Below are positions 1-64,000 of a stretch of 64,000 nucleotides of DNA, in pieces. Every line of letters starts with the position of its first letter. Position 1 is the first letter of the stretch. The notes beneath the pieces were generated by a model. The model searched no databases and was not told where the DNA came from. It saw only the letters and a list, made by a program, of their open reading frames with translations. A program made the translations under genes and the position numbers. The stretch is from Georgenia satyanarayanai (GTDB lineage: Bacteria > Actinomycetota > Actinomycetes > Actinomycetales > Actinomycetaceae). The stretch lies in the NCBI RefSeq assembly GCF_023715365.1, contig NZ_JAMBNZ010000002.1:186001-250000 (forward strand), read 5' to 3'.

Positions 1-2
1 TC

Positions 3-341
3 CTCAAGGACTCCGACCCCGACGACGTCGCGGACGCGATCCGCCGGCTCTCGCGGGGCGAGGGCATGATCGACCAGGCGGTGACCCGCCGCGTCATCTC
101 CGAGTTCGCCCGCCGCCGGCCGGCCCCCGACCCGGACGAGGCGGCCGGCGTCCTCACCCCGCGGGAGCGGGACATCGTCCGGCTGCTCGCGGAAGGCATG
201 TCGAACATGGAGATCGCCGCGGCGCTCTACGTCGAGCCGTCCACCGTGAAGTCCCACCTCGGGCGCGCGACGACGAAGCTCGGTACCCGCGACCGGCTGC
301 AGACGGCGGTGTGGGCCTACCGGAGCGGCGTGGCGGGCTGA
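3..341 (+). CDS. LuxR-family response regulator, C-terminal part
   Basis: This is the 3' part of a two-component DNA-binding regulator whose start lies before the window. The reading frame is open from base 3 and gives 112 residues. The first part reads LKDSDPDDVADAIRRL, the end of a receiver domain with the usual conserved lysine. It is followed by a LuxR/GerE helix-turn-helix beginning LTPRERDIVRLLAEGMSN and containing the recognition-helix pattern STVKSHLGR. It would bind DNA when phosphorylated by a sensor kinase, presumably encoded upstream and not visible. The gene ends with TGA, and the G+C content drops about 130 bases later at the edge of the RT island. The family call is firm; the target is unknown. 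Confidence 0.93.
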   Translation, partial: LKDSDPDDVADAIRRLSRGEGMIDQAVTRRVISEFARRRPAPDPDEAAGVLTPRERDIVRLLAEGMSNMEIAAALYVEPSTVKSHLGRATTKLGTRDRLQTAVWAYRSGVAG

Positions 342-472
342 GCTGAGGCGCTGGGCACCAAGACTCCGCTGGCGTTCCAACACACTGGCACACTTGGGGA
401 CGGTCTCGGCCTACGGATATGCGTGCGACCACCCAGTAACAAGTTCTTATGGGCGTCGGCTGGACAGGTTGT
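342..472. other. Intergenic gap at left edge of RT island
   Basis: No gene is seen in these 131 bases. They lie between the convergent 3' ends of the response regulator and the membrane protein of the RT cassette. Base composition shifts here from G+C-rich to more balanced. I see no integrase, direct repeat or tRNA end marking the island boundary. Confidence 0.5.
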
Positions 473-1660
473 TCAGCGGTCACCTATCCGACGAGCGAAG
501 ATCCTTCTCGCGACTAGAGTGGCCACGAGGAGCGTGACGGTGAGACCTCCGCGATGTTTGCTTGGTTCGTTCCGGCGGCCCGTGCCTACCGGATCCTCGG
601 GGATTAGATCCAGATACTCTTCGGGAAAATCTCTCAGCCAACGCTTCTGACCCGCGTATGCTCCGTGCAGCTTGCGCTCATGCCCCCGAATCATGACGGA
701 TATAATCATCAAGTTAGTTAAGGCGGTCCATGCGCATAGCAGGGTCAGATCATTTAGTATCGAACGTTGCGAGGCCTGAGCGAACAACAGCAAGACGCTT
801 ACGGGCGCGGCGAGTAATGCTCCAGCCGCGAGCGGAGGAAGGCGCTTTCGCTTTCGCACATCGCCAGACACTCCGTCTCCTCGCACGTAGCGACGTGCCC
901 AGTAGAAGAACGAAAGCGCAAACCCGCCTGAAGCGCATACGCTCACGCCAACTGGGGACCAATGCAGCCATCGTCCCGCACCGGGTGCGCAAAGAATCGC
1001 CACCAGGCCGGCTCCGTAGATCCACATCGATGGATGCCTGATGCTCGCGACGGATTCGCGAAGCGTTAGCCAGCCTGTCCGGAACTTCTGCAGGCGTGCC
1101 CCGGACTTTTTTTCGTAGCCCCGATTCAGAACCACGCCTAGCGCAACCGTGAACCAAATGCTCACAGCACACCAATTGCGAGCAAGACCGATACCGTCTT
1201 CCGACGAAGAGCCATAGTCGAACAATGAAGCACCGAAGACCACTGCGCTACTCACAGCCATGGCCAGGATCGTCTCGAGTCCAATTCTGTACATCGAGCC
1301 CATATACAAAGATCTATTTCGAATATTAGCCGGCATTCTGGTGTTTAATATCAGTAAGTAACTCGTCAGCAGCCGAGCCGGTTGTATGTGGGGGTACATC
1401 TGCTCGAGGTGTTCTGTCGGCTGGCGCTCGAGATATGCGGCGGACTGTGCGGGAAAGTCCCAGAAATACAATACTAAGCCGACGACAATAGCGGCCGCGA
1501 CAGTGAGCAGCGCATCGCTCGTCATAAGGCCGGTGTCGCCGGGTGCCACCGTGGAGTATGCAGCGAACCCGACCGTGAATACTACGAAGCCGGGAATGAT
1601 GATCCGGATGCCTTCGTAGCTGTCAAACGAACTCGCGCCAAAGTCGCCGATGCCGGCCAT
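473..1660 (-). CDS. Polytopic membrane protein coupled to reverse transcriptase
   Basis: This is a 395-residue protein of unknown family with about eight hydrophobic segments. The first lie near residues 17-36 (IRIIIPGFVVFTVGFAAYS) and 49-66, and the last is LTLLCAWTALTNLMIISVMI. A basic cytosolic tail follows. I chose the ATG at 1658-1660 because it overlaps the RT stop codon as TAATG, the classic arrangement for translational coupling. A longer in-frame reading to 1774 would run inside the RT gene. Its role is inferred only from this partnership: membrane proteins next to Abi/DRT-type reverse transcriptases often act as toxic effectors. Codon and base composition match the RT and differ from the rest of the window, so the two genes probably arrived together. 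I do not recognise a named domain. Confidence 0.8.
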   Translation of the reverse strand: MAGIGDFGASSFDSYEGIRIIIPGFVVFTVGFAAYSTVAPGDTGLMTSDALLTVAAAIVVGLVLYFWDFPAQSAAYLERQPTEHLEQMYPHIQPARLLTSYLLILNTRMPANIRNRSLYMGSMYRIGLETILAMAVSSAVVFGASLFDYGSSSEDGIGLARNWCAVSIWFTVALGVVLNRGYEKKSGARLQKFRTGWLTLRESVASIRHPSMWIYGAGLVAILCAPGAGRWLHWSPVGVSVCASGGFALSFFYWARRYVRGDGVSGDVRKRKRLPPLAAGALLAAPVSVLLLFAQASQRSILNDLTLLCAWTALTNLMIISVMIRGHERKLHGAYAGQKRWLRDFPEEYLDLIPEDPVGTGRRNEPSKHRGGLTVTLLVATLVARRIFARRIGDR

Positions 1661-3063
1661 TACAGGAGCGAATCCACGCGTGGGAGGGGGGCATCCTGCG
1701 CCTCTTCTAATGAATCCATGACAGGCGCAACCCCGGCGCCCCAATCGCACCGAACTGGGAGTTGCAACTCCCACGCCACAACTGCTGCGGCCCGTCCATC
1801 TGGTACTCCCGACCCCAGTCGTCCAAGTTCTCGCTTCACCGCTTCGGTGGCGTCATGAATGGCGAGCGTCCGGAGTAAGTTGCCCCATTGCAATGCAGAA
1901 CGCGTACCTTCCAGACGTTGCGCAAGGCGATCGACAACTGCGGGCGTACTAGCCGTCCGTGCCAGAAGGGGGACAATGCGCAGGAAGTTCCAACCGTCAT
2001 CGACTTGAGCGTCGATCAGACTGGGCAAGTGTGAAGTCAATGCTGGGCTCTCACTGAAGGTCGACAGGTATGCGACCATTCTTGGCGCGTCGATTTGCGG
2101 CGCTTGGGACAAGCTTTCAAGCACGAAACTCAGTGCAAAATCATCTTGCTCTTTGGCGAGTCGCGGCAGGGAGAATCGCAGGAGCCGTCGATCTTTCCTT
2201 GCGACTGAATCAAGGAAGACCGACCGGAGATTCGCCCTGACGGCGGCCGGAGACTCATCTTGGGGGTGGTACACACTATCCAGAGAAGGACCCAGGGCGA
2301 GCCTGCGAAATTCGTCCAGGGTTAGAATGCGAGATTTTCCGCGATTTAACCGCAACCCGAGCGGGGCCAACGCTTTCGCGAGGTCCTCAAGTGCGGCCCA
2401 GCCTTCTGACTTTGAGTCGACAAAGAGCCGATAGTCATCCACCCATCGAGTGAAGGGCACCTTGAGGCGGGAGTCGGCATAGGCGAGTATCATATTCGCT
2501 ATGAGCCGAGCGTCGCCATAGCCAGCGGGAAGGCCGCTAACTCCCAATTTCTGAGTTTGTTTGAGTAGTTCCGTCACAGGAGTCCATGCAGCGAGGTCGC
2601 CTACATGTCTCCGCGCCACATCAAGCGCCATGGGCGTTACCGAATCGAAGAAAGCCGCGATGTCTGCCATCACCACGAAAGCATGGCTTTCCGCTTCGCC
2701 CGCGCTCATCATTCGAAATCGGCGGTACTCGTTGCTGTAATGTACCGGACCCTCCGCTCCGGCCCGATATCCGCATACCGTCGGCGCGAGAAGTCTGTGA
2801 CCTACTTCGCGTAGACCCTCCACTGCCTGATGCAACTGTCCCAGGGCAGCGCCCGACAGTTGCGGCACGGATCTGCTTTCCCCACGTGTCTTAGGCACCT
2901 GCACGAATCTGACGTCTTGTGGCGTCAACGTCGGCCGCTGCGCTTGGTTCGGCAAGTCGATGTCCGCCACGACGTCCGGCACCCACCGCGTAGCGAGGTC
3001 TTCCTCGAGGTCAACCTGCAGGCGCCGTCCTGCAGCCACGGGAGGGTTCGCGTTCGGGCTCAT
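1660..3063 (-). CDS. Reverse transcriptase, Abi/DRT (unknown-group) type
   Basis: This 467-residue protein has RT palm motifs in order. Motif A is MADIAAFFD at about 132-140, with Asp134 and Asp140. Motif B is GLPAG at 177-181. Motif C is RWVDDYRLF, with the catalytic Asp pair at 209-210. A motif D-like LNRGKSRIL lies near 239. There is no maturase, endonuclease or integrase domain. Residues 270-467 look wholly alpha-helical with HEAT-like spacing, as in Abi-type and UG/DRT defence RTs. It should polymerise cDNA from an RNA template or untemplated DNA; which one cannot be read from sequence. It is the first gene of a two-gene unit with the downstream membrane protein. No retron-like ncRNA fold or DGR template/variable repeat was seen nearby. 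The ATG at 3061-3063 lacks a clear Shine-Dalgarno sequence. Confidence 0.88.
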   Translation of the reverse strand: MSPNANPPVAAGRRLQVDLEEDLATRWVPDVVADIDLPNQAQRPTLTPQDVRFVQVPKTRGESRSVPQLSGAALGQLHQAVEGLREVGHRLLAPTVCGYRAGAEGPVHYSNEYRRFRMMSAGEAESHAFVVMADIAAFFDSVTPMALDVARRHVGDLAAWTPVTELLKQTQKLGVSGLPAGYGDARLIANMILAYADSRLKVPFTRWVDDYRLFVDSKSEGWAALEDLAKALAPLGLRLNRGKSRILTLDEFRRLALGPSLDSVYHPQDESPAAVRANLRSVFLDSVARKDRRLLRFSLPRLAKEQDDFALSFVLESLSQAPQIDAPRMVAYLSTFSESPALTSHLPSLIDAQVDDGWNFLRIVPLLARTASTPAVVDRLAQRLEGTRSALQWGNLLRTLAIHDATEAVKRELGRLGSGVPDGRAAAVVAWELQLPVRCDWGAGVAPVMDSLEEAQDAPLPRVDSLL

Positions 3064-3422
3064 GCGTCGATGCTATATGTGGGCGCTGACATGCCTTGCT
3101 CCTCAGGCTTGCCCGGCTGGTCCGCGGCGGCGCAGAGCCCTGGCTCTCAGGCGGGAGATTCTGAGCAATCGAACGATTGCGTGCGGACAGTCGAGACGCG
3201 AGGCGCGGTCTTGCGCCCCGCCACAGGTCGTCCGCTCTGTGCCGCAGACTCCGTGGCGAACAGCCAGATCCGATACCCACGGCTGACTGGCTCTGGCGAG
3301 CTCGGGCGACCAGCCGTGTGGGCCGGAGGCCTGACCTGTGAGCGAGGGTGCCCTCGGTTCGCCGTTCGACCAATGCGAGAGGCTTTCGGCGATAGTGATG
3401 GTGCAACGACGCGACGGGCGCC
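3064..3422. other. Intergenic region upstream of the RT gene
   Basis: These 359 bases lie between the RT start and the 3' end of the ABC ATPase gene. No convincing gene is present: the open frames on both strands are arginine-rich and read like shadows. Just upstream of the RT start, on the minus strand, lies the A+T-rich ACATATAGC (about 3069-3077), a possible -10 region. No -35 element is clear. A small structured RNA here cannot be excluded, since RT cassettes sometimes carry one. Confidence 0.45.
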
Positions 3423-4499
3423 CTACCGGCCCACCGCCGACAGCGTCAGGCCGGTGTCCGCGTCGAAGAGGTGGGCACGGTCCAGGTCGACGGTGACGGA
3501 CATGCGCTGGCCCGGCGTGCCGGTGACGGTCGGCCGTGCCTTGACCTTGAGCATCTCCTTGCCGACCTTGACGTCGACCACGGTGCGGTCACCGAGCGGC
3601 TCGAGTCCGTAGAGCTCACCGCCGAGCGCCGCGTCACCGCGCGACTCGACCGACAGGTCCTCGGCGCGCACGCCGAGCAGCAGCGGACGGCCGTCCTCCG
3701 CCGTCGTCCACCGCGGCCGTGGCAGCGTCCAACCCTCCGCACCGACGAGCCGGTCCCCCTGCGCGTGGCAGGCGAGCAGGCTGATCCGCGGGCTCCCGAC
3801 GAAGGCGGCGACCCACTGGTTCGCCGGGCGGTCGTACACCTCGGTCGGGGTCCCGACCTGCTGCACCGTGCCCTCGCGGAGCACCGCGACCTGGTCGGCC
3901 ATGGACAGCGCCTCGACCTGGTCGTTGGTCACGTAGACGAAGGTCCCGCCGAGGCTGCGGTGGATCCGGGTGAGCTCGGTGCGCATCTCGACCCGGAGCT
4001 TGAGGTCGAGGTTCGTCAGGGGCTCGTCCATGAGGAACGCGCGCGGGTTGCGGACCAGCGCCCGGGCCAGGGCGACACGCTGCATCTCACCGCCCGAGAG
4101 CTGGCCGGGCTTCCGCTTGAGCAGCCGCTCGATGTGCAGCAGTCCCGAGACCTCCGTCACCGCGGCGGTGATCTTGTCCGTCGAGGCGCTGCGCGCGCGC
4201 AGCGGCGAGGCGATGTTCTCGAAGACCGTCTTGCGCGGGTAGAGGGCGTAGCTCTGGAACACCATCGCCAGGTCGCGCGCGGCCGGGGTGTCCCCGGTCG
4301 CGTCCCTGCCGTCGAGGTGCACCGAGCCGGCGTCGAGCTTCTCGAGCCCCGCGATCGCCCGCAGCGTCGTCGTCTTGCCCGCACCGGAGGGGCCGAGCAC
4401 GACGAAGAAGGAGCCGTCCGGCACCTCCAGCGTCACGCCGTCGAGCGCCTGTACCTCTCCGAAGGCCTTGCGCAGCCCGTAGGCAGCAACCGTTCCCAT
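3423..4499 (-). CDS. ABC importer ATPase, UgpC/MalK-like, Asn in H-loop
   Basis: This 358-residue nucleotide-binding subunit belongs to a carbohydrate-type ABC importer. Walker A is GPSGAGKTT (about 37-45), the Q-loop is FQSYALYP, the signature is LSGGEMQR (134-141) and Walker B is FLMDEP with Asp158-Glu159. A C-terminal TOBE-like region begins near 290. The switch histidine, normally VTHDQ, is Asn192 here: bases 3913-3936 read VTNDQVEA. The paired ATPase immediately upstream keeps the His, so the two probably form an asymmetric heterodimer like GlpS/GlpT-type pairs. It is the last gene of the importer operon, and its ATG overlaps the upstream stop. Sugar, polyol or an acid-alcohol are all possible substrates. 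Confidence 0.93.
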   Translation of the reverse strand: MGTVAAYGLRKAFGEVQALDGVTLEVPDGSFFVVLGPSGAGKTTTLRAIAGLEKLDAGSVHLDGRDATGDTPAARDLAMVFQSYALYPRKTVFENIASPLRARSASTDKITAAVTEVSGLLHIERLLKRKPGQLSGGEMQRVALARALVRNPRAFLMDEPLTNLDLKLRVEMRTELTRIHRSLGGTFVYVTNDQVEALSMADQVAVLREGTVQQVGTPTEVYDRPANQWVAAFVGSPRISLLACHAQGDRLVGAEGWTLPRPRWTTAEDGRPLLLGVRAEDLSVESRGDAALGGELYGLEPLGDRTVVDVKVGKEMLKVKARPTVTGTPGQRMSVTVDLDRAHLFDADTGLTLSAVGR

Positions 4500-5563
4500 C
4501 AGGCCACCAGCTCTTCCGTGCTCGAGTCGTAGACCGGCGGTGTCCCGCCGGTGTGCCGCAGGCCCACCGGGGCCTCTGCTGCGAAGCGGGTGGTCGGGGC
4601 CATCCGGACGCGGACGTCCCGTCCCCCGCTGGCGACGACGTAGATGATCTCGTCGCCCAGGACCTCGACGGACACGACGCGTCCCGGCACCGTCCCGCCC
4701 GTCCCGGCCGGGGTGACCTCCAGCGCCTCGGGCCGCACGCCGGCCACGAGCGGGCGGTCACGCCGCAGCCCGGGCGGTGGGGCGAGCGCGAGACCACCGG
4801 GGGTCCGCAGCGCACCGTCCGCCACCTCGACCTCGAAGAGGTTCATCGGCGGGGAGCCGATGAAGGCGGCGCAGAACAGGCTGGCCGGACGGTCGTAGAC
4901 CTCCAGCGGCGTCCCGACCTGCTCCACCCGACCCTTGTTGAGGATGGCGATGCGGTGCCCGAGCGACATCGCCTCGACCTGGTCGTGCGTGACGTACACC
5001 ATGGTCGTGCCGAGCTGCGCCTGCAGGTGCTTGATCTCGGTCCGTGTCTCGGCGCGCAGCTCCGCGTCGAGGTTGGTGAGCGGCTCGTCCATGAGGAAGG
5101 CACGCGGCCGCCGCACGAGAGCCCGGGCCAGGGCGACCCGCTGCTGCTCGCCACCGGAGAGCCGGTGCGGCTTGCGGTCCAGGAGCGGGCCGAGGTGCAT
5201 CATCCGGGCGGCCTCGTCGACCCGTTCGCGGATCTCCGCCTTGGGCATGCCCTCGGCGCGAAGCGGGAACGCGAGGTTGTCCCGGGTCTTCAGGTGCGGG
5301 TAGAGGGCGTAGAACTGGAACACCATGGCGATGTCTCGTTCGGCGGGCGGCAGGTCGTTGACCAGCGTGTCGCCGATGTGGATGTCGCCGGACGTCTGGC
5401 GCTCCAGGCCGGCCATCGCGCGCAGGGTCGTCGTCTTGCCGCAGCCCGACGGGCCCAGCATGACGAACAGCTCGCCGTCACCGATGGACAGGTCGACGTG
5501 CTCGACCGCCACGGTCCCGTCCGGGTACCGCTTGTGCAGGGAGGTGACCTCGATGCCCGCCAT
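4499..5563 (-). CDS. ABC importer ATPase, UgpC/MalK-like (canonical)
   Basis: This is the second ATPase of the same importer, 354 residues. It has Walker A GPSGCGKTT, Q-loop FQFYALYP, signature LSGGEQQR, Walker B FLMDEP, H-loop VTHDQVEA and a C-terminal TOBE-type regulatory region. I chose the ATG at 5561-5563 because it overlaps the stop of the upstream permease (ATGA). Any longer reading of the frame would lie inside the permease gene. It differs enough from the neighbouring ATPase to be an old paralogue rather than a recent duplication. It presumably supplies at least one fully competent ATP site to a heterodimer on the cytoplasmic face of the two permeases. Confidence 0.95.
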   Translation of the reverse strand: MAGIEVTSLHKRYPDGTVAVEHVDLSIGDGELFVMLGPSGCGKTTTLRAMAGLERQTSGDIHIGDTLVNDLPPAERDIAMVFQFYALYPHLKTRDNLAFPLRAEGMPKAEIRERVDEAARMMHLGPLLDRKPHRLSGGEQQRVALARALVRRPRAFLMDEPLTNLDAELRAETRTEIKHLQAQLGTTMVYVTHDQVEAMSLGHRIAILNKGRVEQVGTPLEVYDRPASLFCAAFIGSPPMNLFEVEVADGALRTPGGLALAPPPGLRRDRPLVAGVRPEALEVTPAGTGGTVPGRVVSVEVLGDEIIYVVASGGRDVRVRMAPTTRFAAEAPVGLRHTGGTPPVYDSSTEELVA

Positions 5564-6474
5564 CAGCGCCTCACCGCCCCGAGGGTCACACCGGCGACGA
5601 GGTGCTTGCGCACCAGGTAGGCGAAGATGAGGACCGGCAGCGCGAAGACGACCGCCGACGCGGCGACCAGGCCCCAGTTCACCGTCGTGCCTCCGATGAG
5701 GCCGGCGATGGCCGGTGGTGCCGTCCGCACCTCCTGGCTGGACGTGAGGAAGATGGCATAGACGAACTCGTTCCAGGAGAAGATGAGCGCGAACACCGCC
5801 GTCGCGGCGATGCCCGGGACGAGCAGGGGCAGGGTGAACTTCCGGAAGGCCTGCAGCCGGGTGTAGCCGTCGAGCATCGCGGCGTCCTCGTACTCCGAGG
5901 GCACCTCGTCCACGAAGCCCTTCATCATCCAGATCGTGAACGGCAGGTTGAACGCCGTGTAGACGAGGACGAGACCGAGCTTGGTGTCGATGAGCCCGAG
6001 CTCGCGGTACATGAGGAAGATCGGGATGACGACGACGACGGGCGGCATGAAGCGGGTGGACAGGATGAAGAAGAGCTGGTCCTTCTTCGCCTTGAGCGTG
6101 AAGCGCGAGTAGGCCCAGGCCGCGGGGACCCCGAGCAGGGTCGCCAGCGCGGTCGAGCTCCCGGCCACGATGACCGAGTTGAGGAAGGACCCGGACAGGT
6201 CCGAGCGCCCTCCGCCGGGTGCGACGAAGACGTCCTTGTAGTGCTGCAGGGTGACGTCGAAGCCGAGGAACTTCGCCGGCACGGCGTAGATGTCCTGACC
6301 GGTCTTGATGGAGGTCTGGAGCATCCACACCACCGGGAAGAGCAGGGAGCCGATGAGCACGGTCAGGAGCACGATCTCGATCCCGGACCGGATCCTGCCG
6401 GTGCTCCCGCGGCGGGCGCGGGCTGAGCTGCGGGCGACGGGGCCGGGGACGGCGTCGTCGACGGAGATGGCCAT
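5563..6474 (-). CDS. ABC sugar-type permease, MalG/UgpE-like
   Basis: This inner-membrane permease subunit has 303 residues. After a short basic cytoplasmic N-terminus (ARARRGSTGR) come six predicted membrane segments, the first being IVLLTVLIGSLLFPVVWML. The EAA coupling loop reads EYEDAAMLDGYTRLQAFRKFTLPLL, the MalG-type form that docks on the ATPase. The start is the ATG at 6472-6474, overlapping the stop of the upstream permease as ATGA. It pairs with the preceding MalF-like permease to form the translocation channel. Confidence 0.95.
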   Translation of the reverse strand: MAISVDDAVPGPVARSSARARRGSTGRIRSGIEIVLLTVLIGSLLFPVVWMLQTSIKTGQDIYAVPAKFLGFDVTLQHYKDVFVAPGGGRSDLSGSFLNSVIVAGSSTALATLLGVPAAWAYSRFTLKAKKDQLFFILSTRFMPPVVVVIPIFLMYRELGLIDTKLGLVLVYTAFNLPFTIWMMKGFVDEVPSEYEDAAMLDGYTRLQAFRKFTLPLLVPGIAATAVFALIFSWNEFVYAIFLTSSQEVRTAPPAIAGLIGGTTVNWGLVAASAVVFALPVLIFAYLVRKHLVAGVTLGAVRR

Positions 6475-7418
6475 CAGCCCTCCTTGAGCTTGTTGAGGTA
6501 GCGCAGGTAGAGCTGCGCCAGCACGATGACGACGATGACCATGAGGATCCCGTAGGCCGAGGCGGTCCCGGTGCGGAACCCGAGGAACGCGACCTTGTAG
6601 ACGTGGAAGGACAACGTCTCTGTGGAGACTCCTGGTCCGCCGCTCGTGAGGACGTAGACGAGGTCGAACTGGCGGAAGGCCTCGATCGCACGGAACATCA
6701 CCGCGATGAGGAGCAGCGGCCACACCATCGGCAGGGTGATGTTGCGGAACCGGAACCACTCCGAGGCCCGGTCGATGGATGCGGCCTCGTAGAGGTACTT
6801 CGGCACCGCCGTGAGCCCGGCGAGCGCGATGAGCATGATGAACGGCGTCCACTGCCAGGTGTCGACGAGGATGAGGGAGAACAGCGCCGTCCGCTGCTGG
6901 GTCAGCCACTCCACCGGCTCGAACCCGAGCGAGACGAGCATGCTGTTGACCACGCCGAACTGCGCGTCGAGCATGAAGCGCCAGAACAGGCCGACGACGA
7001 CGGGCGAGAGCATCATCGGGATGAGGAACAGCGTAGTGAGCAGCCCGCGCCCGCGTGTCCGGCGCGAGATGAGGTAGGCGATGGAGAAGCCCAGCACGGT
7101 CTGCAGGATCACCGCACCGGCCACGAAGAGCGCCGTCGTCACCGCTCGCGTGTGGACCTCCGACGACGTGAGGACGTCGGCGTAGTTCTCGAACCCGACG
7201 AAGTCGCCGGGCACGCTGCTCGTGGCCGAGTAGTCCGTAAAGGACAGGTACAGCGCCCACAGGAGCGGGAAGACGGACATCCCGAGCAGCAGCAGCATCG
7301 CCGGGGAGATGAAGGCAAGCGCGAGTCCGCGGTCACGCAGGCGCGGGGCCCGCCCCGGTGCAGGAGGCAGGGACGCTGCCTCCTGCACCGGGGCGTCGGC
7401 CGACGTCGTCGTGCTCAT
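6474..7418 (-). CDS. ABC sugar-type permease, MalF/UgpA-like
   Basis: This 314-residue permease has six predicted membrane spans. The first is LALAFISPAMLLLLGMSVFPLLWALYL, preceded by a proline-rich cytoplasmic leader. The EAA-like loop LYEAASIDRASEWFRFRNITLP near residue 215 is the site that contacts an ATPase. The gene starts one base before the lipoprotein stop region, so lipoprotein and permease are adjacent in one transcript. With the next gene it forms the heterodimeric membrane channel of the importer. Confidence 0.95.
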   Translation of the reverse strand: MSTTTSADAPVQEAASLPPAPGRAPRLRDRGLALAFISPAMLLLLGMSVFPLLWALYLSFTDYSATSSVPGDFVGFENYADVLTSSEVHTRAVTTALFVAGAVILQTVLGFSIAYLISRRTRGRGLLTTLFLIPMMLSPVVVGLFWRFMLDAQFGVVNSMLVSLGFEPVEWLTQQRTALFSLILVDTWQWTPFIMLIALAGLTAVPKYLYEAASIDRASEWFRFRNITLPMVWPLLLIAVMFRAIEAFRQFDLVYVLTSGGPGVSTETLSFHVYKVAFLGFRTGTASAYGILMVIVVIVLAQLYLRYLNKLKEG

Positions 7419-7419
7419 G

Positions 7420-8856
7420 TCAGAGCCCGCCGTCGCCGTCCAGCACGGCCTGCTGCTCCCGGGCGATGTCGTTCAGCGCCGTCTCCGGGTCCTTGGCGCC
7501 GTTGAGGGCCGCGTTGACGTTGGTGTTCTCGATGTCGATGAGGCGGGCGTACTCGGGCACGTTCCACATGTCCCGCTGCCGCGAGACGGAGTCGGCGTAG
7601 ACCTGGTTGAACGGTCCGGCCTCGAGGAACTCGGGGGACTCCAGGGCGTCGGTGCGCGACGGCACGCCGCCGGCCTCGGCCCACTTCTTCTGGATGTCCT
7701 CCTGCTCGAACCACCGCATGAAGTTGAGCGCCTCGGCCACCCGCTCATCGGGGGCGTAGGCCGAGATGTGCATCCCCATGCCGCCGAGCGGCACGAGCTC
7801 CGTGTCCTGCGTCGGCAGGGTGGCGAAGCCGAGCTTCTCGAGGATCTCCTCGCGCGTCTCGCCGAGCACCGTCTGCGCCGGGTCCAGCAGACCACCGCTC
7901 GCGGCGATCCAGTTGAACGCGATGCACGCGCTCCCCTGGGCGACGGCGGCGTTGACCTCGTCGATGAACCAGTTGCCGGAGCCGGGCGCGGTGAGGGGCT
8001 TCATGTCGTTGACGAGGATGTCCATCGCCCGCTGGCCGGCCTCGTCGTTGATGACGCCCTCGATCTGGCCCTCCGCGCGGTTCCAGAGATTGCCGCCGTA
8101 CAAGGCGTTGACGGTGTTGTAGGTGACCGCCGCGGCGTCGGAGCCGTTGGCCTGGTGGAAGGCCAGCCCGCTGATGCCGGGGTTGTCCTCCTGGCACTGC
8201 CGGGCGACCTCGATCATCTCGTCCCAGGTCTCGGGGGGCTCGTCGCCGATGAGGTCCTTGCGGTAGATCATCGTCCAGGTGTCACCGAGCAGCGGCAGCC
8301 CGTACATGCTGGCGCTCTCGTCACGCTGCCCCGTCTCGGCCTGGGGGTACTGGCCGTAGGCGGCCAGGAGGTACGGGTCGTAGGCGTCGGTCTCGATGTT
8401 CTCGTTGATGAAGTCGGTGATGTCGAGGATGCTGCCGTTCGTCACGGCCTCGCCGATGTGCTGCGAGTCGAGGACCGCGATGTCGAAGTCGGTCTGTCGC
8501 GCGGCGAACTGCGTGAACATCGCATCGTGCCAGTTCGCGTTCGGCACGGTGTTGACGTTGACCGTCACGTTCGGCCGCTCCTTGGTGTACTCCGCGTTCG
8601 CGAAGTCCTCGAGCAGCTGGGCGGGGGGCCACTCGAACCAGATGAAGCTCAGGTCCAGCGGCTCGTCGGTGAGCTCGGGGATCGTCGCGGGCGCCGCCGG
8701 TCCGGCGGCGTCCCCGTTCCCGTCGTCCGCGTCGGCGTCGTTGTCGCCACCGCTGCCACAGGCCGCCAGCGTGAAGGCGACCAGCGTGGTCGCCGCCGCC
8801 GCCCTCACCTTGCGGCCCTGGCGAGAGCTTCGTCGGTCTCGCTGTGCGTTGCTCAT
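7420..8856 (-). CDS. ABC importer substrate-binding lipoprotein
   Basis: This is the extracellular solute-binding component, 478 residues, of the SBP_bac_1/MalE-like fold. The N-terminus is a lipoprotein signal: arginine-rich n-region, hydrophobic AAATTLVAFTL and lipobox LAAC, so the Cys near residue 33 would be lipidated. A Gly/Asp-rich linker follows, then a mature domain starting DLSFIWFEWPPAQLL. The ATG at 8854-8856 has a good AGGAG Shine-Dalgarno. The ligand cannot be read from sequence; the two dehydrogenases encoded just upstream suggest an alcohol, diol or hydroxy acid. The gap to the aldehyde dehydrogenase is 58 bases with no hairpin. Confidence 0.95.
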   Translation of the reverse strand: MSNAQRDRRSSRQGRKVRAAAATTLVAFTLAACGSGGDNDADADDGNGDAAGPAAPATIPELTDEPLDLSFIWFEWPPAQLLEDFANAEYTKERPNVTVNVNTVPNANWHDAMFTQFAARQTDFDIAVLDSQHIGEAVTNGSILDITDFINENIETDAYDPYLLAAYGQYPQAETGQRDESASMYGLPLLGDTWTMIYRKDLIGDEPPETWDEMIEVARQCQEDNPGISGLAFHQANGSDAAAVTYNTVNALYGGNLWNRAEGQIEGVINDEAGQRAMDILVNDMKPLTAPGSGNWFIDEVNAAVAQGSACIAFNWIAASGGLLDPAQTVLGETREEILEKLGFATLPTQDTELVPLGGMGMHISAYAPDERVAEALNFMRWFEQEDIQKKWAEAGGVPSRTDALESPEFLEAGPFNQVYADSVSRQRDMWNVPEYARLIDIENTNVNAALNGAKDPETALNDIAREQQAVLDGDGGL

Positions 8857-8914
8857 CAGTTCTCCTGCTTCCTGCATCGGGATGGTTGGGGGATCCGTTG
8901 CTGCTGTGGCGGCG

Positions 8915-10393
8915 TCACCACGACGTCGCGATGTACTGGGTCTCCATGAACTCGAGGAGTCCCTCGGTGCTCCCCTCGCGTCCCAAGCCGCTCTGCTTGG
9001 TGCCGCCGAAGGGCGCGGCGGGGTCGGAGACGAGCCCGCGGTTGAGGCCGACCATGCCGCTGTCGATGCCTTCTGCGAGGCGCAGACCACGGCCGAGGTC
9101 GCCGGTGTAGAGGTAGCTGACGAGGCCGTACTCGCTGTCGTTGACCATGGCCAGCATCTCCTCCTCCTGCTCGAAGCGGACCACCGGGGCCACCGGACCG
9201 AAGATCTCCTCGTGCAGGACGCGGGCGTCCGGCGGTACGTCGACGAGCACTGTCGGGGGGTAGAAGCAGCCCGACTCGTCGGGCCGCGTGCCGCCCAGCA
9301 CGGCACGGGCGCCGCGAGCGAGTGCGTCCTGGACGAGCACGCCGACCTTGCGGGCGGCGTCCTCGTTGATGAGGGGCCCGCACTCGGTGCTCTCCTCGGA
9401 GCCCGGCCCGACCCGCAGCGCGGCCATCCGGGCGACAAGGCCGTCCACGAAGGCGTCGTGGACGGCGCCCTGCACGAAGAAGCGGTTGGCGGCGGTGCAG
9501 GCCTGGCCGCCGTTCCGCATCTTGGCGACCATCGCGCCCTCGACCGCCGCGTCGAGGTCGGCGTCGGCGAGGACGACGAAGGGGGCGTTGCCGCCGAGCT
9601 CCATCCCGCACTTGAGGACCTGGTCAGCGGCGGTGCGGAGCAGGCGGCGGCCCACCTCCGTCGACCCGGTGAACGAGAGCATGCGCGTCCGGGGGTCGGT
9701 GAGCATCGTGCCGACGACGGGGCCGGGCTGGGTGGTCGTGACGACGTTGAGGACACCGGCCGGCAGCCCTGCCTCTTGAAGGAGAGCCGCCACCGCGAGG
9801 GCCGTCAGCGGCGTCTCGGTGGCCGGCTTGAGGATCGCGGTGCACCCGGCGGCGAGGGCCGGTGCAATCTTCCGGGTCGCCATGGCCGCGGGGAAGTTCC
9901 ACGGGGTGATGAGTACGCTGATGCCCACGGGCTGGTGGGTGACGACCAGCCGGTTCGCCCCGCTCGGTGAGATGCCCACCTGGCCGCGCAGGCGCACGCC
10001 CTCCTCGGCGTACCAGCGGAAGAACTCGGCGGCATAGGTCACCTCGGACCGTGCGTCCGTCAGGGACTTGCCGTTCTCGAGGCTGATGAGCAGGGCAAGC
10101 TCCTCGCTCCGCTCGTGCATGAGGGTGAAGGCCCGCAGCAGCAGCTCGGCTCGGGCGCGGGGCGCCGTGGCCGCCCACCCGGCCGCCGCGGCCGCCGCGG
10201 CGTTCACCGCCGCCTCGGCGTCAGGGATGCGGGCGTCGGCGACCGAGGCGAGCACCGCACCCGAGGCGGGGTCCCGGACGTCGATCCGTCCGCCGTCGGA
10301 GCCGCCGCGCCACGTGCCGGCCACCAGGAGGTCGGTCGGGACGTCGAGGGCGTCGAGGACGGGGCGCATGGACTCGTGCATCGTGATGCTCAT
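8915..10393 (-). CDS. NAD(P)+ aldehyde dehydrogenase, succinate-semialdehyde type
   Basis: This 492-residue ALDH-superfamily enzyme oxidises an aldehyde to its acid with NAD(P)+. It has TPWNFP (oxyanion Asn166), the cofactor lysine ILKPA (Lys189), FTGSTEVG, the general base MELGG (Glu265) and the nucleophile GGQACTA (Cys299). The closest pattern is the GabD/succinate-semialdehyde and glycolaldehyde group. Its ATG overlaps the stop of the iron alcohol dehydrogenase (ATGA at 10390-10393), so the two are coupled and probably catalyse consecutive steps: alcohol to aldehyde to acid. Exact substrate is unproven. Confidence 0.93.
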   Translation of the reverse strand: MSITMHESMRPVLDALDVPTDLLVAGTWRGGSDGGRIDVRDPASGAVLASVADARIPDAEAAVNAAAAAAAGWAATAPRARAELLLRAFTLMHERSEELALLISLENGKSLTDARSEVTYAAEFFRWYAEEGVRLRGQVGISPSGANRLVVTHQPVGISVLITPWNFPAAMATRKIAPALAAGCTAILKPATETPLTALAVAALLQEAGLPAGVLNVVTTTQPGPVVGTMLTDPRTRMLSFTGSTEVGRRLLRTAADQVLKCGMELGGNAPFVVLADADLDAAVEGAMVAKMRNGGQACTAANRFFVQGAVHDAFVDGLVARMAALRVGPGSEESTECGPLINEDAARKVGVLVQDALARGARAVLGGTRPDESGCFYPPTVLVDVPPDARVLHEEIFGPVAPVVRFEQEEEMLAMVNDSEYGLVSYLYTGDLGRGLRLAEGIDSGMVGLNRGLVSDPAAPFGGTKQSGLGREGSTEGLLEFMETQYIATSW

Positions 10394-11667
10394 CGGGCAC
10401 CTGCTGTCGTGGTGAGGTCCGGCGAGGCCGGGCCGTGAGTGGTGGAGTCTCGGAGCGCGGCGCGGTCGCCGGTGTACGCGGCGCGGACGATTCTTTCCAG
10501 GGCGTCGGCGTCGAGCGGTCGCGGGTTGTTCGCGACGAGCCGTGCGGCGCCCAGCGCCTGCTCGGCCGTCCAGCGGAGCCGGTCGGCCGGCAGGCCGAGG
10601 TCCGCGAGGGTGGCCGGGATCCCCACCGAGGCGAGCAGGGCCGCGACCCTGTCGATCGCCGTGTCGGCGAGGTCCTCGTCCGAGGCGTCCGCGGACGCGC
10701 CCATCGCCACGGCGACGGCGGCGAGCTCCGGGACCCGCGCGGGACGGTTGAACTCCATGACGTAGGGCAGCAGGACGCCGACGCCGATCCCGTGCGGGGT
10801 GTGGGTCAGGGCACCGACCGGGTACTGGAGCGCGTGCGCCGCCGCCGTGCCGGACGTGCCGAGGGCGAAGCCGCCCGCAGTGGCCCCGAGCATCATCGCC
10901 TCGCGCGCACCCATGTCGCTCGGGTCCGACCAGGCGCGGTGCAGGCTGCTCGCGACGTGCCGGACGGCCATCAGCGCGTAGGAGTCCGTCAGCTCGTTCT
11001 TGCCGACGAAGACGCGCTCGGTCGCCAGCTCGGTGGTCACCGGACGGCGCACCGCGGTGAAGGCCTCGATCCCGTGGGACAGGGCGTCGGCGCCTGCGCT
11101 CGCCGTGAGGGCCGGCGGGCAGCCGAGGGTGAGCTCCGGGTCGCACAGGGCCGTGTGGGGAATGAGGTGCGGGCTGGAGATCCCCACCTTGCTCACGCGC
11201 TCGGGATCGGTGAGGACGGCCACGGGCGTCACCTCCGACCCGGTCCCGGCGGTGGTCGGCAGCGCCACGACCGGCATCACCGGACCGGGGACCCGCAGCT
11301 CGCCGTAGTAGTCCGACGGCTCGCCACCGTGCGTGAGGACCACGGCCACCGCCTTGGCGAGGTCGATGCAGCTCCCACCGCCCATACCGATGACGACGTC
11401 CGGCGCGGCGTGCCGCACGAGCCCGGCGCACTGGCTCACCTGGTGCACCGGGACGTCCGGCAGCACCTCGTCGAAGACCGTCACCTGGACGCCGGCGCTC
11501 CCGAGCAGCCCGACCAGCTCGGCGAACTCCGCCGTCGCACCGAAACGGGCGTCGGTGCAGACGAGGGCGCGGGAGCCGAGAGCGGCGGTCAGCGCGCCCA
11601 GGGCGTGCCGCTGCCCGGCGCCGAACACCACTTGTCGAGGCCCACGCAGGACACCGAGCATGCTCAT
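10390..11667 (-). CDS. Iron-containing alcohol dehydrogenase
   Basis: This 425-residue member of the group III (Fe-dependent) alcohol dehydrogenases has the dinucleotide-binding GMGGGS near 95-99 and the PTTAGTGSE motif near 137. The metal ligands appear as Asp194, His198 (GADALSHGIEAF), His278 and His292. Members oxidise 4-hydroxybutyrate, 1,3-propanediol, glycerol or maleylacetate among others. The coupled semialdehyde-type dehydrogenase makes 4-hydroxybutyrate or a diol attractive. It is the first gene of the importer/dehydrogenase operon and is transcribed divergently from the GntR gene 171 bases away. Confidence 0.92.
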   Translation of the reverse strand: MSMLGVLRGPRQVVFGAGQRHALGALTAALGSRALVCTDARFGATAEFAELVGLLGSAGVQVTVFDEVLPDVPVHQVSQCAGLVRHAAPDVVIGMGGGSCIDLAKAVAVVLTHGGEPSDYYGELRVPGPVMPVVALPTTAGTGSEVTPVAVLTDPERVSKVGISSPHLIPHTALCDPELTLGCPPALTASAGADALSHGIEAFTAVRRPVTTELATERVFVGKNELTDSYALMAVRHVASSLHRAWSDPSDMGAREAMMLGATAGGFALGTSGTAAAHALQYPVGALTHTPHGIGVGVLLPYVMEFNRPARVPELAAVAVAMGASADASDEDLADTAIDRVAALLASVGIPATLADLGLPADRLRWTAEQALGAARLVANNPRPLDADALERIVRAAYTGDRAALRDSTTHGPASPDLTTTAGAR

Positions 11668-11838
11668 GGAGACTCCAGGGATAGATTCTGGGAGGAGAGA
11701 GCCAGCGCGACCGGTACGCGCCTGGGGAAGGAAGAGCCGCTGTGCCTTTCCTATACGATCCGATTGCCGAGATCATGGAGCAGCGGAGCAGCCGCTGTCA
11801 ACCATGCTCCCCAACGAGGTGGAAAGGGGCACACCCCT

Positions 11839-12585
11839 GTGGACGACGAAGCGACGATCGGACGGGACCGTGGGACCAGCGGCGCTCAGCTGAACGGGCG
11901 ACCCCGCGGACGACTTGCCGACGAGGTGCACGACACGCTGCTGCGCCAACTCATGTCGTCGCGCATCGTCCCGGACTCCCGCGTGACGATCGACGCCCTG
12001 GCGCGCGAGCTCGGGGTCTCGCAGACGCCGATCCGCGATGCGCTCAACCGCATGGAGGCCGACGGGCTGGTGGTGCGGGTGCCCCACGCCGGCTACCGGA
12101 TCCCGCCCCAGATCACGCGTGAGCGCTTCGACGACATGCTCGAGATCCGCCTGCTCCTGGAGCCGGCAGCAGCGCGCCGAGCGGCCGAACGCGCGACCGC
12201 CGCGCAGGTCACGGAGCTGCGCGGGCTGCTCGAGGAGATGTCGCAGCTGGAGGAGGGCGACGGGCCGCAGTCGTACGGCGCCTTCGGTCTGCGGGACGCG
12301 GCCTTCCACGATCTCGTCGCGAAGAGCGGCGGGAACCGGCTGGTCCGCGAGGCGCTCGCCCGGCTGCACACGCACGTGCACCTGTTCCGGCTGCTCTACG
12401 ACACCCAGGTCACCAATCTCGCGATGAGCGAGCACGACGAGATCCTCGCCGCGATCGCGGCTCGAGACCCGGACCAGGCGGCCTACGCCATGCGCCGGCA
12501 CATCCTGCGGTCGGGCGACCGGTTCCGTCACCTCTTCGACAACGCCCGGTCCGCGGACACGTCGTCAACAGCGCGTCTTGACTGA
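11839..12585 (+). CDS. GntR/FadR-type (FCD) transcriptional regulator
   Basis: This 248-residue repressor-type protein has an N-terminal winged helix (LADEVHDTLLRQLMSSRIVPDSRVTIDALARELGVSQTPIRDALNRM region). Behind it is an all-alpha FCD domain that senses a small organic acid; its metal-binding pattern includes RDAAFHDLV and later HDEIL and RRHI. No ATG lies in frame before the HTH. I chose the GTG at 11839 because it follows GGAAAGGGG and gives a compact N-terminus. It is divergent from the alcohol dehydrogenase operon and probably controls it, with the acid product or substrate as ligand. A perfect 12-base palindrome lies just downstream of the gene. Confidence 0.92.
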   Translation: MDDEATIGRDRGTSGAQLNGRPRGRLADEVHDTLLRQLMSSRIVPDSRVTIDALARELGVSQTPIRDALNRMEADGLVVRVPHAGYRIPPQITRERFDDMLEIRLLLEPAAARRAAERATAAQVTELRGLLEEMSQLEEGDGPQSYGAFGLRDAAFHDLVAKSGGNRLVREALARLHTHVHLFRLLYDTQVTNLAMSEHDEILAAIAARDPDQAAYAMRRHILRSGDRFRHLFDNARSADTSSTARLD

Positions 12586-12612
12586 CAGCATGGCGACGCG
12601 CAATCCTTACGC

Positions 12613-12624
12613 ATCCGATCGGAT
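12613..12624. promoter_or_regulatory. Palindrome ATCCGATCGGAT, candidate operator
   Basis: This perfect 12-base palindrome is followed by further GGAT half-sites (through about 12632). It lies between the GntR gene and the DJ-1/PfpI gene. The half-site ATCCGAT recurs at about 11757-11763 in the GntR/alcohol dehydrogenase divergent region. That repetition suggests, but does not prove, that the same regulator acts at both places. Confidence 0.35.
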
Positions 12625-12695
12625 CGGATCCGGGCTGCTCGACCACTCGGCCGAGCACCACCCCACACCCAACGTTGAGTGCGAGGAGAACCAAG

Positions 12696-13259
12696 GTGCC
12701 CAGAGCGTTGCTCCTGACCGGCGATGCCGCCGAAGAGCTGGACACGATGTACCCCTACTACCGGATACAGGAGGGCGGATGGGACGTCGACGTCGCGAAC
12801 AAGTCGATGCGTGACGTCCAGCTCGTCATCCACGAGTTCGACCCCGGCTGCGACGCGTACGTCGAGAAGCCCGGCCGCAAGCTGCCGGTCGACGTGCTGT
12901 GGGAGGACGTCGACGTCGATCTCTACGACGGCCTCATCATCCCCGGGGGCCGCGCTCCCGAGTGGATCCGGGTGGACGACCACGTGCGGCGCATCACCGA
13001 GCACTTCTTCGCCCGCAACCTGCCGATCGCCCTCGTGTGCCACGGTGCGCAGGTGCCGGCGGACTACGGGCTGCTCAAGGGCCGCAGGACCGCGTGCTTC
13101 CCTCCCATCACCCGCGACATGGAGCATGCCGGCGCGACGGTCGTCGACGCGCCCGACGTCGTCGACGGCAACCTCGTGTCGTGCCGGGGCTGGCCGGACA
13201 TGCCGCAGTTCGGTCGGGCGATGATGGAGCTCTTCTCGAACTCTCTCGTCAACGCCTGA
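12696..13259 (+). CDS. DJ-1/PfpI family protein
   Basis: This 187-residue class I glutamine-amidotransferase-like protein has the nucleophile elbow ALVCHGAQVPA, with Cys in VCHG, and the upstream YDGLIIPGGRAPEWIR motif bearing the conserved Glu. Relatives act as glyoxalase III, deglycase, chaperone or protease. An aldehyde-protective role would fit the neighbouring alcohol and aldehyde dehydrogenases, but that is inference. I chose the GTG at 12696, which has AGGAG seven bases upstream, over the TTG at 12675. It probably forms a unit with the following hydrolase. Confidence 0.9.
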   Translation: MPRALLLTGDAAEELDTMYPYYRIQEGGWDVDVANKSMRDVQLVIHEFDPGCDAYVEKPGRKLPVDVLWEDVDVDLYDGLIIPGGRAPEWIRVDDHVRRITEHFFARNLPIALVCHGAQVPADYGLLKGRRTACFPPITRDMEHAGATVVDAPDVVDGNLVSCRGWPDMPQFGRAMMELFSNSLVNA

Positions 13260-13284
13260 TGGACGCGACTGCCGGCGACCGGTG

Positions 13285-14091
13285 ATGGACGATCGCACCA
13301 TCGTCGTCGACGGCTCGCCCGTCCACGTCGTCCAGGGCGGCACCGGCCCCGCGGTGCTCCTCCTGCACGGCTCCGGACCCGGGACCACCGGGTCCGGAGC
13401 CTGGGCGGCGGCCATCGAGGCCCTCGGCGCATCGTGGCACCTCGTGGCTCCCGACCACGCGGGCTTCGGCCGTACTCCCCTGCCGCCCGGCTCCCGCGGC
13501 GGGCTGCGGGTGTGGACCGAGCAGGCCGCCAGACTGATGGACGCCCTCGGGCACCGCTCGTTCGCCGTCGTCGGCCACTCCATGGGCGGTGCGGTTGCCC
13601 TGGCCCTGGCGGCCATGCGTCCGGAGCAGGTCACCCACGTCGTGCCGGTGTCCACCATGGGAGCGCCGGGAGCACCGCTCTCGGCCGAGCTCGACGCGGT
13701 GTGGGCCGCTCCCGCCACCGAGGACGGGGCGCGGGACATGCTCAGCCGCCTCCTGCTGGACCCGTCGCTGGTCACGGAGTCAGCGGTCGCTGCCCGCACC
13801 GCCGCGATGCAGGCCGGGCAGGAGGCGTTCGAGGCGATCTTTCCACCGCCCCGCGCCCGGTGGGCCGAGGACCTCACTCTGCCGAATCAGATGCTGGCGG
13901 CCGTCCGCGCGCCGGTGCTGCTCGTCCACGGCGCGCAGGACCGTGTCACTCCGCTGCCGGACAGCCTGCCCCTGCTCGACCACCTCGCCGACGGCCGCCT
14001 GCACGTCCTCGGGCGGTGCGGGCACGCGCCGCCGGTCGAGCACCCGCGTGACTTCCTCCGCCTGCTGTCGGACTTCCTCTCGCACCATTGA
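13285..14091 (+). CDS. Alpha/beta hydrolase
   Basis: This 268-residue hydrolase has a complete catalytic triad: Ser in GHSMGG, Asp in HGAQDRVTP and His in RCGHAPPVEHP. The oxyanion motif LLHGSGPG and the PDHAGFGRT strand resemble meta-cleavage-product (C-C bond) hydrolases such as those of aromatic degradation. No ring-cleavage enzyme is nearby, so an esterase or lactonase role is equally open. It starts 25 bases after the DJ-1 gene; either the GTG at 13282 or the ATG at 13285 could be used. Confidence 0.88.
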   Translation: MDDRTIVVDGSPVHVVQGGTGPAVLLLHGSGPGTTGSGAWAAAIEALGASWHLVAPDHAGFGRTPLPPGSRGGLRVWTEQAARLMDALGHRSFAVVGHSMGGAVALALAAMRPEQVTHVVPVSTMGAPGAPLSAELDAVWAAPATEDGARDMLSRLLLDPSLVTESAVAARTAAMQAGQEAFEAIFPPPRARWAEDLTLPNQMLAAVRAPVLLVHGAQDRVTPLPDSLPLLDHLADGRLHVLGRCGHAPPVEHPRDFLRLLSDFLSHH

Positions 14092-14212
14092 TGGGCGTGC
14101 CCGAGTACCGGAGACACGGTGGGCAGCACCAAGTCCGAGGCCTGCGCTGCGCCTCGGTGGCTCACGTGTCCAGAGGAGTCATGAACCCGGTGGTCTCGCC
14201 GATACTCCGGTC

Positions 14213-14809
14213 ATGGACGCGCGAACACGGGTGATCGGCCCTCCCCCGCTGGAAGTGCGTCTCGTGGGGGTCGGCGGGCTGTGCGTGTTCGGCGTGATCG
14301 CGACGCTCGTGTCACTGACGGACTCGATCGATGGTGGTGGCCGGTCCTTCCTGCTCTGGGGCACCGGCCTCACGACGTGGGTCTGGCTCCACCTGCTGTT
14401 TGCGACCTCGCACATCGCGGTTCGCGACCGCGACCTCGTCTTCGTCGACGTCATCATCGAGCGGGCCGTACCTGCCGCCGAGGTCTTAGGAGCCTACGGC
14501 GACGATGGTGTCGGGGTGGAGCTGCGTCGGGGCGGCCGTATCGGATCTGCGGCGTACGGCTCGTCACTGCCTCAGGCTCTGCGTCCCTACCGTCGGTATC
14601 TGGACCTGGCGGATGCCATAGACGCCTGGGTCCAAGCCACGTCCGCAGTGCCCACGCCGCGCCGGCGCAGATCCAGAGTCCTGCGCTGGCAGATCCGCCG
14701 TTCGGCCTTTCACATTTTCGTCGTATCGGCCGCGGGCAGCTATCTGTGGATGCTTCTTCTGTGGCTGTTTGCCGACGTGCTTCGACCCCTGGTCGGCATA
14801 CGCGGTTGA
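14213..14809 (+). CDS. Small membrane protein with PH-like domain
   Basis: I do not recognise a named family. The 198-residue product has two hydrophobic segments near the N-terminus (LVGVGGLCVFGVIATLVSLT, then FLLWGTGLTTWVWLHLLF). A soluble middle part, IAVRDRDLVFVDVIIERAVPAAEV, has the strand pattern of bacterial PH domains. A basic stretch RRRRSRVLRWQIRR follows, then a final membrane segment. Composition is slightly less G+C-rich than the core genes. The start ATG at 14213 has only a weak ribosome site. It stands alone between the accessory locus and tRNA-Pro. Confidence 0.7.
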   Translation: MDARTRVIGPPPLEVRLVGVGGLCVFGVIATLVSLTDSIDGGGRSFLLWGTGLTTWVWLHLLFATSHIAVRDRDLVFVDVIIERAVPAAEVLGAYGDDGVGVELRRGGRIGSAAYGSSLPQALRPYRRYLDLADAIDAWVQATSAVPTPRRRRSRVLRWQIRRSAFHIFVVSAAGSYLWMLLLWLFADVLRPLVGIRG

Positions 14810-14947
14810 GTGTCCTGAGCGCCCAGCGACACAGTCATCGTGCGGACTGGAATGGGAATTTGCCGGCGGGTCAGGAGTCCGTGACTCGAAGGCGCTGACC
14901 GCGAATCAGGCACCCGGTCGATGCCCGAGCTGATTCCGAATAGCAGA

Positions 14948-14981
14948 AGAGGCTCGACCGGAACCTCCCGATCAAGCCTCT
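14948..14981 (-). terminator. Hairpin downstream of tRNA-Pro
   Basis: Arms agaggctcga (14948-14957) and tcaagcctct (14972-14981) pair over ten bases with one mismatch, 17 bases beyond the tRNA 3' end on the minus strand. Only a short T-containing tail follows. It is a reasonable processing or termination hairpin. Confidence 0.5.
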
Positions 14982-14997
14982 GACCTGCTCAATTCTG

Positions 14998-15071
<74 letters not shown>

Positions 15072-15166
15072 TCTGGCTCGCGAACGAACCTAGAGAAGGT
15101 TACCCCAGAGACGCGGCCGAACCGAAACTGCGCCAGGCTACTGTGCGCGGCGTCACGTCCACCAAC

Positions 15167-16189
15167 TCAGTGGGCGGCGCCCTGCCCTGTCCGCTCCAGA
15201 CGCACCTTCTCGGCCTGGACCACGCCCAGCCCGAGCAGGGCGATCGCCATGACCGCCGTGGCGGGCCACGGGTCGATCCGGTAGAGCCCCACCACGGTGA
15301 CGAGCAGCTGCAGCGTGAAGGCGCGCCGCAGCCACTGGAACGCGTCGTAGCGGTCCCGGCCCAGGAGCGTCCACGCGCGCGCCGCCACCGCGACGACGAG
15401 CACCGACGACGCGGCCGCCGCCCACAGGGACCAGCTCGGTGCGCCGTCGTCGGCGGTGAGGATGACGACGACGCCGCCGCCCAGGGCGAGGACGAGCAGC
15501 GCGCCGGCGACCGCCGTCGTCCACGAGCCGCGCACGACGCCGCGGAGCAGGCCGCGGACCTTGCGGGTGACGAGCTCGAGCGGGTCGGGCAGCTCGCTGT
15601 GGTCCTCCGGGACGGCGGCGAGCAGCGCCTCGACCTCGGCCTCCCCGCGGCCCCCGCTCCCCTGCCGCAGCAGCTCGCGCGCCACCTCGCGGCGCTGCGG
15701 GCTCAGCCCGCCCGCGAGCCCGGCGACGGCGTGGTCGGCCGCGGCGGCGAGCTGTTCGCTCGGGTGCGGCGGACGGCGCCCGTGGAGCACGTCGGCGAGG
15801 ACGATGAGCACGACGAGCGTGACGTACATGATCATCGGGGCGGGCTGGAAGAAGTAGTCGTTGTCGTTGGTGAGGAACTTGCCCACCTCGTCGATGAACA
15901 GCCCGAACCCGATGCCGCCCAGGAAGGCGACGAGGGGCCGGATGACAGGCCCGACGAAGGACAGCGCGAGCACCATGGCCAGGGCCATGAACAGCCCGCC
16001 CCACAGCACGTGCGCGACGTGCAGCGTCTCCCCGCCGACCTGCGGGAAGCCGGTGAGCTGGAGAAGGCCGCGGGTGACGACGATCGTCACGACCGTCGTC
16101 AGGACGAAGCCGAGGACGTGCTCACCGGCGCGCGGGTCCCGGGGCAGTCCCCACCGCAGGAGGACGTGCCGGCGGGACCCCGCGGACAT
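15167..16189 (-). CDS. Integral membrane protein of unknown function
   Basis: This 340-residue protein has about eight membrane segments in two groups (residues 25-130 and 225-325). They are separated by a charged cytosolic stretch, roughly 145-220, that holds LSPQRREVARELLRQ. The first group contains a polar FGLFIDEVGKFLTNDNDYFFQPAPMIMY segment with conserved-looking acidic and aromatic residues. I do not recognise the family. Its ATG overlaps the der stop codon by one base (ATGA), so it is co-translated with der, but no functional link follows from that. Confidence 0.85.
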   Translation of the reverse strand: MSAGSRRHVLLRWGLPRDPRAGEHVLGFVLTTVVTIVVTRGLLQLTGFPQVGGETLHVAHVLWGGLFMALAMVLALSFVGPVIRPLVAFLGGIGFGLFIDEVGKFLTNDNDYFFQPAPMIMYVTLVVLIVLADVLHGRRPPHPSEQLAAAADHAVAGLAGGLSPQRREVARELLRQGSGGRGEAEVEALLAAVPEDHSELPDPLELVTRKVRGLLRGVVRGSWTTAVAGALLVLALGGGVVVILTADDGAPSWSLWAAAASSVLVVAVAARAWTLLGRDRYDAFQWLRRAFTLQLLVTVVGLYRIDPWPATAVMAIALLGLGVVQAEKVRLERTGQGAAH

Positions 16190-17670
16190 CAGCGGCGGCG
16201 CTTCTCGCGCACGCGCACGCTGATCTCGATCGGCGTGCCGACGAAGCCGAAGTTCTCGCGCAGCTTGCGCTCGATGAAGCGGCGGTAGCCGTGCTCGATG
16301 AACCCGGTCGCGAAGATGACGAAGCGCGGCGGGCGGCTGTCGGCCTGCGTCGCGAAGAGGATGCGCGGCTGCTTGCCACCGCGCACCGGGTGCGGGTTCG
16401 CGGCGGTGAGCTCACCGAGGAAGGAGTTGAGCTTACCGGTGGAGATGCGGGTGTCCCAGCCCCCCAGCGCCGTGTCGAGCGCCTTGACGAGGCGGTCGAC
16501 GTGCCAGCGGGTCTTGGCGGAGATGTTGACGCGCGGCGCCCACTGGATCTGGACGAGGTCCTGCTCGACCGCGCGCTCCAGGAGGTGGCGCTGGTCGTCG
16601 TCCATGAGGTCCCACTTGTTGTAGGCGATGACGAGCGCGCGCCCGGCGTCGATGACCTGCTGGATGACGCGGGTGTCCTGCTCGGTCAGCGGGACCGAGG
16701 AGTCGATGAGGACGACGGCAACCTCCGCCTTCTCCAGCGCCGCCTGCGTGCGCAGGGAGGCGTAGAAGTCCGCGCCCTTGGTCTGGTGGACGCGACGGCG
16801 GATGCCGGCGGTGTCGACGAGCCACCACGGCCGGTCGCCCAGGAGCACGAGCTCGTCGACCGGGTCGCGCGTGGTGCCGGCGACGGAGTCGACGACGACG
16901 CGGTCCCGGCCGGCGATGGCGTTGAGGAGGCTGGACTTGCCGACGTTCGGGCGCCCGACCAGTGCCACGCGGCGCGGCCCGCCCTCGGGGAGCGGCGAGG
17001 CGACGCCGGAGACCTCGGGCAGCACGGCCATCGCGGCGTCGAGCACGTCGCCCGAGCCGCGCCCGTGGAGCGCGGACACCGACCACGGTTGGCCCAGGCC
17101 CAGGGACCACAGCGCGGAGGCGTCGGACTCCTGGACCGGGGAGTCGACCTTGTTCGCGACGAGGACCACCGGCTTGCCGGACTTCCGCAGCATGCGGACG
17201 ACCTGCTCGTCGGTGCTCGTGGGGCCGACGGTCGCGTCGACGATGAACATCACGGCGTCCGCCATGGCGATGGCGACCTCGGCCTGCTCGGCGACGCGCG
17301 CGTTGAGTCCGGCCGCGTCGTGCTCCCAGCCACCGGTGTCGACGAGCATGAAGCGGCGCCCGGCCCACTCGGCGGGGTAGCTGACGCGGTCGCGGGTGAC
17401 ACCCGGGACGTCCTGGACGACGGCCTCGCGGCGGCCGAGGACGCGGTTGACGAGCGTCGACTTGCCGACGTTCGGACGGCCGACGACGGCGAGCACCGGC
17501 AGCGGCGCCTCCGGTCCGTCCTCGGCGCGGGCGCCGTCTGCGGACGCGAGAAGGGCGGCGTCCTCCTCGTCCAGCACGTAGTCGGACAGGCCGGCGCGCA
17601 GGGCCTCGGCGCGCTGCTCGTCGTCGGCCGGGGTGGTCGGGAAGTCGTCGGTGTCACTCACGCCGGCCAT
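16189..17670 (-). CDS. der: Ribosome-associated GTPase Der (EngA)
   Basis: Der is a tandem double-GTPase needed for 50S subunit maturation. The 493-residue protein has a first G domain with G1 GRPNVGKST (about 64-72), DTGG and NKVD. The second has [17 protein letters not shown] and NKWD. The KH-like C-terminal domain ends VRVREKRRR. An acidic N-terminal extension of about 55 residues precedes the first G domain, as in other actinobacteria. I chose the ATG at 17668-17670; a GTG at 17659-17661 is an alternative, and neither has a strong Shine-Dalgarno. Upstream lies a 384-base repeat-filled gap, not the usual direct cmk neighbour. Confidence 0.97.
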
Positions 17671-17742
17671 TGTCGCGTGTCGGAGCCACTGGACGCTAAT
17701 GCCAGGAGGGTGTCGTGCAGCGCACGACTCCCCTGCCCCTCG

Positions 17743-18020
17743 CCGAGAGCCGGATTCCTCCGCCCCGTCCACGCCCGCCGAGAGCCGGATTTCTCCGGTC
17801 CCCCACCCCACCCCATCGAGAGCCGGATCCTCCGGTCCCCCACCCCACCCCATCGAGAGCCGGATGACTCCGGCTTGAGGAATCCGGCTCTCGGAGGCGG
17901 ATGGGGCCCATCGTCCGGAGGAATCCGGCTGTCGGCGCGGGAGGGGGCACATTCTCTAGAGGAATCCGGCTGTCGGCGCGGGAGGGGGGCACATCCTCTA
18001 GAGGAATCCGGCTGTCGGCG
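17743..18020. repeat. Intergenic repeat array A (8 copies, both orientations)
   Basis: Four copies read rightward as gaGAGCCGGATTCCTCC-like sequences, starting about 17743, 17778, 17816 and 17854. Four read as the complement, GAGGAATCCGGCTSTCGG, starting about 17877, 17918, 17959 and 18001. The last three repeat with a 41-42-base period including flanks. Copies four and five face each other and could fold. The array lies between the der start and the 3' end of a response regulator gene, starting about 70 bases from der and ending 35 bases from the regulator stop. Same core as arrays at 21865, 27705, 39179, 39438 and 62112. Confidence 0.9.
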
Positions 18021-18054
18021 CGGGAGGGCGGGGGATGGGGGTGGGGGTGGGGGG

Positions 18055-18717
18055 TCAGGTGAGGCCGGCGTCGTGGACGCACAGCGCGATCTGCACCCGG
18101 TTGCTCGCCTCGAGCTTCGTGAACAGGCGCCCGATGTGCGTCTTGACCGTCGCCAGCCCGAGGTAGAGCTCGGCGGCGATCTCGGCGTTGGACAGCCCGC
18201 GGCCGATGGCCACCGCCACCTCCCTCTCCCGGTCGGTGAGCCGGGAAACCCGCTCACGGGCGTGCTTCTCGCGGGTGTCGTCGGGTGTGCGCGTGGCCGC
18301 GGTGATGACCTGGGCCGTGACGCTCGGGGAGAGCATCGGCTCCCCGCGCGCGACGCGGACGACCGCGTCGACCAGCTGCGCTGGCGGGGTGTCCTTGAGG
18401 AGGAAGCCGGCCGCACCGTGACGCAGGGCCGTGAGCACCATCTCGTCGGTGTCGAAGGTCGTGAGGACGATGACGCGCGCGCTCGAGCCGCGCTCGGTGA
18501 GCCGACGCGTCGCGGCGAGCCCGTCCAGGCCGGGCATGCGGATGTCCATGAGGACGACGTCGGGCCGCTCCCGCTCGACGACGGTCAGCCCCTCGTGCCC
18601 GTCACCCGCCTCGCCGACGAGCTCGACGACGTCGCTCCCGCCGAGCATGAGCCGCAGACCGGTGCGGACCAGGGCGTCGTCGTCGACGACGACGACGCGC
18701 ACGCGCGGCGCGCTCAC
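18055..18717 (-). CDS. NarL/LuxR-family response regulator
   Basis: This 220-residue regulator has a receiver domain (VVVDDDALVRTGL, phospho-acceptor Asp in VLMDIRMPG, TTFDTDE, conserved Lys in FLLKD). The LuxR helix-turn-helix begins LTDREREVAVAIGRGLSNAEIA. The GTG start at 18717 overlaps the kinase stop (GTGA), so kinase and regulator are coupled. It most likely controls the divergent ABC-2 exporter genes beyond the kinase, as in LiaSR/DesKR-like stress systems; no operator is evident. Confidence 0.95.
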   Translation of the reverse strand: MSAPRVRVVVVDDDALVRTGLRLMLGGSDVVELVGEAGDGHEGLTVVERERPDVVLMDIRMPGLDGLAATRRLTERGSSARVIVLTTFDTDEMVLTALRHGAAGFLLKDTPPAQLVDAVVRVARGEPMLSPSVTAQVITAATRTPDDTREKHARERVSRLTDREREVAVAIGRGLSNAEIAAELYLGLATVKTHIGRLFTKLEASNRVQIALCVHDAGLT

Positions 18718-20030
18718 CTGCTCTCTACCCACGGCAGCCAGCATCGCACGGTGAAGGAGCCGCCCGGCCCGGCCGCGTGCTCGAGCACTCCCCCGGCCAG
18801 CTCGACCCGCTCGGCCAGGCCGACGAGACCGAAGCCACCGCCCGGCGCCGCTGGCACGGGGCGGCCCCACACCGGCGGCCCGTTGTGGACCTCGATCGTG
18901 AGCAGCCCGCCCGGTCCTCCGGCGAGGTGGACGACGACGTCGCTCCCGGGGGCGTGCTTGCACGCGTTGGTCAGCGCCTCCTGGACCACGCGGTAGGCGG
19001 TCCGTGAGGCAGTGGCGGGCAGGTCCGCGACGGCACGCAGGTCCCCGCCCGGCAGGCCGCTCGGGTCCAGGGCCGCCTCGACCTGGACGCGGGCGCCGTC
19101 GACGAGCTCGCGCACCTGCGTGAGCAGCGGCTGCGGTGGCTCGGCCCGGCCGCCGTCGACGCTGACCTGCCCACCGTCGGCGCGCAGCACGCCGAGCACC
19201 TCGCGCAGCTCGGTGAGGGCGAGGTGCGCGCTGCTCTGGATGACACCCGCGGCCTCCGCGGTCTCCTCCGGGGAGAGGTCGGTGCGGTAGGCCAGCGCGC
19301 CGGCGTGCATCGCCACGAGCGAGATGCGGTGGGCCAGGACGTCGTGCATCTCCCGGGCGATGCGGGTGCGCTCAGCCTCCCGGGCGGCCTCCGCCTTGAG
19401 TGCCTGCTCGCGCTCGGCCGTCTCCGCACGCACCCGGAGGGTGACGAGCAGCTCTCGCCGTGCGCCGACGTAGTAGCCGGTGGCCGAGCACGTGGCGGCC
19501 GTGGCGATCGCAAAGGCCCCGGAGAGGGTGGCGTAGCCGGCGGGGATGACGTCGCCCGCGATGGCGGGGCGCCACAGCAGCTCGTAGACGACGGTCGACC
19601 ACGCCCACACCACCATGACCGGCACGACCCACTGCCACCGCCGCCAGGTCGACACGGACACCGCGGCCACCGCCGCTGCACCGAGCGACGCCGCGGACAC
19701 CATCCCGAGCAGCCCGGTGAGCACCGCGGTGAGGAGGGGGTGGCGGCGCCGCAGCGCCAGCAGGCACAGGGCGACGACGCCGAGCGCAGCGTCGAGGAGG
19801 ATCGCCGCACCGACCCGGCCCGCGACGGCGTCGGACGCGTCGGTCTCGGCGACCGTGATGAGGTCGACGGAGACGACGAGCCACAGCACCAGCCCGATGC
19901 CGACGGCGGCGAGGTAGCGCCAGATCCGCGACCAGGGCCGCAACGACGGCGGCCCGTCCGTGCCGACCCTGTGGGGAACCGGCGGTGCTGCCGACCGGGT
20001 GACCGGCAGGGGTGGGGCCTGGGGGTGCAT
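18714..20030 (-). CDS. Sensor histidine kinase, HisKA_3 (NarL partner) type
   Basis: This 438-residue kinase has about six membrane segments in residues 38-190 and no large extracellular loop, so it probably senses the membrane or a partner transporter. A short coiled coil (LRVRAETAEREQALKAEA) leads to the phospho-acceptor helix RIAREMHDVLAHRISLV, with His in MHDVLAH. The ATPase domain has NACKHA (N box) and GFGLVGLAERV (G box). A TAGGGT -10 element sits exactly six bases before the ATG (20037-20042), suggesting a leaderless mRNA. Confidence 0.94.
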   Translation of the reverse strand: MHPQAPPLPVTRSAAPPVPHRVGTDGPPSLRPWSRIWRYLAAVGIGLVLWLVVSVDLITVAETDASDAVAGRVGAAILLDAALGVVALCLLALRRRHPLLTAVLTGLLGMVSAASLGAAAVAAVSVSTWRRWQWVVPVMVVWAWSTVVYELLWRPAIAGDVIPAGYATLSGAFAIATAATCSATGYYVGARRELLVTLRVRAETAEREQALKAEAAREAERTRIAREMHDVLAHRISLVAMHAGALAYRTDLSPEETAEAAGVIQSSAHLALTELREVLGVLRADGGQVSVDGGRAEPPQPLLTQVRELVDGARVQVEAALDPSGLPGGDLRAVADLPATASRTAYRVVQEALTNACKHAPGSDVVVHLAGGPGGLLTIEVHNGPPVWGRPVPAAPGGGFGLVGLAERVELAGGVLEHAAGPGGSFTVRCWLPWVESR

Positions 20031-20036
20031 GGGACC

Positions 20037-20042
20037 ACCCTA
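20037..20042 (-). promoter_or_regulatory. Candidate -10 element, leaderless kinase transcript
   Basis: TAGGGT on the minus strand matches the actinobacterial TANNNT -10 pattern and lies six bases before the kinase ATG. No Shine-Dalgarno sequence is present. The same TANNNT-N6-ATG geometry occurs before uvrB. The -35 region is not recognisable. Confidence 0.45.
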
Positions 20043-20159
20043 GGGACGGCGCGAGAGGACTCGGTCCACCGCAGGGCTCGCCGTCGTCAGCCGAAAGGTT
20101 GACGCCTCCGAGCCGGACCGCCGATCCGCGCGCGGTCGCCGGCCGGAAGTGTGGTCCCC

Positions 20160-21056
20160 ATGATCACCGCAGAGCACCTCACCCGGCGGTACGGCACCCG
20201 CGCCGTCGTCGACGACGTCTCCTTCACCGCCCGCCCCGGCAGGGTCACCGGCTTCCTCGGCCCCAACGGCGCCGGGAAGTCGACCACCATGCGCATGCTC
20301 ACCGGCCTCACCACGCCGACGTCGGGCCGCGCCACCATCCTCGGCTCGCCCTTCCGCGAGCTCGTCAACCCCGGCCGGCGGGTCGGCGTCCTCCTCGACG
20401 CCTCCGCCCAGCACGCCGGGCGCACCGGCCGCGAGGTGCTCCACCTGTCCGCGCGGCTCATGGGCCTGCGCCCGGGCCGGGTGGACGAGGTCCTCGCGAC
20501 CGTCGGGCTCACCGCCTCCGAGGCGGGCGCGCGGACGCGAACCTACTCCCTCGGCATGCGCCAGCGCCTCGGCCTGGCCCACGCCCTCCTCGGCGAGCCG
20601 GAGGTCCTCATCCTCGACGAGCCCGTCAACGGTCTGGACCCCGCCGGCATCCGCTGGATGCGGGCGCTGCTGCGCGGCTTCGCCGACGACGGCGGCACGG
20701 TGCTCCTGTCCTCCCACCTGCTGCGGGAGGTCGAGGCCGTCGCCGACGACCTCGTCATCATCGGCAGCGGCCGCATCCTCGCCCAGGGCAGCGCCGAGGA
20801 GCTCCTCGCCACCCCGGGCACGCAGGTGCGCAGCCTTGACGACGCGCTGCTCGCTCAGACCCTCAGCGCCGCCGGGCACGAGGTGACCCGCGCCGGGACG
20901 GGGATCACGACGTCGGCCACGGCGGAGGAGGTCGGCCGGACCGCCCTGGGCGCCGCCGTCGTCCTCACCGACCTGCGGCCCTCGGCCGCCACCGGCCTGG
21001 AGGACCTGTTCTTCGACACGACCGCCCAGCACGGGCGAGAGGAGACCGCAGCATGA
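20160..21056 (+). CDS. ABC-2 type exporter ATPase
   Basis: This 298-residue ATPase of the CcmA/bacitracin-export class has Walker A GPNGAGKST, Q-loop region VLLDASAQH, signature SLGMRQRLG (a common variant of LSGGQ in this class), Walker B LILDEP and H-loop LLSSHLL. A C-terminal extension follows. I took the ATG at 20160; a GTG nine bases earlier is an alternative. It is divergent from the two-component system and overlaps the permease gene by four bases. Drug or peptide export and self-protection is the usual role of this arrangement. Confidence 0.93.
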   Translation: MITAEHLTRRYGTRAVVDDVSFTARPGRVTGFLGPNGAGKSTTMRMLTGLTTPTSGRATILGSPFRELVNPGRRVGVLLDASAQHAGRTGREVLHLSARLMGLRPGRVDEVLATVGLTASEAGARTRTYSLGMRQRLGLAHALLGEPEVLILDEPVNGLDPAGIRWMRALLRGFADDGGTVLLSSHLLREVEAVADDLVIIGSGRILAQGSAEELLATPGTQVRSLDDALLAQTLSAAGHEVTRAGTGITTSATAEEVGRTALGAAVVLTDLRPSAATGLEDLFFDTTAQHGREETAA

Positions 21057-21838
21057 CCGCGACCACCGCCACCCGCCCCTCACCCGCCCGCACCGCTCCC
21101 CCGGGCGTCCCCTTCACGCGCCTGGCGCTCGTCGAGCTGTGCAAGCAGGTCGACACCCGCGCCGGCGTGTGGCTGCTCGCGGTGATCGTCCTGCTCAACG
21201 CGGGGCTCATCGCGCTCGTCCTGTTCACCGGCGAGCCGCAGATGCGCACCTGGCAGGAGCTGACCATGGCCTCCTCCCTCGCGCAGATGCTCCTCCTGCC
21301 GCTCATCGGGATCATGGCCGCCACCGGCGAGTGGTCCCAGCGCACCGCGCTGACGACCTTCACGCTCGAGCCGCGCCGCACGCGGGTCAACGCCGCCAAG
21401 ATGGTCTCGGCCCTGGGGCTGGGGCTCGCCGTCATGGTCGCCGCGCTGCTGGCCGGGGCGCTGTTCAACGTCGTCGGGATGGTCGCGCTCGACGGTGACG
21501 GCTCGTGGGCCCTGGAGTGGTCCGTGCTCGGCGGGATGCTCCTCGCCCTGCTGCTCCTCGTCGCCCAGGGCCTCGCGTTCGGGCTGGCGCTGCTGAGCAC
21601 GCCGGTCGCGATCGTCGCCTACCTCGCGCTGCCGACGCTGTGGACGGTCCTCACCATGCTCGTCTCCGCGCTGCAGCGCCCGGCGGAGTGGCTCAGCCTC
21701 GACTCCGCCATGGGCCCGCTCATGGAGGGCCAGATGACGGCGACGACGTGGGGCCAGCTCGCGACGTCCTCGCTCGTGTGGATCGGGGTGCCCCTCGCCG
21801 TCGGCCTGTGGCGCACCGCCCGCCGCGACGTCAGCTGA
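21053..21838 (+). CDS. ABC-2 type exporter permease
   Basis: This 261-residue membrane subunit has six predicted spans (for example VWLLAVIVLLNAGLIALVLF and LGLGLAVMVAALLAGALFNVVGMV). A cytosolic loop, GEWSQRTALTTFTLEPRRTRV, is typical of ABC-2 permeases next to CcmA-type ATPases. The ATG overlaps the ATPase stop (ATGA). With the ATPase it would form a homodimer-of-heterodimers exporter. The substrate is unknown; control by the adjacent kinase/regulator is inferred from position. Confidence 0.9.
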   Translation: MTATTATRPSPARTAPPGVPFTRLALVELCKQVDTRAGVWLLAVIVLLNAGLIALVLFTGEPQMRTWQELTMASSLAQMLLLPLIGIMAATGEWSQRTALTTFTLEPRRTRVNAAKMVSALGLGLAVMVAALLAGALFNVVGMVALDGDGSWALEWSVLGGMLLALLLLVAQGLAFGLALLSTPVAIVAYLALPTLWTVLTMLVSALQRPAEWLSLDSAMGPLMEGQMTATTWGQLATSSLVWIGVPLAVGLWRTARRDVS

Positions 21839-21864
21839 CCTCGCCCCGCGCCCCCGCCCGTTGC

Positions 21865-21905
21865 GCCGATAGCCGGATTCCTCCAGGAGGAATCCGGCTG
21901 TCGGC
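21865..21905. repeat. Repeat locus B: two opposed copies forming a hairpin
   Basis: One rightward copy (21865-21884, GCCGATAGCCGGATTCCTCC) is followed after one base by its inverted copy (21886-21905, GGAGGAATCCGGCTGTCGGC). There is one wobble in 20 base pairs. It lies between the convergent 3' ends of the ABC-2 permease and the acyltransferase, where a bidirectional terminator is expected. It has no T-run. This is the minimal form of the repeat family seen as arrays elsewhere in the window. Confidence 0.9.
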
Positions 21906-21958
21906 GGCAGGGGGTTGGGGTGCGGGTGCTCGGCGCGGAGGGGGTGCTGGCGCGGAGG

Positions 21959-22666
21959 TCAGGGGGTGGGGAGCGGGATGCCGCTCTGGCGGACCGCGTC
22001 CTCGACGTGCGCGGCCAGGCCCTGGTGGATCTGCTCCATGGCCCGCGTCATGACCTCGCGGTTGCCGCCCTCACGCTTCCCGGTGTCCAGCACGATCGGC
22101 TTGCCGAAGACGACGTGCAGGCGGGCGCGCGGCGGCGGGACGTAGCCGACCTTCTTGCCGGCGGGTCGGGTGCCGAGGCAGGCGACCGGCACGACCGGCG
22201 CGTTCCCGTGCACGGCGAGCCACGCGACGCCCGCCCGCGTGGACTGGACGTTGCCCGTCCCGCGGTTGCCCTCGGGGAAGATGCCGACGGCGCGCCCCTC
22301 GTGGAGCATCTGCTGGGCGACGGCGAGGGACGCCCGCCCGTGGCGCCGGTCCACCGGGATCTGCCCGGCGAGCGTCATGAGGAACCCGAGCGGGGAGTCC
22401 CAGAACTCCTGCTTGATGATGAAGTGCGAGCCGCGCGGGATGGCGCCGTGGAGCAGCGGGCCGTCGATGACGCCGGTGTGGTTGGAGGCGACGATGACCG
22501 GCCCGGTGCGCGGGACGTTCTCCGCGCCGTAGACCTTGGTGTTCCACCACACGTGGTCGAGGAACTGGCCCACGCGCCGGGACCAGACCGGACCCCAGCG
22601 GTAGATGTCCTCCGCCTTGACCCGGGAGCCACGTGAGGGCTCGGCGGCCGGCCGCGCGGTGCTCAC
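21959..22666 (-). CDS. PlsC-like 1-acyl-glycerol-3-phosphate acyltransferase
   Basis: This 235-residue acyltransferase has block I NHTGVID (the catalytic NHX4D), block III FPEGNRG and block IV VPVACLGT. It would transfer an acyl chain to lysophosphatidic acid at the inner membrane in phospholipid synthesis. The C-terminus ends in a short charged helix. Its ATG overlaps the cmk stop by four bases, so it belongs to the tyrA-cmk transcript. In many actinobacteria der follows directly here, but in this genome the two-component/ABC-2 block intervenes. Confidence 0.93.
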   Translation of the reverse strand: MSTARPAAEPSRGSRVKAEDIYRWGPVWSRRVGQFLDHVWWNTKVYGAENVPRTGPVIVASNHTGVIDGPLLHGAIPRGSHFIIKQEFWDSPLGFLMTLAGQIPVDRRHGRASLAVAQQMLHEGRAVGIFPEGNRGTGNVQSTRAGVAWLAVHGNAPVVPVACLGTRPAGKKVGYVPPPRARLHVVFGKPIVLDTGKREGGNREVMTRAMEQIHQGLAAHVEDAVRQSGIPLPTP

Positions 22667-23373
22667 TGCTCCTCCTGCCGCGCCTGCGCGACGACGCGCC
22701 GGACCACGGCGAGCGTCTGGTCGATGTCGAGGGCCGAGGAGTCGATGGTGACGACGCCGTCGGCCGCGGTGAGGAAGGTGGAGACCGTGGAGTCCTGGGC
22801 GTCGCGGCCCACGACCTCGTCGCGGGTCGCCGCGATGGCCTGGTCGTCCACGGTGCCGTGGAGCTCACGGGCCCGGCGCGCCAGGCGCGCTGCCTCGTCG
22901 GCGGTGAGGAGGATGCGCACGTCCGCGTCCGGGGCGACGACGGTCGTGATGTCACGCCCCTCGGCGACGATCCCGCGGCCGTCGCTGTGCCCGCCCGGCT
23001 GCCGCTCGGCGGCGATGATGGCGCGCTGCCGCTCCCGCAGCTGGGCGCGGACGTCGAGGTTCGTCGCGACCGCCGAGACGACCGAGGAGATCTCCGAGCG
23101 CCGGATCGCGGCCGTGATGTCGACGCCGTCGCACGTGATCGTCGGGTCGCCCGGGTCCACGCCCATGTCGAGGGGCATGACCTCGGTCGCCGCGGCGACC
23201 GCGGCGGTGTCGGTGAGCTCGACGCCCTGGCGGCGGCACCACCACGTCGCGGCGCGGTACATCGCCCCGGTGTCGAGGTAGGCCAGGCCCTCCGCGGCTG
23301 CGAGCCGCCTGCTGATCGTCGACTTCCCCGAGCCCGAGGGCCCGTCGATCGCCACCGTCACCGGTGCGGTCAT
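22663..23373 (-). CDS. cmk: Cytidylate kinase
   Basis: This 236-residue CMP/dCMP kinase converts CMP to CDP with ATP. The P-loop is GPSGSGKSTISRRLA near the N-terminus. YLDTGAMYRA is the NMP-binding motif, and GRDITTVV and the lid RRARELHG follow. The ATG at 23371-23373 overlaps the tyrA stop as ATGA. The gene sits between tyrA and a plsC-like gene, a common actinobacterial arrangement, and supplies CDP for nucleotide and phospholipid precursors. Confidence 0.97.
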   Translation of the reverse strand: MTAPVTVAIDGPSGSGKSTISRRLAAAEGLAYLDTGAMYRAATWWCRRQGVELTDTAAVAAATEVMPLDMGVDPGDPTITCDGVDITAAIRRSEISSVVSAVATNLDVRAQLRERQRAIIAAERQPGGHSDGRGIVAEGRDITTVVAPDADVRILLTADEAARLARRARELHGTVDDQAIAATRDEVVGRDAQDSTVSTFLTAADGVVTIDSSALDIDQTLAVVRRVVAQARQEEQ

Positions 23374-24491
23374 TCCGCCACCACTCTCCATCCGCGGGTC
23401 GTCAGCTCCTGCTCCAGCTCGGCCGCCGCGGCCGGCACCACCGACAGGTGGGCGATGCCCACCCGGGCGCCGGCCGAGTGCTCGAGCAGGAGGTCCTCGA
23501 TGTTCACGCCGATCTCCCCGACCTCGCCGAAGAGGCGGCCCAGCTCGCCGGGCTCGTCCGGGACGAGCACCTGGACGGTCGCGTAGCGGCGCGGGGCGCC
23601 GCCGTGCTTGCCCGGGACCCGGCCCACGCCGGTGTTGCCGGCGGAGACGACGGCGCTCAGCGCGCCCATCGCCCCGGGTGCCAGCGGCCCGTCGGTGGCG
23701 GCGCGGTCGAGGCTGTCGATGAGCGCGTCCAGGTCCGCGCGCAGCTCGCGCAGCCCCGCGGCGACGGGCCCCGCGTTGCCGACGAGGATCGCGGCCCACA
23801 GCCGCGGGTCGGAGGCGGCGATCCGGGTGACGTCGCGCAGGCCCTGCCCGGCGAGGGAGAGCGCCGCCTCGGGCGCGTCGACGAGACGCGCCGCGACGAG
23901 CGACGCCGCCAGCTGGGGGATGTGGGAGACGAGGGCGACGGCGTCGTCGTGCTCCTGCGGCGCGAGCGGCACCGGCAGGGCGCCGACGTCGAGGGCGAGG
24001 GCGCGCACGGCCCCCGCGGCGGCGGGCGAGGCGTCGTCGGCGGCGGAGATGACCCACGGCCGGCCCGCGAAGAGGTCCGCGTCCGCGGCGATCGCGCCGG
24101 AGCGCTCCCGGCCCGCCATGGGGTGGGAGCCGACGTACCGGGTGCGGGCGCCGTCGTCGGCCCCCTCGGCGACCTCGGCCGCGATGACGGCCTTGACGCT
24201 CGCGACGTCGGTGACGACGGCGCCCGGGTGACGGCGGAGCATGTCAAGGACGACCGGGCCGGCGACGTCGGGCGGGGTCGCGACCACGACGACGGCGGGC
24301 TCGGGGCTCGCGTCGTGGACGGGTTCACCCGCGCCCATGTCGCGTGCCAGGGCGAGCGCGGAGGGTGAGGCGTCGGAGAGCTGGACCGGCACGCCCTGGC
24401 CGGCGAGGCACAGCGCGATGCTCGTCCCCAGCAGCCCGGTGCCGACGACCTTGACGGGGCCCGTCGTCAGGGGTGCCGCCTGGCTCGTCAC
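23370..24491 (-). CDS. tyrA: Prephenate dehydrogenase with ACT domain
   Basis: This 373-residue enzyme oxidatively decarboxylates prephenate to 4-hydroxyphenylpyruvate for tyrosine. It has an NAD-binding GTGLLGTS near residue 17, the catalytic region GSHPMAGRERSG and an alpha-helical dimerisation part. The C-terminal ACT domain (about 298-373, beginning TVQVLVPDEPGELGRLF) should give feedback control by an aromatic amino acid. It is the first gene of the tyrA-cmk-plsC set, downstream of the pseudouridine synthase by about 60 bases. Confidence 0.95.
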   Translation of the reverse strand: MTSQAAPLTTGPVKVVGTGLLGTSIALCLAGQGVPVQLSDASPSALALARDMGAGEPVHDASPEPAVVVVATPPDVAGPVVLDMLRRHPGAVVTDVASVKAVIAAEVAEGADDGARTRYVGSHPMAGRERSGAIAADADLFAGRPWVISAADDASPAAAGAVRALALDVGALPVPLAPQEHDDAVALVSHIPQLAASLVAARLVDAPEAALSLAGQGLRDVTRIAASDPRLWAAILVGNAGPVAAGLRELRADLDALIDSLDRAATDGPLAPGAMGALSAVVSAGNTGVGRVPGKHGGAPRRYATVQVLVPDEPGELGRLFGEVGEIGVNIEDLLLEHSAGARVGIAHLSVVPAAAAELEQELTTRGWRVVAE

Positions 24492-24555
24492 GCTCCTGCT
24501 TCCTCCCTGCCCGTGGGCCGCCCGGCGCGGCGCCCGGGACAGAGTACCGCCCGGC

Positions 24556-25299
24556 TCACAGGCCGACGCTCGACATCAGCGTGCCGAGCTCGGTGCCGGA
24601 GATGACCCTCGTGTGGCCGGGCTTGAGCTGGCCCAGGCGCACGGTGCCGAAGCGGGTGCGCACGAGGCGCGTCACCGGGTGGCCCACCTGCTCGAGCATG
24701 CGGCGCACGATGCGGTTGCGGCCCTCGTGCAGCTCGATCTCGACGACGGACGCGCTCGGCGAGGTCTCCAGCACCGTGAAGCGGTCGGCGTGGGCGGGGC
24801 CGTCCTCGAGCGTGATGCCCTCGCGCATGCGGCGGGCCAGCGCGCGTGGGGCCTCGCCCTCGACCGTGGCGACGTAGGTCTTGGCCACCTCGTAGGAGGG
24901 GTGCGCGAGGCGGTGGGCGAGCTCGCCGTCGTTGGTGAGGAGGATGAGCCCCTCGGTCCGTTCGTCCAGGCGGCCCACGTGGAAGAGCCGCTCGGCGCGG
25001 TCGGACACGTACCGGGACAGGTCCGGGCGCCCCTGCTCGTCGCTCATCGTCGATACGACGCCGGCGGGCTTGTGCAGCGCGAGCGTCACCTTCGTCTCGT
25101 CGAGCTGCAGGCGCACGCCGTCGACGTGGATGACGGCGGTGGCCGGGTCCACGCGGGTGCCGAGCTCGTCGACGCGGTGCCCGTCGACGGTCACCCGCCC
25201 GTCGGCGATGAGGTTCTCGCAGGCGCGTCGCGAGCCGTAGCCCGCCGCGGCGAGGACCTTCTGCAGTCGGGTTCCTCCGGGCTGGTGCACGTCGGTCAT
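24556..25299 (-). CDS. 23S rRNA pseudouridine synthase, RluB/RsuA family
   Basis: This 247-residue enzyme has an N-terminal S4 RNA-binding domain (RLQKVLAAAGYGSRRACENLI) and an RsuA/RluB catalytic domain. The catalytic Asp lies in VGRLDERTEGLILLTNDG. The nucleotide-contact motifs LHKPAGVVST and GRNRIVRRM are present. It isomerises uridine in 23S rRNA helix 89/90 if it is the usual scpB neighbour. The ATG overlaps the scpB stop by four bases. Confidence 0.94.
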   Translation of the reverse strand: MTDVHQPGGTRLQKVLAAAGYGSRRACENLIADGRVTVDGHRVDELGTRVDPATAVIHVDGVRLQLDETKVTLALHKPAGVVSTMSDEQGRPDLSRYVSDRAERLFHVGRLDERTEGLILLTNDGELAHRLAHPSYEVAKTYVATVEGEAPRALARRMREGITLEDGPAHADRFTVLETSPSASVVEIELHEGRNRIVRRMLEQVGHPVTRLVRTRFGTVRLGQLKPGHTRVISGTELGTLMSSVGL

Positions 25300-25913
25300 C
25301 GCAGGTCTCCCTCCAGGTCGTCCAGGGTGTCGAGGTCGGGCAGGTAGGGGGCGAGCGGGGGCAGGTCGCCGAGCGAGCCGAGCCCCATCCGCTCGAGGAA
25401 GGAGGAGCTCGTCCGGTAGAGGACCGCACCGCCGTCGTCGTCGTGCCCGGCCTCCTCGATGAGCCCGCGGGCGAGGAGGGTGCGGACGACGCCGTCGACG
25501 TTGACGCCGCGGATCGCGGCCACCCGGCCGCGCGAGACGGGCTGGCGGTAGGCGATGACGGCGAGCGTCTCGAGGGACGCCTGGGTGAGGCGGGCGGTCT
25601 GGCCGTCCACGACGAAGCGGCCCACGACGTCGGCGTAGGCCGGCGCCGAGTACACGCGCCACCCGCCGGCGAGTTCGCGCAGCTCGAAGCCGCGCGGACG
25701 TCCGCCCCGCTCCCCCGCGTAGTCCGCGGCGAGCTCGGTGAGCAGCTCGCTGACCTGCCCGGTGGGCAGGCCGAGGACGCTGGCGAGCTGGGCGGCCGGC
25801 ACGGGCTCGTCGACGACCATGAGGATCGCCTCGAGGGCGGCGAGGTGCTCGCGCGGCATGACGTCGTCGGGCACCGGCTCGTAGCGCGGCGCCTCCTGCT
25901 CGGCGTCAGTCAT
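25296..25913 (-). CDS. scpB: Segregation and condensation protein B
   Basis: ScpB (205 residues) is the winged-helix kleisin-associated subunit of the SMC-ScpAB condensin. It has two winged-helix units. The second contains the conserved TQASLETLAVIAYRQPVSRGRVAAIRGVNVDGVVRTLL. The C-terminal tail is acidic. The ATG lies eight bases inside the end of scpA, so translation is coupled. Order parA-scpA-scpB-rluB is the standard actinobacterial arrangement. Confidence 0.96.
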   Translation of the reverse strand: MTDAEQEAPRYEPVPDDVMPREHLAALEAILMVVDEPVPAAQLASVLGLPTGQVSELLTELAADYAGERGGRPRGFELRELAGGWRVYSAPAYADVVGRFVVDGQTARLTQASLETLAVIAYRQPVSRGRVAAIRGVNVDGVVRTLLARGLIEEAGHDDDGGAVLYRTSSSFLERMGLGSLGDLPPLAPYLPDLDTLDDLEGDLR

Positions 25914-26784
25914 CGGTGCGTCCCTCGTCCTCGTCCGTGGCGTCGTAGTCGTCGGCGACGACGACGTCGCCCTCCTCGCTCCCGGACCACCGTACGGTGA
26001 GCTCGCCCAGCGGCTGTGCCTGGTCGAAGGTGATGGCGCCCTCACGGAAGAGCTCGAGCAGCGCGAGGAAGCGCGAGACGACGACGGCGGTGGACTCGGC
26101 GTCGGCGGTGAGCGCACGGAAGGTCGTGGTGCGGTGGCGGCGGAGCCGCTCGACGATGAGGGCCGCCTGCTCACGGACCGGGACGACGGGCGCGTGGAGG
26201 TGGCCCAGGTCCACCTGTGGCGGCCCGGGACGCGGGGCGAAGGCCGCGGCGGCGAGCTGGGCGAGGCGCTCGGGGCCCACCCGGATGACGAGCTCGGGCA
26301 GCAGGGCCGCGAAGTGCGGCTCGAGGCTCACCGAGCGCGGGTAGGAGCGGGTGCCGACGGCCCAGCGGCGCTCGAGGTCGGCGGCGACCTCCTTGTACGC
26401 GCGGTACTGGAGGAGGCGGGCGAAGAGGAGGTCACGGGCCTCGAGGAGCTCGAGGTCCTCCTCGTCCTCGACGCTGCCCCGCGGCAGCAGCCGGGCGGCC
26501 TTGAGGTCGAGGAGGGTCGCGGCGACGACGAGGAACTCGCTCGCCTGGCCGAGGTCCCACTCCGCCTGGCCGGCGAGGTGGGAGATGAACTCGTCGGTGA
26601 CCCTCGCCAGCGCGACCTCGGTGATGTCGAGCTTGTGCTTGGCGATGAGGGACAGGAGGAGGTCGAAGGGTCCGGAGAAGTTCTCCAGCGTCACCGCGAA
26701 GGCGGTGCGGTCCTGGGGCGCGGCGCCGGCGGCCGCTGGCCGCGGGGTCGGGGGTGCGGCCGCAGCCGCCTCAGGCGACGTCAC
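25906..26784 (-). CDS. scpA: Segregation and condensation protein A (kleisin)
   Basis: ScpA (292 residues with the chosen start) bridges the two SMC heads. The N-terminal kleisin region begins FAVTLENFSGPFDLLLSLIAKHKLDITEVALARVTDEF, the family hallmark. The C-terminal winged helix includes TTFRALTADAESTAVVVSRFLALLELFREGAITF. A GTG at 26782-26784 inside the end of parA gives the shortest plausible N-terminus (VTSPEAAAAAPP). Longer readings would run within parA. The 14-base overlap implies coupling. Confidence 0.93.
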   Translation of the reverse strand: MTSPEAAAAAPPTPRPAAAGAAPQDRTAFAVTLENFSGPFDLLLSLIAKHKLDITEVALARVTDEFISHLAGQAEWDLGQASEFLVVAATLLDLKAARLLPRGSVEDEEDLELLEARDLLFARLLQYRAYKEVAADLERRWAVGTRSYPRSVSLEPHFAALLPELVIRVGPERLAQLAAAAFAPRPGPPQVDLGHLHAPVVPVREQAALIVERLRRHRTTTFRALTADAESTAVVVSRFLALLELFREGAITFDQAQPLGELTVRWSGSEEGDVVVADDYDATDEDEGRTDD

Positions 26785-27637
26785 CGCGGGCGACGAGCTC
26801 ACGGGCCAGGCGCCGGTAGGCGTGCGCCCCGGCGTGGGTGGGGGCGTAGCTCGTGATCGGCTCGAGGGCGATGGTGGCGTCGGGGAACTTGATCGTGCGG
26901 TTGATGATCGTGTCGAAGACCTGGTTGCCGAAGCCCTCGCGGACCCGCTCGAGGACCTCACGGGCGTGGAGGGTGCGGCCGTCGTACATCGTCACGAGGA
27001 TGCCGTCGAGCTCGAGGCGCGGGTTGATCCGCTCGCTCACCTTGTCGATGGTCTCCATGAGGAGGGCGACGCCGCGCAGCGCGAAGAACTCCGCCTCGAG
27101 CGGGATCATCACGCCGTGCGCCGCGGTGAGCGCGTTGACGGTGAGCAGTCCGAGCGAGGGCTGGCAGTCGACGAGGATGAGGTCGTACTCGTCCAGGACG
27201 GGGCGCAGCACGCGGCTGAGGGCCTGCTCGCGGGCGACCTCGGTGACGAGCTGGACCTCGGCGGCGGACAGGTCGATGTTCGCCGGCACGATGTGGAGGT
27301 TCTCCACCGCCGTCTCGTGGATGATCTCGCGGACGTCGGAGCGGGGCTCCATGAGCACGGAGTAGATCGTGCGGTCGAGCTCGTTGGCGTTGACGCCGAG
27401 GCCCGCCGAGGCGGCGCCCTGGGGGTCGAAGTCGACGATGAGGACGCGGCGGCCGTACTCGGCCAGCGCGGCGCCGAGGTTGATCGTCGTCGTCGTCTTG
27501 CCGACCCCGCCCTTCTGGTTGCACATGGCGATGATGCGCGCCGGTCCGTGGGAGTCGAGCGGCGCCGGCTCGGGGAAGTCGGCGACCTGCCCGTCGCCGG
27601 AGGCGTCGATCAGGGTCGGCTGGTGTGCGTCGCTCAC
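26771..27637 (-). CDS. ParA/Soj-family chromosome-partitioning ATPase
   Basis: This 288-residue deviant Walker-A ATPase has KGGVGKTTTTINLG near residue 42, VDFDPQG (Walker A') and LILVDCQPSLG (Walker B). No ParB gene is adjacent. This is the second, scpAB-linked ParA common in actinobacteria rather than the origin-linked one. Its exact role (segregation or an orphan MinD-like function) is uncertain. The GTG at 27637 is preceded almost at once by GGAGGG, an unusually short spacing, so the start may be slightly downstream. The gap upstream carries repeat array C. Confidence 0.93.
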   Translation of the reverse strand: MSDAHQPTLIDASGDGQVADFPEPAPLDSHGPARIIAMCNQKGGVGKTTTTINLGAALAEYGRRVLIVDFDPQGAASAGLGVNANELDRTIYSVLMEPRSDVREIIHETAVENLHIVPANIDLSAAEVQLVTEVAREQALSRVLRPVLDEYDLILVDCQPSLGLLTVNALTAAHGVMIPLEAEFFALRGVALLMETIDKVSERINPRLELDGILVTMYDGRTLHAREVLERVREGFGNQVFDTIINRTIKFPDATIALEPITSYAPTHAGAHAYRRLARELVARGDVA

Positions 27638-27704
27638 CCCTCCACGTTAGTTCGCCGACGGCGTCCGAGGCGAGCGGCACGCGGGAGCACCCCCACTCTC
27701 CCCC

Positions 27705-27920
27705 GCCGACAGCCGGAATCCTCGCCCCTTGGGAGGCCCCGCACTTCCCGCCGACAGCCGGAATCCTCGCCCCTCCGAGGCCCCGCACCTCCCGCCGACA
27801 GCCGGAGTCCTCGCCCCGCCGAGGCCCCGCACCTCCCGCCGACAGCCGGAGTCCTCGCCCCGCCGAGGCCCCGCACCTCCCGCCGACAGCCGGAATCCTC
27901 GCCCCTCCGAGGCCCCGTCC
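27705..27920. repeat. Intergenic repeat array C (5 tandem copies, ~44-base unit)
   Basis: Five units start at 27705, 27750, 27794, 27838 and 27882. Each opens GCCGACAGCCGGARTCCTCG and continues with a near-identical locus-specific spacer rich in CCGAGGCCCCGC. All point the same way. The array fills the gap between the parA start and the 3' end of a small gene. The core is shared with the other arrays in the window, but the spacer is not. Near-identical spacers rule out CRISPR. Confidence 0.92.
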
Positions 27921-27942
27921 GTCTCGGGCCCGGGACGACGGA

Positions 27943-27972
27943 CTCCCCTGACAGCACGCGGTGTCAGGGGAG
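27943..27972. terminator. Hairpin downstream of the small Rv0909-like gene
   Basis: Perfect 11-base arms ctcccctgaca (27943-27953) and tgtcaggggag (27962-27972) enclose an eight-base loop. They lie 43 bases beyond the stop of the minus-strand gene ending at 28016. There is no T-run, as is common for actinobacterial terminators. Confidence 0.6.
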
Positions 27973-28015
27973 AAGGTCGGCTCTCGGCAGCGGGAGGTGG
28001 GGGTCCGCCGGCCGG

Positions 28016-28360
28016 TCAGGCGCGGTGGCGGCCGGTGGGCTGGTCCGGACCGGGGCTGTCGGCCCCGGCAGCCGTGGTGCCCGAGCCGTGGCTGCTGCCA
28101 CCGGCGTTGCCGGCCGCGTTGACGCCGTCGGTCCCGCCGGTCGCGTGCGTCGTCGTACTCATGGTGGCCGGGTCCGTGCCGGTGGTACCGATGCGCGCGT
28201 CCGCGGCGTCACGGCCCTGCTGGACCTTGTCGGCGTGCTTCCCGCCGGTCACCTTGTTCGCGAGGTCTGCGGCGCCGTCGATCACCTTGTCGCTCGTCTG
28301 CTCGCCCTTGTCGCTGCTCAGGGCGTCCTTGGCCTTCTTGGCCATGTCTCCGAGTCCCAT
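28016..28360 (-). CDS. Small Rv0909/MT0933-like protein
   Basis: This 114-residue protein starts MGLGDMAKKAKDALSSDKGEQTSDKVIDGAADLANKVTGGKHADKV-like (read in two halves). That is the conserved amphipathic, Lys/Asp-rich helix of proteins annotated as MT0933/Rv0909 antitoxins. The second half is a low-complexity Gly/Thr/Ala tail. No toxin gene is adjacent, so the antitoxin label may be only by homology. The ATG at 28358-28360 has a strong AGGAGG. The gene is isolated, flanked by repeat array C on one side and a long inverted repeat on the other. Confidence 0.75.
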   Translation of the reverse strand: MGLGDMAKKAKDALSSDKGEQTSDKVIDGAADLANKVTGGKHADKVQQGRDAADARIGTTGTDPATMSTTTHATGGTDGVNAAGNAGGSSHGSGTTAAGADSPGPDQPTGRHRA

Positions 28361-28493
28361 GGGTCCTCCTCGGTCGGGGTCCCGCCCAGGATGGGCGCCC
28401 CTCGCCGAGCCCGCACCCCGGGAGCGCAGGCCTCTGGCGTGCCGACCACGCCCACCGCCCGCGCGCTGCCGCGGCGTCCGGCTGCCACCGGAT

Positions 28494-28568
28494 CGCCTGG
28501 GACGCACCTCCCGTCCGCCGGGAGCCGGCCGGAGGTGCGTCGAGACGACCGGAGGTGCGTCCCAGGCG
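28494..28568. terminator. 18-bp perfect inverted repeat downstream of xerD
   Basis: Arms cgcctgggacgcacctcc (28494-28511) and ggaggtgcgtcccaggcg (28551-28568) are perfectly complementary around a 39-base loop. The loop holds another GGAGGTGCGTC copy (about 28531-28541), so two alternative pairings are possible. It begins eight bases beyond the xerD stop and could end its transcript. The loop is unusually long for a terminator. Confidence 0.55.
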
Positions 28569-28576
28569 GAGGCCGG

Positions 28577-29548
28577 CTAGTTGCGGGCGCGGGGGTGGGC
28601 GGTGGCGTAGACCTCGCGCATCGCCTGGACCGTCACCTGCGTGTAGATCTGCGTCGTCGTCACCGAGGCGTGGCCGAGGAGCTCCTGGACCACGCGGACG
28701 TCGGCGCCGCCGGCCAGGAGGTGGGTGGCGAAGGAGTGGCGCAGCGTGTGCGGGGAGACGTGCTCCCCGAGGCCGGCGCGCGCACCGGCCGTCTGGAGCA
28801 CCGCCCAGGCGCTCTGCCGGCTCAGCGAACCGCCGCGCTGGTTGAGGAACAGCGCCGACGTCCCCCGGCCGGCGCGCGCCAGCTCCGGGCGGGCGCGTAC
28901 GACGTAGGCCTCCACCGCTTCGACGGCGTACCGGCCCACCGGCACCACCCGTTCGCGGCGGCCCTTGCCGAACAGGCGCACCGTGCCGCCGTCGAGGTCG
29001 AGGTCGTCGGCGGACAGGCCGACCGCCTCGCTGATCCGTGCCCCCGTGCCGTACAGCACCTCCAGGAGCGCCCGGTCACGCAGCGGCACCGGCCCCTCGC
29101 CGAGGGAGGCGGCCTCGAGGAGCCGTTCGACGTCGTCGGTGCTCAGCGCCTTGGGCAGCCGCCGCGAGGTCGCGGGAGCGCGCACGTCCGCGCTCGGGTC
29201 ATGGGCGGCGTGGCCCTCGAGCACGGCGAAGCGGTGCCAGCCACGGACGGCGACGACGGCGCGACCGGCGGAGGAGACGGCCAGCGCCCGTCCGCCGTCT
29301 GACCCGGTGCGCAGCGCCTCGACGTACTCGGCGACGTCGGCGGCGGCCACCTCCCCCAGCTCGCGGCGCCCGCGGACGGTGAGATAGGCGGCGTAGCGGC
29401 TGAGATCACGCCGGTAGGCGGACAGGGTGTGCTCGCTGAGCCCCCGCTCCACCCCGAGGTGGGCGAGGTACTCCTCCAGTGCGCGCCCCAGCGCCGGTGC
29501 GGTCGAGGGGCCCGGCTGCGCGGCAGACGTCGTCGTCGTGCGCGTCAC
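28577..29548 (-). CDS. xerD: Site-specific tyrosine recombinase XerD
   Basis: XerD (323 residues) resolves chromosome dimers at dif with XerC. The N-terminal SAM-like domain is [29 protein letters not shown]. The catalytic set is Arg in TGARISE, Lys in GKGRRER, His and Arg in [13 protein letters not shown], His in [10 protein letters not shown] and the Tyr nucleophile in QIYT. The start is a GTG at 29548, eight bases upstream of the ctaB stop on the same strand. It belongs to the segregation group with parA and scpAB; nothing suggests a phage integrase. Confidence 0.95.
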
Positions 29549-29555
29549 GTCACTC

Positions 29556-30494
29556 CTACAGCGGGAGGAACGGGTCGACCGCCACGGCGACGAAGACGAT
29601 CGTCAGGTAGGTGATCGAGGCGTGGAAGACCTTCATCGCCGCGAGCTTGCCGCGCTCGGGGTGGCGGGCACGGGCCAGCAGGCGCAGGCACCCGGCGATG
29701 AACCAGGCGCCGGCGAGCGCTGCGATCGCCGCGTACACCCACGTCATCCCCGCCACGGGCACGAGCACGAGCGAGCAGGCCACCATGGCCGCGCCGTACA
29801 GGAGGATCTGGACCGCGACCTTCTTGTCCGAGGCCACCACCGGCAGCATCGGCACCTCGGCACGCGCGTAGTCCTTCTTGAAGCGCATGGACAGGGGCCA
29901 GTAGTGCGGCGGGGTCCAGAAGAAGATGATGCCGAACAGGACCAGCGCGGGCCACTCCACCGTGCCGGTCACCGCGGACCAGCCGATGAGCACGGGCATG
30001 CAGCCCGCCGCGCCGCCCCAGACGATGTTCTGGGTGGTGCGCCGCTTGAGCAGCAGCGTGTACCCGACGACGTACATGGCGACGGCGGCGAGGGACAGCC
30101 AGGCCGAGGCCCAGTTGACGAGCAGGCCGAACCACAGGAAGGAGAAGACCCCGAGGACGACGGCGAAGACGGTCGCCTGCCGCACGGACAGCACACCGGT
30201 GACGAGCGGGCGCTGCTTCGTGCGGTTCATCAGCTTGTCGATGTCCCGGTCGATGATCATGTTCCACGTGTTCGCCGAGCCCGCGGACGCGTAGCCGCCG
30301 ACCATCGTGGCCACGGTGAGCCACAGGCCCGGCCAGCCACCGGCGGCGAGGAAGAGCGTGGGGATGGTGGTGATGAGGAGGAGCTCGACGATGCGAGGCT
30401 TGGTCAGCGCGACGTAGGCCTTGACGCGGTCGGCGCGGGTCGCGGCCGGTCCGGAGGGGCCGGGGCTGGACCGCAGCGTCGAACGGTCGGACAC
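29556..30494 (-). CDS. ctaB: Protoheme IX farnesyltransferase (heme O synthase)
   Basis: CtaB (312 residues) is a UbiA-type membrane prenyltransferase that adds farnesyl to heme b to make heme O for the aa3 oxidase. The Mg-diphosphate motif is [23 protein letters not shown]-like (Asp pair in DRDID), the second is [12 protein letters not shown], and about nine membrane segments are visible. I chose the GTG at 30494 ([10 protein letters not shown]); a GGAGG lies some 12 bases upstream. Divergent from tkt, a conserved actinobacterial pairing. Confidence 0.94.
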
Positions 30495-30794
30495 GTGGGG
30501 TGCCACCTCCTCGGTCTGGCGCCCGGGCGCCGGCTGCACACTACGCACGCGTCGTTCCACTTCCAATCTCGCGCTCCGACTGTTGCGCGGGCAACCCCCA
30601 TCCTACGGGCCTGCCCCCGGGGAACGGCCAGTCCCCGCGCCCGGAAGGGGGTGCCGACTTGCTCACACCGGGTGCGCGCTGTGCACCATGTGGCAACAAT
30701 CTCTCTGCGGCCGACGGCGGCGATAGGGTCACCACATCCGTAGACGTACCGGTCGGGTTCCCGGCCGGCCGTGACCCACACCGAGGGAGACCTA
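30495..30794. promoter_or_regulatory. Divergent ctaB/tkt promoter region
   Basis: This 300-base gap between ctaB and tkt holds no gene. A TAGGGT at 30724-30729 on the plus strand and a TAGGAT (about 30601-30606, minus strand) fit the TANNNT -10 pattern for tkt and ctaB respectively. No good -35 partner is evident for either. GTTGC and GCAAC halves at about 30584-30596 make a small inverted repeat. Confidence 0.4.
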
Positions 30795-32966
30795 GTGAGC
30801 GAGACCAGCACCCAGGCCGGGTGGAGCGACCTCGACCGTCGCGCGGTGGACACCGCGCGCGTCCTGGCAGCCGACGCCGTCGAGAAGGTCGGCAGCGGCC
30901 ACCCGGGGACGGCGATGAGCCTGGCCCCCGCCGCCTACCTGCTCTACCAGAACGTCATGCGCCACGACCCCGCGGACCCGCACTGGGCGGGCCGCGACCG
31001 CTTCGTGCTCTCCGCCGGGCACAGCGCGCTGACGCAGTACATCCAGCTCTACTTCTCCGGCTACGGCCTGGAGCTCGACGACCTCAAGGCGCTGCGCACC
31101 TGGGGCTCCAAGACCCCCGGCCACCCCGAGTACCGCCACACCGAGGGCGTCGAGGTGACCACCGGCCCGCTCGGCCAGGGCCTGGCCAACGGCGTGGGCA
31201 TGGCCATGGCCGCCCGCCGCGAGCGTGGCCTGCTCGACCCGGAGGCCGCCGCGGGCACCAGCCCCTTCGACCACCACATCTACGTCATCGCCTCCGACGG
31301 TGACCTCCAGGAGGGCGTCACCTCCGAGGCGAGCTCCATCGCCGGCGTGCAGCAGCTCGGCAACCTCGTCGTCATCTGGGACGACAACAGGATCTCGATC
31401 GAGGACGACACCAACATCGCCTTCACCGAGGACGTCCTCGCCCGCTACGCGGCCTACGGCTGGCACACCGAGCGCGTGGACTGGACCGACGGCGGGACCG
31501 GCTACACCGAGGACGTCGACGCGCTCGCCGCCGCCATCGCGGCCGGCAAGGCGGAGACGAACCGTCCGACGATCATCGCGCTGCGCACGATCATCGGCTG
31601 GCCCGCGCCCACCAAGCAGAACACCGGCGCCATCCACGGCTCTGCCCTCGGCGGCGACGAGGTCCGCGGCCTCAAGGAGGTCCTCGGCTTCGAGCCCGAG
31701 CAGAGCTTCGAGGTGAGCGACGAGGTCTTCAGCCACGTCCGTCAGGTCCGTGACCGCGGCGCTGCCCTCCGCGAGGAGTGGGAGACCTCCTTCCAGGCGT
31801 GGCGCACCGCCAACCCCGAGGGCGCCGCCCTCCTGGAGCGCCTGAGCGCCCGCGAGCTGCCCGAGGGCTGGACCGACGCGCTGCCCACCTTCGAGGCGGG
31901 CAAGGCCGTGTCCACGCGTTCCGCCTCCGGCTCCGTGCTGAGCGCGCTCGCGCCCGTGCTGCCCGAGCTCTGGGGCGGCTCCGCCGACCTCGCGGGCTCG
32001 AACAACACGACGATGAAGGGCGAGCCGTCCTTCCTGCCGGTCGAGCGCTCCACGAAGATGTTCCCCGGCAACCCCTACGGCCGCACGCTCCACTTCGGCA
32101 TCCGTGAGCACGCCATGGGCTCGATCCTCAACGGGATCACCCTCCACGGCCTCACCCGCCCCTACGGCGGCACCTTCCTCACCTTCTCGGACTACATGCG
32201 CCCGCCGGTGCGCCTTGCCGCCCTCATGGGCGTCCCGACCACCTTTGTGTGGACGCACGACTCCATCGGTCTCGGTGAGGACGGCCCCACCCACCAGCCG
32301 ATCGAGCACCTCGCCGCGCTGCGCGCGATCCCCGGCCTCGACGTCGTCCGTCCGGCCGACGCCGCCGAGGTGGCCGTCGCGTGGCGCACCATCCTCGAGA
32401 ACACCGAGCGTCCCGCCGGCCTTGTCCTCACCCGCCAGAACGTGCCGAATCCGGCACGCGGCTCCGGCGCGGCCGAGGGTGACACGCTCGCCAGCGCCGA
32501 GGGCGTCGGCCGCGGCGGCTACGTCCTCGCCGAGGCCGCCGGCGGCACGCCGCAGGTCATCCTCATCGCCACCGGCTCCGAGGTGCAGGTCGCGCTCGCG
32601 GCCCGCGAGACCCTCCAGGCCGACGGTGTCGCCACGCGCGTCGTGTCGATGCCGTGCCGCGAGTGGTTCGCGCTCCAGGACGACGCCTACCAGGAGGAGG
32701 TGCTGCCCGGCTCGGTCAAGGCACGCGTCTCCGTCGAGGCGGCCATCGCCCAGGGCTGGCACGAGATCGTCGGCGACGCCGGCCGCTGCGTGAGCATCGA
32801 GCACTACGGCGCCTCGGCCGCCTACGAGCGCCTGTACGAGGAGTTCGGCATCACCGCCGAGGCGACCGTCGCCAAGGCGCGCGAGTCGCTGGCCGCAGCC
32901 GGCCACGACTCCCCCGGCACCGACCAGGACGCCGCCCCCGGCGGGACCGGCGACCTGCCCAAGTAG
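30795..32966 (+). CDS. tkt: Transketolase
   Basis: Transketolase (723 residues) moves two-carbon units between pentose-phosphate-pathway sugars using thiamine diphosphate. Visible are the GHPG region GSGHPGTAM, the ThDP/Mg motif [18 protein letters not shown] ending with DDN, the central [10 protein letters not shown] and [15 protein letters not shown]. The GTG at 30795 follows GAGGGAGA at good spacing. It is the first gene of the tkt-tal-pgi-zwf-opcA-pgl operon. A glycine/proline-rich C-terminal tail of about 20 residues is an extension. Confidence 0.97.
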
Positions 32967-32972
32967 CACGAC

Positions 32973-33006
32973 CCGGGTCCCGGCGGCACCCGCCGCCGGG
33001 ACCCGG
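32973..33006 (+). terminator. Intercistronic tkt/tal hairpin
   Basis: Perfect 15-base arms ccgggtcccggcggc (32973-32987) and gccgccgggacccgg (32992-33006) close a four-base loop between the tkt stop and the tal ribosome site. It has no T-run. It may act as an attenuator or as a 3' stabiliser of tkt mRNA within the operon rather than as a full terminator. Confidence 0.6.
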
Positions 33007-33024
33007 CCCACGCGAGGAGGAGCA

Positions 33025-34146
33025 ATGACGAACCACCTGGCCGAGCTGAGCAGTCTCGGCGTCTCCGTCTGGTTGGACGACCTGTCCCGCGAACGCCTCG
33101 AGGGCGGTGGGGCGCAGTCCCTCACCTCACTCCTCGCGGAGGACCACGTCGTCGGCGTGACGACGAACCCCTCGATCTTCGCCTCGGCGCTGTCGGAGGG
33201 GACCCGGTACGACGCCGACCTCGCCGCCCTCGCCGCCGACGGCGCCGACGTCCCCACCGCGATCACCGCGCTCACCACCGCCGACGTCCGCAACGCCTGT
33301 GACCGCTTCCTCGACGTCTACGAGCGCACCGGTGGCGCCGACGGACGCGTCTCGATCGAGGTCGACCCGTACCTCGCCCACGACACCGACGCGACCATCG
33401 CCCAGGCCCGCGAGCTGTGGCAGCTCGTCGACCGGCCCAACCTCCTCGTCAAGATCCCCGCGACGACCGAGGGGCTGCCGGCGATCACCGAGGCGATCGC
33501 CGAGGGCATCAGCGTCAACGTCACCCTCATCTTCTCCCTCGACCGCTACCGCGCCGTGGCACGGGCCTACACCGACGGCCTGGAGCGTGCGCAGCTCGCC
33601 GGGGTGGACCTCTCGACGATCCACTCCGTCGCCTCCTTCTTCGTCTCGCGGATCGACTCGGCGGTCGACTCCCGGCTCGACGAGCTCGACGACGACGACG
33701 CCCGCGCCCTGCGTGGCCAGGTCGCCGTCGCCAACGCCCGCCTCGCCCACGAGGCCTTCGAGGAGATCTTCGGCACCGAGCGCTGGCAGTCCCTCGCCGA
33801 CGCCGGGGCCCACCCGCAGCGCCTGCTGTGGGCCTCGACGGGGGTCAAGGACCCCGCCTACCCCGACACCCGCTACGTCGACGAGCTCGTCACCGACGGC
33901 GTCGTCAACACGATGCCGGAGGCCACCCTCCGTGCCGTCGCCGACCACGCCGAGCTGCGGGGAGACACGGTCCGCGGCCGCTACGACGAGGCGCGCGAGG
34001 TCCTCGACCGGCTCGAGCGCCTCGGGATCTCCTACGGCGAGATCATGGACACCCTCGAGACGGAGGGCGCGGAGAAGTTTCAGCACAGCTGGGACCAGCT
34101 GAGTGAGCGGGTCGCGACCGGCCTGCAGGCACCGGGCCGGCAATGA
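33025..34146 (+). CDS. tal: Transaldolase
   Basis: Transaldolase (373 residues) transfers dihydroxyacetone units between sedoheptulose-7-phosphate and glyceraldehyde-3-phosphate. The Schiff-base Lys is in [23 protein letters not shown] near residue 45 and the [13 protein letters not shown] strand are family hallmarks, and it is the long actinobacterial form. The ATG follows GAGGAGGAGC. It overlaps pgi by four bases. Confidence 0.97.
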
Positions 34147-35864
34147 GCCCCGCGATCGTCACCTGGGCGGGTGACGAGGGGACCGCCGTCGTCGAGGTGA
34201 GCGCGACCGGGGCGGCGGCGCAAGCCGTGCACGACGCCGTCCCTGCCCTCCTCGGCGAGCACGTCGCCTCCCGCCTCGCGGCGCAGGACGTGTCTCTGTG
34301 GGGCGAGGGCCTCGACGTCGGCGACCGTCTCGGCTGGACCGACCTCCACCAGACCTCCCGCGAGCTCGTCGAGCGGGTCACCGCGCTGCGCGAGGAGCTG
34401 CGGGCCGAGGGCCTGGACCGCGTGGTCCTCGCCGGCATGGGCGGCTCGTCGCTCGCCGCGGAGGTCATCACCGGATCCGTCGGCACCCCGCTCACGGTGC
34501 TCGACTCGACGGTGCCCACGCAGGTGGAACGCGTCCTGGAAGGCGACCTCGCGCGCACGGTGCTCGTCGTCGCCTCCCGCTCGGGCACCACGGTGGAGAC
34601 CGACTCCCACCGGCGCGCCTTCGTCGCCGCCCTCCAGGGCGCGGGCCGCGACCCCGCCCGGCACGTCGTCGTCGTCACCAAGCCGGGCTCGCCGCTCGAG
34701 GAGCTCGCTCGGGAGGAGGGCTACCGCGCCGTCTTCAGCGCCGACCCGCGGGTGGGTGGACGGTTCTCTGCGCTGTCCGCCTACGGCCTCGTGCCGAGCG
34801 CGCTCGCCGGGGTCGACGTCGGCAGGCTCCTCGACGAGGCCGCCGAGGTCGCCCCCTTCCTCGCCGAGGACACCGAGGCCAACCCGGCGCTCGTCCTCGG
34901 CGCTGCGCTGGCCGCCACCAGTCCGCTGCGCGAGACGGTGCTGCTCGTCGACGCCGGCAGCGGGCTCTACCACTTTGGCGCGTGGGCCGAGCAGCTGCTC
35001 GCCGAGTCGCTCGGCAAGGACGGGCGCGGCCTCGTCCCCGTCGTCGTCGACGAGCACGCCCCCGAGCTGGCCGCGCGTGACGCACGCACCCTGCCGGTCC
35101 TCCTCACCCCCCTGGCCGACGACGACGCCGCGGCAGAGCTCGACGACGTCGCCGACGGCGCGCGACGGGTCGCGGTGAGCGCGGACCTCGACGCCGACAC
35201 CGAGTCCACCGAGATCACCGTCTCCGGCTCCCTCGGCGGCACCTTCCTCCTGTGGCAGCACGCCGTCGCCGTCGCCGGGCGGCTCCTCGGCGTCAACCCC
35301 TTCGACCAGCCCGACGTCGAGGCGACGAAGCAGGCCACCCGCGAGTTTCTCAGCGGCATGCCTTCCCTCGAGCCGCCGGCCTTCAGCGACTCGGGCGTCG
35401 AGGTGCGGGCCGCGCGCGTGCTGCTCGCCGGCGCGCGGACCGTGCCCGACGCCGTCACCACTCTCCTCGATCAGCTGGACTCTGAGCACGGCTACCTCGC
35501 CGTCCTCGCCTACCTCGACAGGGAGGGACGCGCGCCGGACCTGCTCCGGGGCGTGCGCGACGGCCTGGCCGCGCGCACGGGACGGCCGGTCACCTTCGGC
35601 TGGGGCCCGCGCTACCTCCACTCCACCGGCCAGCTCCACAAGGGCGGCCCGCCGCACGGGGTCTACCTCATGATCACGGGCGGTGCGCCCGCCCACGTGT
35701 CGGTCCCGGGGCGCGACTTCGACTTCGCCGAGCTCGTCGCGGCCCAGGCCGACGCCGACGCGCGGGTGCTCACCGGCCTCGGCCGGCCGGTGCTGCGGCT
35801 GCGCGTGGACACCCCCGACGCCCTCGCCTGGCTCACGGGTAGTCTGACGCGCCGGACCACCTGA
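34143..35864 (+). CDS. pgi: Glucose-6-phosphate isomerase
   Basis: This 573-residue SIS-type isomerase interconverts glucose-6-phosphate and fructose-6-phosphate. It has phosphate-binding [12 protein letters not shown] and [11 protein letters not shown], with later [12 protein letters not shown]. The sequence is divergent from the classical Pgi (the usual SKTFTTxET is [10 protein letters not shown]), the form typical of actinobacterial pentose-phosphate operons. Its placement between tal and zwf links glycolysis with the oxidative branch. It overlaps tal (ATGA) and is 21 bases before zwf. Confidence 0.93.
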
Positions 35865-35885
35865 CCACAGGGCCGTGAGGAGACC

Positions 35886-37424
35886 ATGAGCACCGCACCG
35901 ACCCCGCCGGACAACCCGCTGCGCGACCCCCGGGACCGCCGCCTGCCCCGCATCGCCGGGCCCGCCGGCCTCGTCATCTTCGGCGTCACCGGCGATCTCG
36001 CCAAGCGCAAGCTGCTGCCGGCGATTTACGACCTCGCCAACCGAGGCCTGCTCCCGCCGTCCTTCGCCCTCACCGGCTTCGCGCGGCGCGACTGGTCGAC
36101 CGAGGACTTCGCGCAGATCGTCCACGACGCTGTGCGTGAGCACGCCCGCACGGAGTTCTCCGAGCGGACCTGGGAGCAGCTGGCCTCCGGCTTCCGCTTC
36201 GTCCAGGGCGAGTTCGACGACGACGACGCCTTCGACAGGCTCGCCGAGACGGTCGCGGACCTCGACGCCGAGCGCGGCACGGGCGGCAACCACGCCTTCT
36301 ACCTCTCGGTGCCGCCACGGTCCTTCCCGCTCGTGCTCAACCAGCTCAAGCGCTCGGGGCTGTCCGAGCCGTCGGCCGACACGTGGCGGCGGGTGGTCAT
36401 CGAGAAGCCCTTCGGGCACAACCTCGAGTCCGCGCGTGAGCTCGACGCCGTCGTCTCCCAGGTGTTCCCCGAGGACTCGGTCTTCCGCATCGACCACTAC
36501 CTGGGCAAGGAGACCGTCCAGAACATCCTCGCGATGCGCTTCGCGAACCAGCTCTTCGAGCCGGTGTGGAACAACCACTACGTCGACCACGTCCAGATCA
36601 CCATGGCCGAGGACATCGGCATCGGCAGCCGCGCCGGCTACTACGACGGCATCGGCGCAGCCCGCGACGTCATCCAGAACCACCTGCTCCAGCTCCTCGC
36701 GCTCACCGCGATGGAGGAGCCCTTCTCCTTCGACGCGACCTCGCTGCGCCGGGAGAAGGAGAAGGTGCTCTCCGCCGTCCGGCTCGGGGACGACCTCGCC
36801 ACCTCGACGGCGCGCGGCCAGTACGCGGCCGGGTGGCAGGGCGGGGAGCACGTGCGGGGTTACCACGAGGAGGACGGCATCTCGCCGGACTCGGTCACCG
36901 AGACCTACGCCGCGATGCGCCTGGAGGTCGACTCCCGCCGCTGGGCCGGGGTCCCCTTCTACCTGCGGGCCGGCAAGCGGCTCGGGCGGCGCGTCACGGA
37001 GATCGCCGTCGTCTTCAAGCGGGCCCCGCACCTGCCCTTCGACCTCGGCTCCTCCGGTGAGCTGGGCCAGAACGCCATCGTCTTCCGCGTCCAGCCCGAC
37101 GAGGGCGTGACGATCCGCTTCGGCGCCAAGGTCCCGGGCACCGCGATGGAGGTGCGCGACGTGTCGATGGACTTCGGCTACGGCAACGCCTTCACCGAGA
37201 ACTCCCCCGAGGCCTACGAGCGGCTCATCCTCGACGTGCTCCTCGGCGACCCGCCGCTCTTCCCCCACCAGCGGGAGGTGGAGCTGTCCTGGCAGATCCT
37301 CGACCCGATCACGGAGTTCTGGGAGTCCCACGGACGCCCCGAGGCCTACCGGCCCGGGTCGTGGGGCACCGTAGGCTCGGACGAGATGTTGGCACGCGAC
37401 GGCCGCCGCTGGCGGATGCCGTAG
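35886..37424 (+). CDS. zwf: Glucose-6-phosphate 1-dehydrogenase
   Basis: This 512-residue enzyme makes 6-phosphogluconolactone and NADPH, the entry step of the oxidative pentose-phosphate pathway. It has the Rossmann GVTGDLAKRKLLPAIYDL and the substrate motif RIDHYLGKETVQN, with catalytic His-Asp and Lys. EKPFGHNLESAREL is also present. Start ATG at 35886 follows a GAGGAG. Its activity in actinobacteria depends on OpcA, encoded next. Confidence 0.98.
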   Translation: MSTAPTPPDNPLRDPRDRRLPRIAGPAGLVIFGVTGDLAKRKLLPAIYDLANRGLLPPSFALTGFARRDWSTEDFAQIVHDAVREHARTEFSERTWEQLASGFRFVQGEFDDDDAFDRLAETVADLDAERGTGGNHAFYLSVPPRSFPLVLNQLKRSGLSEPSADTWRRVVIEKPFGHNLESARELDAVVSQVFPEDSVFRIDHYLGKETVQNILAMRFANQLFEPVWNNHYVDHVQITMAEDIGIGSRAGYYDGIGAARDVIQNHLLQLLALTAMEEPFSFDATSLRREKEKVLSAVRLGDDLATSTARGQYAAGWQGGEHVRGYHEEDGISPDSVTETYAAMRLEVDSRRWAGVPFYLRAGKRLGRRVTEIAVVFKRAPHLPFDLGSSGELGQNAIVFRVQPDEGVTIRFGAKVPGTAMEVRDVSMDFGYGNAFTENSPEAYERLILDVLLGDPPLFPHQREVELSWQILDPITEFWESHGRPEAYRPGSWGTVGSDEMLARDGRRWRMP

Positions 37425-37435
37425 AGGAGACGAGC

Positions 37436-38368
37436 ATGATCACCACGATGCACGCGACGACGTCCGCCGCAGTGAGCAGCCGACTGTCGGCCATGCGCCG
37501 CTCCAGCGGCGCCAACTCCTTCACCCGGGTGCTCACCCTCATCATCGTCGCCGACGACCTCGAGGCCGCCGAGCACGGGATCCGGGCCGCCAACGGCGCG
37601 TCCCGGGAGCACCCCTGCCGGATCATCGCCGTCGTCCCCGAGAACGGCGACGGTCCCGCGAGCATCGACGCGGAGATCCGCGTGGGAGGGGACGCCGGCC
37701 TCAGCGAGGTCGTCATCCTCAGGCCGACCGGTGAGCCGGCCGACGCGGTCGACACCCTCGTCATGCCCCTCCTGCTGCCCGACGCACCAATCGTCGTGTG
37801 GTGGACGGGGCAGCCTCCCGCAGAGCCCAGCCGTGACCCGCTCGGGGCGATGGCCCAGCGACGGATCACCGACGCCACGGCGTCGGCCGACCCGCTCAGC
37901 ACGCTGCGCTCGCTCGCGCCGGGGTACGCCCCGGGCGACACCGACCTCGCGTGGTCCCGGGTCACCCTGTGGCGCGGGCTCCTTGCCGCGACGCTCGACG
38001 AGCCGCCGTACGAGCCGGTCGTCGCCGCCCGTGTCACGGGCGCGAAGGGCCGGCCGTCGGTGTACATGCTCGCCGCGTGGCTCGCCGACTCCTTCGGCGT
38101 CCCCGTGGAGGTGGGCGTCGAGGACTCCAGGGCCGTGACCCACGTCGAGCTCGAGCGGGCCAACGGCTCGATCACGCTGCGCCGCACCCCGGGCGCGAGC
38201 GTGGCCATCCTCAGTCGTCCCGGCCGCATCGACCAACGGATCAACCTGGTGGAGCGCGCCCTGGCGGACTGCCTCACCGAGGAGCTGCGCCGCCTCGACG
38301 CGGACGAGACCTACGGCCGCACGCTGACGCGTGGGCTCCCCCTCGTCCCGGCGGAGGTCCGGTCATGA
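37436..38368 (+). CDS. opcA: Glucose-6-phosphate dehydrogenase assembly protein OpcA
   Basis: OpcA (310 residues) is the partner needed for assembly and redox control of Zwf in actinobacteria and cyanobacteria. Visible are VLTLIIVADDLEAAEHGIRAAN, the strongly conserved PDAPIVVWWTGQPP and ITDATAS, and SWSRVT-like DLAWSRVTLWRGLLAATLDEPPY. I chose the ATG at 37436, which has GAGGAGA upstream; a longer reading into zwf is not supported. It overlaps pgl by four bases. Confidence 0.96.
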   Translation: MITTMHATTSAAVSSRLSAMRRSSGANSFTRVLTLIIVADDLEAAEHGIRAANGASREHPCRIIAVVPENGDGPASIDAEIRVGGDAGLSEVVILRPTGEPADAVDTLVMPLLLPDAPIVVWWTGQPPAEPSRDPLGAMAQRRITDATASADPLSTLRSLAPGYAPGDTDLAWSRVTLWRGLLAATLDEPPYEPVVAARVTGAKGRPSVYMLAAWLADSFGVPVEVGVEDSRAVTHVELERANGSITLRRTPGASVAILSRPGRIDQRINLVERALADCLTEELRRLDADETYGRTLTRGLPLVPAEVRS

Positions 38369-39141
38369 GCACCCAGGCACCCGTCGTCGTCCACCCCGAC
38401 GGCGAGCTCCTTGCGCGGGCGACGGCCGCCCGCTTCCTTCTCGCGCTCGTCGACGCGCAGTCCGTGGCGACGCCGGTCCACGTCGCCCTCACGGGCGGCA
38501 GCATCCTCGTCGACGTCCTGCGCGCCGTGGCGGTGGACCCTCTGCGTGACGCGGTCGACTGGACCGCCGTCCACGTGTGGTGGGGCGACGAGCGCTTCGT
38601 GCCCGCGGGTCACGAGGAGCGCAACGACGTCGACGCCGCCGAGGCGCTGCTCGACCACCTGCCGTTGCGGCCCGAGAACGTCCACGCCGTCCCCGGGCCG
38701 GACACGGTCGCCGACGTCGACGCCGCCGCGCGGGCGTACACCGAGGAGCTGGCGACGCACGCCGCTCCGGGCGCCACGGTGCCCGAGCTCGCCGTCGTCC
38801 TCCTCGGCATGGGGCCCGACGGCCACGTCGCCTCCCTGTTCCCGGGCCGGCCGAGCCTCGCCGAAGAGTCCCTCGGCGCCCTCGCCGAGCCCGACTCACC
38901 CAAGCCGCCGCCCGAGCGGGTCAGCCTCACGCTCCCGACGCTGTGCTCGGCGCACCAGGTGTGGCTCGTCGTCTCCGGCGAGGGCAAGGCCCCGGCCGTC
39001 GCCGCCGCTCTGGCGCAGACCTCGCTGCCCGAGGAGGACGGCCGCACCGGCGACGGCGAGAGCGTCCCTGCCGGCCGGGTGCAGGCGAGCGGCCGTACCC
39101 TGTGGCTCGTCGACCTCGCCGCCACCTCCGCCCTCGCCTGA
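38365..39141 (+). CDS. pgl: 6-phosphogluconolactonase
   Basis: Pgl (258 residues, DevB type) hydrolyses 6-phosphogluconolactone. It has ALTGGSILVDVLR, the WWGDERFVP motif and LGMGPDGHVASLFPG, all diagnostic of the NagB-fold lactonase. It is the last gene of the operon. Its 3' end lies about 40 bases before repeat arrays D1 and D2, which fill the gap to the convergent rbpA. Confidence 0.97.
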   Translation: MSTQAPVVVHPDGELLARATAARFLLALVDAQSVATPVHVALTGGSILVDVLRAVAVDPLRDAVDWTAVHVWWGDERFVPAGHEERNDVDAAEALLDHLPLRPENVHAVPGPDTVADVDAAARAYTEELATHAAPGATVPELAVVLLGMGPDGHVASLFPGRPSLAEESLGALAEPDSPKPPPERVSLTLPTLCSAHQVWLVVSGEGKAPAVAAALAQTSLPEEDGRTGDGESVPAGRVQASGRTLWLVDLAATSALA

Positions 39142-39178
39142 GCTGAGCCCACCGCCCCGCCCCTGCACCCCCCTCCCC

Positions 39179-39290
39179 GCCGACAGCCGGATTCCTCCGC
39201 CGCCGACGCCGGCACCCCACCCGCCGACAGCCGGATTCCTCCGCCGCCGACGCCGGCACCCCACCCGCCGACAGCCGGATTCCTCCGTCG
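39179..39290. repeat. Intergenic repeat array D1 (3 copies, 44-base period)
   Basis: Three exact units start at 39179, 39223 and 39267, each opening GCCGACAGCCGGATTCCTCC and carrying the spacer gccgccgacgccggcacccc. They point toward array D2, which carries the inverted core. They begin 38 bases after the pgl stop. The 44-base period equals array C's, yet the spacer differs. Confidence 0.93.
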
Positions 39291-39437
39291 CTGCGACGGC
39301 CCGAGCGATCTCGCTAGGACGCTGCGAGCCGTGGTGTGCGGCAGGCTCCCCGCTTACCGACTGCACCGCGTGGGCGTACCGAAGGTGGGCTTCCCGGCGC
39401 AGCGGAGGGTTCGGGCCGTCGCGGCAGGGGTGCGACC
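39291..39437. other. Unique stretch between arrays D1 and D2
   Basis: These 147 bases carry no array unit and no gene that I can support. They separate the rightward and leftward repeat arrays and would form the apical part of a large inverted structure. Confidence 0.5.
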
Positions 39438-39728
39438 GGAGGAATCCGGCTGTCGCGGCGGGAGCGCGACCGGAGGAATCCGGCTGTCGCGGCGGGAGCG
39501 CGACGGGAGGAATCCGGCTGTCGCGGCGGGAGCGCGACGGGAGGAATCCGGCTGTCGCGGCGGGAGCGCGACGGGAGGAATCCGGCTGTCGCGGCGGGAG
39601 CGCGACGGGAGGAATCCGGCTGTCGCGGCAGGGGTGCGACGGGAGGAATCCGGCTGTCGCGGCAGGGGTGCAACGGGAGGAATCCGGCTGTCGCGGCAGG
39701 GGTGCGACCGGAGGAATCCGGCTGTCGG
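39438..39728. repeat. Intergenic repeat array D2 (9 copies, exact 34-base period)
   Basis: Nine units start at 39438 and then every 34 bases (39472, 39506, 39540, 39574, 39608, 39642, 39676, 39710). Each begins GGAGGAATCCGGCTGTCGCG. Units two to six are followed by GCGGGAGCGCGAC, while the first and last ones flank GCAGGGGTGC variants. Orientation is opposite to D1. The period is a multiple of neither three nor ten, and no coding frame runs through it sensibly. Ends 20 bases from the rbpA stop. Confidence 0.96.
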
Positions 39729-39748
39729 CGTATGAGGTGCTGGTGCTG

Positions 39749-40102
39749 CTAACGCGTCGTGCCGCGGCGGGCGCGGAGGGCGGTGAGGGCTTCCTCGAGG
39801 AGGGCCTCACCGTCGGCGTCCGTGCGACGCTCCTTCACGTACGCGAGGCGCGTCTTGTACGGCTCGTTGCGCGGGGGCTCCGGCGGGGCCTCACGGTCCT
39901 GGCCGGCGGGCAGCCCGCAGCGCGGGCAGTCCCAGGTCTCGGGCACGACGATCTCCGGCTCCGTGGCGAAGCTCGGGCTCGTCTCGTGCCCCTTGGCGCA
40001 CCAGTAGGTCACCCGGACGCGAGGGGCGGCCTCGCCGCGCTCGGCCTCGCCCATGGGGCCTGCACCGACGCGGGACCCGCGGATCGCACTTCCTCCAGCC
40101 AT
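39749..40102 (-). CDS. rbpA: RNA polymerase-binding protein RbpA
   Basis: RbpA (117 residues) is an actinobacterial RNA polymerase and sigma factor-binding activator. It has a basic N-terminal tail AIRGSRVGAGPMGEAERG, the core beta-domain YWCAKGHETSPSFATEPEIVVPETWDCPRCGLPAG with CxxH..CxxC-like zinc ligands and the C-terminal sigma-interacting helix KTRLAYVKERRTDADGEALLEEAL. The ATG has GGGGAG upstream. It sits 15 bases after secG on the same strand. Confidence 0.97.
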   Translation of the reverse strand: MAGGSAIRGSRVGAGPMGEAERGEAAPRVRVTYWCAKGHETSPSFATEPEIVVPETWDCPRCGLPAGQDREAPPEPPRNEPYKTRLAYVKERRTDADGEALLEEALTALRARRGTTR

Positions 40103-40117
40103 GGTGGTTCTCCCCGC

Positions 40118-40360
40118 TCAGACGAAACGCTGCATGAGGCCGAGGAGGACGATCGCCGTCCCCCACAGGAGGGAGATGCCGATGGTGATGCGGTTGAGGT
40201 TCCGCTCGGCGACCCCGGAGGAGCCGATCGAGGAGCTGATCCCGCCACCGAACATGTCCGAGAGGCCACCACCCTTCCCCTTGTGCATGAGGATGGACAG
40301 GATGAGGAAGATGCTGGTGAGGACCAGCAGCACCTCGAGAACGATCCGGAGGGCATCCAC
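40118..40360 (-). CDS. secG: Preprotein translocase subunit SecG
   Basis: SecG (80 residues) is a two-helix membrane subunit of SecYEG. Segments ALRIVLEVLLVLTSIFLILSIL and ITIGISLLWGTAIVLLGLMQ flank the conserved KGKGGGLSDMFGGG loop. The GTG at 40360 follows AAAGGAG at ten bases. It lies downstream of the tpiA hairpin and upstream of rbpA, the standard tpiA-secG-rbpA order of actinobacteria. Confidence 0.96.
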   Translation of the reverse strand: MDALRIVLEVLLVLTSIFLILSILMHKGKGGGLSDMFGGGISSSIGSSGVAERNLNRITIGISLLWGTAIVLLGLMQRFV

Positions 40361-40462
40361 GAGCCGGAGGCTCCTTTCGGTGAACGGGCGGGCGGCGGCG
40401 CAGCCGCAACCCGACCAGGATAAGTGATGACGGCCTCGTCGTGGACCAACTTGGCCGGGACA

Positions 40463-40505
40463 CGCCACGGCCCCCGGTCGCAGGTCGCGTCCGGGGGCCG
40501 TGGCG
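40463..40505. terminator. Terminator hairpin after tpiA
   Basis: Arms cgccacggcccccgg (40463-40477) and ccgggggccgtggcg (40491-40505) are perfectly complementary over 15 bases with a 13-base loop. They lie eight bases beyond the tpiA stop. No T-run follows. It likely separates tpiA from secG transcripts, or at least attenuates read-through. Confidence 0.7.
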
Positions 40506-40512
40506 GGGCGTG

Positions 40513-41298
40513 TCAGGCGTGCTGCTGGTAGCGGACGATCGCCGCGAACTCCTCGGCCTGGAGGCTGGCGCCTCCGACGAGGGCGCCGTCGACGTCCTCC
40601 TTGGTCATGATCGAGGCGACGTTCCCGGACTTCACCGAGCCGCCGTACAGGACGCGGACGGAGTCGGCGACCTCCTGGCTGTACAGCTCGGCGAGGCGGC
40701 CCCGGATCGCGCCGCAGACTTCCTGCGCGTCCTCCGGGGTGGCGACCTCGCCGGTGCCGATGGCCCACACGGGCTCGTAGGCGATGACCGTCTTCGCGGC
40801 GGCCTCCGCGTCGAGCCCGGCGTAGGCGCCGTCGACCTGCGCGAGGGTGTAGGAGACCTGGTCGCCCGCCTGGCGGACGTCCAGCCCCTCCCCGACGCAG
40901 ATGATCGGGCAAATGCCGTGGGCCAGGGCGGCCTTGGCCTTCGCGCCGACGAGGGCGTCGTCCTCGGCGTGGAACTGGCGCCGCTCGGAGTGCCCGACGA
41001 CGGCGTAGCTGACGCCGAGCTTGGCGAGCATCGCGGCGGAGATCTCACCGGTGTAGGCGCCCTTGTCGTGTGCCGAGACGTCCTGCGCACCGTAGCGGAC
41101 CTCGAGCTTGTCGCCGTCCACGAGGGTCTGCACGGAGCGGAGGTCGGTGAACGGCGGCACGACGACGACCTCGACGGCCGAGTAGTCGTGGTCCTTGTCC
41201 TTGAGCTCCCAGGCGAGCTTCTGCACGAGGTGCGTGGCCTCGTGGTGGTCGAGGTTCATCTTCCAGTTGCCCGCCATCAGCGGGGTGCGGTTCGTCAT
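40513..41298 (-). CDS. tpiA: Triosephosphate isomerase
   Basis: TIM (261 residues) interconverts dihydroxyacetone phosphate and glyceraldehyde-3-phosphate. It has GNWKMN with catalytic Lys, the His in VVGHSERRQ and the Glu in [11 protein letters not shown]. The phosphate-binding YGGSVKSGN follows. The ATG is four bases after the pgk stop. It is part of the gap-pgk-tpiA lower glycolysis set. Confidence 0.98.
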
Positions 41299-41302
41299 GG
41301 GC

Positions 41303-42493
41303 TCAGTCTTCCAGAACCGCGACGCCGGGAAGGACCTTGCCCTCGAGGTACTCGAGGCTCGCGCCGCCACCGGTGGAGATGTGGTCGAACTTGTCCTCGT
41401 CGAAGCCGAGGACGCGGACCGCGGCGGCGGAGTCGCCGCCCCCGACGATGGTGAAGCCGGCGGCATCCTGCATCGCCTGGGCGACGGCCTTGGTGCCGGC
41501 GGAGAAGGCGTCGAACTCGAAGACGCCCATCGGGCCGTTCCACACGATCGTCTTCGCGTCGGCAATCTTCTCGGCGAAGAGGCGGCCGGAGTCGGGGCCG
41601 ATGTCCAGGCCCATCTGGTCGGCGGGGATGGCGTCGGCCGGGACGACGGTGGCGGGTGCGTCGGCCTTGAACTCCGGCGCCACGACGATGTCGGTGGGCA
41701 GGACGATCTCGACGCCGTTGGCCTCCGCGTCGCGCAGGTAGCCCTTGACCGTCTCGACCTGGTCCTCCTCGAGGAGGGAGGTGCCGACGTCGTAGCCCTT
41801 GGCCGCGAGGAAGGTGAAGACCATGCCGCCGCCGATGAGGAGGCGGTCGGCCTTGGTGAGGAGGTTGCCGATGACGCCAAGCTTGTCGGACACCTTCGAG
41901 CCACCGAGGACGACGACGTAGGGCCGCTCCGGGTCACCGGTCGCCCTGCTCAGGGAATCGATCTCCTTGAAGACGAGCTGCCCGGCCGCGTGCGGCAGAC
42001 GCTGGGCGACGTCGTAGACGCTCGCCTGCTTGCGGTGCACGACACCGAAGCCGTCGGAGACGAAGAAGTCGGCGAGGAGCGCGAGCTCGTCGGCCAGGGC
42101 GCCACGCTCGGCCTCGTCCTTGGACGTCTCGCGCGCGTCGAAGCGGATGTTCTCCAGGAGGAGGACCTGGCCCTCCTCGAGGTACTGGGCCTTGGCCTTG
42201 GCGTCCTCACCGACGGTGTCCTCGGCGAGGAGGACCTCGCGGCCGAGCAGCTCGCCGAGGCGCTTCGCGACGGGCGCGAGGGAGTACTTGGGCTCCGGCG
42301 CGCCCTTGGGGCGGCCGAGGTGAGCGGTGACGATGACCTTCGCGCCGGCGTCGAGCAGGGCGGTGAGGGTCGGCAGGGCGGCGCGGATGCGGCCGTCGTC
42401 GGTGATGGTCGTGCCGTCGAGCGGGACGTTGAAGTCGGAGCGGACGAGGACGCGCTTGCCGCGCAGGTCGCCCAGGGTGTCGATGGTCTTCAT
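41303..42493 (-). CDS. pgk: Phosphoglycerate kinase
   Basis: Pgk (396 residues) makes ATP from 1,3-bisphosphoglycerate. It has the N-terminal [12 protein letters not shown] substrate motif, [17 protein letters not shown] and the nucleotide motif [10 protein letters not shown]. The C-terminal GGGDSAAAV loop and [14 protein letters not shown] are also present. ATG start at 42491-42493. A 20-base-pair hairpin lies just upstream, between it and gap. Confidence 0.98.
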
Positions 42494-42519
42494 GGCTCTC
42501 CTAGAGTCGGGTGCGGACG

Positions 42520-42564
42520 CACGGACGCCCGCGTGCCGCGTTCGGCGGCACGCGGGCGTCCGTG
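42520..42564. terminator. Perfect 20-bp hairpin between gap and pgk
   Basis: Arms cacggacgcccgcgtgccgc (42520-42539) and gcggcacgcgggcgtccgtg (42545-42564) are fully complementary around a five-base loop. It starts 25 bases after the gap stop and ends about 27 bases before the pgk start. It is the most stable hairpin in the window and would uncouple gap from pgk transcription or protect the gap mRNA end. Confidence 0.8.
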
Positions 42565-42589
42565 TTCACTGCTGGGTGGAGGCGACGCC

Positions 42590-43714
<1,125 letters not shown>

Positions 43715-43822
43715 CACCGGGACAAAAGGGGTCGCAGGGACGTAGGTCCGACGTGGACACGACCGATCTGTCCGCTCTCGGCGAACCCCGTCCTGCGGCC
43801 GTGACACGGGTCACTCCGCGGC

Positions 43823-44803
43823 TCAGAGGTCGTACATGTCCGGGGTGAGGACCGCCTCGGTGTCACCGACGCCGAGCTCGTGGGCGCGCTTGTCCGCCAT
43901 GGCGAGCAGCCTGCGGATCCGGCCGGCGACCGCATCCTTGGTGAGCGGCGGGTCGGAGAGGGCGCCGAGCTCCTCGAGGCTCGCCTGCTTGTGCGCGAGT
44001 CGTAGCTGACCGGCCTGGAGCAGGTGGTCGGGCACGCCCTCGCCGAGGATCTCGAAGGCGCGCTCCACGCGGGCGCCGGCCGCGACGGCGGCGCGCGCCG
44101 AGCGGCGCAGGTTCGCGTCGTCGAAGTTCGCCAGGCGGTTGGCGGTGCCGCGCACCTCGCGCCGGGTGCGGCGCTCCTCCCAGGTGAGGACGGCGTCGTG
44201 CGCGCCCATGCGGGCGAGGAGCGCGGAGATGTCGTCACCGTCGCGGACGACGACGCGGTCGACGCCGCGGACCTCGCGGGCCTTGGCCGACACGTCCATC
44301 CGGCGAGCCGCGCCCACGAGCGCGAGCGCGGCCTCCGGGCCGGGGCAGGTGATCTCGAGGGCCGAGGAGCGCCCGGGCTCGGTGAGCGAGCCCCGGGCGA
44401 TGAAGGCGCCGCGCCACGCGGCGACGGCCTCACCGACGCCGCCGGACACGACCCCCGGCGGGAGCCCGCGCACGGGGCGGCCACGGCCGTCGAGCAGCCC
44501 GGTCTGGCGGGCCAGGGACTCCCCGTCCTTAACGACGCGCACGACGTAGCGGTTGCCGCGCTTGAGGCCGCCGCCGGAGACGACGACGACGTCGCTGGAG
44601 TGGCCGTAGATCTCCGCCATCGCTTGGCGCAGGCGCCGGGCCGCGACGCCGAGGTCGAGCTCGGCCTCGATGACGATGCGCCCGGAGATGATGTGCAGCC
44701 CGCCCGCGAAGCGGAGCGTGGCTGCGACCTCGGCCTTGCGCGTGGACATCCTGTCCACCTGCAGCCTGGCCAGCTCGTCCTTGACGGACGCCGTCAACGA
44801 CAT
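43823..44803 (-). CDS. whiA: Sporulation/cell-division regulator WhiA
   Basis: WhiA (326 residues) is a LAGLIDADG-homing-endonuclease-like DNA-binding protein kept in Gram-positive bacteria. The N-terminal double LAGLIDADG-type fold (starting [10 protein letters not shown], with [13 protein letters not shown]) is followed by a C-terminal HTH ([30 protein letters not shown]). The ATG follows GGGAGAAAG. The run yvcK-rapZ-uvrC upstream is the conserved order in actinobacteria. Confidence 0.97.
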
Positions 44804-44842
44804 GGCCGACTTTCTCCCGCTCACCGTGCTCCCTCGTCCCAC

Positions 44843-44860
44843 GGCCCCCGCGCGGGGGCC
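44843..44860. terminator. Short hairpin between yvcK-like gene and whiA
   Basis: ggcccccg and cgggggcc (44843-44850, 44853-44860) form an 8-base-pair stem over a two-base loop, an 18-base palindrome in the 91-base gap. Its short loop makes it weak as a classic terminator. Confidence 0.4.
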
Positions 44861-44894
44861 AGCCTGCACCTTCTCATGGTCTGCCGCTCGATCC

Positions 44895-45893
44895 TCACGA
44901 GGGCCCCGTGGCCTCGCCCACATCGCCCAGCACGTCGTCGAACGCGTCGCGGTAGGCGGCGGCCAGCCGGAGCGGGTCGTGGCGGGGCGTCCCGTCGCCC
45001 GCGCGGACCTGCCGCAGGAGCACGCGCGCACCCAGGCCGCGGGCCGCGGCGAGCAGGCCATCGATGTCGTCGACGGCGGCAGGGTCGGCGAGGACGACGT
45101 CGATCCGCAGGTCGGGCGCGTGCTCGACGAGCGTGTGGAGGTGGTCGGCCGCCGACATGCCCTCCGTCTCCCCCGCCTGCGCCGAGAGGTTGAGCGTGAC
45201 GGCGCGCCGTGCGTCGGTCTCCGCGAGGGCGCGGGCGAGCTCGGGCACGAGCAGGTGCGGGATGACCGAGGTGTACCAGGAGCCGGGACCGAGGACGACC
45301 CACTCGGCCTCGCGAACGGCGCGGACGGCCTCAGGATGGGCGGGAGGTTCCTCGGGGATGAGGCGGACCGAGCTGATGTTCCCGCTCGTCACCGCCACCC
45401 GGGACTGGCCCCGCACGACCCGCTCCTGCTCCGTGCCGTTCATCCGCACGCGCGCCTCGATGTCGAGCGGCACCGCGGCCATGGGCAGCACGCGGCCCCG
45501 GGCGCCGAGCAGTCGGCCCACCCAGTCCAGGCCGGAGACCTCGTCGCCCAGCAGGTCCCACAGCGCGACGATGAGGAGGTTGCCCAGCGCGTGCCCGTTC
45601 AGCGGTCCGGACGAGCTGAAGCGGTGCTGGAGGACGTCACGCCACGTGAGCCCCCACTCGGAGTCGTCGCACAGCGCGGACAGCGCCATGCGGAGGTCGC
45701 CGGGGGGCAGCGCACCGAGCTCGTGCCGCAGGCGGCCGGAGGACCCGCCGTCGTCGGCGACGGTGACGACGGCGGTGAGGGCGCTGCACACGTGGCGCAG
45801 CGCCCCGAGGGTGGCGGCCAGGCCGTGCCCGCCGCCGAGAGCCACGACGCGCGGCCCCCGGACGCCCGCTGAGGGCCACTGCTCCGCGGTCAC
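44895..45893 (-). CDS. YvcK/CofD-like gluconeogenesis regulator
   Basis: This 332-residue protein of the YvcK group binds UDP-sugars and affects peptidoglycan and carbon metabolism. It has [39 protein letters not shown] and [15 protein letters not shown]. It carries the lineage hallmarks but not those of F420-synthesising CofD. The GTG start at 45893 overlaps the rapZ stop (GTGA). Confidence 0.94.
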
Positions 45894-46858
45894 TCCCGCC
45901 CCACGTCTCGGTGGAGGGTGCGCACCTGCAGCCCACGGTCACGAAGCTCCTCGCCCATCGCCTCCGAGACGGCCACCGACCGGTGGCGCCCCCCGGTGCA
46001 GCCGACGGCGATCGTCACGTTGTTCTTCAGCTCACGCTCGTAGCCGGCGATCACGGGCTCGAGGGTGTCGACGTAGCGGTCGATGAACTCCCGCGCGCCG
46101 GGCTGGTCGAGAACGTACCGGTTGACGGCCTCGTCCTTCCCGGACAGGTGCCGCAGCTCGGTCACCCAGTACGGGTTGGAGAGGAATCGGACGTCGACGA
46201 CGTGGTCGGCGTCGAGCGGCAGGCCGTGCTTGAAGCCAAAGGACACGAGGGTGATCTGGACCGGCTGGGCACCGGCCTCCCCGACGCGCTGGCGGATGTG
46301 GCGCGCGAGGTCGTAGGGGCTGAACTTCGTCGTGTCGATGATGGAGTCGGCGCGGCGGCGCAGCTCGGCGAGCAGCTCGCGCTCCTGGGCGATGCCGTCG
46401 AGGATGCGGCCGTCCCCCTGGAGGGGGTGGGTGCGGCGGACCTGCTCATAGCGGCGCACGAGCTCGGCGTCGTCCGCCTCGAGGAACAGGATGCGGTACT
46501 CCAAGCCATGGCCACGCAGCTCGTCGAGGATGCTGAGGAGCTCGGCGAAGAACTCCCCGCTGCGGACGTCGACGACGGCCGCCAGGCGCTGCACCCCTCC
46601 CCCGGAGGCGGTCATCATCCGGGCGAGCGGCTCAAGCATCCGCGGCGGCAGGTTGTCGACGACGAACCAGTCCATGTCCTCGAGCGTGTTGGCCACCCGG
46701 GTGCGGCCGGCCCCGGACATCCCGGTGATGATGAGGAGCTCGCGGCGGTCCGCCCCCGGGGGCGGCGTCTCCGCCTCGAGCAGCGGGATGCCCTCCGGCA
46801 CGGTCTGCGGTGCGCGCTCGTCGCCCTCGGCCGGGCCCTGTCCTCCTGAGGTGCTCAT
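45890..46858 (-). CDS. rapZ: RNase adapter/nucleotide-binding protein RapZ
   Basis: RapZ (322 residues) is a P-loop protein. Walker A reads GMSGAGRT, with Arg where many P-loops have Lys, as in other actinobacterial RapZ. DNLPPRML follows, and the C-terminal part contains GCTGGRHRSVAVSE, the conserved phosphate/UDP-GlcNAc-type site. In actinobacteria its partner is unclear, since the GlmY/GlmZ system is absent. It is co-transcribed with yvcK and uvrC; four bases separate it from uvrC. Confidence 0.95.
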   Translation of the reverse strand: MSTSGGQGPAEGDERAPQTVPEGIPLLEAETPPPGADRRELLIITGMSGAGRTRVANTLEDMDWFVVDNLPPRMLEPLARMMTASGGGVQRLAAVVDVRSGEFFAELLSILDELRGHGLEYRILFLEADDAELVRRYEQVRRTHPLQGDGRILDGIAQERELLAELRRRADSIIDTTKFSPYDLARHIRQRVGEAGAQPVQITLVSFGFKHGLPLDADHVVDVRFLSNPYWVTELRHLSGKDEAVNRYVLDQPGAREFIDRYVDTLEPVIAGYERELKNNVTIAVGCTGGRHRSVAVSEAMGEELRDRGLQVRTLHRDVGRE

Positions 46859-46862
46859 CTCC

Positions 46863-49046
46863 CTAGGATGCCAGGCCGGATCGGTCGCCGTCGGCGTCCT
46901 CGGCCGCGAGGCCGTCCCCGGCAGCGACGGTGGCGTCCGGCCCAGCGGCGGCGTCGGACGTGGCGCCGGTGGTGCCCGCGACGGCCTCCCCGGCAGCGTC
47001 GCTCGGAGAGGTGACGGCCTCCCCCGCGGCGTCCGGTGTGGCGCCGGTGGGAGCGGTGACCTCCTCGGCCGAGGGGCCGCTCGGTGCGGTGGGCGCCGTG
47101 CGGAGGGCGTCGACGACGGCCTGCGCGGTGCGCGGACCGACGCCCTTGACGGCGGCGATCTCCTCCGCCGTCGCCTTGCGCAGGCCGGCCACCGACCCGA
47201 AGTGGGCGAGCAGCGCCTTGGCGCGGGTGGGACCGAGGCCGGGGACGTCGTCGAGGACCGAGCGGGTCATCGCCTTGCTCCGCCGCCCGCGGTGCGCCGC
47301 GATGGCGAAGCGGTGGGCCTCGTCGCGCAGCCGCTGGAGGAGGAAGAGCCCGGGGCTGGTCCGCGGCAGGACGAGGGGGAAGTCCTCCCCCGGCAGCCAC
47401 ACCTCCTCGAGGCGCTTCGCGAGGCCGACGAGGGCGACGTCCTCGACGCCGAGCTCCTCGAAGACCCGCTGCGCCGCCGCCACCTGCGGCTGCCCGCCGT
47501 CCACGACGACGAGGTTGGGCGGGTAGGCGAAGCGGGTGGGACGCCCCGTCTCGGGGTCGACCGGGCCGGAGACGAGCGGCTTGCCGTCGTCGTCGACCGC
47601 GCCCTCGCGGGCGGAGCGGTAGTGGCGGAACCGGCGGGTGAGCACCTCGGCGATCGCCTCGGTGTCGTCCCGGGCGCCGCTGCCGTCCGCGCCGCGGACG
47701 ACGAAGCGGCGGTAGGCGTTCTTGCGGGGCAGGCCGTCCTCGAAGACGACCATGGAGCCCACCTGGTGGGTGCCCTGGGTGTGGGAGATGTCGTAGCACT
47801 CGATGCGGAGGGGCGCCTCCTCGAGGTCGAGGGCCTCGGCAAGGTCCGCCAGCGCCTGGGAGCGGGTGGTGAGGTCGCCCGCCCGCCGGGTCTTGTGGAG
47901 CACGAGGGCGTGCTCGGCGTTGCGCCTCACGGTCTGGGCGAGGGCGCGCTTGTCCCCGCGCTGCGGGACCCGCACGGACACGGCGGAGCCGCGCAGGCCG
48001 CTGAGCCAGTCGGTCACCTGGGGCAGGTCGGCGGGCAGGACCGGCACGAGCACCTCCCGCGGGACCGCAGAGGTACGGGACGACTCCGTCTCGTCGTCGG
48101 CGTCGGTGCCGAGGTCGCCGTAGACCTGCTGGAGGAGCCGCTCGACGAGCTCGGCGTCCGTCGCCTCCTCAACCTTCTCCACCACCCAGCCCCGCTGGCC
48201 GCGGACCCGCCCGTCCCGGACGTGGAACACCTGGACGGAGGCTTCCAGCTCGTCGGAGGCCATCGCGAAGACGTCGGCGTCGGTGCCGTCCGGCAGGACG
48301 ACCTCGTTCTTCTCCACGACCCGCTTGAGGGCGCCGAGGTCGTCGCGCAGGCGGGCCGCGCGCTCGAAGTCGAGCTCGCCGGCCGCGGCCTTCATCTCGC
48401 TCTCAAGGCGGCGCACGAAGGGGCGGGTCTGGCCGCCCATGAACGCGCAGAAGTCCTCGGCGAGGCGGCGGTGGTCCTCCACCGAGATCCGCCCGACGCA
48501 GGGTGCCGCGCACTTGTCGATGTAGCCGAGGAGGCAGGGGCGCCCGGAGCGCTCGGCACGCCGGTACACGCCGTTGGAGCAGGTGCGCACCGGGAAGACG
48601 CGGAGCATGAGGTCGACGGTCTCGCGGATCGCCCACGCGTGGCCGTAGGGCCCGAAGTAGCGGTTGCCCTTGCGGCGGGCGCCGCGCATCACGGTGGCGC
48701 GGGGCACCGTCTCGGACATCGTCACCGCGAGGTAGGGGTAGGACTTGTCGTCGCGGTACTTGATGTTGAAGCGGGGGTCGTACTCCTTGATCCAGGAGTA
48801 CTCGAGCGCGAGGGACGCGACCTCGGTCTCGACGACCGTCCACTCCACCGAGGCGGCCGTCGTCACCATCTGTCGGGTGCGCGGGTGGAGGTTTGCGATG
48901 TCCTGGAAGTAGCTGCCGAGCCGTGAACGGAGGTTCTTCGCCTTGCCGACGTAGATGACACGGCCGTGAGCGTCGCGGAAGCGGTAGACGCCGGGCGACG
49001 TCGGGATCTCCGACGGACGAGGGCGGTAGGTGGACGGGTCGGCCAT
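46863..49046 (-). CDS. uvrC: Excinuclease ABC subunit C
   Basis: UvrC (727 residues) makes the dual incisions in nucleotide-excision repair. The N-terminal GIY-YIG nuclease domain ([29 protein letters not shown]) is followed by a UVR motif ([18 protein letters not shown]) and the RNase H-like domain ([23 protein letters not shown]). A tandem helix-hairpin-helix closes the fold. Residues from about 665 on are an Ala/Thr/Ser/Glu-rich tail with DAAGEAV repeats, longer than usual. The ATG at 49044-49046 is five bases after the OsmC-like gene. Confidence 0.97.
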
Positions 49047-49051
49047 ACCGC

Positions 49052-49537
49052 TCAGCCTACGTGCGCCTCCCGGGCGGGCGGCGCCGGCTGCACCCGCACG
49101 GGGCAGCTGAGCGAGCGCGCGATGTGGTTCTGCACACGGGCGTCCTCGTGGAGGCGCACGGCCGCCTCCTCGCTGATCGGCAGGGCGTAGGTGACCCGCG
49201 GGCGCAGGACGATGTCGGAGAACGGTCCGGAGTTGGCGCCCTCGATGCGCTCGGTCGCCGTCGCGACGTCGGTGTAGCCGACGACGACGACGCCCTGCGC
49301 CGCCGCGGTGCGCAGGAACCACAGCATCTGGGACTGGGAGACCGCGCCGACGAAGAGCTCCTCGGCGCGGTACCGGGACACGTCAGCAGCGACCTTGCGG
49401 TCGGAGGTGGCGAGCAGGGTCGGCTTGCCCTCGACGCGCACCTCGTGGTCACGGGAGTAGGAGGTGTAGCTCCGCGTCCCGGTGTCGTCCGCGCCGGTCC
49501 AGTCCACGGTCACCGTGTAGGTCTGCAGTGCGCCCAT
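49052..49537 (-). CDS. OsmC family protein
   Basis: This 161-residue protein has the fold of Cys-dependent organic hydroperoxide reductases: [18 protein letters not shown], then [24 protein letters not shown]. The second canonical Cys is replaced or missing (its FVGAVSQ motif lacks the first Cys), and only one Cys, in SLSCPVRV, remains. Peroxidase activity may therefore be altered or lost. Between uvrC and uvrA; no dedicated regulator is seen. Confidence 0.87.
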
Positions 49538-49584
49538 GGCGCCACCCTAGCCCGCGGTGACCGTCGTCACGTCGGCTTTGCCAC

Positions 49585-52425
<2,841 letters not shown>

Positions 52426-52509
52426 TCGGCGATGATACGAGCCCTGCCGCTCGGGCGCCTGTACATGTGTTCGACGTCACGGGCGTGTTGCGGCTGGCAG
52501 GATCGGGTC

Positions 52510-53151
52510 ATGACCGACCTGACCCCGCTGGGCGGTGCCAGCCTGGAGCGGCTGGCCGTCTCCGCCATGGACAACAACGTCTACCTCCTCACCGCGCGGA
52601 CCGGCGAGCAGCTGCTCGTCGACGCCGCCGACGACGCGGAGGCGATCCTCGCGATGCTCGGCGACGGCCCGCTGCGGAACGTCGTCACCACCCACGGCCA
52701 CTGGGACCACCACCGTGCGCTGCCCGCCGTCGTCGCGGCGACGGGTGCGCGGACCGCGGCGGGCGCCCCGGACGCACCGGACCTGCCGGTCCCGGTGGAC
52801 GTGCTCCTGTCCCACGGTGACCAGCTCACCGTCGACGCCGCCGGCGACCTGGTGCTCGACGTCATCGCCCTGCGCGGCCACACGCCCGGGTCGGTGGCCC
52901 TCGCCCTCACCGAGCCCGACGACGCGCCGCACCCCGGGCGCGTGCACCTCGTCACCGGCGACAGTCTCTTCCCCGGTGGCGTGGGCAGGACGACGAGCCC
53001 CGCCGACTTCACCAGCCTGCTCGACGACGTCGAGGAGCGGCTCTTCGCCGTCTACCCCGACGACACCGTCGTGTGGCCGGGCCATGGGCTGCCGACCACG
53101 CTGGGGACGGAACGGCCGCAGCTGGCCAAGTGGCGCAGGCGCGGCTGGTAG
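52510..53151 (+). CDS. Metallo-beta-lactamase-fold hydrolase
   Basis: This 213-residue MBL-fold protein of the glyoxalase II/hydroxyacylglutathione-hydrolase-like type has the metal motif THGHWDHH. ALRGHTPGSVAL, TGDSLFPGGVGRT and VVWPGHGLPT with their metal-binding His and Asp follow. It is found next to uvrA in many actinobacteria. A thioester or persulfide substrate is plausible but unproven. Its ATG follows GATCGGGTC. It converges with terC across a hairpin. Confidence 0.9.
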   Translation: MTDLTPLGGASLERLAVSAMDNNVYLLTARTGEQLLVDAADDAEAILAMLGDGPLRNVVTTHGHWDHHRALPAVVAATGARTAAGAPDAPDLPVPVDVLLSHGDQLTVDAAGDLVLDVIALRGHTPGSVALALTEPDDAPHPGRVHLVTGDSLFPGGVGRTTSPADFTSLLDDVEERLFAVYPDDTVVWPGHGLPTTLGTERPQLAKWRRRGW

Positions 53152-53153
53152 CA

Positions 53154-53193
53154 CGACGGCCCGGCACGCCCCCGAGGGGCGGCCGGGCCGTCG
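53154..53193. terminator. Bidirectional terminator between MBL gene and terC
   Basis: Perfect 12-base arms cgacggcccggc (53154-53165) and gccgggccgtcg (53182-53193) are continued by an inner cgcccc/ggggcg stem. They lie in a 49-base gap between convergent genes. There is no T-run, but strength and position support a bidirectional terminator. Confidence 0.75.
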
Positions 53194-53200
53194 GCGCGCG

Positions 53201-54205
53201 TCAGCGGTCGACCTGGTCGGCCTCGCGGGCGGTCTTCTTGTTCTTGGCGATGCTCGCGAGCACCGTCACCGTGAGGACGCCGAGGATCCACAGGAGCGAG
53301 ACGGCGATGCCCGGCTCGGGCAGGCCGTGCCACTCCTCGCCGCCGTTGACGAAGCCCAGCTCGTTGGTGTGCAGGGCGTGGATGACGAGCTTGATCCCGA
53401 TGAAGCCGAGGATCGCCGCCAGGCCGTAGTGGAGGTAGACGAGCTTCTCGAGGAGCCCGTCGATGAGGAAGTACAGCTGGCGCAGGCCGAGGAGCGAGAA
53501 GGCGTTCGCCGCGAAGACGAGGTAGGGCTCCTGGGTGAGGCCGAAGATGGCGGGGATGGAGTCGACCGCGAAGAGGATGTCGGCGCTGCCGATCGCGAGG
53601 ATCGCGAGGAGCATCGGGGTGATCATCCGCTTGCCGTCGACCTTGGTGACGAGCTTGCCTCCGACATAGTCCTCGGTGACCGGGACGAAGCGGCGCACGA
53701 GGCGGACGAAGCCGTTCTCCTGGTACTCCTCGTCCTCGGACACCGTCTCCACGCCCTGCCGCGCCTGGGAGATCGCCGTCCACACGAGGAAGGCGCCGAA
53801 GAGGTAGAAGACCCAGGAAAAGTTGTCGATCGCCGCGGAGCCGAGCGCGATGAACACACCGCGCAGCACGATCGCGATGACGATGCCGGCGAGCAGGACC
53901 TCCTGCTGATAGTTCCGGGGGACCCGGAACGCCGCGATAATGATGACGAAGACGAAGAGGTTGTCGACCGACAGGCTCTTCTCGGTGATGTAGCCGGCGA
54001 AGTACTCCCCGCCGTACGTCGAGCCCCAGATCATCCAGACGATCACGCCGAAGACGAGCGCCATCGCGACGTAGGCGACCGACCACCAGGCCGCCTCGCG
54101 CAGCGTCGGTGCGTGGGGAGTCTTGACGTGGCCGACGATGTCGACGGTGATCATCGTGACGATGACCGCGAAGAGGGCGATCCAGGCGATGGCGTGGACG
54201 TCCAC
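53201..54205 (-). CDS. TerC-family membrane protein (Mn2+ exporter type)
   Basis: This 334-residue TerC protein has about nine membrane segments. Conserved acidic residues lie in SLSVDNLFVFVIIIAAF and in IGSADILFAVDSIPAIFGLTQEP, the metal-binding signature of the family. Members export manganese or help metallate secreted enzymes. The GTG at 54203-54205 follows GGAGG with four bases between. That site is sequestered by the preceding riboswitch-like leader, the clearest regulatory signal in the window. Confidence 0.93.
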   Translation of the reverse strand: MDVHAIAWIALFAVIVTMITVDIVGHVKTPHAPTLREAAWWSVAYVAMALVFGVIVWMIWGSTYGGEYFAGYITEKSLSVDNLFVFVIIIAAFRVPRNYQQEVLLAGIVIAIVLRGVFIALGSAAIDNFSWVFYLFGAFLVWTAISQARQGVETVSEDEEYQENGFVRLVRRFVPVTEDYVGGKLVTKVDGKRMITPMLLAILAIGSADILFAVDSIPAIFGLTQEPYLVFAANAFSLLGLRQLYFLIDGLLEKLVYLHYGLAAILGFIGIKLVIHALHTNELGFVNGGEEWHGLPEPGIAVSLLWILGVLTVTVLASIAKNKKTAREADQVDR

Positions 54206-54351
54206 AGTGCCTCCGGTACGTAGGTGTCGAGGTACCGGAGGTCTCTTCCGCGCACGGACCGCCGGTGGGTCCGACGTTGTGCGCCGGTGGCACCGAGCGG
54301 GCATGGACCCGCTGTGATGACGACACCACCGTTGGGGAATACTCCCCTCCG
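54206..54351 (-). promoter_or_regulatory. yybP-ykoY (Mn2+) riboswitch with SD-sequestering platform
   Basis: The minus-strand leader starts with CGGAGG (54346-54351), which pairs with CCTCCG (54236-54241) as P1. Next to the strands lie the family's conserved loops: GGGGAGTA directly within the 5' strand and AGAGACC with the 3' strand. Internal helices GGTGG/CCACC, AGCGGG/CCCGCT and GCGCAC/GTGCGC are visible. After P1 the sequence CCTCCGGTAC (54232-54241) is perfectly complementary to GTACCGGAGG (54210-54219), which contains the terC Shine-Dalgarno. P1 formation and SD sequestration are thus mutually exclusive, a translational ON switch by Mn2+. The class is inferred from motif and downstream gene. 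Confidence 0.85.
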
Positions 54352-54358
54352 CCGCACG

Positions 54359-54364
54359 ACCCTA
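54359..54364 (-). promoter_or_regulatory. terC riboswitch promoter -10
   Basis: TAGGGT lies on the minus strand and ends eight bases before the 5' P1 strand, so the transcript would begin almost exactly at the aptamer. No recognisable -35 is present. Confidence 0.5.
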
Positions 54365-54376
54365 CGACAAGTCGGG

Positions 54377-54401
54377 CACCCGGGCACGCAGTCGCCCGGT
54401 G
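54377..54401. terminator. Hairpin after uvrB
   Basis: cacccgggc (54377-54385) and gcccggtg (54394-54401) pair with one bulged base. It lies a few bases beyond the uvrB stop and before the terC promoter, which would isolate the two transcripts. Confidence 0.5.
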
Positions 54402-54408
54402 AGCGGCG

Positions 54409-56502
54409 TCACTGAGCCGCCTGCATCTGGCGCAGCTCCTTCTTGAGGTCGCCGATCTCGTCCCGCAGCCGGGCCGCGAGCTCGAACTGGAGCTCCTCGG
54501 CCGCGCCGCGCATCTGCTGGTCGAGCTGATGGATGAGGTCGGCGAGGTCGCTTGCGGCGGCGGTGCCCAGGCGGTCGCGCAGGGCGGAGCCGGTCACCTG
54601 CCTCTCCTTGGTGCTGGGGCCCTTGCCCGCCTTGCGGTAACCGCCCTCGAGGAGCTCGGCGGTGTCGATCGACTCCCGCGCGAGCATGTCGGTGACGTCG
54701 GCGATCCGCTTGCGGAGCGGGGTCGGGTCGATCCCGTGCTCCTCGTTGTAGGCGACCTGCTTCTCGCGGCGCCGGGTGGTCTCCTCGATGGCCTCGGCCA
54801 TCGCGGCGGTGATCGAGTCCGCGTACATGTGGACCTCGCCGGAGACGTTGCGGGCCGCGCGGCCGATCGTCTGGATGAGGGAGGTCGCGGAGCGGAGGAA
54901 GCCCTGCTTGTCGGCGTCGAGGATCGCGACCAAGGAGACCTCGGGCAGGTCCAAGCCCTCGCGCAGGAGGTTGATGCCGACAAGGACGTCGACGACGCCC
55001 AGGCGCAGCTCGCGCAGCAGCTCCACGCGGCGCAGGGTGTCCACCTCGGAGTGGAGGTACTGCACCTTGACGCCCCGCTCGAGGAGGTAGTCGGTGAGGT
55101 CCTCGGCCATCTTCTTCGTCAGCGTCGTCACGAGGACGCGCTCGTCGCGCTCCGTGCGCGCGCGGATCTCCCCGAGGAGGTCGTCGATCTGCCCCTGGGT
55201 GGGCTTGACGACGACCTGCGGGTCGACGAGGCCGGTGGGCCGGATGATCTGCTCGACGACGCCGTCGGACTGGGACAGCTCGTAGCTGCCCGGCGTCGCG
55301 GACAGGTAGACGGTCTGGCCGATCCGCTCGAGGAACTCCTCCCACCGCAGCGGCCGGTTGTCCATGGCGCTGGGCAGCCTGAAGCCGTGCTCGACGAGCG
55401 TGCGCTTGCGGGACATGTCGCCCTCGTACATGGCCCCGATCTGCGGGACCGTCACGTGCGACTCGTCGATGACGAGGAGGAAGTCCTCCGGGAAGTAGTC
55501 GAGGAGCGTGTGCGGCGCGGTGCCCGGGCCACGGCCGTCGATGTGCCGGGAGTAGTTCTCGATTCCCGAGCACGTCCCGATCTGGCGCATCATCTCGATG
55601 TCGTAGGTGGTGCGCATGCGCAGCCGCTGCGCCTCGAGGAGCTTGTTCTGGGACTCGAGCTCCTCCAGCCGCTCGGCGAGCTCCTGCTCGATGGTCGCGA
55701 TGGCGCGCTCCATGCGCTCCGGGCCCGCGACGTAGTGGCTGGCCGGGAACAGGTGGATCGACTCCTCGCGCCGCACGACCTCCCCGGTGAGCGGGTGCAG
55801 GGTGTAGAGCGCGTCGATCTCGTCACCGAACATCTCGATGCGGATCGCGAGCTCCTCGTACACCGGGATGATCTCGATCGTGTCCCCCCGGACCCGGAAG
55901 GTGCCGCGCGTGAAGGCGAGGTCGTTGCGGGTGTACTGCATCTGGACGAAGCGGCGCAGGAGGTCGTCGCGCTCCATGGTGTCGCCGACCTTGAGCTGGA
56001 CCATCCGGTCGACGTACTCCTGGGGCGTACCCAGGCCGTAGATGCACGAGACGGAGGCGACGACGACGACGTCACGGCGGGTGAGGAGGTTGTTGGTCGC
56101 CGAGTGGCGCAGGCGCTCGACCTCGTCGTTGATCGAGGAGTCCTTCTCGATGAAGGTGTCCGTGCTCGGGACGTACGCCTCGGGCTGGTAGTAGTCGTAG
56201 TAGGAGACGAAGTACTCGACGGCGTTGTTGGGCAGCAGCTCGCGGAACTCGGTGGCCAGCTGCGCTGCGAGTGTCTTGTTCGGCGCCATGACGAGGGTGG
56301 GGCGCTGGACCTGCTCGACGAGCCACGCAGTCGTCGCGGACTTGCCGGTGCCGGTGGCACCGAGGAGGACGATGTCCTTCTCCCCCGCCTTCAGACGTTC
56401 GGTGAGCTCGGCGATGGCGGTGGGCTGGTCGCCGGAGGGTGTGTACTCCGAGACGACCTCGATCGGCGCGACGGATCGCTGGAGGTCGGTGACGGGACGC
56501 AT
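54409..56502 (-). CDS. uvrB: Excinuclease ABC subunit B
   Basis: UvrB (697 residues) is the damage-verifying helicase of nucleotide-excision repair. Walker [17 protein letters not shown] lies near residue 48. The beta-hairpin [25 protein letters not shown] follows, then DEAD-type LVIDESHV and QTIGRAARN (motif VI). The C-terminal UVR domain is [29 protein letters not shown] lies exactly six bases before the ATG with no Shine-Dalgarno, so the mRNA may be leaderless. Confidence 0.98.
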
Positions 56503-56508
56503 GGCATT

Positions 56509-56514
56509 ACGGTA
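56509..56514 (-). promoter_or_regulatory. Candidate -10 for leaderless uvrB
   Basis: TACCGT on the minus strand is separated from the uvrB ATG by six bases, the same geometry as TAGGGT before the histidine kinase. No SOS box is evident within the 62-base gap to the next gene. Confidence 0.4.
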
Positions 56515-56564
56515 CGTCGGGCCACCGACATCGGCGGGGCGACTTCGCGAGGGGCGGACGCCGC

Positions 56565-57608
56565 TCAGCGGGAGCGCAGCACGCGTCGCCAGGCGGAGAG
56601 TGCGAGCCCGCCGGCGAGCAGCAGCCAGAGCAGCGCGGACAGGTGCGGTGAGCCCCACCGCCAGCCCTCCTCGAGGACGTCGCTCACGAGCAGCGCCGCC
56701 GGGAACGCCGACAGCACCGTGTAGAACCAGGCCCGCCTGCGCTCGACGACCGGCTCGTCGGCCGGGAACCGCCCGGCGTACTCGGCGGTCGGGCCGAACT
56801 CCTCAGCCAGCGGGGTCCCTGCCTCGGCGGCGTGGGACCGAGTCTCCGCCAGGACTTGGGCGACCCGGCGGTCGGTCATGTCACCGCGCTGTCGCAGCGC
56901 TGCCGCGAGCCCGGCGAGCCAGGCGTCGTCGTCCGTGTCCGCCGCCACCGGAGCGACCGCGCGCTCCGGCCACAGGCTGCCCACGAGGGCAGCGAGGGCG
57001 GCGTACGCCGCGGCGGACAGGACCAGCCACAGGTTGCTCACCTCGATGACGACCGCCTCACTGGTGCCGAGGAAGAAGGCGGCGAGGGCCGCGGCGAGCG
57101 CGAGGACGGCAGCGGTGGCGGCGAGCAGCGCCGCGCGCTGCGACCGGGCGCGCAGCACGCGCTCGTGGACGCCGCGCACCACCTGTCCCGTCGTCGCGAG
57201 CAGGAGCGGTGCCAGAAGGAGGGGCCACGTGTAGGACTCGCGCCACTCCCGCTGAAGAAGCCTGGCGACGAGGAGGAACACGGTGACGACCGCTGCACCG
57301 ACGAGGGACGCGATGACGAGCTCGCGCACCGGGGTCTGCCGTGGTGGCTCGGTGAAGGTCTCCCCCTCCGCCCGCCAGTCCTCACGCTGGGTGCGAACCC
57401 ACGCCACGGGGTCGCCGTAGAGCTCCACGGGGGACTCACCGGACTCGGCGACCTGCCGGTGCGCATCGCCGAGCGCGCGCCGGGCGAGCTCGAGGCGCAC
57501 GTCCTCCAGGACGAAGCGGGCGGCGGCGACACGCGCCCACTCGGCGTCGGCGGCGACACCGCGGGCGGCGCCGAAGCCATCGGCCAGGTCGAGCAGGGTG
57601 TCAGCCAT
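56565..57608 (-). CDS. Membrane protein paired with PadR regulator
   Basis: This 347-residue protein has an N-terminal cytosolic part ([16 protein letters not shown], then [16 protein letters not shown]). About six membrane segments lie between residues 110 and 240, with two more at the C-terminus. The middle loop, PVVERRRAW, is basic. It resembles the DUF1700-like membrane partners often encoded after PadR genes, though I do not assign a family. It starts at ATG 57606-57608, eight bases inside the PadR gene, so they are coupled and presumably co-regulated. Confidence 0.85.
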
Positions 57609-57954
57609 GGTGCTCCTCCGGGTGGTGCGGGCTTCCGAGGGCGTCGGCGAGAGCGGTCCACGCACGGCGCTCGTGCTGGAGGCGCTCGGCGCCCGTGGTG
57701 GTCAAGGCGTAGGTGCGGCGGCCGGGGCCGCTCTCCCCCTGGTCCCAGGAGGCCGTGACCGCCCCGTCCGCCTCGAGCGCGCTCAGCAGCGGGTAGAGCG
57801 AGCCGCCGCGCGGACGGCCGAGGCCACCGGCGGCGAGGCGCTGGGCGATCGCGTAGCCGTGCAGGGCACCGTCCTCGAGCGAGGCGAGCACCGCCGTCGG
57901 GAGCGCGGCGCGCACCCACGGTGTGGGCCAGCGAGGCTCGGATGCGTCGGTCAC
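57601..57954 (-). CDS. PadR-family transcriptional regulator
   Basis: This 117-residue winged-helix repressor has the PadR core VLASLEDGALHGYAIAQRLAAGGLGRPRGGSLYPLLSALEADGAV and the wing SGPGRRTYALTTTG. The dimerisation helix ends ERRAWTALADALG. Its GTG start lies just downstream of the near-palindrome at 57959-57979, which suggests autorepression. The downstream membrane protein overlaps it by eight bases. Confidence 0.93.
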   Translation of the reverse strand: MTDASEPRWPTPWVRAALPTAVLASLEDGALHGYAIAQRLAAGGLGRPRGGSLYPLLSALEADGAVTASWDQGESGPGRRTYALTTTGAERLQHERRAWTALADALGSPHHPEEHHG

Positions 57955-57958
57955 GTTT

Positions 57959-57979
57959 CTAAGTACAGCACGTACCTAG
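57959..57979. promoter_or_regulatory. Near-palindrome, candidate PadR operator
   Basis: CTAGGTAC and GTACTTAG (complement strand) flank a five-base spacer with a single mismatch, four bases before the PadR GTG. A bound dimer here would cover the start region. Spacing is shorter than the ATGT-N8-ACAT of PadR itself, so assignment is tentative. Confidence 0.45.
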
Positions 57980-58599
57980 ATATGCCTGCAAGACCTATCG
58001 CCGTCGCGCCTCGGCCGGAGCCGCTCCTCCCACAGCCGGCGCACCTGCGTGAGCAGCTCCTCGGCGCTGCCGGAGTTGTCGAGCCACACGTCGGCGACCG
58101 CGCGCCGTTCGGCATCGGTGGCCTGGGCGCGGATCCGGGCGAGCGCGTCCTCGCGCGACATGGCCCGGTCGCGGACGAGCCGCTCGAGGCGCACCTCCTC
58201 GTCGGCACCGACGACGGCGACGAGGTCGTAGCGGTCGGCGAGGCCGCGCTCGACGATGAGCGGAACGTCGTGCACGACGACGGCTCCCCGCGGCAGGTCC
58301 ATCACCCGGCGTGCCGTCTCCGCGGCGATGAGCGGGTGGGTGATCTCCTCGAGACGGGCGCGCGCGGCCGGGTCGGCGAAGACCATCCGACCGAGCGCCG
58401 CCCGGTCCAGGGCACCGCCCGCGGTGAGGACCTCCTCCCCGAACTCGGCCACGACCGCCGCCAGCCCCGGGGTGCCGATCGCGACGACCTCGCGGGCGAT
58501 CGCGTCGGCGTCGACGACGACGGCCCCGAGCCGCTCGAGCTCGCGGGCCACCGTCGACTTGCCGGCACCGATGCCTCCGGTGAGGCCGAGACGGAGCAC
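57976..58599 (-). CDS. coaE: Dephospho-CoA kinase
   Basis: CoaE (207 residues) completes coenzyme A synthesis by phosphorylating the 3'-OH of dephospho-CoA. It has P-loop GGIGAGKSTVARELE, VVDADAIAREVV and the lid region VHDVPLIVERGLADRYD. The GTG at 58599 follows GGAGG with six bases between. Its 3' end overlaps the PadR operator palindrome by four bases, and it stands between pcp and padR. Confidence 0.96.
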   Translation of the reverse strand: MLRLGLTGGIGAGKSTVARELERLGAVVVDADAIAREVVAIGTPGLAAVVAEFGEEVLTAGGALDRAALGRMVFADPAARARLEEITHPLIAAETARRVMDLPRGAVVVHDVPLIVERGLADRYDLVAVVGADEEVRLERLVRDRAMSREDALARIRAQATDAERRAVADVWLDNSGSAEELLTQVRRLWEERLRPRRDGDRSCRHI

Positions 58600-58600
58600 C

Positions 58601-59215
58601 TCAGTCCTCCCGGCCGCCGGGGACGACGACGTCCACCGGGTCGGCGAGCACGGTGTCGAGCACGAGGCCCAGGGCGGTGACGACGTCGGCGACGGGCACG
58701 ACGTCGGCGGCGGGCACGTGGACGAAGCCGGCGGACACGCCGTCGGGCACGGCCGCCAGGGCGGCGTACATGACGGCGTTGCACACGTAGGTGCCGGCGG
58801 AGAGGGACAGCTCGGCGGGCAGCCCGGCGGCCCGCACGGCCGCGAGGGCCGCCTTGACGGGGAGCGTCGTGAGGCGGGCCAGCGGCTCCCCCGGCAGGAC
58901 GGGGACGTCGACCGGCTGGGCGCCGTCGACGTCGGGGATGCGGGCGTCGAGGAGGTTGAGGGCCACGCGCTCCAGGGAGATCCTGTCCCGCCCCGCTGCG
59001 AGCCCGACGCCGAGGACGACGGCGGGCCGGTGCTCCACGACGAGGGCCGCGACGCGCTCGGTGGCGCGGGCGAAGGAGACCGGCAGGGTCTCGGTGACGA
59101 CCGTGACGTCGTCGGGTGGCGACCACTCGCGGGCGAGGGCGTCGACCGCGAGGGCGGAGGGGTTGTCCGCGTGGTCGGAGAAGGGGCCGAAGCCGGTGAC
59201 GAGGACGGTAGGCAC
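58601..59215 (-). CDS. pcp: Pyroglutamyl-peptidase I
   Basis: Pcp (204 residues) removes N-terminal pyroglutamate. The catalytic triad is visible: Glu in GRDRISLERVALN, Cys in GTYVCNAVMY and His in AGFVHVPA. The N-terminus VLVTGFGPFSDHADNPS is diagnostic. The GTG at 59215 is chosen for match to the family start. It ends one base before coaE, so translation is probably linked. Confidence 0.95.
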   Translation of the reverse strand: MPTVLVTGFGPFSDHADNPSALAVDALAREWSPPDDVTVVTETLPVSFARATERVAALVVEHRPAVVLGVGLAAGRDRISLERVALNLLDARIPDVDGAQPVDVPVLPGEPLARLTTLPVKAALAAVRAAGLPAELSLSAGTYVCNAVMYAALAAVPDGVSAGFVHVPAADVVPVADVVTALGLVLDTVLADPVDVVVPGGRED

Positions 59216-59238
59216 CGGCCGAGCCTAACGACAACAGG

Positions 59239-59276
59239 CCAGCGGCCCGCCACCCTCTCGGGTGACGGGCCGCTGG
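59239..59276. terminator. rpsA terminator hairpin
   Basis: Arms ccagcggcccgccaccc (59239-59255) and gggtgacgggccgctgg (59260-59276) pair over 17 bases with one mismatch and a four-base loop. They lie ten bases beyond the rpsA stop and before pcp. The tail contains TGTTGTCGTT, the nearest thing to a T-tract in the window. Confidence 0.8.
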
Positions 59277-59285
59277 TTGCTCGGG

Positions 59286-60794
59286 TCAGTTCCCGGTGAG
59301 CTTCTCACGAAGCGCGGCGAGCGCCTCGTCAGAGGCCAGCGTTCCCGCCGCCTCGACCGGGGCCGAGGTGTAGGACGTGGCCGAACCGGCGCCGGCAGAG
59401 GAGCTGCTGGAGCTGGAGCTCGAGGTGGAGCTGGAGCTCGTGGTGGTCGACGCCTCGACGTCGGCCTCCATCGCAGCGGCAACCTGCTGCTTGTGGGCCT
59501 CCCAGCGGGAGTGGGCCTCGGCGTACTGCGCCTCCCAGGCCTCGCGCTGGGTGTCGTAGCCCTCGAGCCACTCATTGGTCTCCGGGTCGAAGCCCTCGGG
59601 GTACTTGTAGTTCCCCTGCTCGTCGTACTCCGCGGCCATGCCGTAGAGCGACGGGTCGAAGTCGTCGCTGCTCGGGTCGACGCCCTCGTTGGCCTGCTTG
59701 AGGGACAGCGAGATCCGACGACGCTCGAGGTCGATGTCGATGACCTTGACGAAGACCTCGTCACCGACCTTCGCGACCTGCTCGGGCACCTCGACGTGGC
59801 GCACGGCCAGCTCGGAGATGTGGACGAGGCCCTCGATGCCGTCCTCGACACGCACGAAGGCGCCGAAGGGGACGAGCTTGGTGACCTTTCCGGGGACGAC
59901 CTGCCCGATCGCGTGGGTGCGGGCGAAGGCCTGCCACGGGTCCTCCTGCGTCGCCTTCAGCGACAGGGAGACACGCTCGCGGTCCATGTCGACGTCGAGG
60001 ACCTCGACGGTGACCTCCTGGCCGACCTCGACGATCTCGCTCGGGTGGTCGATGTGCTTCCAGGACAGCTCGGAGACGTGGACGAGACCGTCGACGCCGC
60101 CGAGGTCGACGAACGCACCGAAGTTGACGATCGAGGACACGACGCCCTGGCGGACCTGGCCCTTCTGCAGGGTCTGCAGGAAGGTGGAGCGGACCTCGGA
60201 CTGGGTCTGCTCGAGCCACGCACGACGCGAGAGCACGACGTTGTTGCGGTTCTTGTCGAGCTCGATGATCTTGGCCTCGAGCTCCTTGCCCACGTAGGGC
60301 TGCAGGTCGCGCACGCGGCGCATCTCGACGAGCGAGGCGGGAAGGAAGCCACGCAGGCCGATGTCGAGGATGAGGCCACCCTTGACGACCTCGATGACGG
60401 TGCCGGTGACGACGCCGTCCTCCTCCTTGACCTTCTCGATCGTGCCCCAGGCCCGCTCGTACTGCGCGCGCTTCTTGGACAGGAGAAGCCGGCCCTCCTT
60501 GTCCTCCTTCTGGAGGACGAGCGCCTCGATCTGGTCACCGACGGAGACGACCTCGTCGGGGTCGACGTCGTGCTTGATCGACAGCTCGCGGGAGAGGATG
60601 ACGCCCTCGGTCTTGTAACCGATGTCGAGGAGAACCTCGTCCCGGTCGACCTTGACGACGGTGCCCTCGACGATGTCTCCATCGTTGAAGTACTTGATGG
60701 TCTCGTCGATAGCGGCGAGGAGCTCCTCGGCCGACCCGATGTCGTTGATCGCGACCTGCGGGGCAGTCGGCTGAGTGGGCGTAGTGATGGTCAT
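59286..60794 (-). CDS. rpsA: 30S ribosomal protein S1
   Basis: S1 (502 residues) carries four S1 RNA-binding repeats (starts near 33, 118, 205 and 291, for example GDIVEGTVVKVDRDEVLLDIGYKTEG and GQVVPGKVTKLVPFGAFVRVEDGIEG). It is the mycobacterial/actinobacterial four-domain form and binds mRNA leaders on the 30S subunit. The C-terminal part has an acidic Tyr-rich segment and a serine/threonine homopolymer-like run of about 20 residues before the final LASDEALAALREKLTGN. The ATG lacks a strong SD. Confidence 0.97.
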   Translation of the reverse strand: MTITTPTQPTAPQVAINDIGSAEELLAAIDETIKYFNDGDIVEGTVVKVDRDEVLLDIGYKTEGVILSRELSIKHDVDPDEVVSVGDQIEALVLQKEDKEGRLLLSKKRAQYERAWGTIEKVKEEDGVVTGTVIEVVKGGLILDIGLRGFLPASLVEMRRVRDLQPYVGKELEAKIIELDKNRNNVVLSRRAWLEQTQSEVRSTFLQTLQKGQVRQGVVSSIVNFGAFVDLGGVDGLVHVSELSWKHIDHPSEIVEVGQEVTVEVLDVDMDRERVSLSLKATQEDPWQAFARTHAIGQVVPGKVTKLVPFGAFVRVEDGIEGLVHISELAVRHVEVPEQVAKVGDEVFVKVIDIDLERRRISLSLKQANEGVDPSSDDFDPSLYGMAAEYDEQGNYKYPEGFDPETNEWLEGYDTQREAWEAQYAEAHSRWEAHKQQVAAAMEADVEASTTTSSSSTSSSSSSSSSAGAGSATSYTSAPVEAAGTLASDEALAALREKLTGN

Positions 60795-60968
60795 TGAGTT
60801 ACGGACTCCGATGCGGACAGGGAATAGTGCGGATATGGGTTGTCGGCTCGCACACCGCGCGACCCACCACACGCCCAGCGGAGCTCCGTCCACCAAGGTG
60901 TCGCCAGCCGCGAGCACACGTCACCTCGGGTGATCCTACTCGTCCCGACCGGCGGGGACAAGAATCGC

Positions 60969-61994
60969 TCAGGCCAGCGCGTTGGCCACCCGGATGAGCT
61001 CCTCCGGGACCGGCTTGGCCTTCCCCGCGACCTCCTCGAGGGGCACGAGGACGACCTCCTCGCCACGCAGCGCCGTCATGACGCTGGTGCGGCCCTGCTG
61101 GAGGGCGTCGACGGCGGCGACGCCGAAGCGAGAACCGAGGATGCGGTCGGAGGGCAGCGGGGTGCCGCCACGCTGAACGTGACCGAGCACGGTGACTCGC
61201 GTGTCGAACCCGGTGCGCGCGGCGATCTCCTCGGCGACCCGCTCACTGATGGCGCCGGAGACGATCTCCCCGAACTTCCCGTACTTGGTCTCCCACTCCA
61301 TCGAGGAGCCCTCGGCCGGGATGGCCCCTTCGGCGACGACGACGATCGAGAAGGAGGCGTGGGCCCGGTGCCGGTGCTTGAGGTAGCGGGTGACCCTGTC
61401 GATGTCGAAGGGCTCCTCGGGGGTGAGGACGACCTCCGCGCCGCCGGCGATCCCGGCCTCGACGGCGATCCACCCGGCGGAGCGGCCCATGAGCTCGACG
61501 ACCATGACGCGGTTGTGGCTCTCCGCCGTCGTGTGGAGCCGGTCGATGGCCTCCGTGGCGATGTGGACCGCGGTGTCGAAGCCGATCGAGCGGTCCGTAC
61601 CGGCGACGTCGTTGTCGATCGTCTTGGGGATCGCGACGATCTTGATGCCCGTCTCGGCCACCTTGCTCGCCGCGTGGAGGGTGCCGTCGCCGCCGATGCA
61701 GATGAGCGCCTCGATCCGCTCGGCCTCGAGGGTGGCGCGCACGGCGTCCATACCGCCGTCGGCGGAGTGCGGGTGGTAGCGGGCGGTGCCGAGCAGGGTG
61801 CCACCGGTGTCGAGGACGCCGCGGATGTCGTTGCGCGTGAGCGGCATGATGTCGCCCTCGGCGACGCCCTTCCACCCGTTGCGGAAGCCGATGATCGAGT
61901 GCCCGTACTCCCCCAGTGCGCGCTTGACGACCGCTCGGATCGCCGCGTTGAGTCCGGGGCAGTCACCGCCACCGGTGAGCAGACCGATTCGCAC
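60969..61994 (-). CDS. pfkA: 6-phosphofructokinase, group III (ATP-type residues)
   Basis: PFK (341 residues) phosphorylates fructose-6-phosphate. The signatures are GGGDCPGLNAAIR, CIGGDGTLHAAS and the catalytic PKTIDNDVAGTD. Residue 104 is Gly and 124 is Lys, exactly at the two positions that separate ATP (Gly104) from PPi (Asp104) use in this group. I therefore favour an ATP enzyme, as in streptomycetes. The GTG at 61994 follows AGGAGC. The gap upstream contains repeat array E. Confidence 0.94.
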   Translation of the reverse strand: MRIGLLTGGGDCPGLNAAIRAVVKRALGEYGHSIIGFRNGWKGVAEGDIMPLTRNDIRGVLDTGGTLLGTARYHPHSADGGMDAVRATLEAERIEALICIGGDGTLHAASKVAETGIKIVAIPKTIDNDVAGTDRSIGFDTAVHIATEAIDRLHTTAESHNRVMVVELMGRSAGWIAVEAGIAGGAEVVLTPEEPFDIDRVTRYLKHRHRAHASFSIVVVAEGAIPAEGSSMEWETKYGKFGEIVSGAISERVAEEIAARTGFDTRVTVLGHVQRGGTPLPSDRILGSRFGVAAVDALQQGRTSVMTALRGEEVVLVPLEEVAGKAKPVPEELIRVANALA

Positions 61995-62111
61995 GTGTGG
62001 GCTCCTGTACTTCGGGGGTGGCGCCGGGGCGCCGGGACCACGAACCACCCTATCGGCGCCCCGCCGTGCCACTCGCCGCCGAAGGTCCCCCGCCGACGCC
62101 GCCACCAGCCG

Positions 62112-62236
62112 CCGACAGCCGGATCCCGCCCGCCGCTCCCGGTCGCCGGCCCTCACTCCCGTCATCGACAGCCGGATTCCGCCCGCCGCTCCCTGTCGCC
62201 GGCCCTCACTCCCGTCACCGACAGCCGGATTCCGCC
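62112..62236. repeat. Intergenic repeat array E (3 copies, 53-base period)
   Basis: Three rightward units start at 62112, 62165 and 62218, each opening YCGACAGCCGGATYCCGCCC. The 53-base period includes a spacer holding gtcgccggccctcactcccg. The array fills the gap between the pfkA start and the methyltransferase 3' end, the last unit ending about 20 bases from the stop. Core identical to the other arrays, spacer unique. Confidence 0.93.
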
Positions 62237-62254
62237 CGCCCCTCCCGGCCTCGG

Positions 62255-63046
62255 TCAGGCGCGGTGGGTGACGAAGATGGCGGTGCCCGGGACGTAGCGC
62301 CCGCGGAGCGGGCCCCACCCGCCCCAGACCTGCCGGTTCTCCTCCTGCCACTCCGGCTCGACGACGTCGTCGACGACGAGCCCGGCGCCAGTCACCTCCC
62401 GGACGTGGTCCCCCATGGTGCGGTGGTACTCGGCGTAGAGGGGTGCGCCGTCGCCGTCGGTCTCGACGTAGGGGGTGCGGTCGAAGTACGAGCGCAGCAC
62501 CCGCATGCCGGCGGACGTGGGGTCGTCGGGGAAGACCCAGCGCACCGGGTGGACGACGGCGAACACCCAGCGGCCCCCGGGGCGCAGCACGCGGGCGACC
62601 TCGGCGTGGACGCGCGCGGCGTCGGGGACGAAGGCGATCGCGCCGAAGGACGTGAAGGCGAGGTCGACGCTCTCGTCGGCCAGCGGCAGGGCGCGGGCGT
62701 CGGCGACGACGGCCGGTACCCGCCGGCCGGTGCGGCGGTCGAGCTCGGCAGACTGGGCGAGCATGCCGGGGGCGATGTCCGTGGCCAGCACGTGTGCGCC
62801 GCGCCCGGTGAGCCACCGCGAGCACTGGGCGGCACCGGCGCCCACCTCGAGCACGCGGAGGCCGCTGACGTCACCGAGCAGGCCGGCGTCCTCCTCGCGC
62901 AGCCCCTCGGGGCACCAGCGGAAGTCGGCGTCGCCGAGGAAGGCCCCGTGCTCGTCGATGTACTCGGCCGCGTTCTCGCTCCACCACCTGCCGTTCGCGC
63001 GCGCTGCCGCCGCCGAGTCGACCTCCCAGAAGCCCACCCCGCTCAT
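62255..63046 (-). CDS. SAM-dependent class I methyltransferase
   Basis: This 263-residue methyltransferase has motif I LRVLEVGAGAAQCSRWL, DIAPGM, motif II DARALPLADESVDLAF and the post-motif GRWVFAVVHPVRWVF. Substrate unknown; the N-terminal cap and the aromatic C-terminus suggest a small molecule. Relatives next to polA are common in actinobacteria. The start is the ATG at 63044-63046, 28 bases after polA. Confidence 0.9.
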   Translation of the reverse strand: MSGVGFWEVDSAAAARANGRWWSENAAEYIDEHGAFLGDADFRWCPEGLREEDAGLLGDVSGLRVLEVGAGAAQCSRWLTGRGAHVLATDIAPGMLAQSAELDRRTGRRVPAVVADARALPLADESVDLAFTSFGAIAFVPDAARVHAEVARVLRPGGRWVFAVVHPVRWVFPDDPTSAGMRVLRSYFDRTPYVETDGDGAPLYAEYHRTMGDHVREVTGAGLVVDDVVEPEWQEENRQVWGGWGPLRGRYVPGTAIFVTHRA

Positions 63047-63074
63047 GCTCGTGACCTGCCCGCCACTGCCGGCC

Positions 63075-64000
63075 TCAGTGGGCGGCCTCGTGCCAGGAGC
63101 GGCCGTGACCGACGGAGACGTCGAGGGGCACCTGGAGCTCCGCGGCGGCGGCCATCCGCTCCCGGACGAGCGTCTCGACGGTCTCCTCCTCCCTGGGTGC
63201 CACCTCGAGGACGAGCTCGTCGTGGACCTGGAGCAGCAGGCGCGAGCTCAGGCCGGCGGCGTGGAGTCCGCGCTCGACCTCGACCATCGCGACCTTGATA
63301 ATGTCGGCGGCGCTGCCCTGGATCGGCGCGTTGAGGGCCATCCGCTCGGCCATGTCCCGGCGCTGGCGGTTGTCGCTCGTGAGGTCGGGGAGGTAGCGCC
63401 GCCGGCCCATGATCGTCTCGGTGTACCCGGTGCGGCGCGCCTCGTCGACCACCCCGCCGAGGTAGTCGCGCACCCCGCCGAAGCGCTCGAAGTAGTCGTC
63501 CATGAGCGTGCGGGCCTCACCGACCTCGATCCGCAGCTGGCGCGAGAGTCCGAAGGCGGACAGGCCGTAGGCCAGGCCGTAGCTCATCGCCTTGATCTTT
63601 GCGCGCATCGCGCTCGTCACCTGGTCGGTGGGTACCTCGAAGACGCGCGAGCCGACGTAGGAGTGGAGGTCCTCCCCGCTGCGGAAGGCGTCGATGAGGC
63701 CCGGGTCCCCCGAGAGGTGCGCCATGATCCGCATCTCGATCTGGGAGTAGTCGGCGGTCAGCAGGGTGGCGAAGCCCTCGCCGACGACGAAGCCGCGGCG
63801 GATCCGCTGGCCCTCCTCGGTGCGCACCGGGATGTTCTGGAGATTGGGGTCGGTCGAGCTGAGCCGGCCGGTGGCGGCGATCGTCTGGTGGAAGGTCGTG
63901 TGGATGCGGCCGTCCGGGGCGACCGAGCGCAGCAGCCCCTCGACCGTCTGCCGCAGCCGAATCGCGTCTCGGTGGGCGAGCAGGTGGGCGAGGAAGGGGT
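63075..64000 (-). CDS. polA: DNA polymerase I, C-terminal part
   Basis: This is the 3' part of polA; its start lies beyond the window. The frame is open to the end of the window and includes the polymerase-domain motifs TGRLSSTDPNLQNIPVRT (motif A region), DYSQIEMRIMAHLSGD with the metal-binding Asp, RAKIKAMSYGLAYGLSAFG (O helix) and VHDELVLEV (motif C). The C-terminus SVGHGRSWHEAAH is normal. Any 3'-5' exonuclease domain lies outside the window, so its presence cannot be judged. Confidence 0.97.
   Translation of the reverse strand, partial: PFLAHLLAHRDAIRLRQTVEGLLRSVAPDGRIHTTFHQTIAATGRLSSTDPNLQNIPVRTEEGQRIRRGFVVGEGFATLLTADYSQIEMRIMAHLSGDPGLIDAFRSGEDLHSYVGSRVFEVPTDQVTSAMRAKIKAMSYGLAYGLSAFGLSRQLRIEVGEARTLMDDYFERFGGVRDYLGGVVDEARRTGYTETIMGRRRYLPDLTSDNRQRRDMAERMALNAPIQGSAADIIKVAMVEVERGLHAAGLSSRLLLQVHDELVLEVAPREEETVETLVRERMAAAAELQVPLDVSVGHGRSWHEAAH

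Follow-up and report, generated by a model that had tools for sequence, protein, structure and literature searches.

The terC locus and its leader

The window, by which we mean the whole 64,000-nucleotide stretch of Georgenia satyanarayanai DNA that was analysed, carries terC on its minus strand (53201–54205; PF03741, E 1.7e-50), the gene and the orientation that an earlier note on this DNA had claimed for the target of a riboswitch. The gene encodes a protein of 334 amino acids from a GTG start at 54205, which is 92–95% identical to Georgenia satyanarayanai and Oceanitalea stevensii proteins. The uvrB gene (54409–56658, minus strand) lies upstream of the terC leader. The leader itself (54206–54364), which like all features described below is read on the minus strand, has the anatomy of a yybP-ykoY (Mn2+) aptamer, with P1.1, L1, P1.2, P3 bearing L3, and P4. 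The aptamer proper spans 54233–54353, where covariance model R1, described below, scores 90 bits (E 9.7e-19).

We found the −10-like TAGGGT that had been reported before the aptamer, at 54359–54364. No full sigma-70 consensus was found at the terC leader, and a TANNNT hexamer stands 5–11 nt ahead of the element in 61 of the 89 leaders of our comparative set, versus 1.0 expected. Transcription probably starts just upstream of P1.1.

In a direct reading of the minus strand from 54420 to 54150, the P1 arms in the earlier note, CGGAGG (54351–54346) and CCTCCG (54241–54236), proved exact, and its two loop motifs, GGGGAGTA (54347–54340) and AGAGACC (54246–54240), are in place. The 5′ strand of P1.1 (54346–54351; sequence and covariation) has the same letters as the Shine–Dalgarno (SD) sequence, and the two therefore compete for the 3′ strand of P1.1. 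The 5′ side of L1 is the conserved GGGGAGUA (54340–54347), unchanged in 24 leaders, and GGGAGTA on this side is present in all 89 elements. The conserved GAGACC (54240–54245; found in 74 of the 89 elements, with GAGACT in another 9) makes up the 3′ side of L1 and the start of the P1.1 3′ strand. P1.2, which the earlier note had not described, pairs UUCC (54336–54339) with GGAA (54246–54249), both strands being identified by covariation. The P3 arm (P3.1, L3 and P3.2; 54285–54331) and the P4 arm (54250–54284) are taken from the predicted fold, which has no P2 helix and joins P1, P3 and P4 in a three-way junction; a streptococcal yybP-ykoY member with a three-way junction has been reported (PMC9495176).

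The L3 motif CGUCAUCAC (54322–54314) is likewise additional to the earlier description. In the predicted fold, L3 is a one-sided 7-nt bulge in P3, UCAUCAC (54314–54320), and by sequence A54318 corresponds to the Mn2+-contacting adenosine of the studied aptamers (A41 in L. lactis, A48 in X. oryzae). Solved structures show this adenosine, invariant in L3, making the Mn2+-specific contact through its N7; its sequence context is UCA41AUUC in the L. lactis RNA and ACA48UACU in that of X. oryzae (PMC6754395).

Conservation and covariation

Of 59 related genomes, 57 proved to have a TerC gene. We read 30 TerC leaders of the same order, and in 24 of them GGGGAGTA and then a GAGACC-type block stand, in this order, upstream of terC. 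These 24 leaders make up alignment A1, which was not fitted to the tested structure and in which GGGGAGTA, CGTCA (including the UCA of L3) and AGAC are invariant. In P1.1 (6 pairs) and P1.2 (4 pairs), 95.8% of the cells of A1 are paired, versus 84.9% in shuffled alignments, and 27 cells are doubly compensated versus 6.9, in a control that ignores relatedness, for which dereplication at 80% identity is a partial correction. Changes on both sides occur in 6 of the 10 pairs, and pairing falls to 41–65% once the partner strand is displaced by one to three columns. RNAalifold, run unguided, returned the same P1.1 and P1.2 helices. Among relatives P1.2 varies from UUCC/GGAA to CUCC/GGAG, AUCC/GGAU, UCCC/GGGA and GC pairs.

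The larger alignment A2 (89 elements) gave 96.3% paired cells versus 82.7%, 143 doubly changed cells versus 46, both-side changes in 7 of 10 pairs and slid controls of 41–62%, statistics to be read with the caution that A2 was fitted to the covariance model and its structure.

Detection by covariance models

We built covariance model R1 from A1, and so from terC leaders of one actinobacterial order. In a search of 7.5 kb with filters off, this model found the verified E. coli alx leader (33.9 bits, E 1.7e-7) directly before alx, and the alignment matched GGGGAGUA, UCGUCAUUACG (a UCA-type L3) and GAGACC. The E. coli alx leader thus shares with the terC leader these three motifs, in the same order and before a gene of the TerC family, whereas its helix sequences and leader length differ and nothing outside the motifs is conserved. 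On E. coli mntP the match was weak (13 bits, E 0.026), in the right register. Taken with the covariation of P1.1 and P1.2 and with the L1 and L3 motifs, the recovery of alx by a model of this group bears out the earlier assignment to the yybP-ykoY family, and we regard the terC leader, on its sequence, as a genuine member.

The Rfam results point the other way at first sight. A scan of the whole window reported tRNA only, and in a permissive scan of the leader RF00080 reached 11.1 bits (E 0.38) at 54250–54359, versus a gathering score of 45, the match stopping ahead of GAGACC. The earlier note had held that the lack of a covariance-model match would speak against the family. This argument is invalid here, as RF00080 also misses verified E. 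coli alx, which went unreported at E 0.1. The verified mntP locus scored 41.6 bits, under the cut-off. Across 198 genomes of the class, RF00080 (Rfam 15) attains its cut-off in none and E 0.01 in 7. Since alx is missed, mntP falls below the cut-off and no genome passes, an absent RF00080 match is little evidence, and the sub-threshold score is a weakness of the model and no argument against membership. In the printed consensus of RF00080 the GGGGAGUA strand is unpaired, so the model seems to be without P1. An older Rfam release gave the C. glutamicum terC leader 49.13 bits (PMC3890552).

R1, by comparison, finds the element in 129 of the 198 genomes at E 0.01, its E-values being rough. Since Rfam 15 passes 0 of these genomes and R1 finds 129, regulation by Mn2+ in Actinobacteria is probably under-annotated today, a practical point that exceeds the single case.

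A strand shared by the aptamer and the ribosome site

The 3′ strand of P1.1 with its extension, CCUCCGGUAC (DNA CCTCCGGTAC; 54241–54232), is complementary to either of two partners, CGGAGG of P1.1 (54346–54351) or the SD strand GUACCGGAGG (DNA GTACCGGAGG; 54210–54219). The latter, conserved in relatives, carries the SD for GTG 54205 and would form a 10-bp anti-SD hairpin; the complementarity is perfect, as the earlier note had said.

The switch that the earlier note drew from this shared strand is supported by comparison of leaders with their own and with swapped partners. In 53 dereplicated terC leaders, the duplex between the P1.1 3′ strand and the leader's own downstream sequence has a mean energy of −15.6 kcal/mol, versus −13.1 kcal/mol when partners are swapped (permutation p 5e-5). 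Watson–Crick-only runs of at least 7 occur in 30 of 54 leaders versus 12.7 in permutations (p 2e-4), and for leaders with a P1.1 strand other than CCTCCG the figures are 5 of 23 versus 1.0 (p 0.0014, Watson–Crick only). Examples of the pairing are CCTTCGGTAC with GTACCGAAGG (L013) and CCTCAAGC with GCTTGAGG (L092). Ungapped runs with G–U allowed discriminate weakly (cognate 42 of 54, non-cognate 48%), as most leaders have the P1 and SD consensus in common. About a quarter of the terC leaders in the set have no convincing duplex between the P1.1 3′ strand and the SD, which indicates that other platforms exist and that the SD platform is not universal. In one leader, L026, the SD region at the terC start reads GGGGAGTATAAATG, a sequence that is SD and L1 motif at once, probably by chance.

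We also compared predicted energies of the two folds. The aptamer alone with P1.1 and P1.2 comes to −58.8 kcal/mol, within 0.7 of its minimum of −59.5 kcal/mol. For the full leader, the anti-SD fold is at −82.7 kcal/mol versus −70.4 kcal/mol with P1.1 and P1.2 enforced, and the anti-SD hairpin has pairing probabilities of 0.986–1.0 in the predicted ensemble, in a nearest-neighbour model that excludes tertiary contacts and Mn2+. On these predicted values the OFF fold is ahead by about 12 kcal/mol, too much for switching at equilibrium, which would require the decision to be co-transcriptional. A decision taken during transcription is the simplest reading of the modelled energies, and it accords with single-molecule studies of the L. 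lactis riboswitch, whose P1.1 responds to Mn2+, pausing and NusA (PMC11087558).

Genes downstream of the element

A three-frame TerC search placed TerC downstream of 64 of the 89 elements; as R1 was trained on terC leaders, this tally is biased towards terC. Most of the remaining elements precede GDT1/UPF0016 genes (PF01169) and two precede Na/Ca exchangers (PF01699), the non-TerC families being confirmed by Pfam for four representatives. TerC and GDT1 are both tied to Mn2+. The gene company of the element (TerC, GDT1 and CaCA) thus supports Mn2+ as the ligand. A published screen had already shown that yybP-ykoY elements control UPF0016 genes in most of the bacteria examined (PMC7380456).

Neither a GDT1 nor an MntP gene was found in the present genome, and an R1 search of it returned one strong site (90 bits), the next best reaching 18 bits. 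TerC, therefore, is the sole riboswitch-linked Mn gene found here.

Proposed mechanism and alternatives

Anatomy, covariation, shared-strand pairing, gene association and a conserved −10 can all be read from the aligned leaders. Together they make it highly likely, in our judgement, that the terC leader is a yybP-ykoY riboswitch which senses Mn2+ and activates terC translation, and the gene is very probably switched on by uncovering of the ribosome site at high manganese. Transcription would begin a few bases ahead of P1.1. While RNA polymerase moves on from the aptamer, A54318 in L3 and the L1 backbone would contact Mn2+, which would dock L1 on L3 and stabilise the switch helix P1.1 (CGGAGG/CCUCCG). 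With P1.1 occupying CCUCCGGUAC, the SD strand GUACCGGAGG would stay free and TerC would be translated. At low Mn2+, P1.1 would be weak, and the SD strand would capture CCUCCGGUAC in the 10-bp hairpin and hide the ribosome site. TerC would then export Mn2+ or hand it to exported proteins.

For Mn2+ as the ligand, for the ON direction and for the role of TerC we rely on analogy with studied members of the family. In these, Mn2+ stabilises P1.1 against strand invasion, which requires the L3 adenosine (PMC6754395; PMC11087558). In E. coli, the mntP riboswitch acts as a translational ON switch, and Mn2+ activates an alx reporter (PMC9603457). The crystallised L. lactis yybP and X. oryzae aptamers have the P1.1 switch helix, L1/L3 docking, the L3 adenosine and GAGACC (PMC6754395; PMC11087558), for all of which the terC leader has apparent counterparts. 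Unlike the terC leader, with its lack of a predicted P2, both solved aptamers have a four-way junction, and the L. lactis switch is transcriptional, acting through a terminator. E. coli mntP resembles the terC leader in its family and in the activation of translation initiation by Mn2+ (PMC9603457), but controls MntP, has an ACA-type L3 and scores only 13 bits with R1. The nearest phylogenetic parallel is C. glutamicum cg2157 (terC), whose actinobacterial yybP-ykoY leader had been annotated with Rfam and was detected by RNA-seq as a 5′ UTR in 2013; it belongs to another actinobacterial lineage, and the passage describing it mentions no SD switch (PMC3890552). The family, its association with terC in Actinobacteria and translational control were thus already established. 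The value of the present case lies in its easily read shared-strand switch and in the evidence that the current Rfam model overlooks actinobacterial members. Seemingly no tested translational Mn2+ riboswitch from an actinobacterium is described in the literature that we found, and the terC leader appears, from its sequence, to be a clear and readable example of one.

We found no intrinsic terminator in the terC leader, the hairpin not being followed by a U-run, and a riboswitch acting through such a terminator was rejected. The same Mn2+ aptamer could, however, have a mainly transcriptional output if the hidden SD uncoupled translation and Rho terminated within or after the leader, so that Mn2+ would change the mRNA level. 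Termination by Rho does occur at the mntP riboswitch of E. coli, where activation by Mn2+ partly relieves it (PMC11647493), and the actinobacterial leader has a high GC content and is not translated. We nevertheless consider this unlikely, given the missing intrinsic terminator, and such termination would add to the SD switch rather than replace it.

It is less probable still that translational activation of terC responds not to Mn2+ alone, but to another cation (Ca2+ or Cd2+) or to Mn2+ combined with an alkaline pH. Every terC element of the set retains the L3 adenosine responsible for Mn2+ specificity, and most genes associated with the element encode TerC or GDT1, both Mn2+-tied. In favour of this reading, two elements of the set precede Na/Ca-exchanger genes, and maximal activation of the alx and mntP riboswitches needs both alkaline pH and Mn2+ (PMC9603457).

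A ligand-free hairpin that merely sequesters the SD, as an mRNA structure or thermosensor, would account for the dominance of the 10-bp hairpin in the predicted ensemble, but leaves L1, L3, the covariation of P1.2 and the recovery of E. coli alx unexplained, and is very improbable. Finally, translation of TerC from an in-frame ATG at 54304, the conserved letters then encoding an N-terminal extension, can be dismissed: no stop codon interrupts the frame from 54304 onwards here, but among members of the genus the number of nucleotides between the start of the element and the GTG differs by non-multiples of three (aptamers of 118, 121 and 124 nt, 25–27 nt to the start), relatives L011, L013 and L026 have in-frame stops, changes in the leader preserve RNA pairs, and homologous TerC proteins align from the GTG start.

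Versions of L3 and of the expression platform

Within the set, collected with the terC-trained model, the version of L3 tracks the downstream gene: the UCA type is found in 64 of 64 terC elements and the ACA type in 21 of the 25 others (mostly GDT1/UPF0016, with some Na/Ca exchangers). The two E. coli members show the same split as the 89 elements (L003–L109), with a UCA-type L3 at alx (a TerC gene; L137) and an ACA-type L3 at mntP (L138). The two versions may represent two old leader-plus-gene lineages, or affinity tuning. More tentatively, and with the balance against it, one might propose that actinobacterial Mn2+ riboswitches are distinct subtypes, short, apparently P2-less and undetected by the reference model, in which the L3 version (UCA with TerC, ACA with GDT1 or exchangers) follows the gene and possibly tunes Mn2+ affinity to exporter or chaperone roles.

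GDT1-type leaders such as L097, L098 and L105 have a platform unlike that of terC. In these, the P1.1 3′ strand CCUUCGACC pairs with an adjoining strand of the GGUCGAAG/GGUCGGAG type, and the SD is covered by a second hairpin, for example CUUCCGGUC...GAUCGGAAGG, which makes a two-hairpin arrangement.

In two genomes of a single genus, again from the same order, a UCA-type element (L083, 151–250; L085, 1706–1803, minus strand) stands before a gene whose product is Gly/Ala-rich and 288–291 amino acids long. The L085 protein matched no Pfam family; the gene is possibly a new Mn2+-regulated one.
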